Shown piece after piece: positions 1-64,000 of a DNA stretch of 64,000 bases; positions within the stretch are counted from its first letter, which is position 1; every line of letters starts with the position of its first letter. Origin of the DNA: Flavobacteriia bacterium. Its GTDB lineage: Bacteria > Bacteroidota > Bacteroidia > Flavobacteriales_D > Crocinitomicaceae. The translations under genes were made by a program, and so were the position numbers. The DNA lies in NCBI GenBank assembly GCA_947450325.1, contig CANFUT010000019.1:1-64000 (forward strand), written 5' to 3'. The notes under the pieces are model-generated. The model was given only the letters and a program-made list of their open reading frames with translations, ran no database searches and was not told the origin of the DNA.

Positions 1-717
1 AGCATTTGTAGGATCAACTTCGATTGTTGATGCTTCTGCACCACCAAAACCAATAACTCCATAATCGATTACTGTACCTTCAAAAGTCACTGGTAAATCC
101 ATCTGATTTGTTGTTGGCAAAGATGTGTACATCATTACATCGTCAAAGTAGTAAATTTTCTCACCTACTGTTGCTCCTGTCACTCCAAAATTAAAAAAGA
201 TTGAAGCTTTATCGTAAACATTCGCTAAGTTCAAAGCAGCAGTTCCTGAAGCTTGATTTGCAAAATTGAAAACCAATGTTTGCCATCCGTTTGCAACTGT
301 TGTTGTTGCTTCTGTTTCAACTGAAATTGTTGGATCATTGTGTTTTTCCACTTTCAGACGAACCTGAATACCAGCATCTGGTGACCATACGCGCACAGAC
401 ATCTGTGTCTGACCACTTGAAAATGGAATTGGATTTAAAAAACCCAAGGCTGCAGGAGCAGTAACTGTCGTTCCAGCCCATAATTCAGCTGTGTTAGATT
501 TGACAACTTTCACAACGGTATTTGAAGCATCAGTTGGGTCAACTTCAATTGTTGAAGCTTCTGCACCACCGAAACCAATTACACCGTAATCTGTGTTAGC
601 TTGATCAAAATTTACAGGTAAATCCATCTGGACTTGCGCCTGCAAACTGAACATTCCAAACAACAGAAACAAAAGCGTTACTGATGTTTGAAGATTAAGT
701 AATTTTTTTGTCTTCAT
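1..717 (-). CDS. Secreted protein with tandem CBM-like repeats (3' part beyond window)
   Basis: The reading frame is open from the ATG at 717 to the window edge (239 codons), so the C-terminus is missing. Residues 1-28 form a signal peptide ending LQAQ. Two copies of one unit are visible. The first begins near residue 30 and the second near residue 208. Both open with QMDLPV and share DYGVIGFGGAEASTIEVDPT, so the repeat is about 180 residues long. The beta-rich unit, with aromatic and Asp/Asn-rich loops, looks like a carbohydrate-binding module of the CBM4/9 or laminin-G sandwich type; that assignment is inferred from appearance. It lies downstream of a GH3 glucosidase and a NUDIX regulator on the same strand. 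Its promoter and leader carry two operator-like palindromes (770-790, 722-742). It is probably an exported glycan-binding or glycan-degrading protein. The catalytic part, if any, and a T9SS domain would lie outside the window. Confidence 0.7.
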   Translation of the reverse strand, partial: MKTKKLLNLQTSVTLLFLLFGMFSLQAQVQMDLPVNFDQANTDYGVIGFGGAEASTIEVDPTDASNTVVKVVKSNTAELWAGTTVTAPAALGFLNPIPFSSGQTQMSVRVWSPDAGIQVRLKVEKHNDPTISVETEATTTVANGWQTLVFNFANQASGTAALNLANVYDKASIFFNFGVTGATVGEKIYYFDDVMMYTSLPTTNQMDLPVTFEGTVIDYGVIGFGGAEASTIEVDPTNA

Positions 718-721
718 AAGT

Positions 722-742
722 TTATAGTTTTTTGTACAATAA
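722..742. promoter_or_regulatory. Operator-like site 2, in the leader of the gene starting at 717
   Basis: This 21-bp site has the 9-3-9 layout of the perfect palindrome at 770-790. Its left arm TTATAGTTT is degenerate and its right arm GTACAATAA is identical to the right arm of the site upstream of the GH3 gene. It sits between the predicted -7 element (756-763) and the start codon at 717, where a bound repressor would block transcription. Binding by the NUDIX regulator is inferred from the shared pattern and proximity. Confidence 0.45.
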
Positions 743-755
743 CAAAATATTTATG

Positions 756-763
756 CTAAAGTA
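756..763 (-). promoter_or_regulatory. Predicted -7 element for the gene starting at 717
   Basis: On the minus strand this reads TACTTTAG, seven of eight matches to the Bacteroidota -7 consensus TAnnTTTG. A TTG -33 element at 785-787 lies 21 nt upstream, inside the palindromic operator at 770-790. The call rests on consensus and spacing only. Confidence 0.4.
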
Positions 764-769
764 ATAAAA

Positions 770-790
770 TTATTGTATAAAATACAATAA
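770..790. promoter_or_regulatory. Operator-like site 1, perfect 9-bp palindrome
   Basis: The arms TTATTGTAT and ATACAATAA are perfect inverted repeats separated by AAA. The site lies between the NUDIX regulator gene (stop at 809) and the secreted-protein gene starting at 717. It contains the -33 TTG of the latter's predicted promoter. Related 21-bp sites occur at 722-742 and 3873-3893, and only around this locus as far as I could see. It is the best candidate for the NUDIX regulator's binding site. Confidence 0.6.
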
Positions 791-808
791 CTATAAAAAT
801 ATGATAAA

Positions 809-1504
809 TTACATCTTGAATTGGTAACCCTCGGTCGTTGTTATTTTTTCGTAAACATCTGAATTAAAAGAAAATAACTTGGCAGGACGATGCTTTACAT
901 TTATTTGCTTTTCATCATGAGATATCAACGGAATTGGCTTGATTTTCTTTCTGAAATTGGCTTTATCCATTTCTACACCAAATGCATATTCATACAATTG
1001 CTGCATTTCGTTCAATGTGAATCGTTTAGGTAAAAGATCGAAACAAATTGGTTCATAAGTCAATTTTTTCTTCAAAAGTTCAAAAGTGGAATTTAAAATC
1101 AAATTGTGATCAAAAGCCAACTCTGGGATTTCATGAAATGGAACCCACTTAACTTCCTCTGCCCAAGAAGACGCTTCCACATGAAATTCTTCGATGCGAA
1201 CCAATGCAAAATAAGCACTTGTAATTACGCGTCCTTGCGGATGTCTTTTTGGATGACCAAAAGTTTGTGCTTGATGCAATTCAACGTTATTCAATTTAGT
1301 CAATTCAAAAAGAATTCTTTCTGCTGCATTGGATAAATCTTCATCGGGATAAACCAAATCTCCTGGAATTGCCCACATATTTTTAAATGGTTCTAATGCT
1401 CTTTTTATTAAAAGCACATTAATCTCGCCATTTCTCAAACCAAAAATTACACTGTCTAGTGAGAAAGAATAATTGAAAAAATCGTCAAATGCTATTTTAT
1501 ACAT
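809..1504 (-). CDS. NUDIX-derived transcriptional regulator (NrtR/AraR-like)
   Basis: A protein of 231 residues with an N-terminal NUDIX fold (about 10-145) and a C-terminal winged-helix-like region (about 150-231) ending in a basic stretch. The NUDIX box around residues 48-70 is degenerate. The opening Gly-48 is there, but the catalytic REuxEE core reads ER-ILFE and the closing glycine is a threonine, so hydrolase activity is unlikely. This is the pattern of NUDIX-derived regulators in Bacteroidota, where the NUDIX domain has become a sugar or ADP-ribose sensor. The gene starts 14 bp after the GH3 glucosidase on the same strand, so the two are probably cotranscribed. Matching palindromes lie upstream of the GH3 gene and of the downstream secreted-protein gene. 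I infer local, autoregulatory control by a sugar released from a beta-glucan. The effector is not visible in sequence. Confidence 0.8.
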   Translation of the reverse strand: MYKIAFDDFFNYSFSLDSVIFGLRNGEINVLLIKRALEPFKNMWAIPGDLVYPDEDLSNAAERILFELTKLNNVELHQAQTFGHPKRHPQGRVITSAYFALVRIEEFHVEASSWAEEVKWVPFHEIPELAFDHNLILNSTFELLKKKLTYEPICFDLLPKRFTLNEMQQLYEYAFGVEMDKANFRKKIKPIPLISHDEKQINVKHRPAKLFSFNSDVYEKITTTEGYQFKM

Positions 1505-1518
1505 TAAAAATACTGTTT

Positions 1519-3837
1519 TTAATTTAATTCAAACTTTGAATTTAACTGGTTTATTTTCAATTCGAAAAGTCCCTTTTCTAAAATCCACTGACCACTATTG
1601 TCAACAAATTTAAGGTCTTCATTTGAAATAATAAAATCAATTTTTTTAGTTTCAAAAGGTTTTAGTTGAATTTTCTCAAATCCGACTAATTTTTTTCCTG
1701 CAGGAACAACACTTGCAACCAAATCAGACAAATACAATTGAACAACTTCTTTTCCTTCCATTGCTGAATTATTGGTTACTTCAATACTTACAATAATTGA
1801 ATCTTTGTCTGAATTCATAATCGATTTACTCAAAGTCAAATTCTTGTATGTAAAATCACTGTAGCTCAAACCAAATCCAAAATTCCATTCTGGGTCAAAA
1901 GCATCAAATTGATTGGTTTTTCCTGATCTATCCACACTTTTTGGATGGTCATAAAATTCAATGATTCCATCGTATTTTGGATAAGTATACGGTAATTTTC
2001 CACTTGGATTAACGGTACCAAACAAAATGTCAACCAAGGCTTTAGCACCATAATCGCCTGGCAAATAAGTTTGCACTATCGCGTCAGCTTCTTCCACAAT
2101 TCCATGAATGATTCTTGGTCGGGCTTCAATCAATACCAAAATTACTGGTTTGTTGGTTTCATAAGCCAATTTAGCCAATTCCATTTGAGCTGGCAACAAA
2201 TTCAATGAACGAATATCTCCAGGTTTTTCAGTAGATGGAAGTTCTCCTAAACACAAAACAATCACATCACTCTGAGCCGCTTTTGATTTAAAATCAGCTG
2301 TATTTACCAATTCAGAAGCTTCCCAACCATCTTTCAAAAACAAACTAGCGCCTTGTGCAAACAGTGTGTTTTCTTTGCCAATTTTAGCTTCAACGGCTTG
2401 TAAAACTGTAGAACAATTTTTAGTATTAAAACTGCTATCAACTCCTTGCCATGTATGTGTCCAAGCACCGTTAAAATAAGTCAAATTATTGGCAGTCGGA
2501 CCAGCAACAAGTACTTTCGATTTAGGAGAAAGTGGCAAGATTTTCTCTTTGTTTTTCAATAAAGTAATCGATTCTGCAGCACTTTGGTAAGCCAATGTTT
2601 TCGCATCAACTGAAGCAAATTGCGCATAATCTTTATTTTGATTGAAGTTTTTCTCAAACAATCCAACAGCGAATTTTACACGCAAAATTCGTCTAACCGC
2701 ATCGTCCAACCTCGCTTGGGAAATTTTGCCTTCTTTGACAGATTTCAGCATCAACTCGCAGTAAGTTTTGTACTGTGGATTGTATGGAACCATGCTCATG
2801 TCAACTCCTGCATTGAAAGCTTTTACTACCGCTTCTTGTATATCTGCAGCAACGTTGTGCACAGATTGCAACATGATAAAATCTTCCCAATCGGAAACGG
2901 TGAAACCTTTGAATCCCCAACGATCTTTTAAAACTTCTGTCAAAAGGTGGTAATTCGCATGACCTGGAATTCCGTTTACATCGCCACTATTGATCATCAG
3001 CGTCATCGCTCCCGCATCAATTCCAGCTTTGAATGGCGGCAAAAACAATTCTTCCATTTGTTTGGTTGGAATCAAAGCTGGCGTTCTGTCACGTCCCGAA
3101 GTTGGCATACTATAACCCACAAAATGTTTCAAACAAGCTGCACCATGAAATGCGTCTACTTTGCCTTCTCCTTGATAACCGCAGATAATGTTCTTAGCTA
3201 ATTGGGAAACCAAGAAAGGATCTTCACCCAAGGTTTCAAAATATCTTGACCAAAGTGGTTGTCTTGCCAAATCCAGAACTGGTGAAAAGTTCCAATGGAT
3301 GCCACTGGCGCGCATTTCGTATGCAGTGACTTTACCAAAATTTTCAGCCAAAGTTGGATTCCAAGTTGCCGCTAGTCCAATTTCTTGAGGAAACAGTGTT
3401 CCGCCGACTGTATAATTCATCCCGTGAATAGCATCAATTCCATAAAGGATTGGAAGTGTTGTCTTTTTTGCGGAAAATGGCTGATTTACTTTTTCTAATA
3501 TTTGTTTCCATTCCGCCAAACTCAAGGTGTGCGAATTCACATTTAGAACCGAACCAACTTTGAAAGCAACGATTGCTTCGTTCAATTTGATTGGATCAAC
3601 TGCAATTGGTTCGATGATTTTACCAGCAACATCTGTTTTCAGAATGGCGTCCAAAGTGATTTGACACGTTTGACCAACTTTTTCTTCCAACGGCATCTTC
3701 TCCATCAATGCGCTGATTTTTTGTTCAGTCAAAGGGTCTAACTTTCCGTTAAAATTTTGTGCTACAGATGGAAATGTGAGGATACAGAAAAACCCCACAA
3801 TTAATTGATTCGCAAAAAAATAAAAGTTCTTTTTCAT
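1519..3837 (-). CDS. bglX: Glycoside hydrolase family 3 beta-glucosidase (BglX-like)
   Basis: An exported enzyme of 772 residues that removes terminal beta-glucosyl units from oligosaccharides. The signal peptide (residues 1-26) ends VAQ and has no lipobox. The GH3 N-terminal barrel spans about 35-390, with the substrate-site KHF segment at 237-239 and the nucleophile motif SDW, Asp-316. The GH3 C-terminal alpha/beta domain spans about 425-650, and an Fn3-like domain about 680-765 closes the protein. Length and domain order match BglX. No T9SS sorting domain is present, so the enzyme should stay in the periplasm. The NUDIX regulator follows 14 bp downstream, and a palindrome at 3873-3893 overlaps the predicted promoter. 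This suggests induction by a glucan such as laminarin, but the substrate is inferred from family alone. Confidence 0.92.
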   Translation of the reverse strand: MKKNFYFFANQLIVGFFCILTFPSVAQNFNGKLDPLTEQKISALMEKMPLEEKVGQTCQITLDAILKTDVAGKIIEPIAVDPIKLNEAIVAFKVGSVLNVNSHTLSLAEWKQILEKVNQPFSAKKTTLPILYGIDAIHGMNYTVGGTLFPQEIGLAATWNPTLAENFGKVTAYEMRASGIHWNFSPVLDLARQPLWSRYFETLGEDPFLVSQLAKNIICGYQGEGKVDAFHGAACLKHFVGYSMPTSGRDRTPALIPTKQMEELFLPPFKAGIDAGAMTLMINSGDVNGIPGHANYHLLTEVLKDRWGFKGFTVSDWEDFIMLQSVHNVAADIQEAVVKAFNAGVDMSMVPYNPQYKTYCELMLKSVKEGKISQARLDDAVRRILRVKFAVGLFEKNFNQNKDYAQFASVDAKTLAYQSAAESITLLKNKEKILPLSPKSKVLVAGPTANNLTYFNGAWTHTWQGVDSSFNTKNCSTVLQAVEAKIGKENTLFAQGASLFLKDGWEASELVNTADFKSKAAQSDVIVLCLGELPSTEKPGDIRSLNLLPAQMELAKLAYETNKPVILVLIEARPRIIHGIVEEADAIVQTYLPGDYGAKALVDILFGTVNPSGKLPYTYPKYDGIIEFYDHPKSVDRSGKTNQFDAFDPEWNFGFGLSYSDFTYKNLTLSKSIMNSDKDSIIVSIEVTNNSAMEGKEVVQLYLSDLVASVVPAGKKLVGFEKIQLKPFETKKIDFIISNEDLKFVDNSGQWILEKGLFELKINQLNSKFELN

Positions 3838-3860
3838 CGTAAAACCACTTTAATTCTTTG

Positions 3861-3868
3861 GAAAGGTA
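3861..3868 (-). promoter_or_regulatory. Predicted -7 element for the GH3 gene
   Basis: Minus-strand TACCTTTC matches TAnnTTTG at seven of eight positions, 23 bp upstream of the ATG at 3837. A TTG at 3888-3890 lies 19 nt upstream and falls within the operator-like palindrome. Confidence 0.45.
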
Positions 3869-3872
3869 GTAA

Positions 3873-3893
3873 ATATTGTTGTTTGTACAATAA
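3873..3893. promoter_or_regulatory. Operator-like site 3, overlapping the GH3 -33 element
   Basis: A 21-bp 9-3-9 site with arms ATATTGTTG and GTACAATAA. The outer arms TATTGT and ACAATA are perfectly inverted and sit at the same spacing as the palindrome at 770-790. The -33 TTG of the predicted GH3 promoter lies inside it, as at the other promoter of this locus. Confidence 0.5.
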
Positions 3894-3906
3894 CTAATTT
3901 TTGAAA

Positions 3907-4677
3907 TTAGTTTAATCTGATTTTTCTAATCAAAATTAAAAGTACTAAAAACACATTATACCAAATGAAAAATGGAATGATGTAGGTACTTAGCGACAAA
4001 CTCAACATGATTGCAATGAGTAACAATTGAAATCCTAAACCGTAAAGTGATAGACATGTCATAAACCAACTAGGAAAATTGGTGCTTTTGAAAGCTGTTG
4101 TATCCAATTTCTGGATGATTTTATCAAAAAGGCCGTACAAAATAAGGTAACAAGTAAACAAAATATTGACTGATTTTTGACTTTCACCTGGAAGTGCATC
4201 AGGTCTTTTATTCTCAAAAATCTTACTGGTTGTGTCGCCACCTAAAGATTGATTGCGCAAAATTACATAGTAGAAATTATAAAGTGTTCCTTGCAACTGC
4301 ACGCTGAAAAATGCCAAAACAACCAGCCACCAATTGCTACTAGAAATCCATCCGATTGCAGAAAAAATCAATGCGTTGAGAATGATGTCAAAAACACTAT
4401 CTAAATATCTACCTGTATAAGACGGTGTTTTTTTAACTCTCGCCAATTCACCATCAACCGCATCGATAATCGACTTTAAAATCAAAAAAACAGCCGCCAA
4501 TTTAAAATGATTGGTCAAAATAAAATAAACAGCAATCAAACCACAAATACCGAAAATGAGTGTTACATGAATCGGTGTAACTTGGGTGTTTTTAAGAGAA
4601 AATGCAACTTTTTTTGCAATGGGTCTTCCGTAATCAGATAAATCTAAAAATTGGTCACTTTTGGAAAGCTTGGACAT
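3907..4677 (-). CDS. CDP-alcohol phosphatidyltransferase family membrane protein
   Basis: An integral membrane enzyme of 256 residues that would transfer a phosphatidyl or phospho-alcohol group from a CDP-alcohol to a second alcohol. The family signature DGxxARx8Gx3Dx3D is complete: Asp-75, Gly-76, Ala-79, Arg-80, Gly-89, Asp-93 and Asp-97. Helices flank it at about 35-70, 95-130, 165-185 and 205-250. The class includes phosphatidylglycerophosphate, phosphatidylinositol and CDP-archaeol-type synthases, and the sequence alone does not settle the acceptor. It stands alone on the minus strand, 69 bp from the GH3 start and 102 bp from the next upstream gene. Confidence 0.85.
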   Translation of the reverse strand: MSKLSKSDQFLDLSDYGRPIAKKVAFSLKNTQVTPIHVTLIFGICGLIAVYFILTNHFKLAAVFLILKSIIDAVDGELARVKKTPSYTGRYLDSVFDIILNALIFSAIGWISSSNWWLVVLAFFSVQLQGTLYNFYYVILRNQSLGGDTTSKIFENKRPDALPGESQKSVNILFTCYLILYGLFDKIIQKLDTTAFKSTNFPSWFMTCLSLYGLGFQLLLIAIMLSLSLSTYIIPFFIWYNVFLVLLILIRKIRLN

Positions 4678-4779
4678 TGAATAATACTAACATCGAGTTG
4701 ACAATATAGTCGATACAAATGTACTTAATTTCAAGAATTAATTGAACTGTAAATTTTCAATCAATAAAAAGTAGAAAAA

Positions 4780-7700
4780 TTACAATTTAATAAATTTACG
4801 ACTGAATTTTTTGCGTCCGTTAGTTTCTAAATCAAGTGTATACAAACCTGGTGCTAAATCAGAAACATCGACTAGAGATATAATATATTCACTTTTCTCC
4901 AAATCAACTCTTTTCAATTCTTTTCCGCTCAAATCATAAATAACAATCACATTACTTTCTGAAATTGATGATGTAAATTGCAAAGAAAAAGAAGAAGATG
5001 TAGGGTTTGGATACAAATTAAAATCTTCCAATCCAGATGAACAATCTGAGGAAATCGCATCAAATTTATAAGCCGTTCCGTTGAAATCAAACTGTTTTAA
5101 CTGGTAATAGTTAATTCTGCTTTTTACCGTTTTGTCTTCAAATTGATAATTAATGTAAGTGTTGCTATTTCCAGCAGCTTTTATTGCACCAACCTGCGTC
5201 CATATTACACCATCTTCACTTCTCTCTAAAATGAAATAATCACTGTTTTGTTCAGAAGCAGTTTCCCAATTCACCACTACACCATCAGTACTACATTCAG
5301 CATTGAATTTTGTTAACGTTATCGGAAGAGGAGCGATTGATTGAATAATTGAAATTGTGAACGTTTGATAATTTGCAGAGTCTACACCGCCATTATCTAT
5401 CCCTCCATTATCTCTAATTCTAAATCTAACAATCGCTGTTCCTACTTGATTAAATGCAACTGTAAATGAAAGGTCACCTTGACTGTCAATGGTTGGCTGT
5501 GTTAAAAATAATACGTTGTTATTATTTGTAATATTATCCATATTAATGGATTGATCAGATTCATTTGCAGGGCCACTCAAAATATTAGTAGCCCAACCAT
5601 TAATAACATGAACCCCACTGTTTTTTAATACAACTTGATTAGCTCCTTTTGTAACACTTGGCGCATCATTTACTGGAAGAACTGTCACTGAAATAATACC
5701 TGGATTTGAGACATTTCCATCTAAATCGTTGATCGTATAGTTCATCATTACAGTCCCAAAAAAGTCTACAGCAGGAGTAAACCTAATAAATCCAGGAAAA
5801 TTAATTGGATCAGCAATACTCCAAATACCTTCTGGAACAACCAAAGAACCAAGTAGTGCAATACTTACTGGACTAATCCCAGGATTTGTTCCAAAATTAT
5901 CGACATCATTTGTAAATACTGAAAAATCTGTTGGTGTATCCTCCAAAATTTCAATATCATCATTGACTGCTAATGGAATACCCGATGGTAAAATAGTCAA
6001 ATTTATAACTCCATAATTTGAAACCAATCCTAAATCATCAAATACAACATAATTAACTGGTGTAAGAGTAATTGAGGGTGTTGCAAAAGTGTATTGAAAT
6101 GTAACATTCCCAAAATTATCAACAGTATAAGTTCCCTCTCCAGTTACAGTAAATGTAGTTTGAATACCTGCAATATTTGGATTTAAATCAAAAGATGCCA
6201 AATTAATCGTACCGTCAACATCGTAATCATTTGAAGCGATATCAAAAACAACCGATGAAATTGAACTTGTGGCTGAAGAAAAAGCAACATCATTTACAGC
6301 GATTGGCGCATCATTTATTGGATTAACAGTGATATAAATTGTTGCACTATCAGATAGTGCTCCCGCTAAATCTTTGATTTTGTATCCGATTGGGGTTACA
6401 ATTCCAAAAAAGTTTACAAGTGGAGTGAATGTTACAACTCCTGAGTTATTCACAGTAAAAGTACCTTGCCCAGGAATAACATGAATGTTTTGGATTCCAG
6501 GAATTGACATATCTAAATCCACAGAAGTAACATCAATAATTCCAGCATTTCCATGGGTGATATCTACATCTGAATCATTAAGCAATATTGTAAATGAAAC
6601 TGGTGTATCTTCATCTGTATAAATATTATCATCAACTACTGCCGGTGGATTATTGGACCAACTAACAGTAACGGTAATATTTGCCACATTCGAAACTAAG
6701 TTTGAATTGTCAACTACTGTATAAATGGTAGTTGAAACTCCATCAAAATTCCAATCAGGAGTGAACGTAACTGTGCCTAAAATATCAACTACAAAAGTTC
6801 CTTCTCCACTAATGTAAATTGATTGCTGATATCCTGGTGTTGATGGATCAAAATCTACTCTACTAACGTTAATGGTTCCCCCGTCTGTGTCATAATCATT
6901 GCTCGTAATATTAAACACAACAAGAGTATTTTCGTTGGTAGACGCTGAATTATCAATCGCAATTGGTGCACCTAAGGGTATAACTGTAATTTGTAAATAA
7001 GCAATATTTGAAACTAAATTTAAACTACTTTTAATTGTATAGGGAAGAGGGTTTGTAATCCCATAATAATATGAAAAAGGCGTAAAAGTAACCAATCCTG
7101 ATGCGTTCACCGAATAAGTTCCCTGACCCAATACAGTATAAGTTGTTTGTGTACCAGTAGTATACGGATCTAAATCAACACTATTCAACAGTAAATTACC
7201 ATCATTTGCATTTGTATAATCATTCGTTGAAACATTTACGCTTACTGGAACATTTTGATTTGTAGTTGCATCGTCATTTATTGCAATTGGTGGAGCTACA
7301 ATATGAGTAACATTTACAGTCATTACACCTTCAACTAAACCTAAACTCAAGTCATTTGCTGCAAAGTTAAAAGTTGTATAGGGCGAACCAAATTGGCTAG
7401 GGTCAGGAGTAAATTTTAAATTGGTCATATTTCCAACTAAAATTGTTTGACCAACAACAACATTAACACCACCATAAGTTAATGTTCCTAAAGCTGGTAG
7501 ACTAGTAATTGTAATACTAGTTAGTGCGTTTAGTTCGACATCTGTATATTGGAAATTACTGGTTATAAAAGTATATGTTGTATTTTCAGGGGTGGTAACA
7601 ACACTAGCTGTAGCTATTGGTGGATCATTTACAGCAATAACAGTAATGGTTATAGTTCCTGTGTTTGAAGTTAAATTATCATTGTCTTTTACTGTATAGG

Positions 7701-10700
7701 TAATAGAAGCTGTGCCAGAAAAGTTTGCAGTTGGTGTATAGGTAATATTTCCTAAAGCGTCTTTCACCCATGTTCCGTTACTGCTTGATGTTGATAAAAC
7801 GACAGTACTTGTTGTTATTGTACCATCAATATCTGTATCATTATTCGTGATATTGAATGTAATAGGAGTATCCTCATTCGTTGTTCCCGTATTATTATTC
7901 GCAACCGGTGGTGTTTTAATTTTTAATCCAAAATTCAAGTTTGTTTCATTATTTGTCATTGGATTTGATGTAGTAAAACTAATTCTTCCATCAGTACTTC
8001 CATCATTTCCAGTCAACGTATTACCGACATTATTATTTATTTCTCCATTACTTGAAACATTTGTTGGTAATGTTGATGTAAGAGTTGTTGAACTATCAGG
8101 GTAATTTGTTTTTGTTACATATACTCTGTAACTTGCATTAGAAACAATTCTAGAACTACATATTTGCCACGTTCCATCTGCATTCACAGGAACAGTGGCG
8201 AATGATTTTTGTGTTGATCCATTTGTTCGGTTTATGACCACATACAACTGAGATCCAGCAGCTGTTCCGATTCCTGTTCCATCGACTTTGCCTGAACCGC
8301 TGCTTCCGTTAATATCCCAATAAACATTGCCTTTTACGCACATTGTGGAGCTTGAATTCACACAATCATTAATTGGTATTACGATAGATACAGGAGTTCC
8401 TGCACCACAAGTATTTGATGGTGTAACAGCAACAGCGTAATTGCCACTTTGACCAGCACCGTTTAAATTAAAAACAACATTTGCAGTTCCTTGACCAGAT
8501 ACAATTGACGCTCCTGCTGGTGGAATCCACGAATAATTAGAAACATTTGTAAATCCACTAGCAGTGTAACTAACAGCTGCTAAATCATCACAATATGCTG
8601 GAATTGTATAATAAACAGTGATTCTAAATGCATCAACAGAAGCAGTTGGAGTACCAGTAACTTTTACCCTTAATCTTGCACCAAAACTTGATGAATTGAT
8701 TTGAGCAGGTGTCCATGTCATTCCCCACAAATCAGTATTTGAACCATAAGTAAAATAGCTATTGTTCGTTGTCCAATTTGTGGCTAGTTTTCTATCTAAA
8801 GATGTTCCTGTACCTCCAAAAAGTACCACAGAACTATCTCTAATCGCCCTACCGTTTGATGTTGAACTTGTTTTTCTGCTTATTTCTAATTTAATTCCGG
8901 AAATTGTTGCATTTGATGGAATTGAAAAACCATAATTGGAAGAAACTAAAAAAGTAGACGCTGAATTACTAGTGGCGTATGTAGCATATGTTGTATTGGC
9001 AGTAGTGGCATTTCCTGGATTTACCCATGGATTTGTTGTAGAGAAATTTGCAACAGTCCCAGCAAAATTTGGACCTACAGTAGTAGTAAGTGTTTGTGAT
9101 GCAATGGTATTAGCAACAATTGTTCCTGTTCCAATCGTATTATTAATTGTTATAGTTGATGGATTTCCATTGATTGTTGTTACTGGACAACCATTTGATC
9201 CAACTACAGACAATAAATTGTAACTCGTTGTCGAAACAGGATTTACTGAAATATTCGAACCACTGACATAACCGCTAACACTTCCAACTCCGTTGTCAAT
9301 AAAAACTGTAAAAGGTGAAACACCTCCAACAATATTTACTTTCAATGCATTTGCACAAGTTGCAGAGATAGCCGAAAGTGTTGCTGAACTTGCTCCGTTT
9401 TGGAATGTTATAGTAACATTATCAAAAGTAGCAGGACACCCTGGGCTAGTTAATGACCATTTCAATACATAAGTACTACCAGCAACGCCATTAAATGTAG
9501 AGGTTGGAACAGTTGATGTTGTTGCATTAGTAGCGCCAAAACTTCCACCAACACCAGAAACAATTGTCCAAACACCATTACTTCCTGTAGGAAGATTCCC
9601 CGCTAAAGTAACTGTTGTCAAACCACAAGTGCTAGTTCCCGTTTGATCCGGACCTGCATTTGCAGCATTAATATTTACAGTTACTGTTCTGACGAAATTA
9701 CAAGAAGTTCCATTAATAAAGATATTTACAGTATAAACTCCAGAGTTCGCTATTGTAGCATTTGTAATTGTTGGAGACTGCAAAGTAGATGTAAATCCAT
9801 TTGGTCCTGTCCAAAAATAACTTGCTGATAGAGAGCCTGTAGCTGTAAGATTTATTGTTCCGCCTTGACAAATTGTAGAATTTACAGACGCTGTTGGTGG
9901 CGCACATCCAACAATATTAATTACCGAATTCGTTGAGCCAGAAACTGGGCAACCTAATGGGTTAAAATTTCCAGAAATACTGGGGTTATCAAATACATTT
10001 CCAGAAATATTTCCAGTTCCGATTATATGAACCGTATTATTTACAATATGATCACATGAAAGATAAACACAGTCATTGGAAACTTGAACGCGAAATTTCA
10101 CTTTTGTACTATCTGAACCGACAGGTGAATTATTGATTACACCTCCCATAAAGTTATTCGCGCCTGTTCCTATTCTGATTTTTATCGATTTAGACGCACT
10201 GTAATATTCAGCTTGGTCATCACCAATAGCATCTGTTTTCACACCTGCATTTGGTCCACTAACGATTGTAATTGATCCAGGCACAAATTGAACATTCCCT
10301 TCTAAGGTATCCACAACATAAGAATTTACAGAAGGATCGGATCCAACGTTCACTAAATTCATGCTATACTCCAAAATGTCACCTGAATTTGCTAATGCCG
10401 CTCCAGGGTTAGTAACGTTTCTTACATTGACATAACTTTGAAGGTTAGGGTCATAAACATCGATTGCCGAAGTTACGACTTGTGTTAAAAAAGTTTCACC
10501 TCCTGTAGTTTGTCTAATTGTTGCAGAAACAGCATTGTTTCCAATGTAATTTTTTGCTGAATTATCAGGAACGAAAATATTTGCATCATAACCCAATGTA
10601 TTATTATAGTTTGGATTTCGATTTGTCGTATAAGCCCCATTATTGGTAATTGTGCTATTAAAAACATCAGCAATTGGATGAAGAACATCTGAAATATTTA

Positions 10701-11487
10701 CAAAAGTTGTTCCTCCTTTGAAAAGCAACTGATCTCCAGTTAAAGATCTATCTCCGTCATAACCAACTAATCCAAGTTCAAAATTTACTGGACCAGATGG
10801 TGGAGTAAGAAAACCAGAAATAGGAATATCAACTGTTGAAAAAGTTCCGCTACTAACACTTGCTAACCCATCAAAAACAGTTAAGTTTTTCATGGTCATA
10901 GATGTGTTTTTATACATAACAACAATTGTCCAACCTCCAAATAAATTGGTGCCTCCTATATCGCCAGCCATATTTGCTATGGTGTAGGTAGAATTTAATC
11001 CTCCACCTGCAACAATTGATGTTATGTCTTTGTAGCAATGGTATGTTTTGTACCCAACTGTATTGTCTTTTAGATAATCTGCTGTTAAATCAACATAAGA
11101 GCCACTGTTTATTTTCATTTTAACTTGTGTTCTCGTTGCAAAATTTTCATCTCCTGCAGAACAATCTGCTCCCCAATATAAACCTGCCCAACTAATTTCA
11201 GTACATGCTGGTAGATTTAATTGATCGCTACTAGACATCCATGTAGCTGGATCTGCATCGATGTCAACATAAGTATTATTGAAATTATTATTGTATCCTG
11301 TTCCGCCAACTGGTAATTCATTTTGAACAATACTTGTTGGATTGGCTTTCGATGAAGTATTTGAAAGATAAACAATTCCTCCCTTTTGTGTAAGGGTTTT
11401 TCTTACAGCAAAAGGAGTTACCACTTGCGAATAAATGGTGTTTATTCCGCTAAGTAAAACCAATAATATAAGTAAATTTTTAATCAT
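4780..11487 (-). CDS. Giant T9SS-secreted adhesin-like protein with cadherin-like repeats
   Basis: A secreted protein of 2,235 residues. The signal peptide (1-21) ends IYSQ. An N-terminal region of about 340 residues (DUF3344-like beta sandwich) follows, then a DUF11-like module (about 360-490), Ig/PKD-like modules (about 525-700), a mixed region (700-1090) and an SdrD-B/CNA-B-like segment opening with CVKGNVYWDI. About eight cadherin-like units of 90-100 residues come next, each with a motif such as NDxDxDG or EDTP. Near the C-terminus there is an Fn3-like PLPITLTKFNA module and finally a T9SS type A sorting domain (NLYPNPTS ... SRKFIKL). It is expected to be exported through the T9SS and anchored to or released from the surface. 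Adhesion is inferred from architecture, and no enzyme motif was seen. It follows a small secreted protein by 15 bp, probably in one operon. Confidence 0.85.
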   Translation of the reverse strand: MIKNLLILLVLLSGINTIYSQVVTPFAVRKTLTQKGGIVYLSNTSSKANPTSIVQNELPVGGTGYNNNFNNTYVDIDADPATWMSSSDQLNLPACTEISWAGLYWGADCSAGDENFATRTQVKMKINSGSYVDLTADYLKDNTVGYKTYHCYKDITSIVAGGGLNSTYTIANMAGDIGGTNLFGGWTIVVMYKNTSMTMKNLTVFDGLASVSSGTFSTVDIPISGFLTPPSGPVNFELGLVGYDGDRSLTGDQLLFKGGTTFVNISDVLHPIADVFNSTITNNGAYTTNRNPNYNNTLGYDANIFVPDNSAKNYIGNNAVSATIRQTTGGETFLTQVVTSAIDVYDPNLQSYVNVRNVTNPGAALANSGDILEYSMNLVNVGSDPSVNSYVVDTLEGNVQFVPGSITIVSGPNAGVKTDAIGDDQAEYYSASKSIKIRIGTGANNFMGGVINNSPVGSDSTKVKFRVQVSNDCVYLSCDHIVNNTVHIIGTGNISGNVFDNPSISGNFNPLGCPVSGSTNSVINIVGCAPPTASVNSTICQGGTINLTATGSLSASYFWTGPNGFTSTLQSPTITNATIANSGVYTVNIFINGTSCNFVRTVTVNINAANAGPDQTGTSTCGLTTVTLAGNLPTGSNGVWTIVSGVGGSFGATNATTSTVPTSTFNGVAGSTYVLKWSLTSPGCPATFDNVTITFQNGASSATLSAISATCANALKVNIVGGVSPFTVFIDNGVGSVSGYVSGSNISVNPVSTTSYNLLSVVGSNGCPVTTINGNPSTITINNTIGTGTIVANTIASQTLTTTVGPNFAGTVANFSTTNPWVNPGNATTANTTYATYATSNSASTFLVSSNYGFSIPSNATISGIKLEISRKTSSTSNGRAIRDSSVVLFGGTGTSLDRKLATNWTTNNSYFTYGSNTDLWGMTWTPAQINSSSFGARLRVKVTGTPTASVDAFRITVYYTIPAYCDDLAAVSYTASGFTNVSNYSWIPPAGASIVSGQGTANVVFNLNGAGQSGNYAVAVTPSNTCGAGTPVSIVIPINDCVNSSSTMCVKGNVYWDINGSSGSGKVDGTGIGTAAGSQLYVVINRTNGSTQKSFATVPVNADGTWQICSSRIVSNASYRVYVTKTNYPDSSTTLTSTLPTNVSSNGEINNNVGNTLTGNDGSTDGRISFTTSNPMTNNETNLNFGLKIKTPPVANNNTGTTNEDTPITFNITNNDTDIDGTITTSTVVLSTSSSNGTWVKDALGNITYTPTANFSGTASITYTVKDNDNLTSNTGTITITVIAVNDPPIATASVVTTPENTTYTFITSNFQYTDVELNALTSITITSLPALGTLTYGGVNVVVGQTILVGNMTNLKFTPDPSQFGSPYTTFNFAANDLSLGLVEGVMTVNVTHIVAPPIAINDDATTNQNVPVSVNVSTNDYTNANDGNLLLNSVDLDPYTTGTQTTYTVLGQGTYSVNASGLVTFTPFSYYYGITNPLPYTIKSSLNLVSNIAYLQITVIPLGAPIAIDNSASTNENTLVVFNITSNDYDTDGGTINVSRVDFDPSTPGYQQSIYISGEGTFVVDILGTVTFTPDWNFDGVSTTIYTVVDNSNLVSNVANITVTVSWSNNPPAVVDDNIYTDEDTPVSFTILLNDSDVDITHGNAGIIDVTSVDLDMSIPGIQNIHVIPGQGTFTVNNSGVVTFTPLVNFFGIVTPIGYKIKDLAGALSDSATIYITVNPINDAPIAVNDVAFSSATSSISSVVFDIASNDYDVDGTINLASFDLNPNIAGIQTTFTVTGEGTYTVDNFGNVTFQYTFATPSITLTPVNYVVFDDLGLVSNYGVINLTILPSGIPLAVNDDIEILEDTPTDFSVFTNDVDNFGTNPGISPVSIALLGSLVVPEGIWSIADPINFPGFIRFTPAVDFFGTVMMNYTINDLDGNVSNPGIISVTVLPVNDAPSVTKGANQVVLKNSGVHVINGWATNILSGPANESDQSINMDNITNNNNVLFLTQPTIDSQGDLSFTVAFNQVGTAIVRFRIRDNGGIDNGGVDSANYQTFTISIIQSIAPLPITLTKFNAECSTDGVVVNWETASEQNSDYFILERSEDGVIWTQVGAIKAAGNSNTYINYQFEDKTVKSRINYYQLKQFDFNGTAYKFDAISSDCSSGLEDFNLYPNPTSSSFSLQFTSSISESNVIVIYDLSGKELKRVDLEKSEYIISLVDVSDLAPGLYTLDLETNGRKKFSRKFIKL
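5330..7920 (-). repeat. Tandem cadherin-like repeat region inside the giant gene
   Basis: Approximately eight protein-level repeats with starts recognisable by (A/P)P(I/V)A-N-D-type openings followed by (E/N)(D/N)T and ND(S/T/Y)D. They are diverged at DNA level, so this is an old array and not a recent amplification. Boundaries are approximate. Confidence 0.7.
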
Positions 11488-11502
11488 ATATTTTCCTTAA
11501 TA

Positions 11503-11898
11503 TTATTTGACTGTTAGAGTTGAATTGATTGTTCTAACCTCCGTTTCTAGTGTCGCTTTATAATTCCCTGCACTCAATGATGAAATGTCTACAGAAGCAT
11601 AATACGGTGATGGAATTAACTCAAAATTTGACTGTATAAGCAAATTTCCTTTTTCATCAAAAATTTTGAATTTACCTTCATTCCCTTCTTTGTTTGAATT
11701 AAATGAAACTCTTAAAATATTTTTGTTTTCAACTTTTTCAACATTCATTATTAAAGTTGAATCTCCTTCTAAGCTATTTTCTGTTGTTTGAAAAAATCGA
11801 CTAGATCTCAATAAAGATTGATTTGCTTGTAAATAAGTAAAGCCTAAACCTATATAAAGTGTTACAAATAATATAAAATATTTGAATCCTTTGCTCAT
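11503..11898 (-). CDS. Small secreted protein, DUF3244/CTD-like beta sandwich
   Basis: I take the ATG at 11898 as start (131 residues), because the residues after it form a clean signal peptide (KYFILFVTLYIGLGFTYLQA). An in-frame upstream ATG at 11952 would add 18 polar residues in front. The mature protein has one beta-rich domain with KIFDEKGNLL and DISSLSAGNYKATLET, and ends TLTVK. This resembles DUF3244 proteins and the fold of T9SS sorting domains, but the usual YPNP opening is missing. It may be a periplasmic or surface companion of the giant adhesin, which starts 15 bp downstream. No specific function can be assigned. Confidence 0.6.
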   Translation of the reverse strand: MSKGFKYFILFVTLYIGLGFTYLQANQSLLRSSRFFQTTENSLEGDSTLIMNVEKVENKNILRVSFNSNKEGNEGKFKIFDEKGNLLIQSNFELIPSPYYASVDISSLSAGNYKATLETEVRTINSTLTVK

Positions 11899-12611
11899 AT
11901 CAGTACTCGAATTAATATTTAATCTTTTTGACAACATACGGCGCTTATTCAATTATAGTTTCAATGTAAAAACAAATTTTTATTCTATATGGTACAAATT
12001 ACCAAAAGCTAAGTTTGATTATTTAAAATGTATGATTTGTGAAAGATTTGATTTATATATTGCGTTTTTTGTAGCTAATACGGTGATTCTAAACGATTGA
12101 TTATTAGACTTAATAAATTAGTTTTAATTTTTTGGGACAGCAAAGATACGCACATATCGAAGAAAAACAGTTTTAACAAGAAAAAACAAAATCAAATGTC
12201 CAGCGTTTGTCCGGTGGCCGTATTTGTGTTTTCAACAATGATTCGATTTTCTACTTTTACAGACATAAAATTTTCAGCATTTCTTAAGCATTAAAAAGAC
12301 TATTGTTTTCCCCATTTCTATTATAAATAGTTTTAATGAGGTGATTCTATTTCCTTTATTATTAAATGTTGAAAAATTGTTTTAATTGATGAATCAGAAA
12401 TCAATTTATTTTATAGAAACCCTTGTTAATTAACTTGCTCTTTATAAGGTCTTTATGTTTTTACTCAATTTCTGCAAAAGTTGAACTAAAGCAAGCCTTT
12501 ACTAAGAAATTTGTTAGCGAACGAACAATCTCCCTAAGGTTTTAATCTTATTTCTGCAAAAATTCTCATTGATTTCAATACATTTGCAAAATAGTTGAAT
12601 ACCATTTTACA
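11899..12611. other. Divergent intergenic region without a recognisable gene
   Basis: About 700 bp, very AT-rich, between the adhesin operon and udk. Short plus-strand ORFs at 11882-12100 and 12097-12294 have no recognisable domain and poor composition, so I do not call them. The 12-mer ATTTCTGCAAAA occurs twice (about 12468 and 12549). A -7-like TACATTTG lies at 12579-12586. The rest shows nothing I can support. Confidence 0.5.
12579..12586 (+). promoter_or_regulatory. Predicted -7 element for udk
   Basis: TACATTTG matches TAnnTTTG exactly, 62 bp before the chosen ATG of udk. I see no convincing -33 TTG at the right distance. Confidence 0.35.
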
Positions 12612-12647
12612 GTGGTAGAAACAAGTTTTAATTTTGATTCTAAAAAC

Positions 12648-13268
12648 ATGATTATTGGTATTTGTGGTGGGAGCGGTTCAGGAAAAACAACGTTACTCAA
12701 GCGATTGTCTAAACATTTTCAAGAACTTAATCCATCTGTTTTTTCAATGGATAACTATTACAAACCAATCCATTTTCAGCATGTTGATGAAAACGGAGAA
12801 GTGAATTTTGACCTTCCAACTGCTTTAAACGAAGAGCATTTGGTTGGAGATTTACAGCAACTTTCCATCGGTGAACCAATTGAAGTTATTGAATATCATT
12901 TCAACGCTCCACCTGATAAAAATATCTTAATTACTATTCATCCTTCTGATTTAGTTATCGTTGAAGGCTTATTTCTTTTCCATTATCCTGGAGTAAGAAA
13001 TTCTTTGGATTTTTCAGTTTTTATTGATGTCGATTTAGATGTACAATTGGATAGAAGATTATACCGCGATCAAGAAACAAGAGGCTACACACGTGAATCA
13101 ATTTTATACCAATGGAAAAATCACGTAACACCTTGCTACAATAATTATTTGTTGCCTTATAAAGCAGAAGCCAATTTCATTTTTAGAAATGATGTTCACG
13201 CTGATGAGGATTTTGCTACTTTAGTTGGAATTTTAGAAACAAAATTAAAAACCAAACAAGTGTCTTGA
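12648..13268 (+). CDS. udk: Uridine kinase family protein
   Basis: A cytoplasmic P-loop kinase predicted to phosphorylate uridine (and cytidine) to UMP (CMP) in pyrimidine salvage. From the ATG at 12648 it has 206 residues, the family's normal length. An in-frame GTG at 12612 would add 12 residues. Walker A GGSGSGKT sits at residues 7-14. The MDNYY segment, the EGLFLF strand and the DRRLYRD lid region all follow the Udk order. The stop codon overlaps the TTG start of the sensor kinase downstream (TTGA), which implies translational coupling. That pairing is unusual. Uridine as substrate is inferred; some relatives phosphorylate other small molecules. Confidence 0.8.
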   Translation: MIIGICGGSGSGKTTLLKRLSKHFQELNPSVFSMDNYYKPIHFQHVDENGEVNFDLPTALNEEHLVGDLQQLSIGEPIEVIEYHFNAPPDKNILITIHPSDLVIVEGLFLFHYPGVRNSLDFSVFIDVDLDVQLDRRLYRDQETRGYTRESILYQWKNHVTPCYNNYLLPYKAEANFIFRNDVHADEDFATLVGILETKLKTKQVS

Positions 13269-16200
13269 TTTCTTTCTTCCGCAAATATGGATTGATTTTA
13301 CTAAGTATTTGCTTCGCTGGAAGTTTCTTGTTGTATTTTCAATCGGTATTTAACCAAGATTATAGATCTGAAGTCAAGGTTTTCCAACAAAAATTCAATC
13401 AAAAAGAAACAGATTTAGCCGCTTTCATTGGAAATAAAAATCGAATTCTGGTTAAATATGGTGTCGATTCTTTATTGCATCAAAGTACAAACGAAAGCTT
13501 TTTCTTCCATATTTATCAAAATGATTCTTTGGTTTTTTGGAATACCAATCAACTTCCTGTGCTGCGTTTTGCTGAAATTCATTATCCTGCAAACGGAGTC
13601 GTGCATTTGCAAAACGGCTGGTATTTTGCCCACACAATCCAACACAAAAACATTCATTTGGTCGCCTCTTTTTTAATCAAAAGAGATTATCAATATGAAA
13701 ACAAGAATCTTAGAAATGATTTCAGTACAGATTTAACCTTACCATTCAAAGGCAGTATTGTCATGGAAACCGAAAATGCTTATCCGGTCTACCAACACAA
13801 GAAATTCATTTTTGCTGTTTTTCCTTTTGAAAATCAACCTATTCCATCAAGTAGCAGTGACATTTTGCTGGTATTAATGTTGTCATCCATCAGTTTTGGA
13901 TTACTTGCACTGCTTGCATGGAGTAAAAAGAGATCGACAGTCATTTTTTGGATAATTCCTTCGCTTATTCTATTGCTCAGATTCTTAAGTTTAAAAGGAA
14001 ATTGGTTGTCTTTCATGGAGTCAGCAACTGCTTTTCAACCAACACTTTATGCGAGTTCTGAATGGTTACCAAACTTTGGAGAATATTTGATCAACTGTTT
14101 GATTTTATTGTACTTCTGCTCTGTGATTATCTTCAAAACGAAAGCCCTAAAAAAATCAAATGCCAACTCCAAAAAACAAGCGTTGATTTTCAAGTTTGCC
14201 GCTTTTTCTGTTTTTATTCTAAGCTTAATTTATTCTAGTTATATAGCTGACCTATTCAAAGGTTTGGTAGAAAATGGGTCTATTCCATTGGAAGTAAATA
14301 AATTGTTTTCGCTGAATTTCTATTCATTTCTAGCGACGATTTCCATGGGAATATTATTCTACGGATATTTTCATTTGATGCGCGCATCCATCATTTCTAT
14401 GATCAAAACGACATGGAAAAAACAATGGATTATTCTCATTTGGCTGATTTCTAGTGCAATTTACATTTACTTGGAAATTCACTTTCACAAATCATTTTTC
14501 ATCTTGGCTTTCTGGCCAATGTTAATCACAGGATTGGTTGTTTTGGATTCCATTTTATTCAAAGGAAAACAACAATTCGCGCTTGGTGTGGTACTTCTTT
14601 TTCTTTTTGCGGTCTACGTTTCTTTCAATTTTCAAGAGTTTTATGACATCAAAGAAAAGCAAGAGCGCGAACTTTTTGCCAATCAACTGGCTTCTGACCA
14701 AGACATTACCACAGAAGTTGAATATTTGAGCTTGGTTCCAAAAATTCAAAGTGATTTTTATCTTCAAAAGTTGGTGAATACCACAAAAACAATAGGTGTA
14801 TCGGAATTCAAAGATGCCATGGAACACAAATTTTTCAATGGTTTTTGGGAAAGATATGACATTGAATTTTTCATGTTCAACAAAGAGAGCGAACCTGTTT
14901 TGAATTATAAAAATGTGCCTGCAAGTAGGTTATATACCTTGCAATCGATCATCAACAAACACAGTGTAACTTCAGAAATTGATTCAAATATCTTTTTTAT
15001 CAAAGATTTTACGAGTCAATATTCTTACATCATTCGTCAACCGATTTATGCGCCAGATAGCACCAAAGCACTCTTGTTTTTTGCGTTGAAATCGAAAAAA
15101 ATTCCCGAGAAAATTGGTTTTCCAAGATTGCTGATTTCAAGCAACGCCAAAGTTTTTGAATCGCTTGAAAATTACTCAATTGCCAAATATTACAACGGGA
15201 AATTAGTCAGTCACAACGGGAAATTCTCATATCCTTCAAGAGATGAAGGGTTGACCAAAAACATCTCGAATATTTCCGGTTATTTCGACAGTGATGGCTA
15301 TAACCATTATTTGTTGCGAAGAACAGAACGAGATTCCATTGTACTTTCTCGTCAAAATCATTCTACTATACAATTCTTCACCTCCTTCTCTTACTTGTTT
15401 AGTTTCTATGGTTTGTTTTTGTTGATTCCAATTTATGTGCAAACCAAAAAAACTGGACGATCAAAACGCGCATTGACATTAGCGATCAGAATTCAGGTCG
15501 TTTTAATTGGCTTGGTTTTCATTGCTTTAGTTGCATTCGGTTGGGGAAGCGGTTTATTTGTTAAAAACCAATACCAAGATTACACGAACGAATTAATTCG
15601 CGAAAAAATACGTTCTGTTGAAACTGAAATCAAACAAGATTTAGGCGAAGAAGAAGATCTTTCCATTTCCGAAAAAGGAAACTACATGGAATACACTTTA
15701 CAAAAATTAGCTTCGGTTTTTGTTACTGATATCAATTTATATGACCGAAATGGATTTTTATTAGCAAGTTCTCGTCCAAAGGTTTACAACATTGGTTTGG
15801 TCAGTGAACAAATGAATCCAACGGCGCTAACACAATTGAAGCGAAACAAAAAAAGTGAATATTTTCACCAAGAAAAAATCGGAAATCTAGATTACCTTTC
15901 TGGTTACATTCCATTTTATGGCAATGACGGACAATTATTGGCATACTTGAATTTGCAACATTTCGGGCAACAAAAAGGTTTTGAAGATCAAATTCAACAA
16001 TTTTTGGTCGCGATTATGAACGTTTTCATTTTGCTGTTGGCTTTGTCTATCATTGTGGCCATTTTTGTTTCCACCTGGGTAACTTCTCCGCTGCGAATTC
16101 TGCAACAAAATTTCGCGCAAGTGCAATTGGGTAAATACAATCAGCCGATTTCTTATGCAGCGAACGACGAAATTGGCGTTTTGGTGAAAGATTACAACCA

Positions 16201-16924
16201 AAAGTTGGAAGAATTGGCTTACGCCGCGCAGCAATTAGCGCAAAGTGAAAGAGAAAGTGCTTGGCGAGAAATGGCGAAACAAGTAGCGCATGAGATTAAA
16301 AATCCGTTGACGCCAATGAAATTAAGTTTGCAACAATTACAGCGCGTTTTCAATCCTGAAGATCCTGATTCTAAAGCCAAATTAGACAAGGTTTCTTCGT
16401 CAATTATCGAACAAATTGATGCACTTGCAAAAATCGCCAATGAGTTTTCAAATTTCGCTAAAATGCCCAAAGCGAATGAAGTAAACTTGGATTTAATTCC
16501 AATGATTGAGCGCGTTGTGGTGGTTTTCACGCAAGAAGCAGATGTTGCTATTGAATTTGAAACAGCGCTTTCAACTTGCTGGGTGCACGCTGATAAAGAT
16601 TTGATGTTGCGCGTATTCAATAACTTGCTTAAAAATGCCATTCAAGCCATTCCTGACAATAGAAAAGGAAACATCCAAGTGAGATTAAGTGAAACGGAGA
16701 AAACTTGGCTCATTGAAGTGCAAGACAACGGCGATGGAATTCCTGAAGCATTGCAAGACAAATTATTTGTTCCGTATTTCACGACTAAATCCACTGGAAC
16801 AGGTTTGGGTTTGGCGATGGTGAAACAAATCGTTGAAATGCACGGTGGCAAAATTTGGTTTGAAACGAGTGAAAATGGGACGAGTTTTTGGGTGGAGTTG
16901 ATGAAAGTTAGTGGAGAGTTTTAA
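13265..16924 (+). CDS. Very large multi-pass sensor histidine kinase (NtrY-like)
   Basis: 1,219 residues, starting at TTG (13265). No ATG exists nearby in frame, and the TTGA overlap with udk supports this start. Order: TM1 (about 8-26), extracytoplasmic domain (28-190), a cluster of about seven membrane helices (199-456), a second extracytoplasmic domain (about 457-700), two more helices (702-765), a third sensor-like domain (766-915), a helix (915-940), HAMP (940-990) and HisKA with the phosphoacceptor His-1009 in AHEIKNPLTPM. HATPase_c follows, with the N box at Asn-1119 (NNLLKNA), the G1 box at Asp-1154 (DNGDG) and a G2 box GTGLGL. The catalytic half resembles NtrY. No response regulator lies next to it; the nearest is a LytTR regulator at 52.2 kb. 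The signal is unknown. Confidence 0.85.
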   Translation: MISFFRKYGLILLSICFAGSFLLYFQSVFNQDYRSEVKVFQQKFNQKETDLAAFIGNKNRILVKYGVDSLLHQSTNESFFFHIYQNDSLVFWNTNQLPVLRFAEIHYPANGVVHLQNGWYFAHTIQHKNIHLVASFLIKRDYQYENKNLRNDFSTDLTLPFKGSIVMETENAYPVYQHKKFIFAVFPFENQPIPSSSSDILLVLMLSSISFGLLALLAWSKKRSTVIFWIIPSLILLLRFLSLKGNWLSFMESATAFQPTLYASSEWLPNFGEYLINCLILLYFCSVIIFKTKALKKSNANSKKQALIFKFAAFSVFILSLIYSSYIADLFKGLVENGSIPLEVNKLFSLNFYSFLATISMGILFYGYFHLMRASIISMIKTTWKKQWIILIWLISSAIYIYLEIHFHKSFFILAFWPMLITGLVVLDSILFKGKQQFALGVVLLFLFAVYVSFNFQEFYDIKEKQERELFANQLASDQDITTEVEYLSLVPKIQSDFYLQKLVNTTKTIGVSEFKDAMEHKFFNGFWERYDIEFFMFNKESEPVLNYKNVPASRLYTLQSIINKHSVTSEIDSNIFFIKDFTSQYSYIIRQPIYAPDSTKALLFFALKSKKIPEKIGFPRLLISSNAKVFESLENYSIAKYYNGKLVSHNGKFSYPSRDEGLTKNISNISGYFDSDGYNHYLLRRTERDSIVLSRQNHSTIQFFTSFSYLFSFYGLFLLIPIYVQTKKTGRSKRALTLAIRIQVVLIGLVFIALVAFGWGSGLFVKNQYQDYTNELIREKIRSVETEIKQDLGEEEDLSISEKGNYMEYTLQKLASVFVTDINLYDRNGFLLASSRPKVYNIGLVSEQMNPTALTQLKRNKKSEYFHQEKIGNLDYLSGYIPFYGNDGQLLAYLNLQHFGQQKGFEDQIQQFLVAIMNVFILLLALSIIVAIFVSTWVTSPLRILQQNFAQVQLGKYNQPISYAANDEIGVLVKDYNQKLEELAYAAQQLAQSERESAWREMAKQVAHEIKNPLTPMKLSLQQLQRVFNPEDPDSKAKLDKVSSSIIEQIDALAKIANEFSNFAKMPKANEVNLDLIPMIERVVVVFTQEADVAIEFETALSTCWVHADKDLMLRVFNNLLKNAIQAIPDNRKGNIQVRLSETEKTWLIEVQDNGDGIPEALQDKLFVPYFTTKSTGTGLGLAMVKQIVEMHGGKIWFETSENGTSFWVELMKVSGEF

Positions 16925-16938
16925 ATTGCTTTAAACAA

Positions 16939-16968
16939 AAAATGGAGTACAAATTTGCACTCCATTTT
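16939..16968. terminator. Bidirectional-type hairpin between convergent genes
   Basis: Perfect 10-bp arms AAAATGGAGT (16939-16948) and ACTCCATTTT (16959-16968) surround an inner CAAATTTG palindrome. The A/T outer ends can serve as U-tracts in either direction, and the hairpin lies between the convergent stops at 16924 and 16988. Confidence 0.75.
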
Positions 16969-16987
16969 GAAATATTCATATAAACTT

Positions 16988-19096
16988 TTACTTCGAAATA
17001 ATCTTAAACTCAGTTCTACGATTCGATTGATGCGCCTCTTCTTTCGCTTTTTCCGTTTTCAACTTAGCAATCGCTTCATCTGCAATGATCGGTTGTTCTT
17101 TACCAAATCCTTGAGATTCTAAGCGTTTTTTGTCAATTCCTTTCGTAATCAAATAATCAACAACCGCTTTTGCCCTGTTAGCTGATAATTCTTTGTTTAA
17201 GGTTGCAGAACCCCTTGAATCTGTGTGACCACTGATTTGAATGCGCAACGATGGATTGTCTTGCATCAATTTTGTCAATCTATCCAATTCACTTTGAGAT
17301 TCTTTGCGCAAAGAAAATTTAGCCAAATCAAAGAAAATATTACGCAAAACAATCACTTCTCCGACCTCCACTTTTTTCATGTAAACGTCTTTTGAAAACT
17401 CTTCGTATTCACTTTCACTTGGAATATCAAAGTTTTCTGAATGAAATAAATAACCATTTGCTTTTACCGCAATTCCATAATTTTTTCCTGCTGGCAACGA
17501 AACCAAGAAATTACCCGTTACAGCATCAGAAGTAAATTCCGCAATGGTTGTATTATTTTCATTGTTAACCAATTCAATGCTCGCTTCCAATGGTTGATTG
17601 GTTTTTGCATCGCGGATAACTCCTTTCAACAAAGCCAATTCACTTTTCTGAATCTCAAATTTTTGTTCGATCACTTTCTCTCTCACAACCGTTCCGTTGC
17701 TCGCCAACAAAATGTCTTCTGCATTCAACATAGGTTGTTTTTCTTCACCCAAAAAAGAAATCTTATACAAATCCTTTTCTCCATAACCATCTTGTCTGAA
17801 AGAAGTGATGTAACCGTTTTTCCCGTTTGCTGAAACAACAAAAAACACATCGTCATCAGGCGTATTGATTGGATAACCAACATTTACTGGTTTTTTGAAA
17901 CTTCCATCAGCCAAAAGCACTGTTTTGAAAATATCATATCCTCCCATGTTTTGGTGACCTTTTGAAGAGAAATAAATCGTTTTTCCATCAGGATGCACAA
18001 ATATTCCATCTTCGTCGTAAGGTGAATTCACTGTTTCTGAAAGTCTAACGACATTTTCCCATCGGCTTTTGTTTTTGTTCCATGAAGCTACATAAATGTC
18101 TTTGTCTTTGGCGTCGCCTCTCTGACTGTCTAATGGTCTGTCGCTGACGAAATACAATTTGTTTCCATCAGGTGAATACCACGCAGAAGATTCATGGTAA
18201 GAAGAAGAAATGTCGTTGTCCATTTTTTTAGGTTTACCCCAAACATTGTTTTTCTTCACACTTTCATACAAATTTCCGTCGCCGTTATCATCAATGTAAA
18301 TGATCATTTTCGTTCCGTCAGGACTCAATGCAACTGCTGCATCGTGGCCTTTTGTATTCAATGGCGCGCCTACATTTTCTGCTGTTGACCAATAACCGTT
18401 TTCAAATCTAGAAGTATAAATGTCTTCATACCAATCATTTGACTCGTCTTTCAAACCACCTGTGGATGTTGGTCTTCTGCTTGTAAAGTAAATTTCTGTT
18501 GCATCCGCATTCATAATCATTCCAAATTCAGGAGCATCTGTGTTGATTTCTCGACCTAAATTGTCAATCCATACACGCACTGGCGCAGCCACCAATTTTT
18601 TTCCCACTTTGCACTCAGCAATTTTCTTGTTTGCAGACAATACATTTTCTTTGTCTTTTTTTGGATCAGCTGTTTTAAGATACAATTCGTAGGAAGCGAT
18701 TGCTTTGTCCCAATCTTTCAATAATTGACCGCCACAACCTAAATAATATTGAATCGCTGGATCAACCGTTGGATTGAGTGCAAATGCTTTTTCAAAATAC
18801 TTCATGCACTTGAATTTTTGATTGGAATGCAAATAGCTATATCCCAATTTGAAATTTAACACCGCGTTATTTGGATTGAACTTATTCGCTCTTTCGTAAA
18901 AAGGAATTCCTTGCGGATATTGAGGAAAAGGCGCCATGAAGTAATAATGGTCGCCGACTTCCAAATTGGTAATCGCTTCTTTCAATTCCGCCTTTTTGTC
19001 TTTGAAATTTGCTTTGTCAAATTCAACATTCTGCGCCCATAAAAAAAGCGGTGCAAAACAAATACTTAGTAAAAATATCTTTTTCATTTTTATCAT
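16988..19096 (-). CDS. OmpA-family envelope protein with TPR, PD40 propeller and CarboxypepD-like domains
   Basis: 702 residues. The signal peptide ends LFLWAQ; an internal ATG at 19087 (MKKIFLL) is an equally good start. TPR-like helices (about 40-165) come first. Next are PD40/WD40-like beta-propeller repeats with SPDGTKM and SPDGNKLYFVS motifs (about 185-450), a carboxypeptidase-regulatory-like beta sandwich (about 490-570) and a C-terminal OmpA peptidoglycan-binding domain (last 110 or so residues, SGHTDSRGS ... NRAKAVVDYL). The order is that of PorE-type T9SS accessory proteins, but no lipobox cysteine is seen, so PorE itself is uncertain. This is an expanded family in Bacteroidota. It should tether an outer-membrane or periplasmic assembly to peptidoglycan. 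It lies 3 bp downstream of a TPR gene, so the two form an operon. Confidence 0.85.
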   Translation of the reverse strand: MIKMKKIFLLSICFAPLFLWAQNVEFDKANFKDKKAELKEAITNLEVGDHYYFMAPFPQYPQGIPFYERANKFNPNNAVLNFKLGYSYLHSNQKFKCMKYFEKAFALNPTVDPAIQYYLGCGGQLLKDWDKAIASYELYLKTADPKKDKENVLSANKKIAECKVGKKLVAAPVRVWIDNLGREINTDAPEFGMIMNADATEIYFTSRRPTSTGGLKDESNDWYEDIYTSRFENGYWSTAENVGAPLNTKGHDAAVALSPDGTKMIIYIDDNGDGNLYESVKKNNVWGKPKKMDNDISSSYHESSAWYSPDGNKLYFVSDRPLDSQRGDAKDKDIYVASWNKNKSRWENVVRLSETVNSPYDEDGIFVHPDGKTIYFSSKGHQNMGGYDIFKTVLLADGSFKKPVNVGYPINTPDDDVFFVVSANGKNGYITSFRQDGYGEKDLYKISFLGEEKQPMLNAEDILLASNGTVVREKVIEQKFEIQKSELALLKGVIRDAKTNQPLEASIELVNNENNTTIAEFTSDAVTGNFLVSLPAGKNYGIAVKANGYLFHSENFDIPSESEYEEFSKDVYMKKVEVGEVIVLRNIFFDLAKFSLRKESQSELDRLTKLMQDNPSLRIQISGHTDSRGSATLNKELSANRAKAVVDYLITKGIDKKRLESQGFGKEQPIIADEAIAKLKTEKAKEEAHQSNRRTEFKIISK

Positions 19097-19099
19097 TCT

Positions 19100-20167
19100 T
19101 TAGTTTGAACAGGCACTATTTTTAAGAAAAACGGCTGCTGATTCAATGCCAAACTCAACTGCTTTGTTCCAATCGCTGCAAGCATTTTCAACATTTCTTA
19201 GCATTTCATAGGCAATTCCACGGTTCAAATATGCATAACCGTAATTTGCATCCAATTCGATTGCTTTTCCGCAAGCTTGAATCGCTTCTTCGTATTTTTC
19301 AAGTTTGATATACGCAGACGCTAAATTGTTGTAAGCAAAAGCATAATCTTCTTTCAATTCAATCGTTTTGTTGAAATCATTGATTGCGCCCTGAAAATCA
19401 CCTTTGCTGAATTTTGCAAAACCGCGATTGTTGTACGCCAAATAGAATTTCGAATCCAATGCAATGGCATCGCTGTATGCTTTGATCGCTTTATCGTAAT
19501 CTCCCGATTTTCTGTAAACACTTCCCAAGTTGTTGAATGCAATCGTCAATTTTGAATCCGCAACTGTTGCCGCTTGGTAATCTTTGATCGCATTGGGCAA
19601 ATCGCCCATTTCACGGAAAACGCTTCCTCTGTCGTTGAGTGCAAAAGCGTAATCTTTTTTCAAAACGATGGCAGCATCTAAGTCTTTTTTCGCAGCAGGA
19701 AAATCTTTTTGTCCGAAATACAAAACTGCGCGTTGGTAGAAATATTTCGCTTCAGTGGCGTTCAATTCAATCGCTTTGAAGTAAGAACCCATCGCTTCAG
19801 TGCTGTTGTTTGCAGTTTGCGCGATGATTCCCAATTCAAAAAACGCTTGGTGTGCACTTTTATCCAAATTAATGGTTTGCAAAAAATCCGCTTTGGCACT
19901 GGCGGTATTTTTCATTTCCAAATAAGCGTAACCACGATTCAAATATGCTTTGGCAAATTGTGGAGATACCTCAATTGCTTCAGAAAACGCTGTGACAGCC
20001 GAAGTAAAATCTTGCTTTTCAAAAGCGCCAACGCCTGCATTGAATTTTTCTTGCGCAGCCGCAGAAATGAACAAGCTGTCATTGTTTTTTGCATTCTGAT
20101 TTTGCGACCAAGTGGTGATTGCCAACAATAAAAATCCACTTAAAAGTAAACCGATTTTTTGTTTCAT
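19100..20167 (-). CDS. Exported tetratricopeptide-repeat protein
   Basis: From the ATG at 20167 the protein has 355 residues and a signal peptide ending TWSQ; a longer in-frame start at 20203 would put 12 residues ahead of it and is less likely. The remainder is about nine consecutive 34-residue TPRs with the usual AY.NRG.A and DY..A...D spacing. It is probably a periplasmic scaffold. The OmpA-type gene begins 3 bp after its stop, so they should act together in one envelope assembly. No catalytic motif is present. Confidence 0.85.
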   Translation of the reverse strand: MKQKIGLLLSGFLLLAITTWSQNQNAKNNDSLFISAAAQEKFNAGVGAFEKQDFTSAVTAFSEAIEVSPQFAKAYLNRGYAYLEMKNTASAKADFLQTINLDKSAHQAFFELGIIAQTANNSTEAMGSYFKAIELNATEAKYFYQRAVLYFGQKDFPAAKKDLDAAIVLKKDYAFALNDRGSVFREMGDLPNAIKDYQAATVADSKLTIAFNNLGSVYRKSGDYDKAIKAYSDAIALDSKFYLAYNNRGFAKFSKGDFQGAINDFNKTIELKEDYAFAYNNLASAYIKLEKYEEAIQACGKAIELDANYGYAYLNRGIAYEMLRNVENACSDWNKAVEFGIESAAVFLKNSACSN

Positions 20168-20239
20168 ATACTTTAATTTACTGTTCCCAAACAAAGGAAA
20201 CACATGTACCTAATTTCCAATAAATCAATTGGACTCAAA

Positions 20240-20247
20240 CAAAGGTA
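20240..20247 (-). promoter_or_regulatory. Predicted -7 element for the TPR-OmpA operon
   Basis: Minus-strand TACCTTTG is an exact match to TAnnTTTG, 73 bp upstream of the ATG at 20167. The -33 element is not clear: the TTG candidates lie 12 or 24 nt away. Confidence 0.4.
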
Positions 20248-20418
20248 GCCTTAAAATACCAACATCTTTCACAAAGTAGGTAAGAGAATCTTTCAACAGT
20301 TGAATGTCAAAATCAATCTATTTTAATGTCGAATTGTTATATATTTAACTGAAATCAATATATTTATGGGAGAATTGTGGGATTTTAGTATCCAGCTTTC
20401 AACTAAATAATCAAACTA

Positions 20419-21933
20419 TTGGCGAAGATTTTATTCTATATTTCATTGTTTTTCCTTTTTCAAGCAAGTTTGTTTGGGCAAAATTTATTTAATAAAAGAT
20501 ACGAAAAAATAATTGGTGATACAAACTACTTTGCACGGGCAAATGGAGTTGTTCAAACATCTGATAGTGCATATGTTATAGTAGGGACTAATACAGAAAG
20601 TCGCAGAATGTCTGCTTTGAAGCTAAATAAATATGGTGATACACTCTGGTCCTATGTTAGAGATTTAGGTGAGCCATACGCGTGTGCATTCTCCGCAGCT
20701 TTAGAAACAAAAGATGGTCATTTCATAATAGTTGGACAGGGAACAGATACATCAACACTTTATCAAAATGCTGTTGTGGTTAAGTTGAATAAAGCAACTG
20801 GTGATACTATTTGGTTTAGGCAATCTGGATTACCAAAAACTGGATTAACCTATATCGATATCGAACAAACATCTGATAATGGGCTTATTTTATGTGGTAT
20901 GCGAGCTGAAAGAGACTCCCTCGGTTGGCTATATTCGGACGTTTATTTGGTTAAAAGGAATAGCATAGGTGTCATTCAATGGGAACGTAGTTATGATATA
21001 AACACACAAGATATAGTTAGATCTATAGAAATTGCAAGTGATGGTGGTTTTATGCTATTCGGTTCATCGCGTAACGATTTTACTGGTGAAGAAAGTATGT
21101 TTTTAATAAAAACAGACAGTTTAGGTGAGCTTCTTTGGCAAAATACATACGGTGGTCCTTATTCAGATTGGGGTTTAGCGATTACAAAATTACAAGATGG
21201 AAACTTTCTTTTAGCGGGTGGAACATCTTTAAATTCAAATGATGCTTCTGCCAGCCTGCTTATTAAAATTGATCCAGAAGGAAATATTATTTGGCAAAAA
21301 AAATATTTTGGTGAATTTAACCAGCAAGAGTTTTCTAGTGTTAAACAACTCGCAACAGGCGAAATCGTGGTCTGTGGAAGCACAAAAGGAGATGCTGATG
21401 TAAGTTTTTTCGGTATCCTCAAGGTTTTAAATGAAACTGATGGAAGCATTATTTGGGAAAAACAATATCAATTCTACAACATGGTAAATACAGATCAATA
21501 CTTTTATTCCATGGATTTATGCTCAGACGGAGGTTTTATTTTGGCTGGAATGGCTCGTAATTTGAATCCTGAAGGCCCAGGCAATTCCATGTGGGTGGTC
21601 AAAACCGACTGCATGGGCAACGACAGCATTTGGGACAATGCCGCTTGTCCGATCAAAACGGATACGCCAGATACGGTAATTCCTTTCAACCTCTACCCAA
21701 ACCCATCCACAGGTGCTGTTACCGTAGATTATTTCATCCCGCAAAACGCCGAAAATCAAAGCATTTCTTTCTACGACGCCACAGGAAAATTGGTGCAGAA
21801 AGTAGTTTTTACGGGTGAAGGGCAAATTCAGTTGAATATTGATTGTAGTGGGTTTTCGAATGGGGTTTATCAATGTGTGTTGGTATCGGATGGGGAGGTT
21901 TTGCAGCAGGGGAAGTTGGTTTTGATTAAATGA
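20419..21933 (+). CDS. T9SS-secreted protein with propeller-type repeats
   Basis: 504 residues starting at TTG (20419). A stop at 20404-20406 in the same frame and the absence of any ATG force this start, and a signal peptide follows directly (LFYISLFFLFQASLFGQ). The body has about seven units with KTD(S/P)xG, xxWxKxYGG and DGGFxLxG elements, typical of a beta-propeller-like extracellular domain in Bacteroidota. Residues from about 428 on form a T9SS type A sorting domain (FNLYPNPSTGA ... LVLIK). The protein is expected at the cell surface or in the medium. The function is unknown. A 12-bp hairpin repeat starts 12 bp after the stop. Confidence 0.85.
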   Translation: MAKILFYISLFFLFQASLFGQNLFNKRYEKIIGDTNYFARANGVVQTSDSAYVIVGTNTESRRMSALKLNKYGDTLWSYVRDLGEPYACAFSAALETKDGHFIIVGQGTDTSTLYQNAVVVKLNKATGDTIWFRQSGLPKTGLTYIDIEQTSDNGLILCGMRAERDSLGWLYSDVYLVKRNSIGVIQWERSYDINTQDIVRSIEIASDGGFMLFGSSRNDFTGEESMFLIKTDSLGELLWQNTYGGPYSDWGLAITKLQDGNFLLAGGTSLNSNDASASLLIKIDPEGNIIWQKKYFGEFNQQEFSSVKQLATGEIVVCGSTKGDADVSFFGILKVLNETDGSIIWEKQYQFYNMVNTDQYFYSMDLCSDGGFILAGMARNLNPEGPGNSMWVVKTDCMGNDSIWDNAACPIKTDTPDTVIPFNLYPNPSTGAVTVDYFIPQNAENQSISFYDATGKLVQKVVFTGEGQIQLNIDCSGFSNGVYQCVLVSDGEVLQQGKLVLIK

Positions 21934-21945
21934 GATTTATGCGAA

Positions 21946-21979
21946 GTTCTTTCTTTTACCTTGATGTAAAAGAAAGAAC
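21946..21979. repeat. Hairpin repeat E, copy 1
   Basis: Perfect 12-bp inverted arms GTTCTTTCTTTT and AAAAGAAAGAAC around a 10-nt loop, followed by CAAGGCTGCGCAATCAAAGC. It begins 12 bp after the T9SS gene's stop and may double as a terminator. Copy 2 is at 24112-24168. Confidence 0.8.
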
Positions 21980-22093
21980 CAAAGAAAAGATCAAGGCTGC
22001 GCAATCAAAGCTAAAAAATTAAAATTTATGACTAAACAAAAGTAAACTCGCAACAAAGTCTGATTTAGTTGCGAGGTTAGTCTATGCTCAAAC

Positions 22094-22217
22094 AGTACTT
22101 TTGTTTGGTCGTCAAAAATTCCAATTTTTCTTAACGCTTTTATTGCTAAGGCCGGAAGGGTCGTAAGAACTAAAGATATTCTTGCTGTTCTTAGAAAATG
22201 TTGAACTGAAGTTTAAA
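22094..22217 (+). repeat. Dispersed repeat R, copy A
   Basis: Begins AGTACTTTTGTTTGG, contains AACGCTTTTATTGCTAAGG followed by CCGGAAGGGTC, and ends AGAAAATGTTGA plus AGTTTAAA. The 3' part is shared with copy B. Confidence 0.8.
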
Positions 22218-22272
22218 ATAAAGTGCTAGATTTTAGGACTTACAAAAAAGTCTCCGGTCTATTGTCTCAAAA

Positions 22273-22396
22273 AGTACTTTTGTTTGGCCGTCAAGCATTT
22301 GGAATTTTACTTAACGCTTTTATTGCTAAGGCCGGAAGGGTCTTAAAACTTGGGATTTTCTTTGGTTTGTAGAAAATGTTGATCTGTAGTTTAAAC
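22273..22396 (+). repeat. Dispersed repeat R, copy B
   Basis: Same start, core and end as copy A, in the same orientation, offset by 179 bp. The two copies are near identical from the AACGCTTTT core through the CCGGAAGGGTC segment. Confidence 0.8.
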
Positions 22397-22462
22397 TTAG
22401 ACAATAGATTTTTAGAAGAATCTTTCGTCTAATGTCTTCGGTCTCGTGTCTAAAGTCTCAAA

Positions 22463-22530
22463 AAACGCTTTTATTGCTGAGGCCGGAAAGGTTCGTGAAA
22501 TCTTGGGATTTTCGTTTTTTAGATTATTGA
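22463..22530 (+). repeat. Dispersed repeat R, partial copy C
   Basis: Starts directly at the AACGCTTTTATTGCTGAGG core, lacks the 5' AGTACTTTTG part, and shares the CTTGGGATTTTC segment with copy B. Confidence 0.65.
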
Positions 22531-22544
22531 TGATTCGGCATACT

Positions 22545-22635
22545 TCCCCCTTTGGAGGAGAAAAAGCGGTAGCTTTTGACCGCCATGGGCAGCTGCGAAG
22601 CAAACACTCAGCGATAGCGCCAGGACCAAGGGGGA
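22545..22635. repeat. Palindrome-bounded GC-richer element
   Basis: The left end TCCCCCTTTGG (22545-22555) and right end CCAAGGGGGA (22626-22635) are inverted repeats with one extra T on the left. The 70-bp interior is clearly more GC-rich than its surroundings. It looks like a small non-coding mobile or REP-like element, but no second copy exists in this window. Confidence 0.55.
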
Positions 22636-22681
22636 GGACCTTTTCCAAAAAACTTAAAACAAAACTTCAGACACAAGACAA

Positions 22682-24052
22682 TCAGAAAGTCTTCAGTCTA
22701 ATGTCTATCGTCTCAGGTCTAATATCTTTAGTCTTCTCTATCAACGCGCGGCGTTCCGCCAAAAGACTCGCAAGGTTTGAAGATTTTCTCAATTTCGCCA
22801 TTGCACTCAAATCTTGCGCGGTTTGTAACCAGCGGTAAGCAATCACACCGAAAATCGGGATGATGAAATAGTAAATCCACGGAATGAATAAATTGATTGT
22901 TTTCAAGTCATAAAACAAGGGAATGAACACAAAATGATTCAACAAAAGCACCAAAGGAATATTGAAAAGTCCGATGGCAACGACGCCCAACATCATTTTT
23001 ACGGAACTCCAAAAAACAGCTCTTTTGAACGATTTTTCTGTGAAATTTTTGATCAATTTGTATGGCAAATAGCAATGAATCGCTCCCAAAAGCATCAATG
23101 GGAAAAGAAAAATAAGCGAAATCCATGGCAACAAATTGGATTCTTTTTCTTCGATTTTTCTCAAATATGAATCTTTGATTTTCTGCTTTTTGGTCTTTTT
23201 GAAAAAAGCATCTAATTCACTTTTCAAAGTTACCAATTCTTGGTTTTCATTCAAGTTTTGCGCGTTCATCCAAGCGGCAAGTGCTTTGGAGTTTTTCCAT
23301 TTTTCGAACAAAGAAATGTTTCGAATTGGATCTTCAGGATGCATGCCATTTCGCTGCAATCTGCTCACGTATTCGTGAAAAAATACCCAATCCGCATCTT
23401 CTACATGCGTGATTTGTGCCTGTAAATCCAATTCTATTCGTTTCGTAACTTCATTTACAGCCCTTGAAGGGTTTTCCAAATAATCAGCTTTGTAATCATT
23501 CAAACAAATTGGATTGCCGTTTGAAACCAACACGCTTCCGCCCAAATAATTAGGGTCACCATAATTGATGCCAATCGCGGCAATAAAAACTTCTTTTTCC
23601 CAATTCATCGCTTCCAAACTTCCAAATCCAATTCTAGCTGCACCTTTTTTGACAGGTTTCAATCTTCTAATAAAAATGTCGTCTGTAAAACCTTCGCCAA
23701 AAATCAACAAATTGCGTTTTCCCTTCAAGATTTGCGTGCATTTTTTGAATGTTTCATCATTCTTAGCTTTGGTGTCTTCTCCGTCGTGTTGTCTGTAAAT
23801 CGGCAACATGTGCGCCATCCACAAAATCGGTTTCATCGCTTTGGTAAAAACATCTGAACGCGTCATAAAAAATACGATTGGTCGCTGCAAAGAACCCACA
23901 ATCAAAGGATCCATAAACGAAGCCGCATGATTGCTAACGTAAATTGTTCTACCAAAATGTTTGCGCGGTTTGTTGACTACGCGTTGTTTTGGATAATACA
24001 ATCGCAACGAATAAGGCAATGTGAAATACAAAAGAAGATATAAAAATCGCAT
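22682..24052 (-). CDS. 1-acyl-glycerol-phosphate / glycerol-3-phosphate acyltransferase family (PlsC-like)
   Basis: 456 residues. The N-terminal acyltransferase domain (about 35-270) carries SNHAASFMDP, the H-x5-D catalytic form of the GPT2/SCT1-like subgroup, and an FGEGFTDD block corresponding to the EG motif. Three or four membrane helices follow at about 320-425. It should acylate a glycerol-phosphate intermediate of phospholipid synthesis at the inner membrane. The last residues (KTKDIRPETIDIRLKTF) are encoded by the same GTCT-type short repeats that fill the neighbouring intergenic DNA, so the C-terminus appears to have been extended by repeat sequence. The gene is bracketed by directly repeated intergenic elements. 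Confidence 0.8.
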   Translation of the reverse strand: MRFLYLLLYFTLPYSLRLYYPKQRVVNKPRKHFGRTIYVSNHAASFMDPLIVGSLQRPIVFFMTRSDVFTKAMKPILWMAHMLPIYRQHDGEDTKAKNDETFKKCTQILKGKRNLLIFGEGFTDDIFIRRLKPVKKGAARIGFGSLEAMNWEKEVFIAAIGINYGDPNYLGGSVLVSNGNPICLNDYKADYLENPSRAVNEVTKRIELDLQAQITHVEDADWVFFHEYVSRLQRNGMHPEDPIRNISLFEKWKNSKALAAWMNAQNLNENQELVTLKSELDAFFKKTKKQKIKDSYLRKIEEKESNLLPWISLIFLFPLMLLGAIHCYLPYKLIKNFTEKSFKRAVFWSSVKMMLGVVAIGLFNIPLVLLLNHFVFIPLFYDLKTINLFIPWIYYFIIPIFGVIAYRWLQTAQDLSAMAKLRKSSNLASLLAERRALIEKTKDIRPETIDIRLKTF

Positions 24053-24111
24053 TTTTTTAGTGTTTTTAAAAAGCGTTCAAAGGTAATAGATTTATAGTAA
24101 ATTCTGCGAAT

Positions 24112-24168
24112 GTTCTTTCTTTTCACTAACGTGGCTGCTGCGCGGTACCTTGATGCAAAAGAAAGAAC
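24112..24168. repeat. Hairpin repeat E, copy 2, with enlarged loop
   Basis: The same 12-bp arms as at 21946-21979 (24112-24123 and 24157-24168), but the loop is 33 nt instead of 10. The extra bases (CACTAACGTGGCTGCTGCGC and following) look inserted. Downstream CAAGGCTACGCAATCAAAGC matches copy 1, but is interrupted by a second, palindromic insertion. Confidence 0.75.
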
Positions 24169-24280
24169 CAATCCCGATAAATTAATCGGGACAAGGCTAC
24201 GCAATCAAAGCTATAAAAATTAGATTTATAGACAATTAGAAAAGTCTTCGGTCTCGAGTCTAATGTCTTCTGTCTCAAAA

Positions 24281-24375
24281 AGTACTTTTGTTTGGCCGTC
24301 AAACATTCCGAATTTTACTTAACGCTTTTATTGCTGAGGCCGAAAAAACCTCCAAATTTGAGTTTTTCTAAAAAG
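24281..24375 (+). repeat. Dispersed repeat R, copy D
   Basis: Begins AGTACTTTTGTTTGGCCGTC as in copy B and contains AACGCTTTTATTGCTGAGG as in copy C. It diverges after the GAGGCCG segment. Confidence 0.75.
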
Positions 24376-24515
24376 ACTAAAACTTTAAAATGGTTTTTGT
24401 CATGGTTTTTGAACCAAAAACACACGCCAAAAACAAATTCACTCCTTCTTACACGATGGACTGCGTCCATCGCTACCCATATTTGATACCTAACGGCATC
24501 ATGAATTCTCAAAAT

Positions 24516-25697
24516 CTATTCCTTTGGAGGAAATCCGGTTTTTTGCGTGAAAAACGATTCGTGATCCAACTTCACTAAATGAATTCCTGGAAAGTAATAC
24601 ACCGCGATTTGATGATAATTATAGCCGTATTTCGCCATGCGCATCGCACCTTCTTGACACAATCCGACGCCGTGACCAAAGCCGCGACCGCGAATCACCA
24701 CTTCCATTCCTTCGGGATAAGTGCTAAAAAACGTGGACTTTAAATTAAATTCTGTACGCAAATCTCGCAACGGAATTCCCAGCGCTGGCGACTGATAAAA
24801 TGCCATGCGTTCATTTTGATTGAAAGAAAAAATCAAGGGGCCATAAATGGAATCATTCAAAGGATAATTGTAACGGGTCACCAAAAAATCAGCCCATTGC
24901 TGTTGCGGGATTCGTTTTTCCCAAGTGGCTTGTTTTGTGTAAATGCAAAAAGTGTCTTTGAAAGAATTCAAGTAAGGAATATTGACATTCCAAACAAATT
25001 CTGCTTCGCTCGTTTGTCCTCCGCAATTGGCGTGAAAATAAGCGTCGACCAATTCGTTATTTTCATCTTCCATCACAATGCCATCGGTATTCACGACAGC
25101 TTCTTCAATCGTTGGTGAAAATCGCAACATCGAATGATACGCCTGACAATGTACTCGGTCACACAAACTGAAACCTTCATTGTCGTGTTTGTGGATGTAT
25201 TTCAGCGCATAAGTTCTACTCATCAGCGCTTGCACTTTGTAGTATTCCAATTCCTTTCCGCCACCGCCTTCAGATTCTACAACGCCACTCAAATAATTGT
25301 TCATATCGACCAGATTCACGATGGTCAAACCTTCAGCGCCTGCGGTGATTTCAATGTCGTTTTTGTATTTTCTTTCTTTGACAAAAGGTTCCTTGCAAGA
25401 AAGTGAAATGGAAAATCCAGCTTTGGTTTCTTGCAGAATGATTTTTTTGAAAATTCCCAGAGAAATGACGCCTTTTTTGAGCTCAATTTGTTGACTGGAT
25501 TTGTAAATGACATCCACAAATTCATTGGGCAAGATTGCACCAAATTCTGAAGTGTCGCCGAAAATGGAATAACTTCCGTCGTTGTAGGCGAATAAAATAC
25601 GTTTCACGTCATAGTCACGTAACACTCCGATACGCATTTGTTGGGCCATCGAAAAGAAACCTAACGCACTAAATAGAACAATGAAAAGTATTTTCAC
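24516..25697 (-). CDS. SpoIID/LytB-domain protein (putative peptidoglycan-processing)
   Basis: 393 residues, starting at GTG (25697), the only start that keeps the signal peptide MKILFIVLFSALGFFSMAQ. The SpoIID core is complete: YLSGVVESE (about 135-145), KVQALMSRTYAL (about 153-165), CxxxxHCQAY, ANCGGQTSEAE, and the closing GRGFGHGVGLCQEGAM (about 340-355). In sporulating Firmicutes SpoIID is a lytic transglycosylase acting on denuded glycan. Here the organism is Gram-negative, and a periplasmic role in cell-wall remodelling is inferred. It lies just downstream of lpxB on the same strand (40 bp gap) and may belong to that envelope operon. Confidence 0.85.
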   Translation of the reverse strand: MKILFIVLFSALGFFSMAQQMRIGVLRDYDVKRILFAYNDGSYSIFGDTSEFGAILPNEFVDVIYKSSQQIELKKGVISLGIFKKIILQETKAGFSISLSCKEPFVKERKYKNDIEITAGAEGLTIVNLVDMNNYLSGVVESEGGGGKELEYYKVQALMSRTYALKYIHKHDNEGFSLCDRVHCQAYHSMLRFSPTIEEAVVNTDGIVMEDENNELVDAYFHANCGGQTSEAEFVWNVNIPYLNSFKDTFCIYTKQATWEKRIPQQQWADFLVTRYNYPLNDSIYGPLIFSFNQNERMAFYQSPALGIPLRDLRTEFNLKSTFFSTYPEGMEVVIRGRGFGHGVGLCQEGAMRMAKYGYNYHQIAVYYFPGIHLVKLDHESFFTQKTGFPPKE

Positions 25698-25737
25698 AAT
25701 TGCAAAAATAAAAGATTGAGGTGCAACATGAAGCGCA

Positions 25738-26883
25738 CTAACGAATAGTTTTCAACAAGGATTGTGCAACTTTTTTGCTCGCTCCTCCTCCACCCAAAAA
25801 ATTTCTCAATAATTCGTAATCTTCCAACACTTTTTCACGCTTGCTTCCTCCTACCAAAAGCATCGCCAATTCTTCTTTGATTTGCGTTGCATTGCACTCA
25901 TGCTGAATCAATTCGCGTACAACTTCTCTGTTCATGATCAAATTGACCAAGGAAATAAATTCAATTTTCACCAATCTTTTGGCAATCGCATAAGAAATCG
26001 GTGAAGCTTTGTAGCAAACTACTTCGGGTACATTCAACAAAGCCGTTTCGAGCGTTGCGGTTCCAGAAGTAACAATCGCGGCTTCGGAGCAACCCAAAAT
26101 ATCGTACGTTGCACCATGAATGATTTTCGCATTTCGGCCAACCAAAAGTGGTTCGTAGAAAGATTTATCCAAAGATGGCGCACCAGCGATTAGAATTTCG
26201 TAACCTTCCAAATCCTTTACTGCGTCCAACATGATCGGCAATTTAACGCCCACTTCTTGTTTTCTGCTTCCTGGCAAAACAGCGATGATTGGTTTGTCAC
26301 CCAAGTTCCATTTTTGACGAAAATCTGATGCTGAAAAAGTCGTTTCACGGTATTGTTCAATTGCATCAAGTAACGGATGACCAACGTATTCAACTTCGTA
26401 ATCAAACTTTTCGTAAAAAGCTTTTTCAAAAGGTAAAATCGCAAATAAATGATCTACCGAACGTTTGATTTTGTGCACCCGATTTTGTTTCCAAGCCCAA
26501 ATTTGCGGGGAAACATAATAGTAAACTTTGATATTTTTGGCTTTTGCCCATTCAGCGATTCTCAAATTAAATCCTGGATAATCAATCAAAACAATGGCAT
26601 CTGGTTGATACGCCTCGATGTCCATTTTACAAACTTTGATATTGGAAAGAATCGTTCTGATATTCATCAACACTTCCACAAAACCCATGAAAGCCAAATC
26701 TTTGATGTGTTTTACTGGTTTGCCTGCTATTTTCTCCATCAAATCTCCGCCCCAAAACCTGAAATCGATATTTGGTTCATCTTCCAATAATGCTTTCATC
26801 AGATTTGCGCCATGTAAATCTCCTGAAGCTTCGCCAGCAATCATGTAAATTTTCAAGCGCTTTTTTTGATTTTCAGTTTCCAT
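25738..26883 (-). CDS. lpxB: Lipid-A-disaccharide synthase
   Basis: 381 residues from the ATG at 26883, which overlaps the upstream gene's TGA by one base (TGATG). It joins UDP-2,3-diacylglucosamine and lipid X to make the lipid A disaccharide at the inner membrane's cytoplasmic face. Recognisable LpxB features: GEASGDLHGANLM near the N-terminus, FMGFVEVL, the DYPGFNLRIA block, YYVSPQIWAWK, and the C-terminal half with VLPGSRKQEV and TSGTATLETAL. Length is normal. It is part of a surE-membrane protein-lpxB run that is common in Bacteroidota. Confidence 0.95.
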   Translation of the reverse strand: METENQKKRLKIYMIAGEASGDLHGANLMKALLEDEPNIDFRFWGGDLMEKIAGKPVKHIKDLAFMGFVEVLMNIRTILSNIKVCKMDIEAYQPDAIVLIDYPGFNLRIAEWAKAKNIKVYYYVSPQIWAWKQNRVHKIKRSVDHLFAILPFEKAFYEKFDYEVEYVGHPLLDAIEQYRETTFSASDFRQKWNLGDKPIIAVLPGSRKQEVGVKLPIMLDAVKDLEGYEILIAGAPSLDKSFYEPLLVGRNAKIIHGATYDILGCSEAAIVTSGTATLETALLNVPEVVCYKASPISYAIAKRLVKIEFISLVNLIMNREVVRELIQHECNATQIKEELAMLLVGGSKREKVLEDYELLRNFLGGGGASKKVAQSLLKTIR

Positions 26884-27191
26884 CAAGCAAGAAATTTAAA
26901 GTATAGAATGGCAAATAAATTCAAAACTGTTGACAGAATAATTCCCATCGCCAAAGGCCATTTTTCTTGACGTAAAAAGGTGTGAAACCAAATCAAATTG
27001 GCGATACTTGCCAAAGAAATAATTTTGCTTTTTTCAATTCGATTTAAACTGAAACGATAGAAATAATTGTCGATTTCATATTTGTTCAACAATGCGTAAA
27101 TCACAATTGTCAAAGGAATTGCCACTGCTGTTGTCAGTATTCCAATGAGCAATCCGATAGAATGTTGTTTTGTCCAATTTCTTAAATTCAT
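26883..27191 (-). CDS. Small membrane protein of unknown function
   Basis: 102 residues with three predicted membrane helices, at about 13-34, 58-74 and 80-100. There is no signal peptide and no known motif that I recognise. The stop overlaps the lpxB ATG, and the start lies 10 bp after the surE stop. Translational coupling with lpxB suggests a role near lipid A synthesis, but this is position-based inference only. Confidence 0.7.
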   Translation of the reverse strand: MNLRNWTKQHSIGLLIGILTTAVAIPLTIVIYALLNKYEIDNYFYRFSLNRIEKSKIISLASIANLIWFHTFLRQEKWPLAMGIILSTVLNLFAILYFKFLA

Positions 27192-27201
27192 TGCTAACTT
27201 A

Positions 27202-27978
27202 TTAAAGTTCTATATTCCAGTTTTTTAATTCATTGATGGCTTGATAGGCTGTCATGTCGAACTGAATCGGAACAACGCTCGCAAAACCATGTTCAAGTGC
27301 CCATAAATCAGAATCTTCGGTTTTGTCAGCAGCTTCAAATTTACCGCTCAACCAAAAATAAGGATTTCCAAATTGATCCATTCTTTTGTCGAAAAAATCC
27401 GCCCACATCGCATGTGCACCGCGACAAATTTTGATTCCTTTGATTTCGCTCGCAGCGATACTTGGAACATTTACATTCAAGCAAGTTCCTTTGGGTATTT
27501 GATTTTCCAACACAGATTGCACCATTTTTTGAACGATGATTTTAGCACCAGAAAAATCCGCATCCGCATGATAATCTGCCAACGAAAATCCAATCGACGG
27601 AATACCTTCAATCGCTCCTTCTACAGCTGCCGACATCGTACCCGAATAAAGCACATTTGTACTTGCATTGTCGCCATGATTGATTCCAGAAACAATCAAA
27701 TCCGGTTTTCTTTTCATCAATTCATAAATCCCCAATTTGACGCAATCCACTGGTGTTCCAGAACAAGTGAAAGCCTTGATGTCGCCAAAAATATCAGAAG
27801 GATTCATTCTTAAAATAGAATTGATGGTAATCGCATGTCCCATTCCAGATTGAGGTTTGTCGGGCGCAATCACCACAACTTCACCAAAAGGTTTAACCGC
27901 CTCAACCAATGAAGCAATTCCCTTGGCAAAAATGCCATCATCATTGGTGACAAAAATCAACGGTTTCGAAACTGACAT
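27202..27978 (-). CDS. surE: 5'/3'-nucleotidase SurE
   Basis: 258 residues from the ATG at 27978. An upstream in-frame ATG at 28023 would prefix 15 residues before the conserved start and is unlikely. The enzyme dephosphorylates nucleoside monophosphates with a divalent metal. Metal-site motif NDDG at residues 12-15, SGINHG with the metal-binding Asn, and SGTMSAAVEG all sit in family order. It is first in the surE-membrane protein-lpxB run. SurE is often linked to stress survival; no regulation is visible here. Confidence 0.95.
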   Translation of the reverse strand: MSVSKPLIFVTNDDGIFAKGIASLVEAVKPFGEVVVIAPDKPQSGMGHAITINSILRMNPSDIFGDIKAFTCSGTPVDCVKLGIYELMKRKPDLIVSGINHGDNASTNVLYSGTMSAAVEGAIEGIPSIGFSLADYHADADFSGAKIIVQKMVQSVLENQIPKGTCLNVNVPSIAASEIKGIKICRGAHAMWADFFDKRMDQFGNPYFWLSGKFEAADKTEDSDLWALEHGFASVVPIQFDMTAYQAINELKNWNIEL

Positions 27979-28077
27979 GCGGCTGTTTTTTCTTTTGAAT
28001 GAAATAAAACACGAAAGTAACAAAAATGCCTCGACTTTAGATTGAAAAATTAATCTTAACTATTCATTTAAATCCCC

Positions 28078-28085
28078 TACCTTTG
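28078..28085 (+). promoter_or_regulatory. Predicted -7 element for the DnaJ-KTSC gene
   Basis: TACCTTTG matches TAnnTTTG exactly, 74 bp before the ATG at 28159. No TTG lies at -33. Confidence 0.35.
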
Positions 28086-28158
28086 CACCCAAATTCGAAT
28101 TTTGAATCAGCATTAAAAGTGTAAGACTTAACTGATTCAATTGATAGCATTGTATTTT

Positions 28159-28608
28159 ATGAAAAAAATTGACGATTACAGAAAGTTACTTGGTGTTAAC
28201 AAAACCGCAACTTTGAAAGAGCTTAAATCCGTTTACCGTGGATTGATGAAGGATTTTCACCCTGATAAAATTCAAGACAACGAGGAAGCAAAAATTGAAG
28301 CTGAGGAAAAAAGTAAAAACATTATTGAGGCTTATCATTTCATCGTTAGTGTTTGTCCAGAAACTTGGGCTGGTTACAAAGAAGCATACGAAACAACGAT
28401 TTCTTCTTCTTTGATTGCCGACATTGAATACAAAGGAGTTACTTTGCGCATTGATTATGCGGATGGAAACAGCTATGAATATTTCGATGTTCCGAAAAAT
28501 ATTTTTACCAAATTCATCAATGCAGATTCTCAAAATCGATTTGCGAGAAGACAGATTTGCAACAATTACGTGCACCGAAAAGTGACGACTAATTTGGTTC
28601 CAGCTTAG
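28159..28608 (+). CDS. DnaJ-domain protein fused to a KTSC domain
   Basis: 149 residues from the ATG at 28159; the TTG at 28141 would add only six. The N-terminal J domain (about 3-65) has the HPD tripeptide in KDFHPDK, so it should stimulate an Hsp70 ATPase. The C-terminal 60 residues fit the KTSC domain: SSSLIADIEY, a YEYFDVP turn and a basic NNYVHRKV ending. There is no G/F-rich or zinc-finger region, so this is a small dedicated co-chaperone and not DnaJ itself. The KTSC function is not established to my knowledge. It stands alone between divergent surE and downstream rnpA. Confidence 0.75.
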   Translation: MKKIDDYRKLLGVNKTATLKELKSVYRGLMKDFHPDKIQDNEEAKIEAEEKSKNIIEAYHFIVSVCPETWAGYKEAYETTISSSLIADIEYKGVTLRIDYADGNSYEYFDVPKNIFTKFINADSQNRFARRQICNNYVHRKVTTNLVPA

Positions 28609-28710
28609 GATTTATTTTCATATTATTTTGATTTTTTAAGAATGTTAATTCTTGTTGATTTTCGTTCAACTGACTTTTGACGTCTTAAATCTTTTTATCT
28701 TAGCGCTTTC

Positions 28711-29088
28711 ATGGACGAAACTTTCGGAAAGGCATATAAACTTTGTAGTCAAAAAGCAATTGCTGCTATTTTTGAGCAAAAGAAAAGTGTGAAACAATTT
28801 CCATTTGTGATGCATTATGCGCCGATGGAACTTCCGACAGACAAATCTTTTCAAGTGGTAATCTCCGCGCCCAAAAGGATTTTTCGAAAAGCGCACGACA
28901 GAAATCGCATAAAAAGATTGATGAAAGAGGTTTTTCGAAAGAATAAATTAATTTTGGAAGAGAAGTTAACAACAAATCAACAGCAAATGGCGTTGTTTTT
29001 GGTGTACACCAACAAAGAAGAAATGGATTACAGTTTACTTTTACGTAAAATGGAAAGTTTACTTCTCAAATTTACTAATGAATTATAA
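28711..29088 (+). CDS. rnpA: Ribonuclease P protein component
   Basis: 125 residues. It is the protein subunit of RNase P, which matures tRNA 5' ends. The RNR motif (Arg-64, Asn-65, Arg-66 in KAHDRNRIKRL) is intact. A TTTG (28676-28679) and a TATCTTAG (28696-28703) form a possible -33/-7 pair so close to the ATG that the transcript would be nearly leaderless. It is not next to rpmH as in many phyla. The S41 protease starts 11 bp after the stop, an arrangement typical of Bacteroidota. Confidence 0.92.
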   Translation: MDETFGKAYKLCSQKAIAAIFEQKKSVKQFPFVMHYAPMELPTDKSFQVVISAPKRIFRKAHDRNRIKRLMKEVFRKNKLILEEKLTTNQQQMALFLVYTNKEEMDYSLLLRKMESLLLKFTNEL

Positions 29089-29099
29089 TTGCTAAAAAT

Positions 29100-30743
29100 A
29101 TGATCAACAAGTTTTCTCGCCTCATTCTGGTTTTTACAATATCCATTTTTTCGTTTCAATCACAAGCGCAAACCAACGGTTTTGAAGTAATCAAAAGCAT
29201 GGAGTTGATGGATTTAATCTATCAGCATTTAGACATGTACTATGTGGACGAGCCAAAACCTGGAACGCTTTCCAAATTTGCGATTGATGCGATGTTGAAA
29301 GAATTGGATCCTTACACAGTTTATTACCATGAATCCAACATGGAAGATTATTTGTTGATGACCACCGGACAATACGGAGGAATCGGCGCGGTGATTCGTA
29401 AAATTGGCGATTACACTTACATCGCTGAACCTTACGAAGGAAATCCAGCACAAAAATCTGGTTTAAAAGCCGGAGATAAAATTCTTTCTATCGACGGTCG
29501 CGACATGAAAGCCAAAAAAAGCGATGATGTTTCTTCTTCATTAAAAGGACCAAAAGGTTCTACGATTCAAGTAAAAGTGTTGAGAAACAACAAAGACGAA
29601 ATCACCATTCCAATCACGAGAGACGAAATCAAAATTCCACACATTCCTTACACCGGAATGGTTTCAGAAACAGTTGGATACATCAACCTAAATACTTTCA
29701 TGCAACCAACAACTGCCACAGACGTGAAGGCCGCGGTGCTTGATTTGAAATCCAAAGGAATGAAAGAATTGGTGCTCGATTTAAGAGGAAACGGCGGTGG
29801 ATTGTTGATAGAAGCGGTAAAAATTGTCAATTTATTTGTCAAAAAAGGTCAAGTTGTTGTTACAACCAAAGGAAGAGTTGAAGAAGAAAATCGCGTTTAC
29901 AAAACCTTAGACGAGCCTGTAGATTTGAATATTCCATTAGTTGTTTTGGTGGACGAAGGATCTGCTTCTGCTAGTGAAATTGTTGCTGGAAGTTTACAAG
30001 ATTTAGACCGTGCCGTGATTATCGGAAACACTTCTTACGGAAAAGGTTTGGTGCAAAGAACATACGATTTAAAATACGGTTCAAAAATCAAATTGACCAT
30101 TGCGAAATATTACACGCCTTCAGGAAGATGTGTACAACGTTTGGAATATTACGACAAAGAAAGTGGTCAAAAACCAAAAGCAATTCCTGATTCATTGATC
30201 AAAGTTTTTAAAACTGTGAATGGTCGTGAAGTAATTGATGCGCGTGGAATTGAGCCAGAAATTACCATCAAAGAAAAAGAATACAGCCGTTTGACTGCGA
30301 TGTTAGTAGGAAACAATTTGGTTTTCAATTATGCGACAGATTATTTTTACAATCATCCAAGCATTGCTGAAGCAGGGAAATTCACTTTGAGTGATGCTGA
30401 TTACGAAGCTTTCAAACAATTGGCAATCAAAGACACATTTGATTATTCAACAGCATCCGAAGAAATGCTGAAGAAAATGAAAGAAACGGCCGAGGAAGAA
30501 GGCTATTTTGATGATGCGAAAGCGCAGTATGAAGAATTGATGAAAAAAGTCGTTCCGTCTAAAGAACGTGATTTAGAAAAATTCAAAGAAGAAATTAAGA
30601 CTATCATTGAAAATGAAATCATTTCAAGATATTACTACCAAAAAGGAAGAACAATCGACGCGTTTAGAAATGACGACTATTTGAAAAAAGCCATTGAAAT
30701 ATTAAAAAACACAAAAGAATATAACACTATTTTGAAAAAATAA
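29100..30743 (+). CDS. S41-family C-terminal processing peptidase
   Basis: 547 residues with signal peptide ending QSQAQ. A PDZ domain occupies about 85-170 (GGIGAVIRKIG ... GLKAGDKILSIDG). The peptidase domain carries the SASASE block (288-293) with the serine nucleophile and the general-base Lys-315 in GNTSYGKGLVQ. A charged helical tail follows (about 400-547). It should act in the periplasm, trimming or degrading proteins by their C-terminal ends (CtpA/Prc class). It is probably cotranscribed with rnpA. The specific substrates are unknown. Confidence 0.92.
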   Translation: MINKFSRLILVFTISIFSFQSQAQTNGFEVIKSMELMDLIYQHLDMYYVDEPKPGTLSKFAIDAMLKELDPYTVYYHESNMEDYLLMTTGQYGGIGAVIRKIGDYTYIAEPYEGNPAQKSGLKAGDKILSIDGRDMKAKKSDDVSSSLKGPKGSTIQVKVLRNNKDEITIPITRDEIKIPHIPYTGMVSETVGYINLNTFMQPTTATDVKAAVLDLKSKGMKELVLDLRGNGGGLLIEAVKIVNLFVKKGQVVVTTKGRVEEENRVYKTLDEPVDLNIPLVVLVDEGSASASEIVAGSLQDLDRAVIIGNTSYGKGLVQRTYDLKYGSKIKLTIAKYYTPSGRCVQRLEYYDKESGQKPKAIPDSLIKVFKTVNGREVIDARGIEPEITIKEKEYSRLTAMLVGNNLVFNYATDYFYNHPSIAEAGKFTLSDADYEAFKQLAIKDTFDYSTASEEMLKKMKETAEEEGYFDDAKAQYEELMKKVVPSKERDLEKFKEEIKTIIENEIISRYYYQKGRTIDAFRNDDYLKKAIEILKNTKEYNTILKK

Positions 30744-30816
30744 ACGTTCTGTTTTTTAGCACATTTTTGAAAAACAATTTGTGCATTGTTGCTTTGTTCT
30801 ATCTCACTGATTCAAT

Positions 30817-32391
30817 ATGCTAAGTAAACATTTGGGTGTAAATACTTACCACAACTTACTTTTTGTTGGCTATTTAGGCTTAGCCGTTGGACTTCCATTG
30901 AGCAAAGTGGTTTTATCCATCTCATCGATGTGGATTTTATTGATTCTACTTCTGGAAGGAAATTTCAAAATGTACTTTCGAAATCTGCGTCAAAATAAAG
31001 TGATGCTGTTTTTATTTGCGCTTTTATTGATTCAATTAATCAGCTTTTTATGGTCTTGGGACATCAAATTCGCGCTAGAAGACCTAAATTCTAAATTGCC
31101 ACTTTATTCAATTCCAGTGGTTTTTGTTGCGCAACCATTAAAAAATGATCTACATAAAAAGGCTTTGCTCGGCGCATTTGTTTTGATCATGCTCATTACT
31201 TCGGTGTACAATTTTGGAAGCTATCAACATTGGTTTGGAAATCACGTTTACGACGATATTCGCGGAATGTCTCTGCTAATTTCGCACATTCGATATGCAT
31301 TGATGATTACCATGGCGGCAAGTATTTGTTTGGTTTGGATTTTCTACTCCAAAATCAACTTCAAATGGCTAGCGGTTTTACTGTTTTTTTGGTTTGGTTT
31401 TTATACCTATTATGCCCAAATATTAAGCGGTGTAATGACGTTTGTCGGAATTCTGATTGCTGTGTTAATTATCGAGGTTTTCAGGCGAAAAAACAAAGTT
31501 TTCACCTTGATAACCATTTCATTGGGCAGCTTGATAACCATTTCATTCTGCGTCGGTTTATACTTGTTTTTCCAACCACAAAAATTGAAAATTTCCTTGG
31601 ACAAACTTCCTTGGGTAACAGAAGACGGAAACAGGTATTTTTATCACTGGGACAATCTTTCATTAGAAAATGGATACCCGATGTACTTTTTCCTGTGTCA
31701 AGAAGAGTTGCGCGAAAATTGGAACCAAAGATCTAATTTTCCTTATGATTCACTTGACCTAAAAGGACAACAAATGGAAGCGACAATTATTCGTTATTTG
31801 ACTTCAAAAGGGGCTTACAAAGACGGCGCAGCGATTCGTAAATTGACATCAGAAGACATTCGCAATATTGAAAATGGAATTCCAACTGTTCTTGCAACCA
31901 ATGGCGGAATCATGGATCGACTTTCTGGTCTTAAAAATGAATTGTTGTATGCCAATGATCCCAACGGACAGAGCATTTCTCAAAGATTCATCTATTGGAA
32001 AACTGGATGGAAAATCATCCGAAAAAATTGGTTGATTGGCGTTGGTGCTGGCGATATCCATTTGGCATTTCAGATGCAATACAACCGAGACAAATCAACA
32101 TTGACCAAAGAAAACAGAAATAGAACGCACAATCAATATTTGAGTTATTTGATTACGTTTGGTGTTTTTGGATTATTCATTTTCATGGGCATTTTGTATC
32201 AATTTTGGAAATTTGCCAAAACGCAAAAAGATGTCTTGGCACTTCTATTCCTCACCATCGCTTGTCTTTCTTTTTTGGTGGAAGACACGCTAGAAACCCA
32301 GATGGGTGTTACCTTTTTTGCTTTCTTTTTTGGGTTGTTTTTGTCAGGCAACAGACAGAATGAGAAACTAAATGAAAATGATGAAAAATAA
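30817..32391 (+). CDS. O-antigen ligase-like polytopic membrane protein
   Basis: 524 residues with roughly 10-12 hydrophobic helices and one large loop (about 260-400). The Wzy_C-like segment ends in GVGAGDIHLAFQ and RNRTHNQYLSYLITFG, the motifs seen in O-antigen ligase/polymerase (WaaL/Wzy) proteins. It would transfer or polymerise a lipid-linked glycan at the periplasmic face of the inner membrane. No glycosyltransferase neighbours are present, so its role (ligase, polymerase or glycoprotein glycosyltransferase) is open. Confidence 0.75.
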   Translation: MLSKHLGVNTYHNLLFVGYLGLAVGLPLSKVVLSISSMWILLILLLEGNFKMYFRNLRQNKVMLFLFALLLIQLISFLWSWDIKFALEDLNSKLPLYSIPVVFVAQPLKNDLHKKALLGAFVLIMLITSVYNFGSYQHWFGNHVYDDIRGMSLLISHIRYALMITMAASICLVWIFYSKINFKWLAVLLFFWFGFYTYYAQILSGVMTFVGILIAVLIIEVFRRKNKVFTLITISLGSLITISFCVGLYLFFQPQKLKISLDKLPWVTEDGNRYFYHWDNLSLENGYPMYFFLCQEELRENWNQRSNFPYDSLDLKGQQMEATIIRYLTSKGAYKDGAAIRKLTSEDIRNIENGIPTVLATNGGIMDRLSGLKNELLYANDPNGQSISQRFIYWKTGWKIIRKNWLIGVGAGDIHLAFQMQYNRDKSTLTKENRNRTHNQYLSYLITFGVFGLFIFMGILYQFWKFAKTQKDVLALLFLTIACLSFLVEDTLETQMGVTFFAFFFGLFLSGNRQNEKLNENDEK

Positions 32392-32662
32392 CATTAAATT
32401 GTTGGTTCTCTCACTTTCTCATTCTCATTTTCGCTCTTAAGATGCTGCGTTCCGGCTCGAACCTGGGTTCTCATCCCGTACTTTTTAGGCACAAAAAAGC
32501 CTTAAAAACTTAAGACTCTTTCTTCAATCTGCGGAGAGAGCGGGATTATCTTCGCTAAAGCTTCGATAGGCTCCACTGCGTTCCGGCTCGAACCGGGTTG
32601 TCATCCCGCATTTTTTGGGCACAAAAAAAGCCTTAAAAAATTAAGACTCTTTTTCTAATCTG
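32392..32662. repeat. Intergenic region with duplicated tRNA-Ser 3' end and terminator
   Basis: A 102-bp unit occurs twice in tandem (32446-32547 and 32577-32678) with a 131-bp period and about ten differences. Each unit holds a TGCGTTCCGGCTCGAACC segment, a GCCTTAA/TTAAGACT terminator hairpin, and the last 16-17 bases of tRNA-Ser (GCGGAGAGAGCGGGATT). Unit 2 runs into the intact tRNA. Unit 1 stops after the tRNA's 3' end. An inverted repeat GCGGGAT (32540-32546) / ATCCCGC (32603-32609) bounds the joint. Confidence 0.75.
32622..32652 (-). terminator. Rho-independent terminator of tRNA-Ser
   Basis: On the minus strand the arms AGTCTTAA and TTAAGGCT (one G-U pair) are separated by TTTT and followed by seven Ts. 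The duplicated copy, at 32498-32517, follows it in the direction of transcription. Confidence 0.75.
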
Positions 32663-32750
32663 CGGAGAGAGCGGGATTCGAACCCGCGATACACTTTTGG
32701 CGTATACACACTTTCCAGGCGTGCTCCTTCAACCACTCGGACACCTCTCC
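32663..32750 (-). tRNA. tRNA-Ser (anticodon GGA)
   Basis: 88 nt. The acceptor pairs GGAGAGG with TCTCTCC (one G-U pair), discriminator G. The D arm begins TGTCCGAGTGG, the anticodon loop reads CTGGAAA, a long variable arm follows as in class II tRNAs, and the T arm is GCGGGTTCGAATCCCGC. CCA is not encoded. It reads UCC and UCU codons. Confidence 0.95.
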
Positions 32751-32812
32751 TATTATTGGTTTCCCTTTCGGGGTCACAAAAATACTAATTTTATCTGAAT
32801 CTAGCGATTTCC

Positions 32813-33835
32813 TTAACAAGTCATTTCACCATTCAGATCTTGAGACAAAATTTGACGAATTTCACTTGCGTCTTGTCCTTTCCCCAATGCGTACATCATC
32901 TTAGTAACTGCGGCTTCCGTAGTTAAATCAAATCCACCAATTACTCCAGCTTTTTGGAAAAAAGAACTGGTTTCATACCGCCCTTGCTCCACACTTCCTG
33001 TGCTGCATTGCGTGATGTTGAGGACAATTCCACCTTGCTCCAAATACGTTTTAATCAACTCAGTAAATCGAGTATCCGAAGGAGAATTTCCTGCGCCAAA
33101 TGTTTCGATTATGATTCCTTTCACCAACTGAAAATCAAACAAACTTTTGTACACTTCAGCGCTAAATCCTGGAAAAATCTTCAAAAGCGCAACGCGATTA
33201 TCGAAAGCAGTAAATAAACTTAACGGTTGATGTGTAATCAAAGGTTCATGATGGTAACGAATAGAAACACCAGCAACCGCCAATTCAGGAAAATTCGGTG
33301 AACTAAACGCTTCAAATTCGGTGGCTGAAATTTTCGAAGTGCGATTTCCTCTATACAATGAATATTCAAAATAAATAGCCACTTCTTGAATTTTCGGCGC
33401 ACCGTTTTCGTCTTTCGCTGCTGCAATTTCAATCGATGTAATCAAATTTTCTTTTCCGTCAGTTCTGATTGTTCCAATTGGCAATTGTGAACCTGTCAAA
33501 ATCACAGGCTTCGACAATCCTTGCAACATAAAACTCAAGGCTGAAGCTGTGTAAGCCATGGTGTCAGAACCATGTAAAATCACAAATCCGTCAAATTGGT
33601 CGTAATTGTCAAACACAATCTCTGCTATTTCCGCCCATTTTTCGGGATTCATCTCTGAAGAATCAACTGGCTGATCAAATGAAATGGCTTTTAAATCCAC
33701 ATTCAATCTGTCCAATTCTGGAATTTGATTCGACAAATGATTGAAATCAAATGCCTTTAAAACACCCGTTTTTGGGTCGTTTATCATCCCGATGGTTCCA
33801 CCGGTGTAAATCATTAAAACGTTCGGCTTTTCCAT
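32813..33835 (-). CDS. ansA: L-asparaginase, type I (cytoplasmic)
   Basis: 340 residues from the ATG at 33835; the TTG just before it is not needed. It hydrolyses asparagine to aspartate and ammonia. The first catalytic Thr-14 lies in YTGGTIG, and the second motif LHGSDTMAYTASAL carries the Thr-Asp pair. SQLPIGTIRTDGKENL fits the family's substrate loop. There is no signal peptide, which matches AnsA and not the periplasmic type II enzyme. TatD lies just upstream on the same strand (4 bp gap), so the two are cotranscribed. Confidence 0.92.
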   Translation of the reverse strand: MEKPNVLMIYTGGTIGMINDPKTGVLKAFDFNHLSNQIPELDRLNVDLKAISFDQPVDSSEMNPEKWAEIAEIVFDNYDQFDGFVILHGSDTMAYTASALSFMLQGLSKPVILTGSQLPIGTIRTDGKENLITSIEIAAAKDENGAPKIQEVAIYFEYSLYRGNRTSKISATEFEAFSSPNFPELAVAGVSIRYHHEPLITHQPLSLFTAFDNRVALLKIFPGFSAEVYKSLFDFQLVKGIIIETFGAGNSPSDTRFTELIKTYLEQGGIVLNITQCSTGSVEQGRYETSSFFQKAGVIGGFDLTTEAAVTKMMYALGKGQDASEIRQILSQDLNGEMTC

Positions 33836-33839
33836 CAAC

Positions 33840-34610
33840 TTAAGATTTGAAAAACAAATTTTCTGCGTTCGCGGTTGTCAATTCTCCTATTTTAGAAACT
33901 GAAATTTCGAAAATATTGGAAATTTTATCAGCTATAAATGGAATATATGCACTTTCGTTTCGCTTGCCTCGATGAGGCGTTGGTGCCAAATAAGGCGAAT
34001 CCGTTTCCAAAATCAATTGATCCAATGGAATGTGTTTCACCACTTCGTCTAAACCTGATTTTTTAAACGTTACCACTCCGCCAATTCCAAATAAAAATCC
34101 GCCATAAGATTGAATTTTTTGAACATCTTCCACGGTACCAGAAAAGCAATGAAAAACTCCTCGCAATCGTTCGTCGTTGTGTTTGTCCAAAACATCAAAA
34201 ATTTGGGGAAAAGAACTTCTTGCGTGTATTACAATCGGCAAATCAAGTTCCTTTGCCCAATTAATTTGTTTAATAAAAGCTTCAATTTGTTGTTCTTTGT
34301 AGCCCTCTTCCCAGTATAAATCAATTCCTATTTCACCAACAGCCACAAATTTGCGTGCAAACAAATGTTTTTGAACAATCGCCAATTGCTCTTCCCAATC
34401 TTCTTCCACAGAAGTTGGGTGCAAACCCATCATTGGAAAACAATTCGCTGGATATTTTTGCTCCAAAGCAAACATTCCTTCAATTGAATCTTTGTCAAGA
34501 TTTGGAAGCAACATTTTGGTCACACCAGCTTCAATCGCTTTTTGAATCACCAAATCTCTGTCTTCCGAAAAAGTATCAGCATACAAATGCGTATGTGTGT
34601 CTATAAACAT
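33840..34610 (-). CDS. TatD-family metal-dependent hydrolase (DNase)
   Basis: 256 residues from the ATG at 34610, two bases after the upstream stop; an upstream in-frame start at 34631 would overlap that gene. Metal ligands are visible in order: DTHTHLY (residues 4-10), EIGIDLYW, HARSS, HCFSG and ETDSPYLAP. TatD proteins are Mg-dependent 3'-5' exonucleases, some with DNA-repair roles. The exact member (TatD, YcfH or YjjV type) is not separable by eye. It sits between a small lipoprotein gene and ansA in an apparent operon. Confidence 0.92.
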   Translation of the reverse strand: MFIDTHTHLYADTFSEDRDLVIQKAIEAGVTKMLLPNLDKDSIEGMFALEQKYPANCFPMMGLHPTSVEEDWEEQLAIVQKHLFARKFVAVGEIGIDLYWEEGYKEQQIEAFIKQINWAKELDLPIVIHARSSFPQIFDVLDKHNDERLRGVFHCFSGTVEDVQKIQSYGGFLFGIGGVVTFKKSGLDEVVKHIPLDQLILETDSPYLAPTPHRGKRNESAYIPFIADKISNIFEISVSKIGELTTANAENLFFKS

Positions 34611-34612
34611 CG

Positions 34613-34870
34613 TTACTCTAATTTTTGGCATTCTGCTTTGCGCTTCAACATTTCATCGCCACTCATGGTTTGAAAATCTTTGCATTTCTTGTCTTTTTCA
34701 GCGCGAAGTCGAAACAAATCTTTCTTTTGTTGTTCGGTTACTTCACTTGTTAACAGTTTAGCTGACAGTTGATTCAATTCTTCACCAACTTCCAAACATT
34801 CACACATTTTCGTGTCTTTTGTTCCACAGGAAAACAACAAAAATGCAGAAAGGAATATATAATAACGCAT
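34613..34870 (-). CDS. Small Cys-rich lipoprotein
   Basis: 85 residues with a lipoprotein signal (FLSAFLLFSC), the lipidated Cys being residue 15. The mature part is charged and mostly helical, with further cysteines at MCECLEV, KKCKDF and AECQKLE, which may form disulfides in the periplasm. I do not recognise a named family. It is first in an operon with tatD and ansA. Confidence 0.7.
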   Translation of the reverse strand: MRYYIFLSAFLLFSCGTKDTKMCECLEVGEELNQLSAKLLTSEVTEQQKKDLFRLRAEKDKKCKDFQTMSGDEMLKRKAECQKLE

Positions 34871-34955
34871 GTTCTCTAATTTTTACCGCCAAATTAGATA
34901 AAAATGACGAATCATTCGTTTGTTGTTTGTAATTTTCGGACTCAAAAACGCAGTT

Positions 34956-36083
34956 ATGTCAAAACTTCCGCATGTAGGTACGACGATTTTCACCACCATG
35001 TCAAAAATGGCGATGGATCACCAAGCAATCAATCTTTCGCAAGGATTTCCAAATTTCCCTGTAGATGAAAAATTGACCGATATTTTGGTAGAAACCGCCA
35101 AAGAAAATGCGCACCAATATGTTCCTATGAGCGGTTTGCCTGCCTTGTTGGAAGGAATTGCAACGCTGACTTGGGAAAACTACGAAAGAAAAGTAAATCC
35201 TGCGATTGAAATTTTGGTCACCGCTGGAGCAACACAAGGAATTTTTACAGCCATTCAAGCGTTCGTAAAAACTGGACAAGAAGTCGTGATTTTGGATCCC
35301 GCTTATGATTGCTATGCTCCGGCTGTGATTTTAGCAGGGGGAAGTCCCGTTCATATCAATATGAAGTTAGATTTTACGCCAGATTGGGAGAAAATAAATT
35401 CGAATGTGAATGATAAAACGGCGATGATTATCGTTAATAATCCGCACAATCCTTCTGGAAAAATTTTGCAAGAATCAGACCTCATCGAACTCGAAAAATT
35501 GATGGATAAACATCCACAATTGTTGTTGCTTTCAGATGAAGTTTATGAATACATTACATTCGAACAAAAACACATTTCTGCCAATACAAGAACTAGTTTG
35601 ATCGACAGAACAATTGTTGTTTCCTCTTTTGGAAAAACATTTCACATTACCGGATGGAAAATTGGATATCTGATTGCACCTGAAAATCTGATGGTAGAAA
35701 TTAAAAAAGTACATCAATTTTTGGTTTTTTGCGTGAATAGCGTGGCACAAATCTCCTTGGCAAAATACTTAAAAGAGGTTGATGTTCAAAAACTCGGTGC
35801 TTTTTATCAAACAAAGCGAGATTATTTCAAACAATTAATTTCCAGCAGTCGGTTTGAATTATTGCCTTCTGAAGGTTCTTACTTTCAAACTGCCAGCTAC
35901 AAGGAAATTTCCAATCAATCAGACATGGATTTTGTGACAGAAATGGTTCAAAAACATGGCGTAGCAGCAATTCCATTTTCTGCTTTTTACCAAGACCACA
36001 ACGACCAAAAAATTATCCGTTTTTGTTTTGCAAAAGACAACGAAACGTTAGAAAACGCAGCCGAAAAATTATGCAAGATTTAA
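34956..36083 (+). CDS. PLP-dependent aminotransferase class I/II (methionine/glutamine transaminase-like)
   Basis: 375 residues from the ATG at 34956; the upstream start at 34920 would add 12 residues and lacks support. The fold-type I PLP lysine is Lys-227 in SSFGKTFHITGWKIG. Other hallmarks are INLSQGFPNFP near the N-terminus, AGATQGIF, NNPHNPSGK and SDEVYEYITF. The N-terminus and spacing match the YbdL/kynurenine-aminotransferase/glutamine-transaminase-K group. The next gene, an omega-amidase-like nitrilase, starts inside this gene's 3' end (13-bp overlap), which supports a transaminase-omega-amidase pair acting on methionine or glutamine keto acids. Confidence 0.88.
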   Translation: MSKLPHVGTTIFTTMSKMAMDHQAINLSQGFPNFPVDEKLTDILVETAKENAHQYVPMSGLPALLEGIATLTWENYERKVNPAIEILVTAGATQGIFTAIQAFVKTGQEVVILDPAYDCYAPAVILAGGSPVHINMKLDFTPDWEKINSNVNDKTAMIIVNNPHNPSGKILQESDLIELEKLMDKHPQLLLLSDEVYEYITFEQKHISANTRTSLIDRTIVVSSFGKTFHITGWKIGYLIAPENLMVEIKKVHQFLVFCVNSVAQISLAKYLKEVDVQKLGAFYQTKRDYFKQLISSSRFELLPSEGSYFQTASYKEISNQSDMDFVTEMVQKHGVAAIPFSAFYQDHNDQKIIRFCFAKDNETLENAAEKLCKI

Positions 36084-36853
36084 AAGTAACGCTCATCCAG
36101 TGCAAACAGTTTTGGGAGGATAAAACTGCAAATTTGGCACATTTTGATTCCTTGCTTGAATCTGTAAGTAACACAGATTTGATATTGTTGCCGGAAATGT
36201 TTCATACAGGTTTTTCGATGAATCCATACTCTTTAGCTGAATCGATGGATAATTCCATGGCAATAAACTGGTTAGTTAAAACGGCTAAAGAAAAAAACAG
36301 CGCAATTTATACTTCGTTCATCGCCAAAGAGAACGACTGTTTCTACAATAGGGGAATTTTTATTTTTCCCGATGGAAATTTTGAAATTTACGACAAGCGA
36401 AAGTTGTTTAGTCTTGCTGGGGAGCACGAAGTTTTTACCGCTGGAACAAAAGAAACCATCGTTGAATACTTGGGTTGGAAAATTCAATTGCAAATTTGTT
36501 ATGACTTACGTTTTCCAGAAATAGCAAGAAATCGATGGGTGTCCAACGAAAATCCTGCTTATGACGTTTTGCTATATGTAGCCAATTGGCCAGAAAAAAG
36601 AGCGTTGCATTGGAAAACACTTTTAGCAGCAAGAGCAATTGAAAATCAATGTTTTGTTGTTGGATTAAACCGAATTGGGCAAGATGGAAAAGCACTAAAT
36701 TACATCGGAAACTCCACAGTTATAGATGCCCTTGGAAATCAGCTTGTAACTATTCAGGACGCTCAAGAGTCTATTGAAAACATCGAGTTAAATAAAGAAA
36801 AACTCAATGAGGTTAGAAATCAACTTTCTTTCATTAAAGATGTAAGTTGTTAA
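36071..36853 (+). CDS. Carbon-nitrogen hydrolase, omega-amidase-like (YafV/Nit2 type)
   Basis: 260 residues from the ATG at 36071, overlapping the aminotransferase stop by 13 bp. The nitrilase triad is visible: Glu-42 in LLPEMFHTGF, Lys in YDKRKLFSL, Cys in QICYDLRFPEIAR. Length and motifs fit YafV, which hydrolyses 2-oxoglutaramate and 2-oxosuccinamate to clear the product of glutamine transaminase. The tight coupling with the transaminase gene supports that function. Substrate is inferred from family and neighbour. Confidence 0.88.
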   Translation: MQDLKVTLIQCKQFWEDKTANLAHFDSLLESVSNTDLILLPEMFHTGFSMNPYSLAESMDNSMAINWLVKTAKEKNSAIYTSFIAKENDCFYNRGIFIFPDGNFEIYDKRKLFSLAGEHEVFTAGTKETIVEYLGWKIQLQICYDLRFPEIARNRWVSNENPAYDVLLYVANWPEKRALHWKTLLAARAIENQCFVVGLNRIGQDGKALNYIGNSTVIDALGNQLVTIQDAQESIENIELNKEKLNEVRNQLSFIKDVSC

Positions 36854-36891
36854 AAAACGTTCGAACATTTATTTATTAGTAAATAGTATGT

Positions 36892-36899
36892 TATATTTG
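36892..36899 (+). promoter_or_regulatory. Predicted -7 element for the T9SS gene at 36924
   Basis: TATATTTG matches TAnnTTTG exactly, 24 bp before the ATG. No clear TTG lies 17-23 nt upstream. Confidence 0.4.
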
Positions 36900-36923
36900 T
36901 TTCACTTAAATTAATTTAAAATT

Positions 36924-38789
36924 ATGAAAAACAAGTTTACACTTTTGTCATTTTTGACGATTGCTACTTCAATTTCTTTTGCGCAAACAGTTCCTGCGTT
37001 TAAAACAATGGAGAAAAAATGGAATAAAATTTCAATCAGCGACTCTAAATCAGTTATTTATGGTGCTGAAACACAAAAAGCTGGGGGTGATCCGGTTTGG
37101 TCTGATGATTTTAGTACAGCTTCTGTTTGGACTCTAGGTAGTGAGACTGGAAGTACTCAAGGTGCTTTCGTTATTGGTGCTTACCCTTCACAAATGACAT
37201 CTTACATTGGTGGTATGACAAATGGAACAGCTCCAATGGCATCTTTCAATGGTATTCAATACCTTTTAACTCCTCCCGTTGGAGTTCAAAATGTTTGGAT
37301 TGAATCTCCTGCAATTGATTTCAGTGCTGTTGCTTCTGGAATTATTACAGTTTCTTTCAACCAACGTTATAGAAGATTTAATCATGATGGAACATTTGTT
37401 GAAGTTTCAACTGACAATGGTACAACATGGACTTCTTTCCAAGTGAACACAACAGCTGTAGGAAATGGAAATGTTATTCAAAACACTGAAACTTTGGATA
37501 TCCCTGTTGGTGCTGGAGTGACTCAAGGAAGAATTCGTTTCCGTTGGGAAAGTTTAACTGCTGATGACAGCTACGGAAGTGGTTATGGATGGGCAATTGA
37601 CAATGTTGCTATCAAAGAAGGATACTTGAATAACGTTTCTTTATCTCAAACTTTTAGTGCGGTAGGTACACAATCTTTGAGCTATTCTAAAATCCCTACA
37701 ACACAAGCTGCTGCTGCTGGACAAGTTAGTTTTGGTGCTATTGGTAAAAATGTTGGTTCTGCTTCTCAAGATGTTGTTTTAACTGTAACAAACGGAACTT
37801 ATTCTCAAGCTAGTTCTCCTGTAACGATCAATTCTTTCTTAAAAGATACTTTGCAAGTTTTAACTGCTAATGGTTACGCTATTCCTACAACAGCTGGAGT
37901 TAGCAATTTTACATATACTTTAACTTCTAATAATACTTTAGATGTTACGGGTGATGACACAAAAAGTGTTCCTTTTGAAGTTACGAACAAAGTTTACGCT
38001 GCAGATTCTTACGATGGTACTGTTGCTTCTTTCGGTAGTTCTTTTCAAGGATGGCAAAGCGGTACTGGTGATCCAGAAATTGGTACTTACTTTGAAATTT
38101 TTGCAAATCAAACATTGCATGCAATACAAATTGGTATCGCTTCTGTTACTACAGCAAATCAAGCTACTTACCTTGGACGTGCACTTGTAGCTAAAATCTA
38201 TGAAGTTGATCCAGCTGGTGGAGATCCAATTATTGTTGATGCTACAAATGAGCACTACATGGCTACTGGTGAATTCGGTGGATTGTTGAAATTATATTTT
38301 GCTACTCCTGTTGATTTACAAGCTGGTAAAACATATTTAGTAACCGCAAGTACAACTTTAAATAGTGAAATTCCAATCGCTTTTGCTGGAAATGTTATCG
38401 CTGGTAATGTTGCTGGTAAAGACGGTGACACTTTCATCGGTTTAGCTCCAGACGCTATTTTAGGAAACGTTGTTCAATGTCCTGTTGTTCGTATGGACTT
38501 CACAGACTACACAGGAATCAACGAGTTGGAAAGCCAATTTAATGTAAATGCTTTTCCAAATCCATTCAACGCTTCAACTGAAGTTGCTTTCGAATTGAAA
38601 AACGAATCTCCAGTTTCAATCACTGTTTCTGATATCACAGGAAGAGAAGTGTTAAATCTTGGTTCTACAAATTATACTGCAGGAAAACATACTGTTACTA
38701 TCAATGGTGCTGATTTAAATGCTGGTGTTTACAATTACTCTATCAAAATTGGTAATTCTGTAATCACAAAAAGAATTGTTAAAAAATAA
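36924..38789 (+). CDS. T9SS-secreted protein with choice-of-anchor J-type domain
   Basis: 621 residues. The signal peptide (1-20) ends SFAQT. The first domain, about 55-235, has WSDDFSTASVWTLG ... WIESPAIDFSA ... GYGWAIDNVAIKEG, the choice-of-anchor J / MAM-like jelly roll common in flavobacterial surface proteins. A second beta domain (about 240-520) follows, with no family I recognise. Residues about 535-621 are a T9SS type A sorting domain (VNAFPNPFNAS ... TKRIVKK). Low-complexity Gly/Ser/Thr content fits an extracellular adhesin or matrix protein. Codon use favours common codons, suggesting abundant expression (impression only). Confidence 0.82.
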   Translation: MKNKFTLLSFLTIATSISFAQTVPAFKTMEKKWNKISISDSKSVIYGAETQKAGGDPVWSDDFSTASVWTLGSETGSTQGAFVIGAYPSQMTSYIGGMTNGTAPMASFNGIQYLLTPPVGVQNVWIESPAIDFSAVASGIITVSFNQRYRRFNHDGTFVEVSTDNGTTWTSFQVNTTAVGNGNVIQNTETLDIPVGAGVTQGRIRFRWESLTADDSYGSGYGWAIDNVAIKEGYLNNVSLSQTFSAVGTQSLSYSKIPTTQAAAAGQVSFGAIGKNVGSASQDVVLTVTNGTYSQASSPVTINSFLKDTLQVLTANGYAIPTTAGVSNFTYTLTSNNTLDVTGDDTKSVPFEVTNKVYAADSYDGTVASFGSSFQGWQSGTGDPEIGTYFEIFANQTLHAIQIGIASVTTANQATYLGRALVAKIYEVDPAGGDPIIVDATNEHYMATGEFGGLLKLYFATPVDLQAGKTYLVTASTTLNSEIPIAFAGNVIAGNVAGKDGDTFIGLAPDAILGNVVQCPVVRMDFTDYTGINELESQFNVNAFPNPFNASTEVAFELKNESPVSITVSDITGREVLNLGSTNYTAGKHTVTINGADLNAGVYNYSIKIGNSVITKRIVKK

Positions 38790-38806
38790 TCTTTAACGTT
38801 CAATGA

Positions 38807-38835
38807 AAGGTCGGCTGAAAAGTCGGCCTTTTTTT
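38807..38835 (+). terminator. Rho-independent terminator after the T9SS gene
   Basis: GGTCGGCT and AGTCGGCC pair fully, with two G-U pairs, around a GAAA tetraloop, followed by a run of T. Confidence 0.85.
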
Positions 38836-38852
38836 GTCCCTTTTAATTAGAT

Positions 38853-39518
38853 TTATTTGAAATAGTTAACATTTAAAACCTCTGGCGTTTTGTCTGGTTT
38901 AGCATAACTCAAACGACCCATTTTTTGCGTTTTATGATAACTATCTAATCCTAAACTCGTCAAAGTTCCCGCTTTTTCTAAATCCAAAGCGCCATCTTCA
39001 AAAAGACAATCAGAAGGAAAGTAAACAGCTTGAATTTCTCCTATAATTAAAACAGTATTATTGATGCTCAAAAGAACTTGCTCTTTAAATTCAACAGCGA
39101 TCTGAACAATACTTTCTGCCACAAACGGAGCGAAAAAATCGTTTTTATAATCAATTGTTAATCCTGTAGCATCGAATTCTGAAACTTCTTTTGGATAACG
39201 CGCGGATGTTTGATGGGCTTGTCTATAAAAATTTTCGGTTACATGATTAATCGTATAAAAACCAGTTTCTACAATGTTTTCTAATGTTTGTCGCTCAACA
39301 ACTCCTGGTCTTGAAATAAAACCAACCAAAGGTGGATTTGCACCAATATGGATCAAAGAATTAAATACTGCTAAATTGGTTTGTTTGTTTTTGTCTTGCG
39401 TTCCAATTAAAGCCAAACTTTTAAATCCTGAAAGAGAATTGATAAATGCCGTTCTAAATCTTTTATCCAAGTTTTCAATGTCTTCACAATCAAAAAACCC
39501 ACTATTGTTTTCGCTCAT
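38853..39518 (-). CDS. Flavin reductase-like (FMN-binding split barrel) protein
   Basis: 221 residues of the flavin-reductase-like domain found in flavoredoxin and DIM6/NTAB proteins. The N-terminal KSLALIGTQDKNKQTNLAVFNS and the ANPPLVGFISRPG strands form the FMN site. It should bind FMN and reduce it or use it in redox chemistry; the partner is unknown. There is no signal peptide, so it is cytoplasmic. It is monocistronic and convergent with the T9SS gene downstream of a strong terminator. Confidence 0.8.
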   Translation of the reverse strand: MSENNSGFFDCEDIENLDKRFRTAFINSLSGFKSLALIGTQDKNKQTNLAVFNSLIHIGANPPLVGFISRPGVVERQTLENIVETGFYTINHVTENFYRQAHQTSARYPKEVSEFDATGLTIDYKNDFFAPFVAESIVQIAVEFKEQVLLSINNTVLIIGEIQAVYFPSDCLFEDGALDLEKAGTLTSLGLDSYHKTQKMGRLSYAKPDKTPEVLNVNYFK

Positions 39519-39589
39519 CTTAAAGTAGTTGAATTATAATCTAATGGATGAAAAACAACAGGCTTTCCACCGCTCATTTACTATCTAAA

Positions 39590-41026
39590 CTAATAATTCC
39601 TTTTATCTGAGCCCAACTTTCTTTGAAATCCAACGCTGAGATAAAATTGATTGTGAACAGTTCCTTCAGAATTAACAATTCTTAGTCTTGGTTCAACAAA
39701 CAATTGTAGGTTTTGGTTCAAAATAGTTTTTGAAACCTGTGTTCCGATTTGTAAAACATGCGTAGTGATTCCTCTTCCAATTGTGAAATGATATTCCTCT
39801 GGTCTGTAATTGTAAGACTGATAAATGTCCCCTCCAAGTGAGGCTCCTGCTCCTTTAAGCGAATCCAATCCTTTTAAATAAGCTTGTGCCCAAAGTTGCA
39901 CTTTCCAATCTTTGCGTTGAAATGCTACTTCTTGGTAAAATTCCACAAAATTTGATCCCAATGGATGCGCTACCGTCAATCCTGAATTTCCATAAACGGC
40001 GTTTCGATTCACTTGAGAATAAGTAAACGGCCGTACGATATTTAACTCCGAACGTACAAAAAAATGATTTTCACCTTTGTCAATCCAGGTTTTAAATCCC
40101 AATTGAACACCAAATTTATTTGCCCACCATCGGTTTCTTGCACGCATTTCTTTCAAGAAAAAATCATCAACTATAACTTGACCATACAACATGCTTTTCT
40201 TGATTTGATATGAAAAATCTAATCCAAGCAACACGTTGTCTGAAGATCCTAAATTATACTCTTGTGGTCTAAAAAAAACCAATGGATTCAAATATTCTAA
40301 CTCCAAACCACGGTTGTAAAGCGTGTCTTTCATATCATAAACAACAGTTTCAAAAAATCCGAAAGACCACTTTTTATTTGCTTTGAAACTCAAATAATGA
40401 CTTGTATTTCCCTTCGGTGCATATCTTTTGTAAATTCCTTCACGCCAAAATTGTTGAATAAAATGATATTCAAATTTCCATAATTTAACTTTCAACTGCG
40501 CAAAAGGATTCGGAACGCCTTGGTTTCCTAAAAACAAAGATCTATCTCCCTCTCCAATAAATAAATGGTCTATTCCTGTTTGAAATTGCAAATACTTGTT
40601 TGGTGTGTATGCAAACCTTCCTCTGATGTCGTGGTAAATGCTTTGGTCTTTCTTCAAAGGATTAGCGAAAAAAGCTTTGGGTTGTAAAACAGATTCATAG
40701 ATTGTCGTTGCTTGATTTGAATAACCAACACGATAATTAGAAATAAAACTCATTTTAGATTTCCAATTGGCTTGCAAAACTACATTGACACCTGTTTTTA
40801 ACCTAAAAGCATCTTGCTGATATGCAAAAAGAACATCAGGAGCCACTGAAACGTTTATAGACGATGTTGAATCTTTTGCCAACGAATCAATCTGATAAAA
40901 AGATTTGACTTTTACGGCCGAATGGATTGTTGGCGTATTAGCTGTCCAAAATCTTTCTACATCAACCTCTTGCGCTTGGGAAAAACGAACAACAAAAATC
41001 AATATTAAAAACAAAATCTCTCTCAT
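39590..41026 (-). CDS. RemB-like outer-membrane beta-barrel protein (paralogue 1)
   Basis: 478 residues from the ATG at 41026, whose A is shared with the upstream TGA (TGATG). The signal peptide ends FSQAQ. Mature sequence alternates aromatic/polar strands consistent with an outer-membrane barrel. The motif FLFIGEGDRSLFLGNQG matches, strand for strand, the HFIGSGYRSILLSDN of the upstream neighbour and the FIGDGYRSLLLSD segment I associate with gliding protein RemB. The two genes are tandem paralogues and translationally coupled. Role in surface motility or capsule/glycan assembly (Wzi-like) is inferred. Confidence 0.65.
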   Translation of the reverse strand: MREILFLILIFVVRFSQAQEVDVERFWTANTPTIHSAVKVKSFYQIDSLAKDSTSSINVSVAPDVLFAYQQDAFRLKTGVNVVLQANWKSKMSFISNYRVGYSNQATTIYESVLQPKAFFANPLKKDQSIYHDIRGRFAYTPNKYLQFQTGIDHLFIGEGDRSLFLGNQGVPNPFAQLKVKLWKFEYHFIQQFWREGIYKRYAPKGNTSHYLSFKANKKWSFGFFETVVYDMKDTLYNRGLELEYLNPLVFFRPQEYNLGSSDNVLLGLDFSYQIKKSMLYGQVIVDDFFLKEMRARNRWWANKFGVQLGFKTWIDKGENHFFVRSELNIVRPFTYSQVNRNAVYGNSGLTVAHPLGSNFVEFYQEVAFQRKDWKVQLWAQAYLKGLDSLKGAGASLGGDIYQSYNYRPEEYHFTIGRGITTHVLQIGTQVSKTILNQNLQLFVEPRLRIVNSEGTVHNQFYLSVGFQRKLGSDKRNY

Positions 41027-42603
41027 CAAAAATCTAAATATTGATTAAACAATCCTGTTCTCAATCCTACAAAAAACATTTGCTGGTCGATTTTTTTATC
41101 TGCAAGTTCAGAATATCTTCCCTTCCATCCAATGATAAACATTCCGTTATATCTTCGGTTAAAACGATATCCTAACTCAAATTCTTGCACCAAAGTATTC
41201 GTTGTTTGTGTTCCTACATTATTGTTTACACTGAATATTGAATTCGATAAAACAGGAATAGAGTCATTGCTCAATTTTGAAACATAGTTGATTGTTTTGG
41301 AATTGATAAACAATCTTTTGTATTCATAATTTAACCTCACAACTATTTCCTTGAAGTTGTTTCCCTTCGGATGAGCTGTTGGTAAATTGTAATTGCTATA
41401 ACTCAATTTCGGATTATTCGCCGCATAAAAATTCTCTGGAACTAGATTCGTTTCCAATTGTGCATTCAAATTTTTCACCTTTAAAATCTTGAAAAAGTGA
41501 ACTCCAAATTGACCAGCAAACAAATATTTTTTATTGTATTTATCAACAGCTAATTGACCATACAAACGAACGTTTTTAAGTGCAAAATCTACGTTTAATC
41601 CAGAAATTCCATTGAATTTTGCGGAATTACCAAACAATACGTCGTTTTGAAACAATGGAATTGGTGTCAGCATTTGCCATTCAAATCCATGTTTGATAAT
41701 GGAATCTCCGCGCAATTGATTTCCCGACGTAAACAAGCTAATCGAGATGTTTTCTTTTGGTTTATATGTTAAATATGTAGCTGCAAAAAACTTGGATTCA
41801 TAGCTCGCTTCAACGGCTTTAGTCAATGGTTTTCTATATAAGTTTTGATTCCTTCTCAATAAAACCTGATAGGTCCATTTTGGATTAATCTTCCAATTTA
41901 CTCTCAAAGATGGGGTTCCATAAGTATTGTCTGACAATAAAATCGAACGATAACCAGAACCAATAAAATGCTGGTTATTTCCAAAATCAAATCTTAAATT
42001 TTTATTCATTTGATAAGAAACACTTCCTACTGAATAAGCATAATCATAAGCACCTACTTTGAACGGTTTTGTTCTTGCTCCTCCAGGAATCACTGCGTTT
42101 TCAACATAATAGGAATTGCCAGAAATCCTAATTTCTCCTCGTGAATTGAAATAATCAGATTCGTATTGCATGAACTTCGATTGATTTTCCGCAAAGATGA
42201 AGTTGAAACCTATTTTATTCAATAATTCTCCTTCCACAAAAACACCTCTTGTGTTTCTGTAAATAGTGCTTTTAGAAGAGTCTGTAACTTCTTTTCCAAA
42301 ACTAAAATCTATCAAAGGACTGATGCTGATGTTTCCTTCTGGTTTAGTGACTGAAATGAAATGCTTTTTGAAAAGCCAAATTCCAATATCAGTATATTGA
42401 ACCGAAGAGTCTCTAATTAAGTGATTTAAATTCAATTGATTTTCATTCGCGGGGAAAAAAGTTTCAATCGATTTTTTACCTGAAACTTCTACAAATTTAT
42501 CTTTGAAAAAACTATTCAATGGTAAACTGTTTTGTTGTGCAAACAAATAATTTGACGACAAAAAAACGAGTATTACAACTGATTTCTTCAAGTTTTGAAC
42601 CAT
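41026..42603 (-). CDS. RemB-like outer-membrane beta-barrel protein (paralogue 2)
   Basis: 525 residues from the ATG at 42603; an upstream in-frame start at 42645 would precede the signal peptide with 14 charged residues. The signal peptide ends YLFAQQ. The HFIGSGYRSILLSDN motif (about residues 210-225) and a series of amphipathic strands point to the RemB/Wzi-like barrel family. It is the first gene of the pair; paralogue 1 starts on its stop codon. Conserved blocks such as FNDVLFG, GQLAVD and the TAHPKGNNF segment recur in the partner, so they probably arose by duplication and may form a hetero-assembly at the surface. Confidence 0.65.
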   Translation of the reverse strand: MVQNLKKSVVILVFLSSNYLFAQQNSLPLNSFFKDKFVEVSGKKSIETFFPANENQLNLNHLIRDSSVQYTDIGIWLFKKHFISVTKPEGNISISPLIDFSFGKEVTDSSKSTIYRNTRGVFVEGELLNKIGFNFIFAENQSKFMQYESDYFNSRGEIRISGNSYYVENAVIPGGARTKPFKVGAYDYAYSVGSVSYQMNKNLRFDFGNNQHFIGSGYRSILLSDNTYGTPSLRVNWKINPKWTYQVLLRRNQNLYRKPLTKAVEASYESKFFAATYLTYKPKENISISLFTSGNQLRGDSIIKHGFEWQMLTPIPLFQNDVLFGNSAKFNGISGLNVDFALKNVRLYGQLAVDKYNKKYLFAGQFGVHFFKILKVKNLNAQLETNLVPENFYAANNPKLSYSNYNLPTAHPKGNNFKEIVVRLNYEYKRLFINSKTINYVSKLSNDSIPVLSNSIFSVNNNVGTQTTNTLVQEFELGYRFNRRYNGMFIIGWKGRYSELADKKIDQQMFFVGLRTGLFNQYLDF

Positions 42604-42818
42604 AAACTTTTCTTTTCCTCGACAAAAATGATTAAGATTTTGCAATAATGAGGCTTTTCAATCAATTTTCTTTCAATATAAAACAGAATTCATGTGCATA
42701 TTTTTGTTGATTTCTGTCCTTTATATCTTAGTTCCAACGTTTATTTGTTAATAATATAACAAGCTCAAAAAATCAACAACTTCAAAAAATACTATCTTCG
42801 CCAAATATCAAAGAAAGA

Positions 42819-43253
42819 ATGAAAGTAAATATCATCAATAAATCCAACAATGAACTTCCTGAATATGAAACCATCGCTTCGGCTGGTTTGGATTTGAGGG
42901 CTTTTTTGTCTGAGAAAATGGTGTTGTTGCCGTTGGAGAGAAAACTAGTGAAAACCGGTTTATTTATGGAAATTCCGGTTGGATACGAAGCACAAGTGCG
43001 CCCTAGAAGTGGTTTGGCTTTGAAAAACGGAATCACTGTGCTCAATTCTCCTGGCACAATTGACGCTGATTATCGTGGTGAAATTGGGGTTATTTTAATT
43101 AATCTTTCTCAAGATCCTTTTGAAATCCAATCCGGTGATCGCATCGCTCAATTGGTCTTTGCTCAAGTTGAACAAGCCGAATGGCAATTAACGGATTCGT
43201 TGAGTGAAACAAATCGCGGAGAAGGTGGATTTGGAAGTACCGGAAAAAAATAA
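42819..43253 (+). CDS. dut: Deoxyuridine 5'-triphosphate nucleotidohydrolase
   Basis: 144 residues, standard trimeric dUTPase. It converts dUTP to dUMP, keeping uracil out of DNA and feeding dTMP synthesis. All five motifs are present: [40 protein letters not shown] and the C-terminal [10 protein letters not shown]. It heads a run of four envelope-related genes, 39 bp before the NDP-sugar transferase. Confidence 0.95.
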
Positions 43254-43292
43254 AATATTCATATTGCAAATCTTGCATTTAAAACTACTAAG

Positions 43293-44300
43293 ATGAAAGT
43301 AATCGTACCCATGGCTGGACGTGGTAGCCGTTTAAGACCACACACATTAACCGTTCCTAAACCATTGGTTCCTGTTGGTGGAAAACCAATTGTTCACCGT
43401 TTGGTGGAAGATATTGCGGCTGTTTGTAGTGAACCAATCGAAGAAATCGGTTTCGTTATCGGAGATTTTGGAAAAGAAATTGAAGATGAATTAATCAAAG
43501 TGGCAGAAAAATTAGGCGCCAAAGGTTCTATTTTCTACCAAGATAAACCACTTGGAACAGCGCACGCGGTTTTGTGTGCTAAAGAATTATTAGATGGGCC
43601 TGTTGTTGTTGCTTTCGCTGACACCTTGTTTAAGGCGGACTTCAAAATTGATCCAAATGCGGATGGAATTTTGTGGGTAAAACAAATTGAAGACCCTTCT
43701 GCTTTTGGTGTGGTGAAATTAAATGAAAATGATGAAATAATTGATTTCGTTGAAAAACCACAAACATACGTTTCAGATTTAGCAATGATTGGAATTTATT
43801 ATTTCAAACACGGGGAAGATTTGAAAACAGAATTAGATTACCTCATCGATAATGACGTTATCAAAAGTGGAGAATATCAATTGCCGGATGCGTTGCGTCG
43901 ATTGACTGAAGCTGGAAAAAAATTCAAACCGGGTAAAGTAAATGAATGGTTGGATTGCGGAAACAAAGAAGTAACTGTTTTCACCAATCAACGTGTGTTG
44001 GAATTTGACTACGAGAAAAAAACACCAATGATTGACCCAACATCAAAATTGATTAATTCAATTATAATTCCTCCTTGCTATATCGGCGAAAAGGTAATTT
44101 TGGAAAATTCTATCGTTGGTCCACATGTTTCGCTTGGTAAAGGTTCTGTTGTAACAAATTCTATCATAAAAAACAGTATTTTGCAGAATTATTCGACCAT
44201 TTCTGATGGCAATATTAAAAACTCAATGATAGGAAACCATGCAAAATATCACGGTTTGGCCCGAGATTTGAGTTTAAGCGATTATTCAATTATTGATTAA
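43293..44300 (+). CDS. Sugar-1-phosphate nucleotidylyltransferase
   Basis: 335 residues. The N-terminal transferase domain has the signature MAGRGSRLRPHTLTVPKPLVPVGGKP and the DTLFKAD catalytic region. The C-terminal part (about 245-335) is a short left-handed beta-helix-like tail (SIVGPHVSLGKGSVV, SIIKNSILQNYSTIS). It makes an NDP-sugar from NTP and sugar-1-phosphate for surface glycans. The specific sugar (glucose/dTTP, mannose/GTP or glucose/UTP) is not decidable by eye. The TPR lipoprotein gene begins at the base after its stop codon. Confidence 0.88.
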   Translation: MKVIVPMAGRGSRLRPHTLTVPKPLVPVGGKPIVHRLVEDIAAVCSEPIEEIGFVIGDFGKEIEDELIKVAEKLGAKGSIFYQDKPLGTAHAVLCAKELLDGPVVVAFADTLFKADFKIDPNADGILWVKQIEDPSAFGVVKLNENDEIIDFVEKPQTYVSDLAMIGIYYFKHGEDLKTELDYLIDNDVIKSGEYQLPDALRRLTEAGKKFKPGKVNEWLDCGNKEVTVFTNQRVLEFDYEKKTPMIDPTSKLINSIIIPPCYIGEKVILENSIVGPHVSLGKGSVVTNSIIKNSILQNYSTISDGNIKNSMIGNHAKYHGLARDLSLSDYSIID

Positions 44301-46013
44301 ATGACAAATAAACTTTTCTCAATTATCATCGTTTTAACGATTTCTGCGGCTTGTAGTTCGTTAAAAAAACCTAAAGAATCCAAAGGCTTTTCTAAGGCTG
44401 ATTACCCATATATTGAGAAATTTCACGAAGGTGTTCGTTTAAAACAACGCGGTCAATTTAAAGAAGCGATTGAAGCTTTTGAATATTGTCAAAATATCAA
44501 CCCAAACGATGATGCTGTGCAATATGCATTGTCGCAATTGTATTTGCAAACACAACAAATGTCTAAATCGATGGTCGCCATTCAAAACGCAGCCAATTTA
44601 GATCCTAAAAATCAGTGGTATTTGGAGGAAATTGCCTACATGAATTTCCAAAACAAAAATTACGCAGCAGCTGCAAAACAATTTCAAAAATTAACTGAAA
44701 AAGAGCCTAAAAATGTCAATTGGTTGTTTTCTTATGCCGAATCTTTGATGCGATCCAACGACGCTTCTGGTGCCATCAAAGTACTAGATAAATTAGAAGA
44801 CCAAGTGGGCGTAAATTCGGAATTAACCATTGAAAAATTCAGACTCTACCGACAAATCAAGCAAGATGAAAAAGGCATCGCTGAAATCAATAAAGCGCTG
44901 AAAGAAAATCCTAAAGACGTTCAATTGTTGGCCAATTTAGTTGATTATTATTTCGAAAAAAATCAATCTCAAAAAGCCTTTGATTATTTGATTTTACTTG
45001 CCGAAAGCGATCCAACAAACGGAAACGCTCAATTGGCTTTGGCTCAATATTATGACCAAAAAGGCGATCGCGCTTCATCTTACATTGCTCTGAAAAAAGC
45101 CTTTGTTTGCGACGATATAAAAATCGACCAAAAGATGAAAATTTTGTTGTCGATGTATGATTCTCAACCCAAACTTGATCCTGAAATGTTTGAGTTGATT
45201 GCTGTATTGTCAAATAAATACCCAGAAGAAGCGAAAGTTTACGCCATGGCTGGAGATTTTTATTTGAAAAACGAAAACGATTCAAAAGCGTTAGAAAACT
45301 TTCAAAAAGCATTGGAATTTGACGAATCTCGCTACGCCATTTGGGACCAAGTGTTGATCATGGAATATCAGATACAAGACTTCAAAAGGTTGTATAAAGA
45401 CAGCAAACGTTGTTTGGAGCTTTTTCCTACGTTGGTGAATGTTTATTTACTTCATGGTATTAGTTGTACGCAAACCAAACAGTTTCAAGAATCAATTGAA
45501 ACATTAGACCTAGGAATAGATTTAATTATCAATGATTTACCAATGAAGGCCGAGTTTTTAGCGCAAAAAGGGGAAGCTTATTTCAATCTAAAAAATTACA
45601 AAGAAGGAAAAATCAATTACGAAGAATCTTTGCAAATAAAGCCGGATCAAATCCTCACTTTGAACAATTACGCTTATCACTTGGCATTGGCAAAGATGGA
45701 TTTGAATAATGCGGAAACAATGATTCAAAAAGTACTAGTAAAATACCCAACTGAATCAAGATATTTAGACACTTATGGTTGGATTTTGTTCCAAAAAGGC
45801 CAGTTTAATGATGCAAAAACAAAATTTACAGAAGCCTTGAACATCAATCCAAATGACAAATTAATTTACGAACATTTAGGCGATGTTTCTTTCAAATTAA
45901 ACAAAGTTACCGAAGCTGTGGAATTTTGGAAAAAAGCGAAAGAATTAGGCGCTACCAATAAAAACTTAGATCAAAAAATTGAAAAGAAAACTTATTATGA
46001 GCCAGAATATTAA
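44301..46013 (+). CDS. TPR-repeat outer-membrane lipoprotein
   Basis: 570 residues with a lipobox (TISAAC, Cys-18). The rest is about 12-13 tetratricopeptide repeats in two blocks (about 45-260 and 270-560). As a lipoprotein it should be tethered to the outer membrane and act as a scaffold. It directly follows the NDP-sugar transferase, and the DUF4292 lipoprotein gene starts inside its 3' end. This four-gene cluster is seen across Bacteroidota and probably builds an envelope structure. No enzymatic motif. Confidence 0.88.
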   Translation: MTNKLFSIIIVLTISAACSSLKKPKESKGFSKADYPYIEKFHEGVRLKQRGQFKEAIEAFEYCQNINPNDDAVQYALSQLYLQTQQMSKSMVAIQNAANLDPKNQWYLEEIAYMNFQNKNYAAAAKQFQKLTEKEPKNVNWLFSYAESLMRSNDASGAIKVLDKLEDQVGVNSELTIEKFRLYRQIKQDEKGIAEINKALKENPKDVQLLANLVDYYFEKNQSQKAFDYLILLAESDPTNGNAQLALAQYYDQKGDRASSYIALKKAFVCDDIKIDQKMKILLSMYDSQPKLDPEMFELIAVLSNKYPEEAKVYAMAGDFYLKNENDSKALENFQKALEFDESRYAIWDQVLIMEYQIQDFKRLYKDSKRCLELFPTLVNVYLLHGISCTQTKQFQESIETLDLGIDLIINDLPMKAEFLAQKGEAYFNLKNYKEGKINYEESLQIKPDQILTLNNYAYHLALAKMDLNNAETMIQKVLVKYPTESRYLDTYGWILFQKGQFNDAKTKFTEALNINPNDKLIYEHLGDVSFKLNKVTEAVEFWKKAKELGATNKNLDQKIEKKTYYEPEY

Positions 46014-46827
46014 ATACTTTATTGTCGGCACTTTTCTAACGTTGTTTTTGATTTCTTGTTCTGAAAAACTGGTTATCATCAATCCTGAAAGATTAGAAAG
46101 AAAAAAAACACCTGAATTGGTTCACACTTTGGACAGTTTGTTTTTGCTTCGACCAAAATTTTTCTATTCTAAAATTTCTACTCAATTTCAAGACACCACT
46201 CAAAATGTTTCATTCAAAACATCGATTAGAATGGTGAAAGACAGCGCAACAAATGCTTTGATAACTTACGCTGCAATTCCGATTTTCAACACCATGTTGA
46301 CCAAAGATTCTCTTACAATTTTGAATAAACGAAGTAAATGTTATTCCAAGTCAAAACTTTCCGCGTTGAAAGATAATTTTGGATATGATTTTGAATACAA
46401 AAACATCGAAGAAATAATTCTTGGTTTACCTGTAGCATACGACACCAATCAAAAGTACTTTCAAATCCACGATCCTTTCAATTACATTCTTTCATCACAT
46501 CGAAAAAAAGAAATCAAAAGAAATGACCGACCTCGACAAAACCGCAGAAACGAAACCAATGATATTATAATCAAGTATTTCTTAACATCGGACGCCAAGG
46601 GTTTGAGAAAAATGGAAATTGAAAGTCCGGATGATTCAACGAAAATTTATGTAGAATATGTTTCAAGAGAAATGGTTGACAATTACAACATTCCAAAAGA
46701 AGTGGTCGTTAAAGTAAAAACACCTAGAAATAACATTTTGGTAAATCTTACGTACGAGAAAATTGAAATAAATCAACCACAACCGTTGTTTTTGGTAATT
46801 CCTGAAAATTATGAAATTTGTGAGTAA
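45997..46827 (+). CDS. DUF4292-type lipoprotein (LolB-like)
   Basis: 276 residues from the ATG at 45997, overlapping the upstream stop by 17 bp. The lipobox FLISC gives Cys-21 after a short hydrophobic segment. The beta-rich mature domain (about 45-270) corresponds to DUF4292, which resembles the LolA/LolB lipid-carrying half-barrel. A role in lipoprotein or lipid handling is inferred. The EnvC-like gene starts 17 bp before its stop, so the operon is tightly coupled. Confidence 0.82.
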   Translation: MSQNIKYFIVGTFLTLFLISCSEKLVIINPERLERKKTPELVHTLDSLFLLRPKFFYSKISTQFQDTTQNVSFKTSIRMVKDSATNALITYAAIPIFNTMLTKDSLTILNKRSKCYSKSKLSALKDNFGYDFEYKNIEEIILGLPVAYDTNQKYFQIHDPFNYILSSHRKKEIKRNDRPRQNRRNETNDIIIKYFLTSDAKGLRKMEIESPDDSTKIYVEYVSREMVDNYNIPKEVVVKVKTPRNNILVNLTYEKIEINQPQPLFLVIPENYEICE

Positions 46828-48124
46828 AATATTGGTCTTTTTATTTGTTTTCAGTGTTGGTTTTTCACACGCGCAAAAAAACAGCGATAAATTACGCAAA
46901 GAACAAGAACGCCTTGAAAAAAACATAAACAATACCAAATCTCTTTTAAACAAAGCAAAAAGTTCTACGCAAGCTTCATTGAATGAATTGAAATTAATCG
47001 ACAATCAAGTTAAATCACGCGAAGAGTTATTGCTGAACTTTGACAATCAAATCCGTGGAGCAGAATTAAAAATTGAGCAAAAAGACCAACAAATCATTGA
47101 TTTAGAAAAGAAGCTCAAAAAACTTAAAGAACAATACAAAAAACTGATTATTTACGCCTATAAACACCGAAGTAGAGAAGGTAAAATGATGTATATTTTC
47201 TCCGCTTCTACCTATTTTGAAGCATTAAAAAGAAACAAATATTTAGAGAAAATAGCTGAGATTCAGAAAAAACAAAAACTGATCATTCTTCAACACCAAG
47301 GTTTAATTTCAACTGAGAAAAAATCCCTGGAAACGGAAAAAGAAAGAAAAATTCGCGTTGCTGAAGAAAAGCGACAAGAAAAAGAAGCAATGTTGAAAGA
47401 CAAAGTTGTTCAACTGAAAACACTCACCAAATTAAAAGGTGAAGAGTCTGTTTTAATGGCCAATTTGAAAAAAGAAGAAAATAAAAAAGCCATTTTAAAA
47501 CAAAAAATCAAAGAAGCAATCGATGCTGAAATAGCTGCAGCTGAAAAGGCGCGCAAGGAAAAAGAACGCAAAGAAAAAAAGGCAGAAGAAGCCAAAAACG
47601 CAAAGAAAACTAGTTCTTCTGGGTCTTCAACAACGACTACACCAAAAGAAGTTGAAAAGAAAACGGTTACAATCTCCGAAACAAAAGAATTAGCACTCAA
47701 CAAAGGTTTTGAAAATAACAAAGGAAGATTGCTGTGGCCTGTTGCTTCTGGTTCGATCACAGAAGGTTATGGAAAACATGCGCATCCAACACTTCCTAAC
47801 GTCACGACAAACAATAATGGTATAGACATCAGTGCACCAAAATCAGCGCAAGTACGTGCGGTTTATGAAGGAGAAGTGACCAGTGTTTTGTCTATTCCTG
47901 GCGCAGGAAAAGTAGTAATTATCAAACATGGAAATTACAGAACAGTTTACAGTAATTTGCAAGAATCGTATGTCAGTGTAGGTTCAAAGGTAAATACGAA
48001 ACAATCGATTGGTTCTTTGTTGGCTATTGAAGGTGAATCGCTTTCTGTGGCACATTTTGAAATTCACTTGGTAGAAGAAGGACAAGTTGTTAGAATCAAT
48101 CCAGGTTTGTGGATTGCACATTAA
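46811..48124 (+). CDS. EnvC-like murein hydrolase activator with degenerate M23 domain
   Basis: 437 residues: signal peptide ending SHAQK; a long coiled coil (about 22-260); a Lys/Ala/Ser-rich linker (about 225-300); and a C-terminal LytM/M23 domain (about 310-437). The zinc-binding HxGxD motif is changed: Asn-335 replaces His before GID (339). In the second motif, VAHFE replaces HLHFE. The enzyme is therefore probably inactive and works as an amidase activator, as EnvC does in cell separation. It ends the dut-nucleotidyltransferase-TPR-DUF4292-envC cluster and converges with maf (7 bp gap). Confidence 0.85.
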   Translation: MKFVSKILVFLFVFSVGFSHAQKNSDKLRKEQERLEKNINNTKSLLNKAKSSTQASLNELKLIDNQVKSREELLLNFDNQIRGAELKIEQKDQQIIDLEKKLKKLKEQYKKLIIYAYKHRSREGKMMYIFSASTYFEALKRNKYLEKIAEIQKKQKLIILQHQGLISTEKKSLETEKERKIRVAEEKRQEKEAMLKDKVVQLKTLTKLKGEESVLMANLKKEENKKAILKQKIKEAIDAEIAAAEKARKEKERKEKKAEEAKNAKKTSSSGSSTTTTPKEVEKKTVTISETKELALNKGFENNKGRLLWPVASGSITEGYGKHAHPTLPNVTTNNNGIDISAPKSAQVRAVYEGEVTSVLSIPGAGKVVIIKHGNYRTVYSNLQESYVSVGSKVNTKQSIGSLLAIEGESLSVAHFEIHLVEEGQVVRINPGLWIAH

Positions 48125-48131
48125 GATTTTC

Positions 48132-48710
48132 TTAAAAATTATTAAGCGCGTCCCAAAGTTCGGCAACAGGTAATCCAACAACATTGAAATAAGATCCTTC
48201 AATGCGTTCGATTCCTACAAATCCAATCCATTCTTGAATGCCGTAAGCCCCTGCTTTGTCGAAAGGTTTGTAGTTTTCGACATAAAAGTCAATCATTTCT
48301 GGAGTCAAAGGCTTGAAAAAAACGTTTGTTGAAACTGAAAAAGAAATACTTTTTTCCAAGCTTTTTAAATGTACGCCAGTGATTACTTCATGGCTCTTTC
48401 CAGCCAATTTCTGCAACATTTCTTTGGCGTTTTCTGGAGAAGTTGGTTTGCCTAAAATTTCATTTTCAAGCAAAACAATTGTGTCAGATGTAATTAAAAC
48501 TTCCCCTTGATTTAGTTCGTCAACCAGCGCATTCGCCTTGATTTCTGCCAAAAAAACAGGTACATCTTTTAAAGGAATTGTTTGTGGAAAATCTTCCTCG
48601 GTGTCTTTTGTTCTGACTTCAAAATCAAAACCCATTCCTGCTAACAATTCTTGTCGGCGCGGAGATTTGGATCCCAAAACCAATTGGAAACCTAAAGTAT
48701 GCTTTTTCAT
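48132..48710 (-). CDS. maf: Maf-family nucleoside triphosphate pyrophosphatase
   Basis: 192 residues. Hydrolyses non-canonical or selected nucleoside triphosphates (dTTP/UTP in the YhdE subgroup) to monophosphates. The N-terminal SKSPRR(Q)ELL and the central TSDTIV acidic motif and KPTSPENA block are those of Maf. No signal peptide. It lies 3 bp downstream of the ferritin gene and shares its transcript. Confidence 0.92.
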   Translation of the reverse strand: MKKHTLGFQLVLGSKSPRRQELLAGMGFDFEVRTKDTEEDFPQTIPLKDVPVFLAEIKANALVDELNQGEVLITSDTIVLLENEILGKPTSPENAKEMLQKLAGKSHEVITGVHLKSLEKSISFSVSTNVFFKPLTPEMIDFYVENYKPFDKAGAYGIQEWIGFVGIERIEGSYFNVVGLPVAELWDALNNF

Positions 48711-48713
48711 GAT

Positions 48714-49235
48714 TTATTTTGCTGGAGATGGAGAAGCCATGTTTGGTGTAATCGCTGAATTTTCTAAATCGCGGTCAAACATATACATTCCTCCTTTATC
48801 GCCGCCAATCAATTTTAATTTATCCAAAATTGTGCGCGCTTGTGCTTCTTCTTCCAATTGTTCAGCAACATACCATTGAACGAAATTGTGCGTGGTGTAA
48901 TCTTTTTCTTGTAAACAAATATCCACCAAATTATTAATGCTTTCTGTTACAGCAATTTCATGACTCAACAAAGATTCAAAAACACTTTCTAAATTATTAA
49001 ACTCAACTGGCGGTTGCTCAATAAAAGGAATAATTGCTTTTCCGCCTCGCTCATTGATGAAGCGAACCAATTTCAACATGTGAAAACGCTCTTCATCCGA
49101 TTGACCGTATAAAAATTGCGCTGTTCCATTTAATCCTTGATTTTCAGCCCAAGAAGCCATTGCTAAATAATATTGGGAAGATGAGCTTTCTTTTAAAACT
49201 TGCTCATTCAATGCTGCTTCAACTCTTGCGTTCAT
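48714..49235 (-). CDS. ftnA: Non-haem ferritin
   Basis: 173 residues with a four-helix bundle. The ferroxidase ligands are visible: ESSSSQYYL (Glu-16), EERFH (Glu-49/His-52 region), and EQLEEEAQA (Glu-125 region). It oxidises Fe(II) and stores it as a mineral core in the cytoplasm. A -7 TAACTTTG at 49252-49259 lies just upstream. Regulation by iron or peroxide is likely for the family but not visible in the promoter. Confidence 0.92.
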   Translation of the reverse strand: MNARVEAALNEQVLKESSSSQYYLAMASWAENQGLNGTAQFLYGQSDEERFHMLKLVRFINERGGKAIIPFIEQPPVEFNNLESVFESLLSHEIAVTESINNLVDICLQEKDYTTHNFVQWYVAEQLEEEAQARTILDKLKLIGGDKGGMYMFDRDLENSAITPNMASPSPAK

Positions 49236-49251
49236 AATAATTCCTTTTGTA

Positions 49252-49259
49252 CAAAGTTA
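49252..49259 (-). promoter_or_regulatory. Predicted -7 element for ferritin
   Basis: Minus-strand TAACTTTG matches TAnnTTTG exactly, 17 bp upstream of the ATG at 49235. The -33 element is not clear. Confidence 0.4.
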
Positions 49260-49393
49260 AAACAAAATTTGTTTGGAAATGTTTTTCAGCTGTTTTCAAA
49301 GTTTTTCTATTGTAAAGGTTTGGTTAACATTCTTGCTTACAAAAATCTATCTCGTTTTTTTATCGTAATTTAGCAACAGATTAAATATACAAC

Positions 49394-51535
49394 ATGGCTA
49401 AAAAAAAAGCTAAACACAACAAACCAAACAAATTCAAGGGAAGCTTAACCCACATTGTTAGAAAGTTATACAACAAAAACCCTTCTAAAGAATACAGTGT
49501 CAAAGAAATTTGCGTGCATTTAAGCATCAAAGAAAGTGAACTCAGAAAACAAACTTATACTGTTTTAAAAGACCTTGTTAGTGCCGATTTTCTGCGTGAA
49601 ACAAGTCACGGAACTTTTAAATTAAATCAAAATACCAAAACGGTTGAAGGTGAATTCCAAATGACACAACGTGGCGCTGGTTTTCTCTTAACTGATAAAT
49701 CTGAAGCTGATATTTACATATCACCGCAACACGTCAACCATGCGTTGAATGGAGATCGTGTACGCGTGGCAATAACGAAAAAAACAGCTACAAAAACTGA
49801 AGGACAAGTTGTTGAGGTTTTACACAGAGAACGTACACAATTTGTTGGAACTTTAGATTTACACGATAAATTTGCATTCTTTATTCCTGACAATCAAAGA
49901 AATGGTGTTGATATTTACATTCCGAAAGAAAAAATAAACGGTGCAGAAACGCACGACAAAGTATTGGTAAGAATTACTGCTTGGCCAAAATCTTCTCAAA
50001 GTCCTTACGGCGAAGTCGTGGAAGTTTTGGGCGCTCACGGTTCAAACGATACCGAAATGTTGGGCATTTTGATCAATCAAGGATTAGAAATTAAATTTCC
50101 TCAAGCTGTAATTGCTGCTGCTGAAAAAGTGACGATGGAACTAGATCCTGAGGAAGTTAAAACTAGACGTGATTTTAGAAATATAACAACCATCACGATT
50201 GATCCCGTCGATGCGAAAGATTTTGACGATGCCATTTCTATTCAGTGGTTAGAAAATGGAAATGTTGAAATTGGTGTTCACATTGCCGATGTGAGTCACT
50301 ATGTGCAACCAGGAACACCGATGGACGAAGAAGCATTGAAACGTTCAAATTCGGTTTATTTAGTTGATCGCGTTATTCCAATGTTGCCAGAACAATTATC
50401 AAATATGGCGTGTTCTTTGCGTCCAAATGAAGATAAATTCAGTTTTTCTGCTGTTTTCGAAATGGACGAAAAAGGAAAAGTGTTGAATCAATGGTTTGGA
50501 AAAACGGTGATTCATTCTAATCGTCGTTTCACATACGAACAAGCGCAAGAAATCATTGAGGGTGCTGAAGGAGACTTTAAAAAAGAAATTTTATTCTTGG
50601 ATAAAATTGCCAAAATCATGCGTAAAAAACGTTTGAAAGAAGGCGCATTAAATATCGAATCTGAGGAAATGCGTTTTGAATTAGATGCTGCTGGAAATCC
50701 AACAAATGTGATTCTAAAAACATCCAAAGACGCGCACAAATTAGTGGAAGAATTTATGTTGTTAGCCAATAAAAAAGTGGCAACATTTATTGCAAAACCA
50801 AACAATAAACAAGAAAAAATTCCTTTCGTTTACCGTTGTCACGACAAACCAGACATTGAAAAAATTGCTCTTTTCCGTGTGTTTATTGACAAGTTTGGTT
50901 ACGAATTGAATTACACAAGTCCGGATGAAATTTCAAAGGCAATCAATACTTTGCTAAGCGACATCAAATCAACGGGTGAATATTCATTGATTCAAACGAT
51001 GGCTATTCGTTCCATGGCAAAAGCAACTTATGAAACGGAAAATATCGGACATTACGGGTTGGCGTTTCCATATTATACGCACTTCACCTCTCCTATTCGT
51101 CGATATGCTGATTTATTGGTGCACAGAATTTTATTAGAAGAGTTGACAACCAAACAACACCGTTATGGCGCTGATTTGAGCGATATGTGTAAACGTATTT
51201 CAAGAAACGAACGCAAAGCAACTGAAGCTGAAAGAGAATCAAATAAATACTTCCAAACATTGTTTATGAAAGAACGAGTTGGTGAAGAATTTGAAGGAAC
51301 AGTTTCTGGAATTGCCGATTTTGGAATGTTTGTTAAAATGGACGAAAACCAATGTGAAGGAATGATTCCAATTTCAGAAATTCCTGGTGATCGTTTTTAC
51401 TTTGATGCTGAAAAATACAAGATTGTTGGTCCAAGAACAGACATGGAATACAATTTTGGTGATAAAGTGAAAATAAAGGTCAAAGATGTGGATACGAGAA
51501 AACGACAAATTAATTTAGAATTAGTCGAATTTTAA
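49394..51535 (+). CDS. rnr: Ribonuclease R
   Basis: 713 residues. A 3'-5' exoribonuclease that degrades structured RNA. Order: winged-helix N-terminus (about 15-80), cold-shock domains (about 85-220), RNB catalytic domain (about 255-590) with the acidic DPVDAKDFDDA segment and SPIRRYADL, and a C-terminal S1 domain (about 630-713). The basic tail of the E. coli enzyme is missing, as is usual in this phylum. The next gene lies 17 bp downstream and may share its transcript. Confidence 0.95.
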   Translation: MAKKKAKHNKPNKFKGSLTHIVRKLYNKNPSKEYSVKEICVHLSIKESELRKQTYTVLKDLVSADFLRETSHGTFKLNQNTKTVEGEFQMTQRGAGFLLTDKSEADIYISPQHVNHALNGDRVRVAITKKTATKTEGQVVEVLHRERTQFVGTLDLHDKFAFFIPDNQRNGVDIYIPKEKINGAETHDKVLVRITAWPKSSQSPYGEVVEVLGAHGSNDTEMLGILINQGLEIKFPQAVIAAAEKVTMELDPEEVKTRRDFRNITTITIDPVDAKDFDDAISIQWLENGNVEIGVHIADVSHYVQPGTPMDEEALKRSNSVYLVDRVIPMLPEQLSNMACSLRPNEDKFSFSAVFEMDEKGKVLNQWFGKTVIHSNRRFTYEQAQEIIEGAEGDFKKEILFLDKIAKIMRKKRLKEGALNIESEEMRFELDAAGNPTNVILKTSKDAHKLVEEFMLLANKKVATFIAKPNNKQEKIPFVYRCHDKPDIEKIALFRVFIDKFGYELNYTSPDEISKAINTLLSDIKSTGEYSLIQTMAIRSMAKATYETENIGHYGLAFPYYTHFTSPIRRYADLLVHRILLEELTTKQHRYGADLSDMCKRISRNERKATEAERESNKYFQTLFMKERVGEEFEGTVSGIADFGMFVKMDENQCEGMIPISEIPGDRFYFDAEKYKIVGPRTDMEYNFGDKVKIKVKDVDTRKRQINLELVEF

Positions 51536-51552
51536 ATTTTATAAACAACTAA

Positions 51553-52188
51553 ATGATTCTGTATCAAAAATTCAATGTTCAAAATGATGCGCTCGAATTG
51601 GGTCGTGTTTTGAATGAAAATAACATTGAATACAAACTAGAAGTGGGCAAACCTGGCTTTGATCCCGCTTTTGTTTTTGATGCTGAATATAGAATTTTAT
51701 TGAATGAATCTGACTTTGAAAAAGCCAATGATTTGTTTATTTCCAATATTCCAGAAGATTATTATTTGCTCACTTTTTCTGATGATGAATTATTAGAAAT
51801 TATTACCAAGCGAGATGAATGGAATGATTTTGATTTCAATTTAGCCCAAAAATTACTCAAAGAAAGAGACAAAGAAGTAAATCCAGAATTGGTAAAATTA
51901 TTGGAAAAGCAACGTTTAGATTCTTTAAAGAAGCCCGAAGTAAGTCAAAAAACGTGGATTTATGCTGGATATATCTTGGGAGTAGTCAGTGGTTTACTTG
52001 GTTTGTTTATTGGTTTGAGTTTAATGTCAAGTAAGAAATTACTTCCAAATGGTGAAAAAGTTTACAGTTACATTGAATCCGACAGAAAACACGGTTTGTA
52101 CATTGTAATTATTTCTTCCATCATGCTATTTATTTCTGTAGGTGTGCAGCTTATTAGCAGTATCATGCTTAATTCCAGTCTTTTTTAA
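51553..52188 (+). CDS. Membrane protein with DUF2007-like N-terminus
   Basis: 211 residues. The first 75 resemble a DUF2007-type (putative signal-transducing) domain: an opening YQKFNVQNDALELGRVLNENNIEYKL, then LNESDFEKANDLF. The middle is acidic. The C-terminal third has two helices (about 137-157 and 183-206). Function is unknown. It follows rnr by 17 bp. Confidence 0.6.
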   Translation: MILYQKFNVQNDALELGRVLNENNIEYKLEVGKPGFDPAFVFDAEYRILLNESDFEKANDLFISNIPEDYYLLTFSDDELLEIITKRDEWNDFDFNLAQKLLKERDKEVNPELVKLLEKQRLDSLKKPEVSQKTWIYAGYILGVVSGLLGLFIGLSLMSSKKLLPNGEKVYSYIESDRKHGLYIVIISSIMLFISVGVQLISSIMLNSSLF

Positions 52189-52195
52189 ATAAAAA

Positions 52196-52237
52196 ATCCC
52201 ACTTCAAACGAAGCAGGATTTCAGTTTTTTTTAAAGT
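52196..52237 (+). terminator. Terminator between rnr operon and the LytTR gene
   Basis: AAATCC...CTTC and GAAG...GGATTT form an interrupted hairpin with an AAAC loop, and a T-run follows. The genes on either side converge (stops at 52188 and 52244). Confidence 0.65.
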
Positions 52238-52243
52238 TTTTTA

Positions 52244-53002
52244 TTAGATTAATTTGATTCTATTATTCAAATCATCTCTATATGAACCACCGATTGGAAT
52301 AGGTTTTTTATCGTTTTCTAAATGTAGATTTGGGAATTCAATTGTTACAATTTTATCTAAACGAACAATAAATGAACGGTGAACACGTATAAAATCTTTT
52401 GTTCCCATCTTCTGCTCTATTTCCTTCATTGTTGAATGAATAGTATAGCGTGTTTCAGGAGTATTGATCACCACGTAATCTTTCAATGCTTCAATGAAAA
52501 GAATATTATTGGTGTTTAATTTAACCAGTTTACTATTTGATTTTACGAATATAAAATCATCTTGATGAACCTTCTTATTTTCTTGCAATGTATTTAAATA
52601 ATCCAATTCTTTTTCAATCTCACGTTCCTTTTGGTGTTTGTAAATCGCCATCTCGATTGTAGTGTGTAAATCGATTTCTTTGAACGGTTTGATTATGTAA
52701 CCATAAGGTTCAGCTATTTTTGCTTTATTCAAGGTTGCATCATCGGCATAAGCAGTCAAGAAAATAATTGGAATTTTTAATTCTCTTCTAATTATTTCCG
52801 CGGCTTCTACGCCATTCATTTCGCCTTTAAGCATGATATCCATCAAAATTACATCGGGATGCTCTGAATTGGCTAATTCTATTGCTTTTTCACCTGTAGC
52901 TGCAGCTCCAACCACTTGGTATCCCAATTTAGTTAAGCTGTGTTGAATATCTTTGGAGACGATGGATTCATCTTCAACTACAAGTACATTTATTTTTAAC
53001 AT
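52244..53002 (-). CDS. LytTR-family response regulator
   Basis: 252 residues. Receiver domain 1-120 with the phospho-acceptor Asp-55 in ILMDIML, acidic pocket Glu-10/Asp-11 and conserved Lys-105 in YIIKPF. A charged, helical linker (about 118-145) leads to the LytTR DNA-binding domain (about 150-250) with FIRVHRSFIVRLDKI. No histidine kinase lies alongside, so its partner must be elsewhere. It would bind direct repeats in target promoters; none was assigned. Confidence 0.92.
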   Translation of the reverse strand: MLKINVLVVEDESIVSKDIQHSLTKLGYQVVGAAATGEKAIELANSEHPDVILMDIMLKGEMNGVEAAEIIRRELKIPIIFLTAYADDATLNKAKIAEPYGYIIKPFKEIDLHTTIEMAIYKHQKEREIEKELDYLNTLQENKKVHQDDFIFVKSNSKLVKLNTNNILFIEALKDYVVINTPETRYTIHSTMKEIEQKMGTKDFIRVHRSFIVRLDKIVTIEFPNLHLENDKKPIPIGGSYRDDLNNRIKLI

Positions 53003-53106
53003 ACAGTCTTCATTTTCTACCCCAAAGGTAAAAATTTTTTTGTTCGCTTTTGGTTATAAATCAGTTATTTAGTGAAAAAAATTTTTTTTATTAATTTTTT
53101 AATAAT

Positions 53107-54651
53107 TTATTCTTCATATCTAATCGATTTATCACCATCTATCGAAACTAATTTTCCTCTATCATAGTAATACGTATGAATAAACACACCTTCTTTGTTA
53201 AATGTTCTCCATTCACCTGTTTTTAAACCTTTTTTATATTTTCCTGATTTCATTATTTGTCCATTATTAAAGTAAAAATAATGCTTTCCGACTGGCAAAT
53301 TATTTTTAAAAGTTCCTTTAAAACAAAGTGTTTTTTCTTTGTAATAATGTTTCCATTCACCCTCTTTAGCTCCCATTTTAAAAAAACCTACTTCAGTCAA
53401 ATTGTTTTTTTCGTAAAACCAATTTCCATCTTGAATGTCATTGAAATAATTCCCTTCTGCTATTTTATTTCCTAGAGAATCAAATTCTACACTCAATCCT
53501 TCTCTTCGTCCACCAATGTAACTCTCTTCTCTTTTTACTTGACCATTATCATAATACCAAAACCATGTACCATCGATAACTCCTTTTCGATATTTTCCTT
53601 TTTGAATTGGTTTACCTGTTTCGTTGTAATAAATCCATTCACCCACTTTGATTCCATCTTTGTATTTTCCAGAAGCAGATTTTTGAGAATTTGGATAAAA
53701 ATAAGTCCATGTGCTGTCATAAATCCCACTTGACAAAATAAAACCTTTTGCCTTTAAAGTATCCATTTGATAGATTTCAGATCCTAATAAATTACCCAAC
53801 GAATCATACGTAGAACCTACGCCATTTTTATATTCACCAAAATATGCTTGAAAATATGCTATTTTTCCATTAGAATGCAATGTTTGTTTTATCGTTATTA
53901 TTTCTTTAAAATCAATCTGTTTGGCGTCTTGTATTAAAATCCCTTTTTCCGTCCATTCTTTACAATTTCCAATCTGATGATTGTTCTCATAAAAACATTC
54001 GTTTTTTATTTTTCCGTCAGAATAATAAGTTCTCCACAAACCTTTTTTTTGCTTCTTTGAATCAAGTTGATTAAGTACTAGATTTGAAATTTTTTCATCG
54101 TTGGAATAATTGATAGTTTCAATCAAACGGCCATCCTTTTCATCATATATTTTTTCAACACCTGATTTTAATCCTTCTTCATAATTTGATTCTGAGATTA
54201 ATCTACCATTTTTGTAAACTTTTGAAATTCCAACCAAAGTGTCATTTTTATAATGGCTTTCTAAAATTAGAAGTCCAGTTGAATCAAATTGTTGATAACG
54301 TCCATTTTTTAAATTTTGGGCATATTCTATCTCTTTTTCAATTTGACCTTTTTCGGTATAAAAAATCCATTTTCCTTCTGATTTTCCAGCGGTTTTTTCT
54401 CCTTCACTTTTAATTGTTCCAGATTCATAATAATTTTTCCAAACGCCAACAGGTAAGCGGTTTTCAATGTTTCCCTCACTCGATAATTTACCTGAATTGT
54501 AATAGTATTTTTGGTGATAAATAGAGTCTGTTTTCTGAAGATAGGCAAAGAAATTCAAAAAACAAAATACAACAGTCAATCCCTTTTTTAAATAATTAAA
54601 AGAAAAGATATTTTTAAAAAGATATTTATTTCTTTTATTATAGCTGTTCAT
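53107..54651 (-). CDS. MORN-repeat protein (YwqK-like)
   Basis: 514 residues from the ATG at 54651; a GTG at 54660 gives three extra residues. A basic N-terminus and one hydrophobic helix (about 20-40) precede about 16-18 MORN-type repeats (GxWKxYYxxG, DGxWFWYYDNGQ), running to the end. These fold into an elongated beta-hairpin stack. The hydrophobic helix suggests export or membrane attachment. Although such proteins are often auto-named as a YwqK antitoxin, no toxin gene is adjacent. Function is unknown. Confidence 0.75.
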   Translation of the reverse strand: MNSYNKRNKYLFKNIFSFNYLKKGLTVVFCFLNFFAYLQKTDSIYHQKYYYNSGKLSSEGNIENRLPVGVWKNYYESGTIKSEGEKTAGKSEGKWIFYTEKGQIEKEIEYAQNLKNGRYQQFDSTGLLILESHYKNDTLVGISKVYKNGRLISESNYEEGLKSGVEKIYDEKDGRLIETINYSNDEKISNLVLNQLDSKKQKKGLWRTYYSDGKIKNECFYENNHQIGNCKEWTEKGILIQDAKQIDFKEIITIKQTLHSNGKIAYFQAYFGEYKNGVGSTYDSLGNLLGSEIYQMDTLKAKGFILSSGIYDSTWTYFYPNSQKSASGKYKDGIKVGEWIYYNETGKPIQKGKYRKGVIDGTWFWYYDNGQVKREESYIGGRREGLSVEFDSLGNKIAEGNYFNDIQDGNWFYEKNNLTEVGFFKMGAKEGEWKHYYKEKTLCFKGTFKNNLPVGKHYFYFNNGQIMKSGKYKKGLKTGEWRTFNKEGVFIHTYYYDRGKLVSIDGDKSIRYEE

Positions 54652-55101
54652 ACTGTTCACAAAAAAATTAAGGTTTTATTTGATTTCTGAGTTATTACCA
54701 AAATTAGTCATTTTATGAACATAACAATTATTTCTAAATAACTGTTTTTCTGTTATACTATATGTTTATCAACATCCTTGTTAATAATACTAAATTGAAT
54801 AACTTTTTTATGTCTTGAAGGTTTAAAATTGTAGATAACTAGGTTTGTATTTCACTTAAAAATGAATCAAACTTTACTAGGATTATTCAAATATGATTTG
54901 GTTTGTAATTATATGTGAATAATGCAAGCTTTTGTTTTAATTTTCTTTCAACCAATATTAACAATTTATAAACTTTTTATGTTGAAATATTAATAAAATG
55001 AAGTGCATATTTCCAAACAGTTAACAAAAATCAAAAACCTGTTTTGTTTGCAATTTGTATCAATTGTTAATATCTATTACCTTTGGTCAAAAATCAAAAT
55101 T
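54652..55101. other. AT-rich divergent intergenic region
   Basis: About 450 bp between the MORN gene and rpiB. Apart from the rpiB promoter at its right end, I see no gene, tRNA, hairpin or repeat that I can support. Confidence 0.6.
55054..55085 (+). promoter_or_regulatory. Predicted promoter of rpiB
   Basis: TTTG at 55054-55057 and an exact TACCTTTG at 55078-55085, spaced by 20 nt, form the clearest Bacteroidota -33/-7 pair in the window. The leader to the ATG at 55102 would be about 10 nt. Confidence 0.6.
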
Positions 55102-55542
55102 ATGCAACAAAATGTAATTCCTATCGGTTGTGATCACGCCGGATTTGAAATGAAACAAACAATAATCAAACACCTGCAAGATAAGGGTTTTTCTGTAAAT
55201 GACCAAGGTTGTTTTTCGAATGATAGTATAGATTATGCGGATTACGCGCATCCAGTTGCTACATTGGTTGAAAATAATACAGGAATGAAAGGTATTTTAT
55301 TGTGTGGAAGTGGAAATGGAATTAGCATGACAGCAAATAAACACCAAGGTGTGAGAAGTGCTTTGTGTTGGACCAAAGAAATTGCTGAATTAGCTAGACA
55401 ACACAATGACGCGAATATTTTGACTTTACCAGCTCGATTTATTTCTGAAAAAGAAGCATTAGAAATGGTTGATGTTTTTTTCGCAACCGAATTTGAAGGA
55501 GGAAGACACCAAAATAGAATAGAAAAAATTCCTTGTAAATAA
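55102..55542 (+). CDS. rpiB: Ribose-5-phosphate isomerase B
   Basis: 146 residues from the ATG at 55102; the longer frame from 55003 lies upstream of the promoter and is rejected. It interconverts ribose-5-phosphate and ribulose-5-phosphate in the pentose phosphate pathway. Motifs: GCDHAGF at 8-14, the catalytic Cys in LLCGSGNGISM, RQHNDANIL and the EGGRHQNR substrate loop. The M28 peptidase gene begins 9 bp after the stop. Confidence 0.95.
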   Translation: MQQNVIPIGCDHAGFEMKQTIIKHLQDKGFSVNDQGCFSNDSIDYADYAHPVATLVENNTGMKGILLCGSGNGISMTANKHQGVRSALCWTKEIAELARQHNDANILTLPARFISEKEALEMVDVFFATEFEGGRHQNRIEKIPCK

Positions 55543-55551
55543 GTATTTATC

Positions 55552-56955
55552 ATGTTCAAAAAACTGCTCTTCTTTTGTTTTATCTGTTTGAATTTTTATT
55601 CTTTTTCGCAAGATTTAAGTGAATTTTACGTTAAAAATATAGATACTGTTGATTTATACAAGAATTTAGATTACTTAGCTTCTAATAAATTACAAGGGAG
55701 AAAGACAGGACAAAAAGGACAAAAAAAAGCAGCCGCTTATATTGAATCACAATTTAAAAAATCAGGTGTAGCTCCTTTTCCTGGAAAAGATTATTATCAA
55801 AAATTTAATTTGCTTCAAAAAAAGAAATCTGGAAGCATGACTTTTGAGAATAAGAATTATCATTTTCCGAAGGATTTTGGATTTAAAAGTTTGTATCAAA
55901 AGTTTGATTTTGATGTCAAATCTGCTTTTTATATTTTAGGTAAAGATCTTATTGCTACCAAAACGAATTTTAACAATGAGTTTGTGTTGATTGAAATTGA
56001 TAATATCCAAACATTCGATTTCGAATTGGTAGAAAATATTAGAACTCGAGGAATCATTTTTTTAGTAAATAATTATCATGCGGAAAACTATGAATCGCTT
56101 CAAACAAAAGATTTGGCGATGATTCAAGAGGAAGTTAAAATTCCAATGATTTATTTAAATAAAAAGAAGCTTCCAATGAAATTCATTCAGTCGTTGGTTT
56201 TGAATAAATCAAATACTTTTACTTTGAACTTTAAATTGAATCCAAAACCTAAATATAGATTAACTGAAAATGTCATTGGATTTATTGAAGGAAGTGATCC
56301 AGTTTTGAAAAACGAGGTGATAGTGATTAGCGCTCATTATGATCATTTAGGTGTAGAAAAAAGAAAAGTGTTCAATGGAGCCGATGACAATGGTTCTGGA
56401 ACAACAGCCTTATTAGAAATTGCTCAAGCTTTCCAACAAGCAAAAAAGGATGGGAAAAATCCAAAAAGATCTATTTTATTTATTGCTTTGACTGGCGAAG
56501 AAATGGGATTATTTGGATCATCTTATTATGTTTCAAATCCATGGGTTCCATTAGAAAACACCATTACTGATATTAACATAGATATGATTGGTAGAGCATC
56601 AAAACCAGAAGAAAAAGAGACATTTTCTGTGTATGTCATAGGTTCAAATATATTGAGTGATGATTTGCATAACGCACAAGAATCGGCTAATAAACAATAC
56701 ACCAAGTTGAATTTAGATTACATGTACAATGATGTAAATGAACCATTACGACTATATTATCGCTCAGATCACTTTAATTTTGCGAAAAATGGTATTCCGA
56801 GTGTTTTTTACTTTGGTGGATTTCATGATGATTATCACAAAACAACAGATGATATTGAAAGTATTAATTTTAGAAAAATTGAACAGATTTCTAAAATGGT
56901 TTTTCACACTACATGGATGTTAGGAAATGCAAAAAACCGTCCTGCTTTGAAATAA
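55552..56955 (+). CDS. M28-family metallopeptidase (aminopeptidase-like)
   Basis: 467 residues. The signal peptide ends FYSFSQ. A PA-like insertion occupies about 130-240. The catalytic domain (about 250-460) has the two-zinc ligand set: SAHYDHLG (His), GADDNGSG (Asp), TGEEMGLFGS (Glu-Glu), NIDMIGR (Asp) and DYHKTTDD (His). It should remove N-terminal residues from peptides in the periplasm or outside. No T9SS domain. It may be cotranscribed with rpiB. Its stop lies 1 bp from the stop of the convergent thioredoxin-like gene. Confidence 0.9.
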   Translation: MFKKLLFFCFICLNFYSFSQDLSEFYVKNIDTVDLYKNLDYLASNKLQGRKTGQKGQKKAAAYIESQFKKSGVAPFPGKDYYQKFNLLQKKKSGSMTFENKNYHFPKDFGFKSLYQKFDFDVKSAFYILGKDLIATKTNFNNEFVLIEIDNIQTFDFELVENIRTRGIIFLVNNYHAENYESLQTKDLAMIQEEVKIPMIYLNKKKLPMKFIQSLVLNKSNTFTLNFKLNPKPKYRLTENVIGFIEGSDPVLKNEVIVISAHYDHLGVEKRKVFNGADDNGSGTTALLEIAQAFQQAKKDGKNPKRSILFIALTGEEMGLFGSSYYVSNPWVPLENTITDINIDMIGRASKPEEKETFSVYVIGSNILSDDLHNAQESANKQYTKLNLDYMYNDVNEPLRLYYRSDHFNFAKNGIPSVFYFGGFHDDYHKTTDDIESINFRKIEQISKMVFHTTWMLGNAKNRPALK

Positions 56956-56956
56956 A

Positions 56957-58189
56957 TTATTTCAATAAATCTTGGATAAATAAATCCATTTCTGTTACAT
57001 ATTCTTCATACAATTTTCCTGTTCCTGGACCATTGAAACCTGTATGTACTCTTTTTACTTCACCGTCTCGTCCAATCACAATTGCTGTGGGAAATGACAT
57101 AATTTGATTCAACATCGAAAATTGTTCAGAAGCTAAACCTTTATTTGCAGAACCGCCGACTAGAAATTGGAAATCTAAATGATGTCTTTCTTTTAGTAGT
57201 TTGATTTTATTTACTTGTCCTTCAAAATCATTTGGTGTTTCGTAGCCAACAGCGATTATTTCTAACCCTTTTTCATGGTATTTTGCATACAGCTCTTTGA
57301 AAAACTTGGTTTCATCCATGCAATTTGGACACCATGTACCCATAATTTGAACAATGGTTACTTTATTTTCAAACGCAGGATTTGGAAATAAAAAATCGGT
57401 TCCTTCCAAGGTTTTCATTTTGAAAGTAAAAGGTTCTTTTTTTACAACATAAGTCAACGAATCTGGATTTCTAAGTTGAAACGTAGAATCATTTGTCGCA
57501 ATCCAATTAGTTGAATAGTGTTTGCCAGAATAAAATTTCCCTTGAATCGTTTCTGTTGAATCAATAAACCCTGAAAAATGAAATGCATGTGATCCATCAA
57601 AGCAAGAAAGTGTAAAATTCTTCCCTGTTACCGTTCCTTCTAAAAAGCGATAATCACCCGTTTCTGTCAAAAAAGTTCCTGTTATTTTATTTTCAAAGTT
57701 TTTAAAAACACCTATTGCCATAGATTCGTCTTCCGTATTTGGATCAAATGTTGTTTTCCATCGACCTGTGAAGTCGAAATTATTTAATGAAGTAGATTTT
57801 TCTGTTTCGCCATAGACTGCTTTAAAAGGAATTTGATATTGATTTCCTTTGTTAAAGTTTTTCCAATAGCCAACGAGTAATTTTTTGTTTTCTACCTTAA
57901 ATTTTAGTGTAGAATGAAAGTTAGGGAAATCAATTTTTACGGAGTCATTTTCAAAAACGAGTTGATTTAAAACAATTTTTTCTTCTGCGTTGTGAATAGA
58001 AAAAACCATGTGTTTCTTCTGTTTTTCAATTTCCATTCTAAATGGTAAAACTGTTTCTTTATTCAATTGCAATGTACCGCTCCATTTTCCAGATTGAATT
58101 TTAGATTGCGCAAAAAACGCATTTGTAGTACTTGTATAAAAGCCCAAAAATAAACTCAAAAAGAAAATAGTGGTTGATTTTAAAAACAT
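56957..58189 (-). CDS. TlpA/ResA-like thioredoxin-fold protein
   Basis: 410 residues. The signal peptide ends NAFFAQ. A beta-rich N-terminal region (about 25-250), seen ahead of TlpA domains in Bacteroidota, precedes a thioredoxin fold (about 260-405) with redox motif WCPNC (Cys-287/Cys-290) and the cis-Pro segment SFPTAIVI. It should act as a periplasmic thiol-disulfide oxidoreductase, for example in cytochrome c maturation or protein disulfide reduction. The partner is not apparent. Confidence 0.85.
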   Translation of the reverse strand: MFLKSTTIFFLSLFLGFYTSTTNAFFAQSKIQSGKWSGTLQLNKETVLPFRMEIEKQKKHMVFSIHNAEEKIVLNQLVFENDSVKIDFPNFHSTLKFKVENKKLLVGYWKNFNKGNQYQIPFKAVYGETEKSTSLNNFDFTGRWKTTFDPNTEDESMAIGVFKNFENKITGTFLTETGDYRFLEGTVTGKNFTLSCFDGSHAFHFSGFIDSTETIQGKFYSGKHYSTNWIATNDSTFQLRNPDSLTYVVKKEPFTFKMKTLEGTDFLFPNPAFENKVTIVQIMGTWCPNCMDETKFFKELYAKYHEKGLEIIAVGYETPNDFEGQVNKIKLLKERHHLDFQFLVGGSANKGLASEQFSMLNQIMSFPTAIVIGRDGEVKRVHTGFNGPGTGKLYEEYVTEMDLFIQDLLK

Positions 58190-58267
58190 CTCTAACTTTG
58201 ATTCAGATGACGAAAATACTTTTTTTCTTTAAAATAATTGTAGAATGCAACTTTTTAGAAAGAAATA

Positions 58268-58828
58268 ATGTCTAATACTCAAGCAAGCGTTATGGATGAC
58301 AACACTTTGGTTATAGAATGTGTTAAATGTAATCCCAAGGCTCAGCGATTGTTGTTTGATAAATTTGCTCCTAAAATGTTGACTGTTTGTTTGCGCTACG
58401 CAAAAGATACGACAGAAGCTGAAGATGTTTTACAAGAAGGTTTTGTAAAAGTGTTTGGTAAGTTGTCGGACTTCAAAATGGAAGGTTCGTTGGAGGGTTG
58501 GATTCGTAGAATTATGGTCAACACGTCACTCGATGCGCTTCGCAAAAACAAAAAATATTTGACTGATGCTAAATTGGAAGATGTAGAATATAAAGTAATG
58601 TCTTTAGAGTCTGCCTCAGATCAATTGCAAGCAGAAGACTTGTTAAAACTAGTTCAATCATTGCCAGAAGGTTATAAAGTTGTTTTTAATCTTTTTGCAA
58701 TTGAAGGTTATAGTCACAAAGAAATAGCAGATTTATTAGGTGTGAGTGAAAACACATCTAAATCACAATATTCGAGGGCGAGGGCTCATTTAAGAATGCA
58801 ATTAGAAAAATTAGAAATTGAAAGATAA
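58268..58828 (+). CDS. ECF-type RNA polymerase sigma factor
   Basis: 186 residues: region 2 (about 25-95) with DVLQEGFVKVFGKL and the WIRRIMVNTSLDALRK -10-recognition helix, and region 4 (about 125-180) with the GYSHKEIADLLGVSENTSKSQYSRAR helix-turn-helix. It directs transcription from a specific promoter set when released from an inhibitor. The next gene starts inside its last codons (11-bp overlap), the usual layout for a sigma/anti-sigma pair. Confidence 0.92.
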   Translation: MSNTQASVMDDNTLVIECVKCNPKAQRLLFDKFAPKMLTVCLRYAKDTTEAEDVLQEGFVKVFGKLSDFKMEGSLEGWIRRIMVNTSLDALRKNKKYLTDAKLEDVEYKVMSLESASDQLQAEDLLKLVQSLPEGYKVVFNLFAIEGYSHKEIADLLGVSENTSKSQYSRARAHLRMQLEKLEIER

Positions 58829-59678
58829 AGACTACATAAAAGATTTGTTTTCTGAGAAACTGGCCAACCACGAGGTTCCTGTAAGGAGCGATTTGTGGTC
58901 TGGAATTCAGTCTCAAATTGGAAATACAGCCACCTCAACTGTGGTTGCAAAAGGCATCTCGTCTTCATTGAAATTGATGATTGGAATAGCTTCTTCTGTT
59001 GCGGTAATTGGAACTACCGTTTGGATTGCTTCTTCTCCAGAAAAGAGCAAGGAACAACAACAAGTTCACATCGCTCAAAACCATGGAAATGAAAATGCCA
59101 AAGAAGTAATAAAAAACGGTGTAAAATCAGGTGTAACAAATAGTACTAATGTTGATGCAATTGCTATACAAACGTTACCAATTGTTCCTCAAATTGAATT
59201 GCCGTCTAACAGCTATCTTGACGAATGGATTTCGAGAGAAAGACAATTGTATGGAACTGATATTATAAGTAAGCAAGTTACACCTCCCGCTGATGAAGAT
59301 CATGGTACTATCGATAAAGCAGGTGTTAACGACGCGAGTAATTCAGCAAGTAATACTAATAATGCTACACCAGATCTAGTTGAAACGAAGACATACGAAG
59401 ACGGTAAAATTGAAGAGTTTTTCAATGTGTTTACACCTAATGGAGACGGAATGAATGACTATTTCTTTCTTAAATCAGAAAATTTAAAAGATTTCACCAT
59501 CCGAATTTTCAATGAAAGAAATGAATTTGTGTTTCAATCCACAGATAAAGATTTTAAATGGTTTGGATTAGATCCAGCCGGTAATATGGTTGAAGCGGGC
59601 AATTATGGATACGTGATTTTCGCCACAGATTTGAACGGAAAAAGCATCAAAATGTTCAAAAGTTTGACAATCAAATAA
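58818..59678 (+). CDS. Membrane anti-sigma-like protein ending in a T9SS type B (CHU_C) domain
   Basis: 286 residues from a TTG at 58818, 11 bp before the sigma stop; no ATG is available. The N-terminal 45 residues (DYIKDLFSEKLANHEVPVRSDLW) resemble the cytoplasmic segment of Bacteroidota anti-sigma-like proteins. One helix (about 50-70) spans the membrane. A low-complexity periplasmic linker (about 75-200) follows. Residues 204-286 are a gliding-motility-associated C-terminal domain (VFTPNGDGMNDYF ... MFKSLTIK), the T9SS type B signal. The protein has no N-terminal signal peptide. The coupling to the sigma gene suggests that it controls sigma activity in response to secretion or envelope state (inference). 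Confidence 0.82.
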   Translation: MKDKDYIKDLFSEKLANHEVPVRSDLWSGIQSQIGNTATSTVVAKGISSSLKLMIGIASSVAVIGTTVWIASSPEKSKEQQQVHIAQNHGNENAKEVIKNGVKSGVTNSTNVDAIAIQTLPIVPQIELPSNSYLDEWISRERQLYGTDIISKQVTPPADEDHGTIDKAGVNDASNSASNTNNATPDLVETKTYEDGKIEEFFNVFTPNGDGMNDYFFLKSENLKDFTIRIFNERNEFVFQSTDKDFKWFGLDPAGNMVEAGNYGYVIFATDLNGKSIKMFKSLTIK

Positions 59679-59716
59679 GTTTCTTAGAAATAATTACTCC
59701 TGTATTTCTAAATTAA

Positions 59717-59746
59717 AGAGGTTTCATATGAGGCCTCTTTTTTTTG
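59717..59746 (+). terminator. Terminator of the sigma/CHU_C operon
   Basis: AGAGG and CCTCT flank a TCATATGA palindrome, followed by a run of eight Ts. Confidence 0.65.
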
Positions 59747-59760
59747 TAATTAATGCGCAT

Positions 59761-59795
59761 AAAAAAACCCGTAACTTATTCATTTACGGGTTTTT
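59761..59795 (-). terminator. Terminator of tRNA-Cys
   Basis: ACCCGTAA and TTACGGGT are perfect arms with a 9-nt loop. On the minus strand the stem is followed by T7, which fits termination downstream of tRNA-Cys. In the plus direction a T-run also follows. Confidence 0.75.
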
Positions 59796-59796
59796 G

Positions 59797-59867
59797 AGGT
59801 CTCGAGCGGATTCGAACCGCTGTAGACGGTTTTGCAGACCGCTGCCTAACCGCTCGGCCACGAGACC
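59797..59867 (-). tRNA. tRNA-Cys (anticodon GCA)
   Basis: 71 nt. Acceptor GGTCTCG pairs with CGAGACC, discriminator T. The D arm is GGCCGAGCGGTTAGGC, the anticodon loop reads TCTGCAAAA, and the T arm is AGCGGTTCGAATCCGCT. CCA is not encoded. Confidence 0.95.
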
Positions 59868-59903
59868 AGAACGGATTGCAAAATTAGCAAAATTTCTTTT
59901 GAA

Positions 59904-60272
59904 TCAAACCTTTTTGATGCTTTCCTCTATAATTATTGCTACATTTTCAACATCACCGTTTATTGGTGGACAAATCTTCGTGATTTTCACTTTGATCTGA
60001 TGTAAGTTATTCAATGTAGTTTTTAATTTTTCAATGATTCGGTATCCAACATGCTCTATTAGTTTTGAACGGATTGCCATTTCTTCAGCCACAATTTTGT
60101 TTACGATGACATAGTCAATCGTATTTTCCAGAGTGTCTGTTTCTGCGGCCAACTGAAAATCTGTTTCCATCCAAACATCCACTAAATAGTTTCCGCCAAT
60201 CTTACCTTCTTCTGGCAGACAGCCATGAAAAGCATATAGTTTTATTCCGTTGACCTCGATGATATGTTTCAT
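59904..60272 (-). CDS. folB: Dihydroneopterin aldolase
   Basis: 122 residues. Converts 7,8-dihydroneopterin to 6-hydroxymethyl-7,8-dihydropterin and glycolaldehyde in folate synthesis. It has the FolB opening EVNGIKLYAFHGCLPEE, DTIDY-type segment TLENTIDYVIV, and the EHVGYRIIEKL helix with the catalytic Lys region. It begins 1 bp after the gltX stop and is cotranscribed with it. Confidence 0.9.
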   Translation of the reverse strand: MKHIIEVNGIKLYAFHGCLPEEGKIGGNYLVDVWMETDFQLAAETDTLENTIDYVIVNKIVAEEMAIRSKLIEHVGYRIIEKLKTTLNNLHQIKVKITKICPPINGDVENVAIIIEESIKKV

Positions 60273-60273
60273 C

Positions 60274-61794
60274 TTATGAATGTGATTTCAGTTTTTCTAA
60301 TCCTTCATACATTCTTTCAACACACTCTTCTTGTCCAATGAATGAGGCTATTTCAAACATACTTGGTCCCATTCCTGCTCCTGTAATAAGCAATCTGAAC
60401 AAAGGTAACACAGCACCAATTCCAAGTTGTTTTGCTTCTAAAAATGATTTAAATGCTACTTCAATCGTACTTGGATAAAAATCTGTCAATGATTTCAAAC
60501 GATCATTCCATTCTGACATTAATACAGCAGAATCTGATTTCCATTTTTTAGAGACTGTTTGCTCGTCAAAAATTTCAGGTCTATGCAACAAATAATCGCC
60601 TTCTGTTAAAATGTCGTCAACAAACGTTGCGCGTTCTTTCATCAATCTTGCAACATCAACCAAAGCGTCTTTATCGTATTTATTGTTTAATTTTTGCGAT
60701 AATATGTCTGCAAGGGCTTCGTTAGAAGTATTTCTTAAATATTGTTGTTGAAACCATTTTGTTTTATCTGCGTCAAATTTTGCTCCTGCTTTTCCTACTC
60801 TTTCTAAAGTAAAAATTTCAGCTAATTCTTCAATTGAAAACAATTCTTGTGTCGTTCCTGGATTCCATCCTAAGAATGCCAACATATTTACAAATGCTTC
60901 TGGAAAGTATCCAGATTCTCTATAGCCCGTGTATTTTTCTCCTTCTACTGAAAGCCAATCTGTTGGGAAAACAGGAAAACCTAATCGGTCTCCATCTCTT
61001 TTGGAAAGTTTTCCGTTTCCGTCAGGTCTTAGTAACAAAGGTAAGTGTGCAAATTTTGGACAATCCCAACCAAATGAATCATAAAGTAGAACGTGAAGTG
61101 GCGCAGATGGCAACCATTCTTCTCCCCTAATCACATGACTGATTTCCATCAAATGATCATCTACAATATTTGCTAAATGATATGTTGGCATTCCGTCGCT
61201 TTTAAACAAAACTTTGTCGTCCAAATTATTCGTGTTCACGACTACCCAACCTCTGATAATATCTTCGAAACGAACATCAATGTTTCTTGGCATTTTCATG
61301 CGAATCACATATTGATCGCCATTTTCAAGTCTTCTTTTTACTTCGTCGGCAGATAATGTCAAAGAGTTTTTTAGCGACATTCTTGTAACGGTGTTGTATT
61401 GCCAGTTAGGCATACCCATTGCTTTCGCTTGTGCTCGAACATTGTCTAATTCTTCGGCTGTATCAAAAGCGTAATAAGCTTTATCATTGGCAACCAGTTC
61501 TTCCGCAAAAGGTTTGTAAAGTTCTTTTCTTTCAGATTGGATATATGGACCGTAGTTTCCTCCTATTCCTGGACCTTCAGTTGCGTGAATTCCACACCAT
61601 TTAAGTGCATCCAAAATATATTCTTGTGCTCCTTCAACAAATCTAGTTTGATCTGTATCTTCTATTCTAATAATGAAAGTACCGTTGTTTTTTTTGGCAA
61701 AAAGATAATTGTACAATGCTGTACGAACGCCTCCCATGTGCAACGGACCCGTTGGTGAAGGAGCAAAACGAACGCGAACTGGTTTGTCTGACAT
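60274..61794 (-). CDS. gltX: Glutamate-tRNA ligase
   Basis: 506 residues, class I aminoacyl-tRNA synthetase that charges tRNA-Glu. The HIGH-type motif is in PSPTGPLHMGGVRTALYN (residues 12-29), and the KMSKS-type motif KLSKRDG is near residues 263-269. An anticodon-binding C-terminal domain closes it (about 340-500). No zinc-binding cysteine cluster was seen. folB follows directly. Confidence 0.95.
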   Translation of the reverse strand: MSDKPVRVRFAPSPTGPLHMGGVRTALYNYLFAKKNNGTFIIRIEDTDQTRFVEGAQEYILDALKWCGIHATEGPGIGGNYGPYIQSERKELYKPFAEELVANDKAYYAFDTAEELDNVRAQAKAMGMPNWQYNTVTRMSLKNSLTLSADEVKRRLENGDQYVIRMKMPRNIDVRFEDIIRGWVVVNTNNLDDKVLFKSDGMPTYHLANIVDDHLMEISHVIRGEEWLPSAPLHVLLYDSFGWDCPKFAHLPLLLRPDGNGKLSKRDGDRLGFPVFPTDWLSVEGEKYTGYRESGYFPEAFVNMLAFLGWNPGTTQELFSIEELAEIFTLERVGKAGAKFDADKTKWFQQQYLRNTSNEALADILSQKLNNKYDKDALVDVARLMKERATFVDDILTEGDYLLHRPEIFDEQTVSKKWKSDSAVLMSEWNDRLKSLTDFYPSTIEVAFKSFLEAKQLGIGAVLPLFRLLITGAGMGPSMFEIASFIGQEECVERMYEGLEKLKSHS

Positions 61795-61919
61795 ACTTGA
61801 TAATTTTATCGCAAAGATAATCTTTTGAACATCAAATTTCTTGTTCCAGTTTAGTTTTTGTTTGTTCTTTGATGAATAAGTTTTACTTTAGTAAGTTATT
61901 CTATATACAATATGTGCGG

Positions 61920-64000
61920 ATGGAACCTTTTGAACATTTATTAAATCAGATAGATGCTTTTATTAGAAAGTATTACAAAAATGAAATGCTAAAAGGAGGA
62001 ATTTTATTCTTAGGCGTTTTGTTATTGAGTTATCTTATTGTTGCTTCTTTGGAGTTTTTTGGAAGATTTTCTTCTTCCGTTAGGGCTTTTTTGTTTTTCA
62101 GCTTTTTGGCTACCAATTTATTTTTATTGGTCAAGTATTTAATCATTCCTTTACTTAAATTAATTTCCTTCGGAAAACGTATTGATAGATATCAAGCTTC
62201 ATCGATTATTGGTTCTTTTTTTCCAAATGTCTCCGACAGGTTGTTGAATACGCTTCAATTGAACGACTCTTTATCTAATCAAGATGTTAATTTCGAATTG
62301 ATCAGGGCCAGCGTAGTACAAAAATCTCAAAGTTTGTCTATTGTTCCATTTGTAAACGGGATTGATTTGAAGAGGAATCTCAAGTATGCTAAATATGTTG
62401 TGCCTATTATAGTTGTTTTCGTCGTCATTTCTTTCGCTTTTCCAAAGTTAATTACTCAGGGTACAAATCGCATCGTACATTATAACCAAGAATTTGCCAT
62501 TGAGGCTCCGTTTGATTTTATTTTGACCACTCCACTTGACGGTTTTGAGGAAGGTCAAGACATTCCTGTGGGCGTTAAATTGAAGGGTGATGAATTGCCA
62601 GAAAAGATTTATTTGGTAAGTTCTCAAGGGAAGTTTCTAATGAATAGAACTTCTAAGATAGCTAGCTTTTATATTTTAAAGAACCTAAAGGAAGACGCTG
62701 TTTTTCATTTTGAAGCAAATGGTTTTTCTAGTAAGGAATACTTACTTCCTGTGGTTCCAAAGTCTGCCATTGGGCGTTTTCAAGCTGCGATTCATTATCC
62801 ATCCTATTTGGGTAAGAAAGATGAAATTGTTTCAAATGCGGGTGATTTAGAAATTCCAGAGGGTACAATTGTAGAATGGAGTGTGTTGACTAAAAACACA
62901 TCAAAAGTTTCTTTTAAATGGAATGATACGACTCAGTTTTTTAGTGAGCAAGGCTTTAAGGTTAGAAGAAAGTTTAGAAATCCTACGGATTTGAAAGTGT
63001 CTTTAACCAACGCGTCGACCTCCAAAAAAGATTCTTTGAATTATTCGATATCCGTTCTGAAAGATGCTTTCCCAAGTATTCAAGCTAAAGAAACTACAGA
63101 TACTGTTTCTGATGCAATACGTTTTTTTGAAGGTCAAATTTCGGATGATTACGGATTAAGCTCTTTGACTTTCTATTATCAAATAGTATCAGAAAAAGGG
63201 ATAAAAAAGCAGCAGAAACTTTCTGTTGCTAAAACTTATGGAACTGATATGCCATTCACGTTTGCAATAGATTTTCGACGTGAGGAACTTGCTGTAAATG
63301 ATAAGATTGAGTATTATTTCATTGTGAGTGATAATGATGGCGTTAACGGAAGTAAAAGTGTTCGTTCTCAAATGTTTGTATATGAGTTGCCTTCATTGTC
63401 AGAGTTGAATGAATTGAGAGATGAGGCGCAAAATCAGACTAAGAAGGAACTTAACGACCTACTTAATCGTACTAAAGAGTTTCAGAAAGATATTCAACGT
63501 TTAAAGAAAGAGACTTTGAATTCTAAGTCCAATGAATGGAATAAATTGAATCAAGTCAATCAATTGAAAGAGGAACAGCAATCTCTGCAAAAGTCACTTG
63601 AGCAGATGCAAATGCAAATGCAGGAAAGTATTGATGAGAAGAATCAACTATCTGAAATGGATCCTGAGTTACTTGAGAAACAAGAGATGCTTGAGAAGTT
63701 ACTTGAAGAAGTAATGGATGATGAGTTATTGGACTTATTGAAACAATTAGAAGATTTAATAAAGTCTCCAGATAAGAACCAAATGAATCAGAAGATGGAC
63801 CAGCTTGAAATGAAGTCTGAGGACATGAAAAAGCAGTTGGATAGAAGTCTTGAAATGCTTAAAAAATTGCAAGTCAACGAGAAATTGGATGATATTCAGA
63901 AAGAATTGAATGAGTTATCTAAAGAGCAAAAAGAATTGAAAGAGTCTATTGAGATAAATCAATTAAATACTGAAAAGGCTGAAGAAAAGCAAAAAGATAT
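61920..64000 (+). CDS. DUF4175-type membrane protein (3' part beyond window)
   Basis: The frame opens at the ATG at 61920 (MEPFEHLLNQIDAF) and continues to the window edge, at least 693 codons. Membrane helices lie at about 26-48, 55-75 and 160-180. An extracytoplasmic beta-rich region spans about 185-500 (PSYLGKKDE, DDYGLSSLTFYYQ). From about residue 510 on it is a Gln/Glu/Lys-rich coiled coil. This is the architecture of DUF4175 proteins, which are very large and membrane-tethered in Bacteroidota. Lys is often encoded by AAG here, unlike the AAA preference of most neighbours. Function is not known. Confidence 0.78.
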   Translation, partial: MEPFEHLLNQIDAFIRKYYKNEMLKGGILFLGVLLLSYLIVASLEFFGRFSSSVRAFLFFSFLATNLFLLVKYLIIPLLKLISFGKRIDRYQASSIIGSFFPNVSDRLLNTLQLNDSLSNQDVNFELIRASVVQKSQSLSIVPFVNGIDLKRNLKYAKYVVPIIVVFVVISFAFPKLITQGTNRIVHYNQEFAIEAPFDFILTTPLDGFEEGQDIPVGVKLKGDELPEKIYLVSSQGKFLMNRTSKIASFYILKNLKEDAVFHFEANGFSSKEYLLPVVPKSAIGRFQAAIHYPSYLGKKDEIVSNAGDLEIPEGTIVEWSVLTKNTSKVSFKWNDTTQFFSEQGFKVRRKFRNPTDLKVSLTNASTSKKDSLNYSISVLKDAFPSIQAKETTDTVSDAIRFFEGQISDDYGLSSLTFYYQIVSEKGIKKQQKLSVAKTYGTDMPFTFAIDFRREELAVNDKIEYYFIVSDNDGVNGSKSVRSQMFVYELPSLSELNELRDEAQNQTKKELNDLLNRTKEFQKDIQRLKKETLNSKSNEWNKLNQVNQLKEEQQSLQKSLEQMQMQMQESIDEKNQLSEMDPELLEKQEMLEKLLEEVMDDELLDLLKQLEDLIKSPDKNQMNQKMDQLEMKSEDMKKQLDRSLEMLKKLQVNEKLDDIQKELNELSKEQKELKESIEINQLNTEKAEEKQKD

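Follow-up and report, generated by a model that had tools for sequence, protein, structure and literature searches.

The direct repeats on either side of an acyltransferase gene in the window, i.e., the whole stretch of 64,000 nucleotides analysed here (bases 1-64000 of contig C19, which comprises 84,330 bases; genome G000, 3.44 Mb in 42 contigs), are best explained, with a probability of about 0.66, as copies of a small, apparently non-coding and non-autonomous interspersed element, which is widespread in Bacteroidota and whose movement would depend on an enzyme acting in trans. The behaviour of the element is most likely that of BOX, REPIN and MITE elements. The folded repeat family to which these copies belong possesses a conserved 5' module and matches no Rfam family.

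The first-pass annotation of this locus had described a hairpin repeat E followed by a dispersed repeat R, which flank the gene left and right in identical order and orientation, with two further R copies on the left, and this arrangement was recovered in full (Table 1). There, E and R had been taken as separate families; instead, alignment of the copies revealed the second half of E to be complementary to R, hence both are halves of one element and form the two sides of a single long, imperfect hairpin, whereby E comprises the 5' module plus the 5' arm and R represents the 3' arm. The count of four unrelated repeat families consequently comes down to the E-R element, the tail that follows it together with GTCT-rich runs, and the palindrome CCCCCTT/AAGGGGG, the latter being found at 8 places of the genome at E<=0.1, parts of it also adjoining E-R copies on C8, C16 and C12. 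The two extra R-like copies were identified as repeats of the 3' arm plus tail (repeat families D1, D3 and D5), and additional 3' arms occur likewise at C8 of G000 and at loci of the related genomes G001 and G004. The left and the right copy are spaced as direct repeats by 2.2 kb, and the right one is degenerate: with the module covariance model it scores 8.2 bits (filters off) as compared to 41.1 bits for the left copy, and its order is that of 5'-module remains with a loop insert, a linker palindrome, the 5'-arm base, a tail-like stretch and the 3' arm, whereby, according to the alignment of copies, the tail-like sequence replaces the distal 5' arm and the apical loop. The palindrome within its linker (TCCCGAT...ATCGGGA) is located at 24172-24191, and an insert of the same kind was seen at the same spot in the C88 copy of G004. 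Heptamer-like GTCT-rich runs are located at 22421-22458, 22690-22748 and 24231-24289; such runs come after the element tail at several loci of the genus (C7, C16, loci of G001 and G004) and were not called as tandem repeat by Tandem Repeats Finder.

Table 1. Element copies and neighbouring features around the acyltransferase gene (window positions).
Feature	Position	Strand	Basis
Left copy, complete core (5' module and long hairpin)	21946..22154	+	genome search and copy alignment
5' module of left copy	21946..21998	+	sequence reading; covariance model 41.1 bits, E 1.9e-9; pair counts
Left-module stem S1	21946-21959 with 21966-21979	+	sequence reading
Left-module loop CTTGAT	21960-21965	+	sequence reading
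Left-module A-rich linker	21980-21989	+	sequence reading
Left-module ATCAAG, complementary to the loop, then GCT	21990-21995	+	sequence reading
5' arm of the long hairpin, left copy; end is AAACTCGCA	21995..22052	+	copy alignment, fold consensus
3' arm of the long hairpin, left copy (R); GCTCAAACAG to GGCCG	22086..22154	+	copy alignment, fold consensus
3' tail of left copy; second occurrence 22365-22412, 77% identical	22187..22234	+	repeat family D5
Second 3' arm (solo R)	22266..22350	+	repeat comparison, genome search
Third, partial 3' arm	22464..22516	+	genome search
CCCCCTT...AAGGGGG palindromic repeat, separate family	22540..22645	+	genome search
Acyltransferase gene (PF01553)	22682..24052	-	Pfam; ortholog search
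Right copy, degenerate	24112..24342	+	copy alignment; only 8.2 bits with module model
3' arm (R) of right copy	24274..24342	+	repeat comparison, genome search

Searching the whole genome revealed dispersed copies of both halves, with best E-values of 9e-39 (R) and 7e-30 (E), which is far beyond chance. One R copy as query identified 14 places at E<=0.01, while for E and for another R copy as queries the number was 18 in either case at E<=0.1, including some weak or reverse-strand matches. Eleven loci of G000 possess E followed by R, two of which lie in the window and nine on C1, C7, C8, C12 (two), C16, C18 (two) and C24. The first-pass annotation had named repeats unique to this spot and fixed in all strains as the finding that would speak against its proposal; as the copies are dispersed genome-wide and their presence differs between related species, neither uniqueness nor fixation was found.

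A complete copy consists of the conserved 5' module and a hairpin body, which is exchangeable and closed by GGCT...AGGCC. As read from the alignment, the core runs from GTTCTTT, itself paired to the arm of its own hairpin, to GGCCG; in the same alignment reading, in which the end position of the tail is not fixed, the two core ends are not inverted copies of each other, i.e., no terminal inverted repeats were found, and the aligned copies show one short and one long hairpin and not the doubled unit of a REP doublet. The short hairpin is formed by the first half of E, and its loop CTTGAT is complementary to ATCAAG located ten bases past the stem. From the sequence, loop and ATCAAG can pair, and their arrangement fits either an H-type pseudoknot or two mutually exclusive hairpins; since the pseudoknot would have almost no loop 1, its stems may be unable to form together. 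The predicted consensus of the long hairpin counts 57 pairs, 11 of which show a compensated change. Among 15 distinct aligned copies, 95.5% of the cells were paired as compared to 90.7% in shuffles (0/500 shuffles as high), and double-sided changes were found in 43 cells versus 16.1 in shuffles, a value reached by none of 500 shuffles and falling to 1-4 cells when the partner was slid by 1-3 columns. The number of pair types in these 15 copies was not above shuffles (203/500 as high). Within the module, 7/10 stem pairs revealed changes on both sides among 49 modules, a set in which the loop pairing was conditioned on selection, rows being kept only when the loop matched. Because of this, a set of 89 distinct modules was built without the loop-pairing condition in that step, many of its loci having first been fetched by the exact module pattern, and here 497/506 loop cells pair. 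The outer loop pair was found to be TA in 64, CG in 10, AT in 8 and unpaired in 4 modules, while the other five loop pairs are nearly invariant and therefore uninformative on pairing. ATCAAG was present in 128/150 detected hairpin-loop structures, as compared to 16 in the reversed-sequence control. Compensatory changes hence support both hairpins and one pair, the outer one, of the loop pairing. This covariation, like the near invariance of CTTGA/TCAAG, also speaks for a host-functional structured RNA or regulatory element (a 3' UTR element, an attenuator or a small RNA) that became multicopy by chance, an explanation considered unlikely on the evidence of distribution and turnover given below.

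The same genome harbours a sister subfamily of at least 13 copies, identified as matches of identical score. All 13 have the module GTTCCTTTTGCTTGATCAAAACGAACCCAAAAATCAAGGCT in common, this identity following from the way in which the copies were selected, and 12/13 possess the closing CCAAGGCC, while their body is unlike that of the E-R copies. Sister cores are 82-96% identical (mean 89%), with diverging loops. As module and closure are common to E-R and sister copies and the bodies differ, the body was concluded to be exchangeable.

For the gene between the two copies, the first-pass annotation had suggested that the composite direct repeats could mediate its gain, loss or copy-number change, an idea for which two direct copies 2.2 kb apart and the occurrence of exchange between copies can be named. 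Its ortholog was however found to be single in G004 (94% identity), G001 (88%) and G003 (56%), in a place conserved by synteny, these relatives carrying one or none of the repeats. Each of G000, G001 and G003 also possesses a 25-27% paralog, and G002 (73% complete) revealed only a 26% paralog. In G004, the ortholog (L086, C48:18834-20195) contains one in-frame TAG. The degenerate right copy was not found in G004 or G001, both of which kept the gene: the bases between the aligned blocks around it number 399 in G000 versus 38 in G004 and 418 in G000 versus 37 in G001, whereby the G004 site, with a short C-rich stretch, does not represent a clean empty site. G004 carries the left copy, G001 lacks it, and no E-R match was found in G003, which belongs to the same genus and is 99% complete. 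At the matching place of G001, a gene whose 504-aa product bears a sorting tail for type IX secretion (PF18962; 20419-21933 in the window) is missing together with the left element. Since the gene is single and in place while the repeats come and go, the gene is stable and the repeats are variable; the acyltransferase gene would probably be a bystander between two separately acquired copies. Gain or loss of the gene through its flanking repeats is thus not supported in view of synteny and single orthologs, leaving the composite-repeat proposal highly improbable.

Turnover of copies was followed by seeking the flanks of 4 E-R and 13 sister copies in G001 and G004 with a joined query, which yielded 29 locus comparisons. 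In 25/29 of these, no module was found at the compared site (E<=0.01). Nine comparisons revealed 23 bases or fewer (or an overlap) in the relative where G000 has about 300 or more, again with no module at E<=0.01, and the remaining 16/29 lacked a module at the site and a clean junction alike, one flank being missing in some. Only 4/29 possess a module at the compared site, among them the copies shared with G004, i.e., B_L323 and B_L321 (at a contig edge), and B_L324, which in G001 is an internally deleted copy. At the fourth, the C12a site, the E-R copy of G000 corresponds in G004 to a module of opposite orientation with the other body type, and G001, where C12a is one of the nine near-empty sites, retains a tail remnant which looks like the result of a deletion. 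The movement of the element would follow from such patterns of presence and absence rather than from an observed event. No constant target-site duplication was found at the nine near-empty sites, some of which show alignment overlaps of roughly 4, 5 or 16 nt; its absence and the 16/29 sites lacking a clean junction count against the mobile-element reading. That most tested copies are missing from the sister species, on the other hand, argues against a host function, as does the lack of any E-R match in the nearly complete G003.

Exchange between the repeats is supported in another form than originally proposed, namely as body replacement at fixed loci, while neither loss nor duplication of the gene, nor any other change in its copy number, found support. 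Five G004 copies have positional counterparts in G000, defined by flanks on both sides, and three of them are closest to their own counterpart (C47-C24, 98.0%; C88-C12b, 94.0%; C20-C16, 93.5%). In contrast, the body at the G004 counterpart of the left window locus (C48) is 97.7% identical to G000 C8 versus 90.0% to its positional counterpart, and G004 C41, which matches C8 in position, shares 95.7% identity with C16 versus 90.5% with C8. As both flanks are kept while the bodies do not match, the simplest explanation is that dispersed copies underwent gene conversion or were replaced.

For the distribution within the phylum, an exact module pattern was identified in 16/296 Bacteroidota genomes and in none of the control; however, it missed G000 itself, the genome of the window, which is why it was replaced by a covariance model of the 41-base module. 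The E-values of this model are rough and single matches near E 0.0005-0.001 are weak, and a count of 22 modules per genome is to be read as at least 22. At E<=0.001, matches were obtained in 94/296 sampled genomes representing 52/140 genera, while 202/296 genomes had no match at this threshold, which again counts against a host-functional RNA. A pattern scan of GTDB representatives matched at least 120 stretches, Elizabethkingia miricola and Bacteroides luti being among the species with matches; among the 80 matches listed, 72 are Bacteroidota by title, and the other eight derive from a Thermotoga-labelled MAG (2), a Melioribacteraceae MAG (3), a Chlorobiota MAG (1) and uncultured bacteria (2). 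Among the 112/133 copies with 330 bases downstream, on which motif counts were made, the closing GGCC motif occurs in 92/112 (284/1330 control windows), and the two apical motifs (AACTC, CTCARAC) are found together in 47/112 (39/1330 control windows). A strict closing motif in 41/112 copies defined body lengths of 105-282 (median 156), and in 35/41 of these the fold closes GGCT to GGCC; the median body folding z was -4.8 (41 copies) versus -0.4 for 34 control segments, using mononucleotide shuffles. In other genomes, tandem or inverted module clusters were seen, often spaced by about 270-470 bases (L363, L364, L365, L367, L376). With a single query each, partial element matches were found in 4 plasmid records and none in phages. 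Two element copies in other genomes have a Flavo-1 RNA (RF01705; L129:1967-2043, L136:6277-6439) nearby, at a distance of about 0.5 kb or less.

Copies lie mostly between genes and in either orientation. Just 5/68 phylum copies overlap an ORF of >=100 aa, and none of the 24 G000 copies overlaps a retained ORF of >=90 aa. The latter divide into 10 convergent, 12 co-directional and 2 divergent placements versus 8, 27 and 8 for the neighbour pairs of the window (Fisher p 0.05 for convergent versus rest, 0.11 for convergent versus divergent), while the neighbours of 65/68 phylum copies were oriented (-,-) in 22, (+,+) in 19, convergently in 14 and divergently in 10 cases. The module-side gene runs towards the element at 16/24 copies in G000 versus 33/65 in the phylum sample. 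The former bias is a possible orientation preference and would suit a host-functional element, against which the 65 phylum copies speak, as no such preference was seen there. A further point for host function is the C24/C47 pair, the copies of which are 98% identical between species with flanks of 83 and 90% identity; together with the sister modules, identical by selection while their loops diverge, this could, judged from sequence comparison, mean a host function. The conserved module, the C24/C47 identity and the 16/24 bias therefore leave room for host function beside the preferred reading of a mobile element.

A mobilising enzyme was sought among Y1 transposases. The rival reading of a REPIN-like element moved by a RAYT/TnpA-REP (HUH) transposase has in its favour the many hairpin copies and the presence of Y1 genes in all 11 genomes searched, G000 possessing three of them. 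For Bacteroidetes, TnpA-REP subclass 2.6 is reported to possess flanking atypical secondary structures, copies of which occur elsewhere in the genome (PMC6006769), and these structures could be related to the present element, although such a link was not found at 33 Y1 loci. These loci, of whichever TnpA-REP subclass, are part of all Y1 matches in the respective genomes; with up to 1.5 kb considered on each side, the module was found at 0/33 of them (E<=0.1). Among them is the only Y1 match in G056, which itself contains 49 exact module-pattern matches. By eye, Y1 genes of G000 (L052, L054) have different short palindromes around them, which may be their own REPs; this likewise argues against mobilisation of the element by a RAYT. 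The element shares with REPINs the many-copy hairpin repeats between genes and differs in being about 200-400 nt long with a conserved 5' module rather than a short-REP doublet (PMC6006769), and it lacks a linked RAYT gene at the 33 loci. Mobilisation by a RAYT is hence regarded as quite improbable.

The search among neighbouring genes provided no candidate either: from 89 neighbours collected, no Pfam family occurred in more than 3/70 scanned proteins, and the ORFs of 5/17 fetched regions with clustered copies, inspected by eye for an autonomous parent between the copies, were ordinary-looking genes. An integron cassette array consists of genes each followed by an attC-type recombination site, next to an integrase; by comparison, the G000 copies are isolated beside different genes, and the clusters elsewhere lie among ordinary-looking genes (5/17 regions). 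The fact that neither Y1 loci nor shared Pfam neighbours yielded a candidate enzyme counts against the mobile-element reading.

Comparison with Rfam revealed, at gathering score, two tRNAs only in the window and nothing over the element; on six phylum loci two nearby Flavo-1 matches were obtained, both outside the element, and permissive scans gave two sub-threshold matches to animal microRNAs (E 0.29 and 0.57) and none in a canonical copy. The element nevertheless resembles Rfam families in its covarying RNA-like structure. Six stretches of its sequence retrieved only unrelated papers from the open PMC literature, a scope which leaves subscription papers and preprints outside. A MITE is also reported from Cardinium. 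Among described repeats, the BrickBuilt MITE of Porphyromonas gingivalis is comparable in occurring in Bacteroidota, in its long stem-loop and in having neither an internal transposase nor a reported Rfam match (PMC4596501). BrickBuilt is, however, built of 23-nt tandem repeats with IS-like TIRs, a tandem unit of which the present element is devoid, and for it the report gives no BLASTn match outside P. gingivalis, while the present element occurs in many genera (PMC4596501). BOX of Streptococcus pneumoniae, compared by architecture only, is likewise a composite, small, folded interspersed repeat with a variable number of inner modules, over-represented between convergent genes and of slow insertion turnover (PMC3049150). 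An excess between convergent genes has been taken as sign of parasitic mobility for BOX and RUP, and the BOX TIR is described to resemble a host IS, unlike the present element, which has a pseudoknot-type 5' end and for which no IS relation was found in the Pfam scan of 70 neighbouring proteins (PMC3049150). A further difference is the phylum-wide spread of the present element.

For the mobile element favoured here, the following course may be envisaged: a single strand in folded form, either DNA or, by way of reverse transcription, RNA, would transpose, handled by an enzyme encoded elsewhere; copies would afterwards diverge and lose or multiply their 3' arms, and they would overwrite each other by ectopic gene conversion. 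A bolder version, held as a rather doubtful conjecture, assumes a phylum-wide mobile structured-RNA family whose 5' H-type pseudoknot would be read by a Bacteroidota enzyme acting in trans, either a reverse transcriptase or an HUH enzyme, thereby spreading any hairpin body joined to it as a bacterial counterpart of SINEs. With respect to the original observation, a weak hypothesis on the acyltransferase gene is removed. If the preferred reading is right, about a third of Bacteroidota genomes (94/296 sampled) harbour a family of folded repeats without an Rfam entry, which would bear on assembly and annotation as well as on terminator calling and the search for small RNAs. It would furthermore point to a trans-acting mobilising enzyme in a major phylum, for which the loop-to-flank pairing may serve as a sharp handle to find the protein that reads the module.
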